From Deltaproteobacteria bacterium RBG_13_61_14 (GTDB lineage: Bacteria; RBG-13-61-14): a stretch of DNA of 7,413 nt. Every line of letters starts with the position of its first letter. Position 1 is the stretch's first letter. Shown in pieces: positions 1 to 7,413 of the stretch. The stretch is taken from positions 50,351-57,763 of the forward strand of contig MGQK01000021.1 of assembly GCA_001797815.1 (NCBI GenBank). The letters are read 5' to 3'. Both the position numbers and the translations under genes were made by a program. The notes beneath the pieces are model-generated. The model made no database searches. It saw only the letters and a list, made by a program, of their open reading frames with translations, and was not told the origin of the DNA.

Positions 1-2031
1 GATCAGCCTTCCACGGGCCCCACCAGGCTCTACTATGCCAACAGCTCCACCGGATGGTCCATCGAGGACTATGGATGGACCGTGAGCAACCCGGAGATGA
101 CGGTGCTGGCAAGCCAGGGGGCCGACCTCTTCCTGGCGACGGCGGCGAGAACCGGGGGTAACGTCGAAATTCTGTACTACTCGCGCCTGGACGGGACTTG
201 GTCCGAGGCGGAGAACGTCTCCAACAGCCCGGTCCGTTCCGTGAACCCGACCCTGGCCGTGGACCAAGCGGGCAGGCCCCACCTGGCCTGGGTGGAAAGG
301 GGCCAGGGCCAGAGCAGTTCCATCGCTTACAGCTACCGAGATCCGGTGGTGGGATGGAGCGCCCCGGTTACCGTGGCTGCCTTGTCCAATAACCAGGCCC
401 TGCCGGCCATGGCGGTGGATGCAGTCGGCACGATGCACATCGTATGGAAAGACGACGCCTTGGATCAAGCGGGCCAAAGCTTGTATTGGTCGGTAAACCC
501 GACAGGGGCATGGTCAATGCCGTCCTCGATTCTTTCCGATGTCGGCCGTTTCCCGGCCGAGATTCTTGTCTTGAGCGGCGATGGCGGGGTCCTGGTGACG
601 ACGCAGGGACGGACGAGACAGCAAGTGCGGCCGCTGCTAGGGTTACGACTGGTGGATGGGCAATGGTCGGCGGCGCAGACGATAGCAGCTCTTTCCGATC
701 CAGTTGAGCAAGATCAACTTGTTGACGACCATGGCATCGCGGTCTATTTGCAGCATGGAGACCTTGCCTGGTTCTGGGACGGGAGCCAATTCCAGCCCCT
801 GGAAAACTTCCTCAAGCACCTGTCCGGCCTGGGATACGACCCCGCGGGCGCGGTCACGCCAACCGTTGCCTTCGACCTCCTCGGACATCTGCACATGGCT
901 TTCTCATCCACCCCGGACGTTGACCCCATCTATCACCGCTTCATCATCAGGGATTCCGATTGCGATGGGCTGAACGACGTCCGCGAGGCGGCCTTGGGGT
1001 TGGACCCCTATGCAAATGATTCCGACGGCGATGGTCTCACCGATGGCGACGAAGTCATGATCTACGGCACGGACCCGCTCGATCCTGACACCGATGGCGA
1101 CGAGCTAGGGGATGGCTTCGAGGTATTTTTCTGCCAGGCCGATCCTCCTTATCTCTGCCTGGATCCGCTGGATTGGGATACGGACGACGACGGCATCACC
1201 GACGGATATGAGGTGGCCGCCATGAGTAATGACCCGCCGCTCAATCCCTTTGATCCGGCGGATGCAATGCTGGACTTCGACGGAGACGAACTGGAAAACC
1301 TGCACGAGTATTGGAACAGCAGCGATCCCTGGAGCCCCGAGCCTTACCCGAGCCCCACTTTGACCATTCCTTCAATGATCGGATGTTTCTTCTGGGGAGA
1401 GGCGGACGGAGACGGGTACGTCCTGGGTGCAGACCGCGTCACTCTCCGAAGCAAATGCCTCGGACTTCCCACCATCTATTCCAACGTCATCCCGCCCAAT
1501 GGAGACACTCAGGAACTGGATGGACTGGAAAACTTATACAATCCCAGCTCGTGTTCAAAGGGCGACATGTTCATTCTGGAGCGAATGATCTTGCAAGAAC
1601 CAATCAGCAATCTGAATGGCCAGGCCGCCGCACTCGAACTTGAGCCTTTGCCGTCGTTGCCAGTCGAAGTTGGATCCACTGTGCGCATCACCTTTAATGT
1701 GAGAAATAAGAATACGATGGGCGAGCCGCCCTATTCCGTTTTTTATTCCTCCGGCTTTGCCGTGTTCTTCGAGATCGATCCCGCGTCCACGGGCGCCGCC
1801 ACCCTGATGGGCGGAGACGGATGGCACACCTCTTTCCCGGGCGCCCGTTTAGATTTCTCTGGGCCGATCGCCGAGAAGGCCCCCGCGTCCATGGTGCTTC
1901 GCCTGGACGCTCCCGGCGACATCTATGTCAACGCCTTTATTCCACCATGCGGGGATTACTTGAATCAGCTGGGCAGATGGTGCCCCGAAATCGTCGCCGC
2001 GCCGGTGATGATCACTGCGGTGGATAACTAA
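1..2031 (+). CDS. Secreted-type beta-propeller / calcium-binding-repeat / dockerin-like protein, 5' end missing
   Basis: The reading frame is open from base 1, so the protein starts upstream; a GTG at 82 is only an internal codon. The visible part is 676 residues. Residues 1 to about 310 hold BNR/sialidase-like beta-propeller repeats, seen as recurring blocks such as NPTLAVDQAGRPHLAW (244 on), LPAMAVDAVGTMHIVW (400 on) and TPTVAFDLLGHLHMAF (856 on), with YYS/WS blades between. Five Asp-rich calcium-binding repeats follow (952-1329). Next is a degenerate dockerin-like segment (about 1396-1590: EADGDGY, then GDMFILERMIL). Last is a beta-rich, possibly Ig- or cohesin-like domain opening with EVGSTVRITFNV. 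Paired cysteines and the calcium repeats suggest an extracellular location. No C-terminal anchor or sorting motif is visible. The substrate is unknown and BNR-type propellers are not necessarily sialidases. It ends with TAA, about 150 bases before a terminator-like palindrome. Confidence 0.8.
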   Translation, partial: DQPSTGPTRLYYANSSTGWSIEDYGWTVSNPEMTVLASQGADLFLATAARTGGNVEILYYSRLDGTWSEAENVSNSPVRSVNPTLAVDQAGRPHLAWVERGQGQSSSIAYSYRDPVVGWSAPVTVAALSNNQALPAMAVDAVGTMHIVWKDDALDQAGQSLYWSVNPTGAWSMPSSILSDVGRFPAEILVLSGDGGVLVTTQGRTRQQVRPLLGLRLVDGQWSAAQTIAALSDPVEQDQLVDDHGIAVYLQHGDLAWFWDGSQFQPLENFLKHLSGLGYDPAGAVTPTVAFDLLGHLHMAFSSTPDVDPIYHRFIIRDSDCDGLNDVREAALGLDPYANDSDGDGLTDGDEVMIYGTDPLDPDTDGDELGDGFEVFFCQADPPYLCLDPLDWDTDDDGITDGYEVAAMSNDPPLNPFDPADAMLDFDGDELENLHEYWNSSDPWSPEPYPSPTLTIPSMIGCFFWGEADGDGYVLGADRVTLRSKCLGLPTIYSNVIPPNGDTQELDGLENLYNPSSCSKGDMFILERMILQEPISNLNGQAAALELEPLPSLPVEVGSTVRITFNVRNKNTMGEPPYSVFYSSGFAVFFEIDPASTGAATLMGGDGWHTSFPGARLDFSGPIAEKAPASMVLRLDAPGDIYVNAFIPPCGDYLNQLGRWCPEIVAAPVMITAVDN
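952..1329 (+). repeat. Five tandem Asp-rich calcium-binding (thrombospondin type 3-like) repeats
   Basis: Within the first gene, DxDxDG-type loops begin at 952 (DSDCDG), 1018 (DSDGDG), 1087 (DTDGDE), 1177 (DTDDDG) and 1273 (DFDGDE). Each is followed by a (G/A)xEV-type helix and a DP turn. The spacing grows from 22-23 to 30-32 residues along the array. In known families such repeats bind calcium and stiffen a stalk between extracellular domains; here they separate the propeller from the C-terminal module. This is coding repetition, not a DNA repeat element. Confidence 0.85.
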
Positions 2032-2081
2032 TGGATAACCGCCCGGCCTTATCTCAGAAGGGGGGATGGGCGAATCGGATC

Positions 2082-2162
2082 GTTACCGGGTAACTTAAGC
2101 ACTTCTGAATGAAGGGAGTTATTCAGAAAGGCAGGATGATTTATTCCGGGTCCACACCCCGG
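2082..2162 (+). other. Cluster of three stem-loops after the first gene
   Basis: Three consecutive hairpins are visible: GTTAC-cgg-GTAAC (2082-2094), TTCTGAAT with a 10-nt purine-rich loop and ATTCAGAA (2103-2128), and CCGGG-N7-CCCGG (2146-2162). They precede the palindromic terminator. They could be a structured 3' untranslated region protecting the upstream mRNA, or a small RNA that uses the same terminator. No known RNA family was recognised. Confidence 0.35.
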
Positions 2163-2181
2163 TTGAAAAAGACCACCGCTC

Positions 2182-2213
2182 CCGGCCGCCCGGAATTCCG
2201 GGCGGCCGGTTTT
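2182..2213 (+). terminator. Perfect 28-bp palindrome with short T run, probable Rho-independent terminator
   Basis: Bases 2182-2209 are a perfect inverted repeat (CCGGCCGCCCGGAA and its complement) centred on GAATTC, followed by TTTT at 2210-2213. An AAAAA run at 2166-2170 precedes it, so a weaker terminator could also form on the - strand. It probably ends the transcript of the upstream gene. The T run is short, and the GAATTC centre must open to form the loop. Confidence 0.6.
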
Positions 2214-2510
2214 GGTAGAAGACCGCATGATGACGCCTCACCCTTGACCCGCTGCGGCTGCCGATTGATAGACTTTTCCTTCCCGCCCAAATTTCCACCC
2301 TGACACCTGACCGCTGATCCCGGGAGGCGGCCCCGCAGCCCGTCTTCGCAGGGGCGCTCACCGGGCGCGATCTTGGGCCGCATCCTTTCCTGTCCCGAAG
2401 GGACAACACAACTAATACTCATTGCCGGTAAAAAATATTGATTGCTCCGCCCTCATCTGGGCCCAAACCGTCAATGCGTATCTATGGAAAATGCATCCAG
2501 GTAAATTTTG
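2214..2510. other. Gene-less spacer before the insertion sequence
   Basis: No open frame here has a ribosome site or recognisable protein. The first 190 bases are GC-rich with two hairpins: GCCCCGC pairing with GCAGGGGC across 2330-2355, and TGTCCC-GAA-GGGACA at 2391-2405. Neither is followed by a T run. From about 2406 the sequence becomes AT-richer up to the left end of the insertion sequence. It may once have been the upstream control region of the operon now downstream of the insertion. Confidence 0.5.
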
Positions 2511-2528
2511 ACTCATTTTCAAAACTTT
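2511..2528 (+). repeat. Left terminal inverted repeat of the insertion sequence
   Basis: ACTCATTTTCAAAACTTT matches the complement of 4351-4368 at 17 of 18 positions. A second TTTCAA motif lies about 21 bases inward (near 2538). The right end also carries a second TTTTCAA, 15 bases inward, so these may be subterminal transposase-binding motifs. Confidence 0.85.
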
Positions 2529-2598
2529 TCGGTTGAATTTCAAGATTTTTCCGCCGTAACTGACTGATTTTCTTCAAGTCCGCTTTCGCCCACCCTCA

Positions 2599-2610
2599 AA
2601 ATGTAGTGTC
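2599..2610 (+). repeat. Short direct repeat upstream of the transposase (copy 1)
   Basis: AAATGTAGTGTC here recurs as AAATGTAGTGCC at 4287-4298, just after the transposase stop. The two copies match at 11 of 12 positions in the same orientation. A related CGTAGTGTCC lies in the first codons of the gene (2694 on). The function is unknown; it may be a transposase or host-factor site. Confidence 0.4.
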
Positions 2611-2640
2611 TAATTATACCAGGCAGCCGTCGCTTTTTTC

Positions 2641-2669
2641 TTGACATCAGCTTCGATATATGCGATTAT
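2641..2669 (+). promoter_or_regulatory. Sigma-70-type promoter of the transposase, predicting a leaderless mRNA
   Basis: A perfect -35 TTGACA (2641-2646) is separated by 17 bases from GATTAT (2664-2669), a 4 of 6 match to TATAAT. Counting the last -10 base as -7 puts the transcription start at 2676, exactly the A of the transposase start codon. No Shine-Dalgarno sequence precedes that codon (ATTATTGCCTC), which is consistent with leaderless translation. Confidence 0.6.
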
Positions 2670-2675
2670 TGCCTC

Positions 2676-4274
2676 ATGTTCGTCAGAGTAAAGCGTAGTG
2701 TCCAGAATGGCCGGGAATATAAGTACCTGCAAATCGTGCACTCGGTGCGGCAGGGCGCAGACGTGCGCCAAAAGGTGATTGCCAACCTGGGGCGGGCCGA
2801 GGAGTTGTTGGCCGGAGACGGTCTGGACAACCTGATTCGCAGCCTGGTCAAATTCAGCCAGCGGTTGCGGGTGATCGAGGCCGGGAAAAAGGCGGGAGTA
2901 GATTCCTGCCGGTCAAAGGCGTGGGGTCCGGCGCTGGTGTTCGGGAGGTTGTGGGAGGAACAGGGCCTGCGGGAAGTGATCGCCAAACTGGCGGAAGGCC
3001 GGCGGTTTGGGTTTGAGGTGGAGCGGGTGTCGTTTGCGCTGGCGTTGCAGCGGCTGTGCGAGCCGGGGAGCGACCTGCAGGGTTCGGAGTGGTTGAGGAC
3101 GGTGGAGTCGCCGGGGTTCGGGGAGATCGAGCTGCACCAGATGTACCGCGCGGTGGGCTGGCTTTACGAGAACCGTTATGAGTTGGAGCGCGAGCTATTT
3201 TTTCGGGACCGCGATCTATTCAATCGCGAGCTCGACCTGGTGTTTGTGGACACCACCTCGACTTATGTTTACCGGGACGCGGAGACCGAGTGGACGCGGC
3301 GGGGTTACAGCCGGGACCATCGGCCGGACCTTCCGCAGTTGGTGTTGTGCGTGGCGGTGGACCGGTTGGGCTGGCCGATCTCGTGGGAGGTGTTTCCCGG
3401 CAACACCGCGGACGCCAAGGCCTTTGCCCAGACCATCGCCAAGTTCCGGGAGCGGTTTCAGATCCGGCGGGTGAGTATTGTCGCTGACCGGGGGATGATC
3501 GGCCGGGAGGCGATCAAGCTGCTCACGGATGATGAGCGGTGTCCCTACGATTTCATTTTAGGCTGCCGGTTGCGGAAGGCGAAGGAGGTGCGGGAGGAGG
3601 TTTTGTCGCGGGCGGGGCGGTATCAGGAGGTGGCGGCGAACCTGAAGGTGAAGGAAGTGGTGGTGGAGGGCCGGCGGTACGTGGTGTGCCGGAACGAGGA
3701 AGAGGCGGCGAAGGACGCGGCGGCGCGGGAATCAATCGTGGCGCGTTTGCGGGAGAAGCTCTCCGCGGGGCAGCAAAAGAGCCTGGTGGGTAACCTGGGT
3801 TATCGGCGGTTCTTGAGGGGTGCGAAGGGTTCGTGGTTGATTGACGAGGAGGCGGTGAAAGCGGACGCTCGTTTTGATGGGGTGTTCGTATTGCGGACCA
3901 ACCTGGACCTGCCCGCGGCGGAGATCGCCACGACTTACAAAGGATTGTGGCGGGTGGAGCGGACGTTCCGGGAAGAGAAGTCCACCCTGGAGGTAAGGCC
4001 GATCTATCACCACCAGGACGAGACCCGGATCGGCCACATCGTGGCGAGCTTCTTGGCGCTGCGGCTGGAGGTGGACTTGCAGCGGCGCTTGGAGGGGAAG
4101 GGGATCGAGGCGCCCTGGCCCAACCTGATGCGGGACCTCGCCCAGGTTCAGGCCGTTCACTTGGACATGGATAAAATGAGCTATATTGTCCGGACCGATC
4201 TGGAAGGCTATGCGTTTAACGGGTTCAAGGCCGCCGGGGTCCGGGTTCCGAACCGAGTCAGCCTGGCGAACTGA
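2676..4274 (+). CDS. IS1634-type DDE transposase
   Basis: This 532-residue protein catalyses cut-and-paste or copy movement of its own insertion sequence by binding the terminal repeats. The N terminus (MFVRVKRSVQNGREYKYLQI, then VRQKVIANLGR) is typical of IS1634-like transposases and supports this start despite the lack of a ribosome site. The catalytic triad is visible: D192 in LVFVDTTSTY, D271 in VADRGMI and E428 in YKGLWRVERTFREEK. The last has the IS4-superfamily Y-(2)-R-(3)-E-(6)-K spacing (Y421, E428, K435), with Leu in place of Arg. The frame is intact and the length full, so the enzyme may be active. The coding strand is strongly G-rich (29 G against 9 C in 3601-3660). No clear terminator follows the stop. 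Confidence 0.93.
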   Translation: MFVRVKRSVQNGREYKYLQIVHSVRQGADVRQKVIANLGRAEELLAGDGLDNLIRSLVKFSQRLRVIEAGKKAGVDSCRSKAWGPALVFGRLWEEQGLREVIAKLAEGRRFGFEVERVSFALALQRLCEPGSDLQGSEWLRTVESPGFGEIELHQMYRAVGWLYENRYELERELFFRDRDLFNRELDLVFVDTTSTYVYRDAETEWTRRGYSRDHRPDLPQLVLCVAVDRLGWPISWEVFPGNTADAKAFAQTIAKFRERFQIRRVSIVADRGMIGREAIKLLTDDERCPYDFILGCRLRKAKEVREEVLSRAGRYQEVAANLKVKEVVVEGRRYVVCRNEEEAAKDAAARESIVARLREKLSAGQQKSLVGNLGYRRFLRGAKGSWLIDEEAVKADARFDGVFVLRTNLDLPAAEIATTYKGLWRVERTFREEKSTLEVRPIYHHQDETRIGHIVASFLALRLEVDLQRRLEGKGIEAPWPNLMRDLAQVQAVHLDMDKMSYIVRTDLEGYAFNGFKAAGVRVPNRVSLAN

Positions 4275-4286
4275 ACGAAAAAAGAT

Positions 4287-4298
4287 AAATGTAGTGCC
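4287..4298 (+). repeat. Short direct repeat downstream of the transposase (copy 2)
   Basis: AAATGTAGTGCC matches the copy at 2599-2610 at 11 of 12 positions. The pair brackets the transposase gene inside the terminal inverted repeats. Confidence 0.4.
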
Positions 4299-4350
4299 AA
4301 GAACTTTTTGGTATGTTGTAACCTATTGAATATACGGACTTTTGAAAATC

Positions 4351-4368
4351 AAAGTGTTGAAAATGAGT
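4351..4368 (-). repeat. Right terminal inverted repeat of the insertion sequence
   Basis: Read on the - strand this is ACTCATTTTCAACACTTT, differing from the left end by one base. It lies 76 bases after the transposase stop codon and ends 7 bases before the -35 element of the downstream operon. Confidence 0.85.
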
Positions 4369-4375
4369 AGAGAAC

Positions 4376-4404
4376 TTCCCAAAGTTTTATCGTTGAGGTA
4401 TAAT
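4376..4404 (+). promoter_or_regulatory. Sigma-70-type promoter of the sensor-kinase operon
   Basis: A perfect -10 TATAAT (4399-4404) is preceded at 17 bases by TTCCCA (4376-4381), a 4 of 6 match to TTGACA. The predicted start is near 4411, leaving a leader of about 96 nt. The -35 begins 7 bases after the inverted repeat of the insertion sequence, so the core promoter belongs to host DNA but everything upstream of it has been replaced. No outward -35 in the repeat is correctly spaced for this -10. Confidence 0.6.
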
Positions 4405-4434
4405 TTTATTCAGATAGTCTCGTGGCAAGCGGTT

Positions 4435-4459
4435 CCGCCATGAGCGGGATGATTTTTTT
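4435..4459 (+). promoter_or_regulatory. Short hairpin plus seven Ts in the operon leader
   Basis: CCGC-CATGA-GCGG (4435-4447) is followed by GATGA and then TTTTTTT (4453-4459). The upstream TGGC...GCCA could pair in a competing way. The shape suggests a weak attenuator in the leader, but the stem is only 4 bp and the T run starts 5 bases after it, so this is speculative. Confidence 0.25.
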
Positions 4460-4489
4460 CCTCAAGCATCGTCCTCGGGATCTGCGGGC

Positions 4490-4497
4490 AGGAGGAG
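4490..4497 (+). promoter_or_regulatory. Strong ribosome binding site of the sensor kinase
   Basis: AGGAGGAG lies 9 bases before the ATG at 4507, within a longer AGGAGGAGGAGAAGAG purine run. It fixes the start codon of the kinase and predicts efficient initiation, unless the hairpin that begins at the start codon interferes. Confidence 0.8.
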
Positions 4498-4506
4498 GAG
4501 AAGAGC

Positions 4507-6558
4507 ATGGGAATTGTCACCACAATTCCCGAAAAATGTCGGCGTTGTTACACCTGCATTCGGGAATGCCCGGCCAAGGCGATCAAGGTGGAACAGGGCC
4601 AGGCCACGGTGATCGAGGAACGGTGCATCGCCTGCGGTAATTGCCTTAAAGTCTGCGCCCAACAAGCCAAGCAAATCAAAGACAGCACGCCGGAAGTGAA
4701 GCAGATGCTTCAGGCGAAGGAGAGGGTTTTTGCCTGCCTGGCGCCTTCGTTTCCGGCTGCCTTTGTGGCGCAAAGTCCCTGGAAAATCATCAGCGCCCTG
4801 CGCCAACTGGGTTTCGAGGAAGTATGGAATGTGTCGTTCGGGGCGGAGCTGATCAGCCGGGAATATGCCCGGCTGTTTCCGGGAATGAAAGACAAGGGGA
4901 AATTCATGATCGCTTCCCCTTGCCCGGCCATTGTTTCCTTTGTCGAACGCTATCTTCCCTCGCTGGTGGATGCGCTGGCTCCGATTGTTTCGCCCATGAT
5001 CGCCACCGCGCGCGCGATTCATCACCGCCACGGGCCCGAGGTGCGCGTGGTCTTTATTGGTCCGTGCACGGCCAAGAAGGCGGAAATTCTCGAGTCGTCG
5101 GTGGCGGGGGAGGTGACCAGCGTGGTGACCTATAGCGGCCTGGCGAAGATGTTGGAGGAAGCCCGAATTCAGCCCGCCGAATTGCCGGCGAGTCGGTTCG
5201 ACGGCCCTTCGGTTTACTCGGGTCAGGCCTTCCCGATCCCGGGGGGTCTGCTGCGGACCGCGGGACTCAGCGCGGACATTCTCAACAATGATATTATCTC
5301 CACCGAGGGCAAGGACCGGGTGCTCAGCGTGCTCAATGAACTGGCCCGAGGCCACCGCCAGGCGCTTTTAGTGGACGCGCTCTTTTGCGAAGGGTGCATC
5401 AGCGGACCGGTGATGCAAAACGATCTGAGCGTGTTCGCGCGCAAGCAGATCGTGATTAATTTCATCAATGAGCTGAAAGAGCAGGCGGATTTAGGCGCGA
5501 GGGACCGGACCGGGGAAGAGTTCCAAGACCTGGATTTGAGCCGGTCGTTCACCAGCCGACCGATTGTGCTGGCCCAGCCTCCGGAGGAAGACATCAACCG
5601 GGTGCTCGGGTCCATGAAAAAATACCAGGCCGAAGACCAGCTCAACTGCGGGGCCTGCGGCTACCCCACCTGCCGGGAGAAGGCGATCGCGGTCTGCCAG
5701 GGGCTGGCCGAGGCCGAGATGTGCCTGCCCTACCTGGTGGGGGAGTTGGAGTTGACTTGCCAGGAATTGAAAAAATCCAATGAGGATTTGGCCTCGACCC
5801 AGGAGCGGCTGGTGCACACGGAACGCCTGGCTTCCCTGGGTCAGCTTTCCGCGGGGGTGGCCCACGAAATTAACAACCCGCTCGGGACCATCCTCCTCTA
5901 TTCCCATGTGCTGCTCAAACAACTCCAGAGCGACGATCCCACCCAAGAAAAAAACCTCCGCATGATCGTGAGCGAGGCCACGCGCTGCAAAAACATCGTC
6001 CGCGGCCTCCTGGACTTTGCCCGCCAGTCCCGGGTCTCCAAGGCTCCGACCAACCTGGCCGAATTATTGAAAGAGGTGGTTCTGATCCAGAGCCCCGCCG
6101 CCGAGTCGGCGAACGTCCGCTTGTCCAACGAGGTGTCCCCGGACTTGCCCACGATCATGATTGACAGCACCCAGATCAAGCAGATGCTCATCAATCTGGT
6201 GCAAAACAGCGTTGACGCCATCAGCGGCGCCGGGGAGGTCAAGATTTGCGCCCACCCCTGCCAAGGGAGCGAGGCCGTGGAAATCACGGTAGCGGACAAC
6301 GGGTGCGGGATTTCCAAGGAGAACCTCTCGAAACTTTTTACGCCCTTTTTTACCACGAAGAAGATGGGAAAGGGGACGGGACTGGGCCTGGCCATCGCCT
6401 ATGGCGTGGTGAAAATGCATTCCGGTGATATTTCCGTCCAGAGCGAGGAGGGCCAGGGGACGACGGTGCTGATCAAGCTTCCCCGGGGACGAGAAGAGAA
6501 TTTCAACTCCCGGGAAATTCTCGCTAACTCCCCGCCTTCGGGAGAGAGGGTTTCTTGA
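4507..6558 (+). CDS. [FeFe]-hydrogenase-like sensor histidine kinase (group C1-like)
   Basis: This 683-residue soluble protein joins a hydrogenase-type sensor to a kinase. Residues 11-50 carry two [4Fe-4S] ferredoxin motifs (C11/14/17/21 and C40/43/46/50). About 65-350 is the [FeFe]-hydrogenase H-domain: SPCPAIV (C139), GPCTAKKAE (C187, K190) and FCEGCISGP (C294, C297). Residues 381-406 form a Fes [4Fe-4S] domain (C381, C384, C389, C406). A coiled coil leads to HisKA (AHEINNPLG, H453) and HATPase_c (N567, DNGCG at 597-601, GKGTGLGLA at about 621-629). There is no membrane segment or PAS domain. It probably senses H2 or redox state in the cytoplasm and phosphorylates the receivers encoded next. 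Pro replaces the proton-transfer Cys, so high hydrogenase turnover is unlikely. The start is set by a strong ribosome site. The last 20 or so residues look like a non-conserved tail encoded by hairpin DNA. Confidence 0.92.
   Translation: MGIVTTIPEKCRRCYTCIRECPAKAIKVEQGQATVIEERCIACGNCLKVCAQQAKQIKDSTPEVKQMLQAKERVFACLAPSFPAAFVAQSPWKIISALRQLGFEEVWNVSFGAELISREYARLFPGMKDKGKFMIASPCPAIVSFVERYLPSLVDALAPIVSPMIATARAIHHRHGPEVRVVFIGPCTAKKAEILESSVAGEVTSVVTYSGLAKMLEEARIQPAELPASRFDGPSVYSGQAFPIPGGLLRTAGLSADILNNDIISTEGKDRVLSVLNELARGHRQALLVDALFCEGCISGPVMQNDLSVFARKQIVINFINELKEQADLGARDRTGEEFQDLDLSRSFTSRPIVLAQPPEEDINRVLGSMKKYQAEDQLNCGACGYPTCREKAIAVCQGLAEAEMCLPYLVGELELTCQELKKSNEDLASTQERLVHTERLASLGQLSAGVAHEINNPLGTILLYSHVLLKQLQSDDPTQEKNLRMIVSEATRCKNIVRGLLDFARQSRVSKAPTNLAELLKEVVLIQSPAAESANVRLSNEVSPDLPTIMIDSTQIKQMLINLVQNSVDAISGAGEVKICAHPCQGSEAVEITVADNGCGISKENLSKLFTPFFTTKKMGKGTGLGLAIAYGVVKMHSGDISVQSEEGQGTTVLIKLPRGREENFNSREILANSPPSGERVS
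4509..4530 (+). promoter_or_regulatory. Perfect 9-4-9 inverted repeat on the kinase start codon
   Basis: GGGAATTGT, the spacer CACC and ACAATTCCC form a perfect dyad beginning at the G of the ATG and covering codons 1-8. It could be an operator about 98 bases after the predicted transcription start, or an RNA hairpin that limits initiation next to a strong ribosome site. It may also be chance, since the codons fit an ordinary ferredoxin N terminus. Confidence 0.4.
6496..6544 (+). repeat. Two consecutive stem-loops in the last codons of the kinase
   Basis: GAGAATTTC-N9-GAAATTCTC (6496-6522) is a perfect 9-bp stem. It is followed by CTCCCCG-CCTT-CGGGAG (6528-6544), a 6-bp stem with one bulged C, then GAGGGTTTCTTGA. 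They encode the tail after the conserved kinase end (TTVLIKLPRG). The second stem resembles the CTCCCC...GGGAGAGGG palindromic repeats common in bacterial intergenic DNA, so the gene may have been extended by such an element. The hairpins could also moderate transcription into the receivers. Confidence 0.4.
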
Positions 6559-6589
6559 TCGCCGCCCGCCGCGGCAAGAGGATTCAGTC

Positions 6590-7012
6590 ATGGCCGAAGC
6601 AGCGACCTTGATCATGGTAGTGGATGATGATTTCGACGCCCTCGAAATTATCCGGCACATCCTCGAAGCCCGGGGCTATCGGACCCGTTGCTTTCTGGAT
6701 CCGATGGAGGCCTTGCAACAGATGGCCGCCGAAAAACCGCGCCTGGTGGTCACCGATTTGATGATGAAAGCCCTGGACACCGGCTTCTCCTTTTCCCGCC
6801 AGATCAAGTTCGACCCCCGCTACCGGGAGATTCCGATTATCCTGATCACCGCGGCCTTAAGCATGCGGGGGCTGGACCTCCAACCCCGGACGCCCAAGGA
6901 TTTGGAGAGGATGGGGATTGACGCCTTTTTTGATAAACCGGTGGTCGCGGGGGAGCTGGTGGCGAAGGTGGAGGAACTGCTCCATCGGCGCGGGAAGGAA
7001 CCGGAGCGATGA
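6590..7012 (+). CDS. Stand-alone receiver-domain response regulator
   Basis: This 140-residue single-domain protein probably accepts phosphate from the kinase 31 bases upstream. The acidic pocket is D12/D13 in MVVDDDF, the phosphoacceptor is D56 in VVTDLMM, and the switch and lysine residues are T87 (LITAA) and K116 (FFDKPV). There is no output domain. The stretch between T87 and K116 is 29 residues, against 22 in the receiver encoded next, because of an added RGLDLQPRTPKDLE segment in the alpha4 region that signals to partners. AAGAGGA sits 7 bases before the ATG as ribosome site. The stop overlaps the next start (ATGA). It may act as a phosphate shuttle or a protein-binding switch; the partner is unknown. 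Confidence 0.9.
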   Translation: MAEAATLIMVVDDDFDALEIIRHILEARGYRTRCFLDPMEALQQMAAEKPRLVVTDLMMKALDTGFSFSRQIKFDPRYREIPIILITAALSMRGLDLQPRTPKDLERMGIDAFFDKPVVAGELVAKVEELLHRRGKEPER

Positions 7013-7413
7013 ACCCGGAAACCCTCCGGATCTTGGTCGTGGATGACGAGGCCGGGATCCGCGAAGGCTGCCGTCAGATCTTGACCATGGAAGGCTACGA
7101 AGTGGACGTGGCCGAGGACGGGCGGGCCGGTCTGAAAGTGTTCGAGGAGCGGAAAAATTACGCGGTGGCCTTGATTGATCTGAAGATGCCGGGGATGAGC
7201 GGACTGGAACTGATTGAACAGATCCGGGCTCGGGATGAAGACCTGGTCATGTTTGTGATCACCGCCTACGCGACCTTTGAGACCGCGGTGGAAGCTACCA
7301 AGAAAGGGGCGTATGGCTACATTCCCAAGCCCTTTACTCCGGACGAACTGCTCTTGCCGATCAAACGCGGCTTGGAAGCCCGCGCCCTGTCCTTGGAGGC
7401 CAAGCGGCTGCGG
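7009..7413 (+). CDS. Second response regulator, receiver domain only in window, 3' end missing
   Basis: The ATG at 7009 overlaps the previous stop as ATGA, so the genes are probably translationally coupled. The 135 visible codons begin MNPETLRILVVDDEAGIREG and form one receiver domain: D12/D13, phosphoacceptor D57 in ALIDLKMPGM, T85 in VITAYAT, and K107 with Y104 in GYIPKPF. The frame then continues into a charged helix (RGLEARALSLEAKRLR) and is still open at the last base, so an output domain lies outside. The receiver resembles those of NtrC-type sigma-54 activators and of receiver-kinase hybrids. The LSLEAKRLR linker leans slightly towards a receiver-PAS-kinase hybrid, but this cannot be settled here. 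Its position after the hydrogenase-like kinase makes it the likely downstream arm of the relay. Confidence 0.85.
   Translation, partial: MNPETLRILVVDDEAGIREGCRQILTMEGYEVDVAEDGRAGLKVFEERKNYAVALIDLKMPGMSGLELIEQIRARDEDLVMFVITAYATFETAVEATKKGAYGYIPKPFTPDELLLPIKRGLEARALSLEAKRLR

Follow-up and report, generated by a model that had tools for sequence, protein, structure and literature searches.

To our knowledge, sensory [FeFe]-hydrogenases are still termed 'putative', for want of direct evidence from physiology and of known signalling partners. The signature of groups C and D comprises two N-terminal [4Fe-4S] clusters, an H-domain and a C-terminal Cx2Cx4Cx16C cluster (PMC8163306). TmHydS of T. maritima (group C) and TamHydS (group D) share with the protein described here the [4Fe-4S] pair, the H-domain, the Cx2Cx4Cx16C motif and the loss of the proton-transfer cysteine (PMC8163306), but TmHydS carries a PAS domain and TamHydS nothing, whereas our protein carries a fused histidine kinase (HK). 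Sensory hydrogenases with altered pockets do bear H-clusters (PMC8163306). Exposure of TamHydS to H2 alters its secondary structure and leaves its C-terminal cluster unreduced (PMC13104023).

The same functional label, that of a sensory [FeFe]-hydrogenase acting via a histidine kinase, is given to HydDB group C1, listed as 'histidine kinase-linked (putative)' (PMC5037454). In Hydrogenedentota and Calditrichota, the HK-bearing protein BfuT is encoded next to group A3 genes and has been classed as C3 (PMC11406978); HydDB and PMC11406978 both assign HK-linked types to group C. In the group C1 proteins of Hydrogenedentota, the P1–P3 motifs were hardly found and H2 sensing was doubted; the best HydDB C1 match of the C1 proteins in that study has no HATPase domain (PMC11406978). 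As for the receiver and REC-PAS-HK genes described below, PMC11406978 makes no mention of 'receiver' or 'response regulator'. The HoxBC-HoxJ-HoxA system (HydDB group 2b) is alike in principle, with an H2-sensing hydrogenase acting through a kinase on hydrogenase genes (PMC5037454), but it relies on an unrelated metalloenzyme, a separate PAS kinase and an NtrC-type regulator, and the cassette reported here is not a member. ZraS has a similar kinase half but is a membrane zinc sensor without a hydrogenase module. The protein type itself is already known, in part from publications on BfuT and HydDB group C. A search of the open-access literature turned up no account of its conserved partners (receiver and receiver-kinase), of the CxxC signature or of the pocket pattern outlined below, and the novelty of all three is provisional.

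A hydrogenase-like sensor kinase and its two neighbours

The window analysed here is a stretch of 7,413 nucleotides (G000:C21:50351-57763) in a 4.74-Mb genome that is 95% complete. Its features are as follows.

2511..4368, + strand: IS1634-family insertion element, transposase at 2676-4274 (NF033559, 1.5e-112)
4376..4450, + strand: possible leader, a sigma-70-like TTCCCA-17-TATAAT and a terminator-like hairpin, then a T-run (consensus scan)
4490..4506, + strand: purine-rich Shine-Dalgarno-like stretch AGGAGGAGGAG before the sensor-kinase ATG (sequence)
4507..6558, + strand: sensor kinase, 683 aa (Pfam, motifs, AlphaFold2, PDB match)
4723..5409, + strand: H-domain with altered H-cluster motifs, residues 73-301 (homologue alignment)
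6590..7012, + strand: stand-alone receiver, 140 aa (PF00072, 3.3e-15)
7009..7413, on to G000:C21:58855, + strand: N-terminal receiver of a 498-aa REC-PAS-HisKA-HATPase protein (Response_reg, 5.5e-30)

The insertion element has 18-nt terminal inverted repeats, ends 138 bp before the start of the sensor kinase and lies outside the relay. The possible leader signals are weak, their site counts in the consensus scan being about those in shuffled sequence.

The sensor kinase gene matches PF02906 Fe_hyd_lg_C (1.2e-44), PF04060 FeS (4.9e-9), Fer4 families, HisKA (2.4e-14) and HATPase_c (3.1e-28) in Pfam, and no transmembrane segment was found in the 683 residues. The first-pass annotation had read ferredoxin clusters, an H-domain, an FeS cluster and HisKA/HATPase in one soluble polypeptide, and the matches bear this out; its view of an [FeFe]-hydrogenase module of sensory type, fused to a histidine kinase, is likewise supported. 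A [NiFe] H2-sensor reading was dropped, the domain being PF02906. Two N-terminal [4Fe-4S] motifs occupy residues 11-21 and 40-50, the C-terminal Cx2Cx4Cx16C motif residues 381-406 and the HATPase residues 553-660. The group C/D layout is thereby present, including four H-cluster cysteines and the lost proton-transfer cysteine, and the C-terminal PAS of TmHydS-like group C (M2f) is absent. A C1 label for the sensor kinase is unsettled, as the papers conflict on whether HK-bearing forms belong to C1 or C3.

The AlphaFold2 model of the sensor kinase (51-sequence alignment, mean pLDDT 88, no metal in the model) predicts a hydrogenase fold of the CpI/DdHydAB type for the H-domain, matching CpI hydrogenase 6gm3 with Z 40.0 (2.6 Å over 350 residues) and CbA5H 8zqd with Z 41.7. 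The kinase half is 34% identical over 229 columns to the cytoplasmic domain of ZraS (9jfj), and its boxes are complete: H (HEINNP, 453), N (NLVQNSVDA, 563), G1 (DNGCG, 597) and G2 (GTGLGL, 623), with His453 as the phospho-acceptor. In the model, one helix (407-472) bears His453 and directly follows the FeS domain; Pfam finds no PAS between residues 408 and 444. Because the FeS domain is continuous with the His453 helix, the kinase may read the state of the sensor module directly, without a PAS domain.

A gap of 31 bp separates the sensor kinase from the lone receiver, which was correctly placed close behind it by the annotation and consists of a receiver domain with no Pfam output domain. Its acid pocket D13/D14, phospho-acceptor D56 and K116 are conserved in 57 of 57 cassette lone receivers. 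The next gene overlaps it by 4 bp (ATGA). This gene had been described as a second, overlapping receiver; both the overlap and the receiver domain are there, but the latter is only the N-terminus, cut by the window, of a 498-aa receiver-kinase (L009:360-1856) composed of a receiver, a weak PAS, HisKA and HATPase, in which 26 residues near the start of the PAS read X where the stored DNA has Ns. Receiver residues D12, D13, D57 and K107 and kinase residue H275 are conserved in 63 of 63 sequences, with the phospho-acceptor residues of this second kinase kept in 61-63 of 63. The branched relay that had been proposed for the locus is not supported in that form; since the second partner is a receiver-kinase, a serial or integrating relay would fit better than a simple two-way branch.

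The annotation had suggested looking further downstream for an output domain and hydrogenase or maturation genes. On the extended contig, REC-PAS-HK is followed by a 648-aa TM-GAF-HisKA-HATPase kinase (L009:2021-3967) and, beyond it on the opposite strand, by hypE/hypD/hypF-like genes, but no output regulator was found beside the cassette, and HydA and HydEFG lie on another contig, C28, instead.

The putative H-cluster site and the H-cluster machinery

The H-domain carries A79-P80-S81, an L1 motif S-P-C139-P, S162-P163-M164, an L2 motif G-P-C187-T-A-K190 and an L3 motif F-C294-E-G-C297. It was aligned with 85+ homologues and, separately, with 51 full-length homologues; in the latter set C139, C187, C294 and C297 are invariant and A79, P80, S81 and K190 each reach at least 90%. 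In CpI numbering, C300, C355, C499 and C503 are the H-cluster cysteines, and A230/P231 and K358 line the [2Fe] site. By alignment, the four cysteines correspond to C139, C187, C294 and C297, all kept, and the equivalents of A230-P231-S232 and K358 are kept as well. The proton-transfer cysteine C299 is replaced by Pro138 in the sensor kinase and by Pro, Ser, Thr, Ala and others in relatives, and the M353 equivalent is Gly, unlike in TmHydS and TamHydS.

A further difference from both proteins lies in L3. Across the HK-bearing clade the L3 pair is CxxC, whereas hydrogenases have CxxxC, so that the sensor kinase departs from the canonical spacing of characterised [FeFe]-hydrogenases (groups A, B and PAS-type C); the clade also lacks the GGG after the L3 cysteine pair. 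CxxxC is kept in three PAS-type relatives (L128, L131, L139) and in the HydA of the source genome. Some rows have an extra cysteine before the L3 motif (LCCxGC), which confounds an automatic CxxxC count, and their aligned motif is CxxC.

The source genome encodes a group A HydA together with HydG, HydF and HydE on contig C28, in the order HydA - receiver - GAF-HK/HydG - AspA - HydF - HydE. A check for maturases, called for by the annotation, is thus answered: HydE, HydF and HydG score 305, 570.5 and 529.6 bits against NCBIfam cut-offs of 254.6, 325.55 and 312.15. The two GAF-HK paralogues share 62% identity. The HydA has TSCSPGW in place of TSCCPGW, which could suggest degeneration; this reading was rejected, since A. 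woodii HydA1 (7q4v) carries TSCSPGW too. N-terminal ferredoxin-like copies occur on contigs C28 and C40.

The cassette itself is not in a hydrogenase operon here and lies on a different contig from hydA. That detachment, the ferredoxin-like copies and the insertion element just upstream could together suggest that the cassette has decayed or arrived by horizontal transfer and is now a functionless remnant in the source genome. We consider this very improbable: the catalytic and cluster residues are intact in all three proteins, and the same split arrangement, likewise intact, recurs in a Poribacteria metagenome-assembled genome that holds the nearest sequence relative (72% identity over residues 1-428), where the C28 gene order is matched at one locus (L145) and the kinase cassette again stands apart (L039).

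The residues lining the [2Fe] site were compared with the presence of H-cluster machinery, for which either a group A hydrogenase or HydE/F/G was counted. All 74 rows with such machinery keep Ala79-Pro80 and Lys190, and Ala-Pro is altered in 11 of the 12 rows without it; in all six genomes at least 90% complete that lack both maturases and a group A enzyme, Ala-Pro-Ser is changed. The contrasts number four that are independent, two of them well supported, in few clades, and no formal significance is attached to them; the association is strong as a pattern and weak as statistics. Such a pattern would be expected if a [2Fe] cluster occupies the site wherever one can be made and if the scaffold has been re-used without it in some lineages. 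Of the carrier genomes, 30 are at least 90% complete, and 7 of these have group A genes with no HydF match and no HydE above cut-off. An earlier argument that about 40% of carriers lack HydF/HydG and hence have no H-cluster is weakened, since most of these have group A hydrogenases.

The main rival, which we regard as rather unlikely, is a redox sensor without [2Fe], in which the H-domain binds [4Fe-4S] only and the kinase reports ferredoxin/NADH poise. The clade-wide CxxC spacing and loss of GGG would fit it, as would linkage with redox repressors of the Rex family and the failure of H2 to reduce the C-terminal cluster of TamHydS (PMC13104023). Relatives without maturases and group A enzymes keep the kinase, and mostly the cysteines too, but lose the pocket residues, so the scaffold apparently can signal without a [2Fe] site. 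Against this stand the retention of the A230/P231 and K358 equivalents wherever a genome has H-cluster machinery and the H-clusters of altered-pocket sensory hydrogenases (PMC8163306). The pocket-losing relatives in machinery-free genomes provide a natural control set for the role of the H-cluster in sensing.

Gene order in relatives and a putative hydrogen-responsive relay

One scan of genome_contigs returned relatives at at least 518 encoding places, of which 80 are covered by the gene-order counts; no relative was found in viral contigs. The trio kinase-receiver-REC/HK (or receiver-kinase-REC/HK) is present in 58 of the 80 loci and spans at least 14 phyla (14 named, plus unnamed ones). In 60 of 80 the sensor kinase follows hydA in a HydABC operon, directly or with a receiver between, and HydC-HydB precede hydA in the hydA-linked loci. 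As with BfuT, a protein with H-domain and kinase domain is encoded directly behind bfuA/hydA in Calditrichota and Hydrogenedentota (L060, L077, L084, L096), unlike in the source genome, where cassette and hydrogenase operon are separate. Rex occurs in 26 and HydE/F/G maturation genes in 20 of the 80 loci, and a closed genome holds Rex-HydC-HydB-HydA-kinase-REC-REC/HK-HydE-HydG-AspA-HydF in one 16-kb run (L149). The domain set and gene order are far beyond chance; gene order together with residue conservation makes it much more probable that the genes form a signalling chain than that they are neighbours by chance. Given its usual place inside a hydrogenase operon, the cassette probably reports the level of hydrogen or reducing power to the cell.

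We lean, with moderate confidence, towards a cytoplasmic kinase of the HydS-like group C type that senses H2 (or an H2-linked redox signal) and feeds a relay tuning a bifurcating hydrogenase; H-cluster occupancy, H2 as the signal, the direction of phosphotransfer and the output are what we infer. In such a mechanism, HydE/F/G made for the catalytic hydrogenase would furnish the H-domain with an H-cluster as well. Binding of H2, or slow turnover now that the proton-transfer cysteine is gone, would alter the state of the N-terminal clusters and shift the conformation of the H-domain and the C-terminal FeS domain; as the latter runs into the His453 helix, the change could be read as kinase on or off without a PAS. 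Phosphate would then pass both to the lone receiver and to the REC domain of REC-PAS-HK, which would act as a second, integrating kinase, and the final output would adjust the electron-bifurcating hydrogenase at the level of expression (or activity). The first half of this scheme, from H2 on the H-domain to the kinase helix, is favoured on homology and the pocket pattern, and the second half, phosphate flow and output, on the gene set, with phosphotransfer suggested by the conserved set. The H2-induced change in the secondary structure of TamHydS (PMC13104023) counts in favour of the hydrogen reading. Counted against it are the CxxC spacing, the absent GGG, the scarce P1–P3 motifs and doubted H2 sensing of group C1 in Hydrogenedentota (PMC11406978), the unreduced cluster of TamHydS, the position of the cassette outside the hydrogenase operon here, the limit of two well-supported contrasts, the 7 of 30 genomes without HydF/HydE and the lack of an adjoining output regulator.

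The nature of the output invites another explanation, in which HydABC (or HydEFG) would be bound directly by the soluble receivers and its activity gated in this way, with no transcription factor at the end of the chain. The lone receiver without an output domain and the position of the cassette within the hydABC operon, mostly with no DNA-binding regulator nearby (an NtrC-type regulator in only 11 of 80 loci), point that way, but lone receivers also act as phosphorelay intermediates, output regulators may be encoded elsewhere, and cassette and hydA are on different contigs here; we judge such post-translational control improbable. For the relay that we prefer, a sigma-54 NtrC-type regulator, which follows the sensor kinase in some Bacillota and Dehalococcoidia, is a plausible output.

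A broader proposal can be put forward tentatively, with rather less confidence than the relay itself: the trio may be a widespread H2-signalling phosphorelay of bifurcating-hydrogenase operons, in which an H-cluster on CxxC would constitute a new ligand geometry and the FeS domain would drive the kinase helix. The cassette offers a concrete three-protein chain, found in 14 or more phyla in physical linkage with a bifurcating hydrogenase, so H2-dependent phosphotransfer is directly testable. Outside the HK-bearing proteins, the nearest clade consists of Fer4-H-FeS-PAS proteins with the TmHydS layout, and the sensor module recurs with other outputs: PAS, a sigma-54 activator and a PAS-HK-REC hybrid.

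Surroundings of the window kinase

Two features lie upstream of the sensor-kinase gene in the window:

1-2031, large protein with the bacterial TSP3 calcium-binding repeat (PF18884), its 5' end lying beyond the window
2511-4368, IS1634-family element present in a single copy and bounded by 18-nt terminal inverted repeats

The IS1634-family element has no clear target duplication, and its end is separated from the start of the kinase gene by 138 bp.

Kinase-like pieces and a joined frame in the source genome

Pieces resembling the N-terminus of the window kinase occur on two other contigs. On C28, an ORF of 136 aa between HydG and AspA (L010:10497-10904, minus strand) carries two ferredoxin motifs and is 58% identical to kinase residues 3-67. 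On C40, a 71-bp stretch (L012:2871-2941) matches the start of the kinase gene at 80% identity. Both have the look of remnants, or of N-terminal modules that have become detached. C28 also carries a single 1113-aa open frame (L010:10748-14089, minus strand) comprising a GAF-histidine kinase and HydG, which in a Poribacteria relative are two separate overlapping ORFs (L145:6422-8425 and L145:8148-9812); the joined frame is either a true fusion or a sequencing indel.

Variant sensors and alternative outputs

In genome G336, one protein (L132:451-2727, minus strand) joins the Fer4/H-domain/FeS module with a sigma-54 activator and a Fis HTH, making it a one-component regulator. Its pocket near the [2Fe] site is altered to GCS, and maturases are absent from the genome. 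A sensor variant in G191 (L137:1453-4230) unites PAS, HisKA and HATPase with a C-terminal receiver in a single chain, and its pocket reads DPT; neither maturases nor a group A hydrogenase were found in that genome.

Five Bacteroidales loci (L091, L106, L109, L110 and L113) contain an additional, diverged sensor-kinase copy on the minus strand, upstream of hydC and on the opposite strand to it, in which the K358 equivalent (CpI numbering) is gone, as is an H-cluster cysteine in three cases. Copies in G056 (L029/L036) seemingly lack the H-domain, comprising a ferredoxin-like ORF of approximately 92 aa and a separate FeS-histidine kinase ORF of approximately 340 aa. Locus-edge fragments in G046 (L019/L032), considered as similar H-domain-less copies, were rejected, as they belong to the adjacent full-length paralogue.

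Maturases and hydrogenase operons

Seven carrier genomes at least 90% complete (G130, G189, G328, G338, G372, G423 and G426) gave no HydF match and no HydE above the cut-off. All seven carry group A [FeFe]-hydrogenase genes; this pattern may reflect gaps, diverged maturases or another route. An aspartate ammonia-lyase gene recurs beside HydG, with HydF on its other side, at L059, L079, L090, L118, L149 and the C28 locus L010, an arrangement found in hydrogenase operons of distant phyla.
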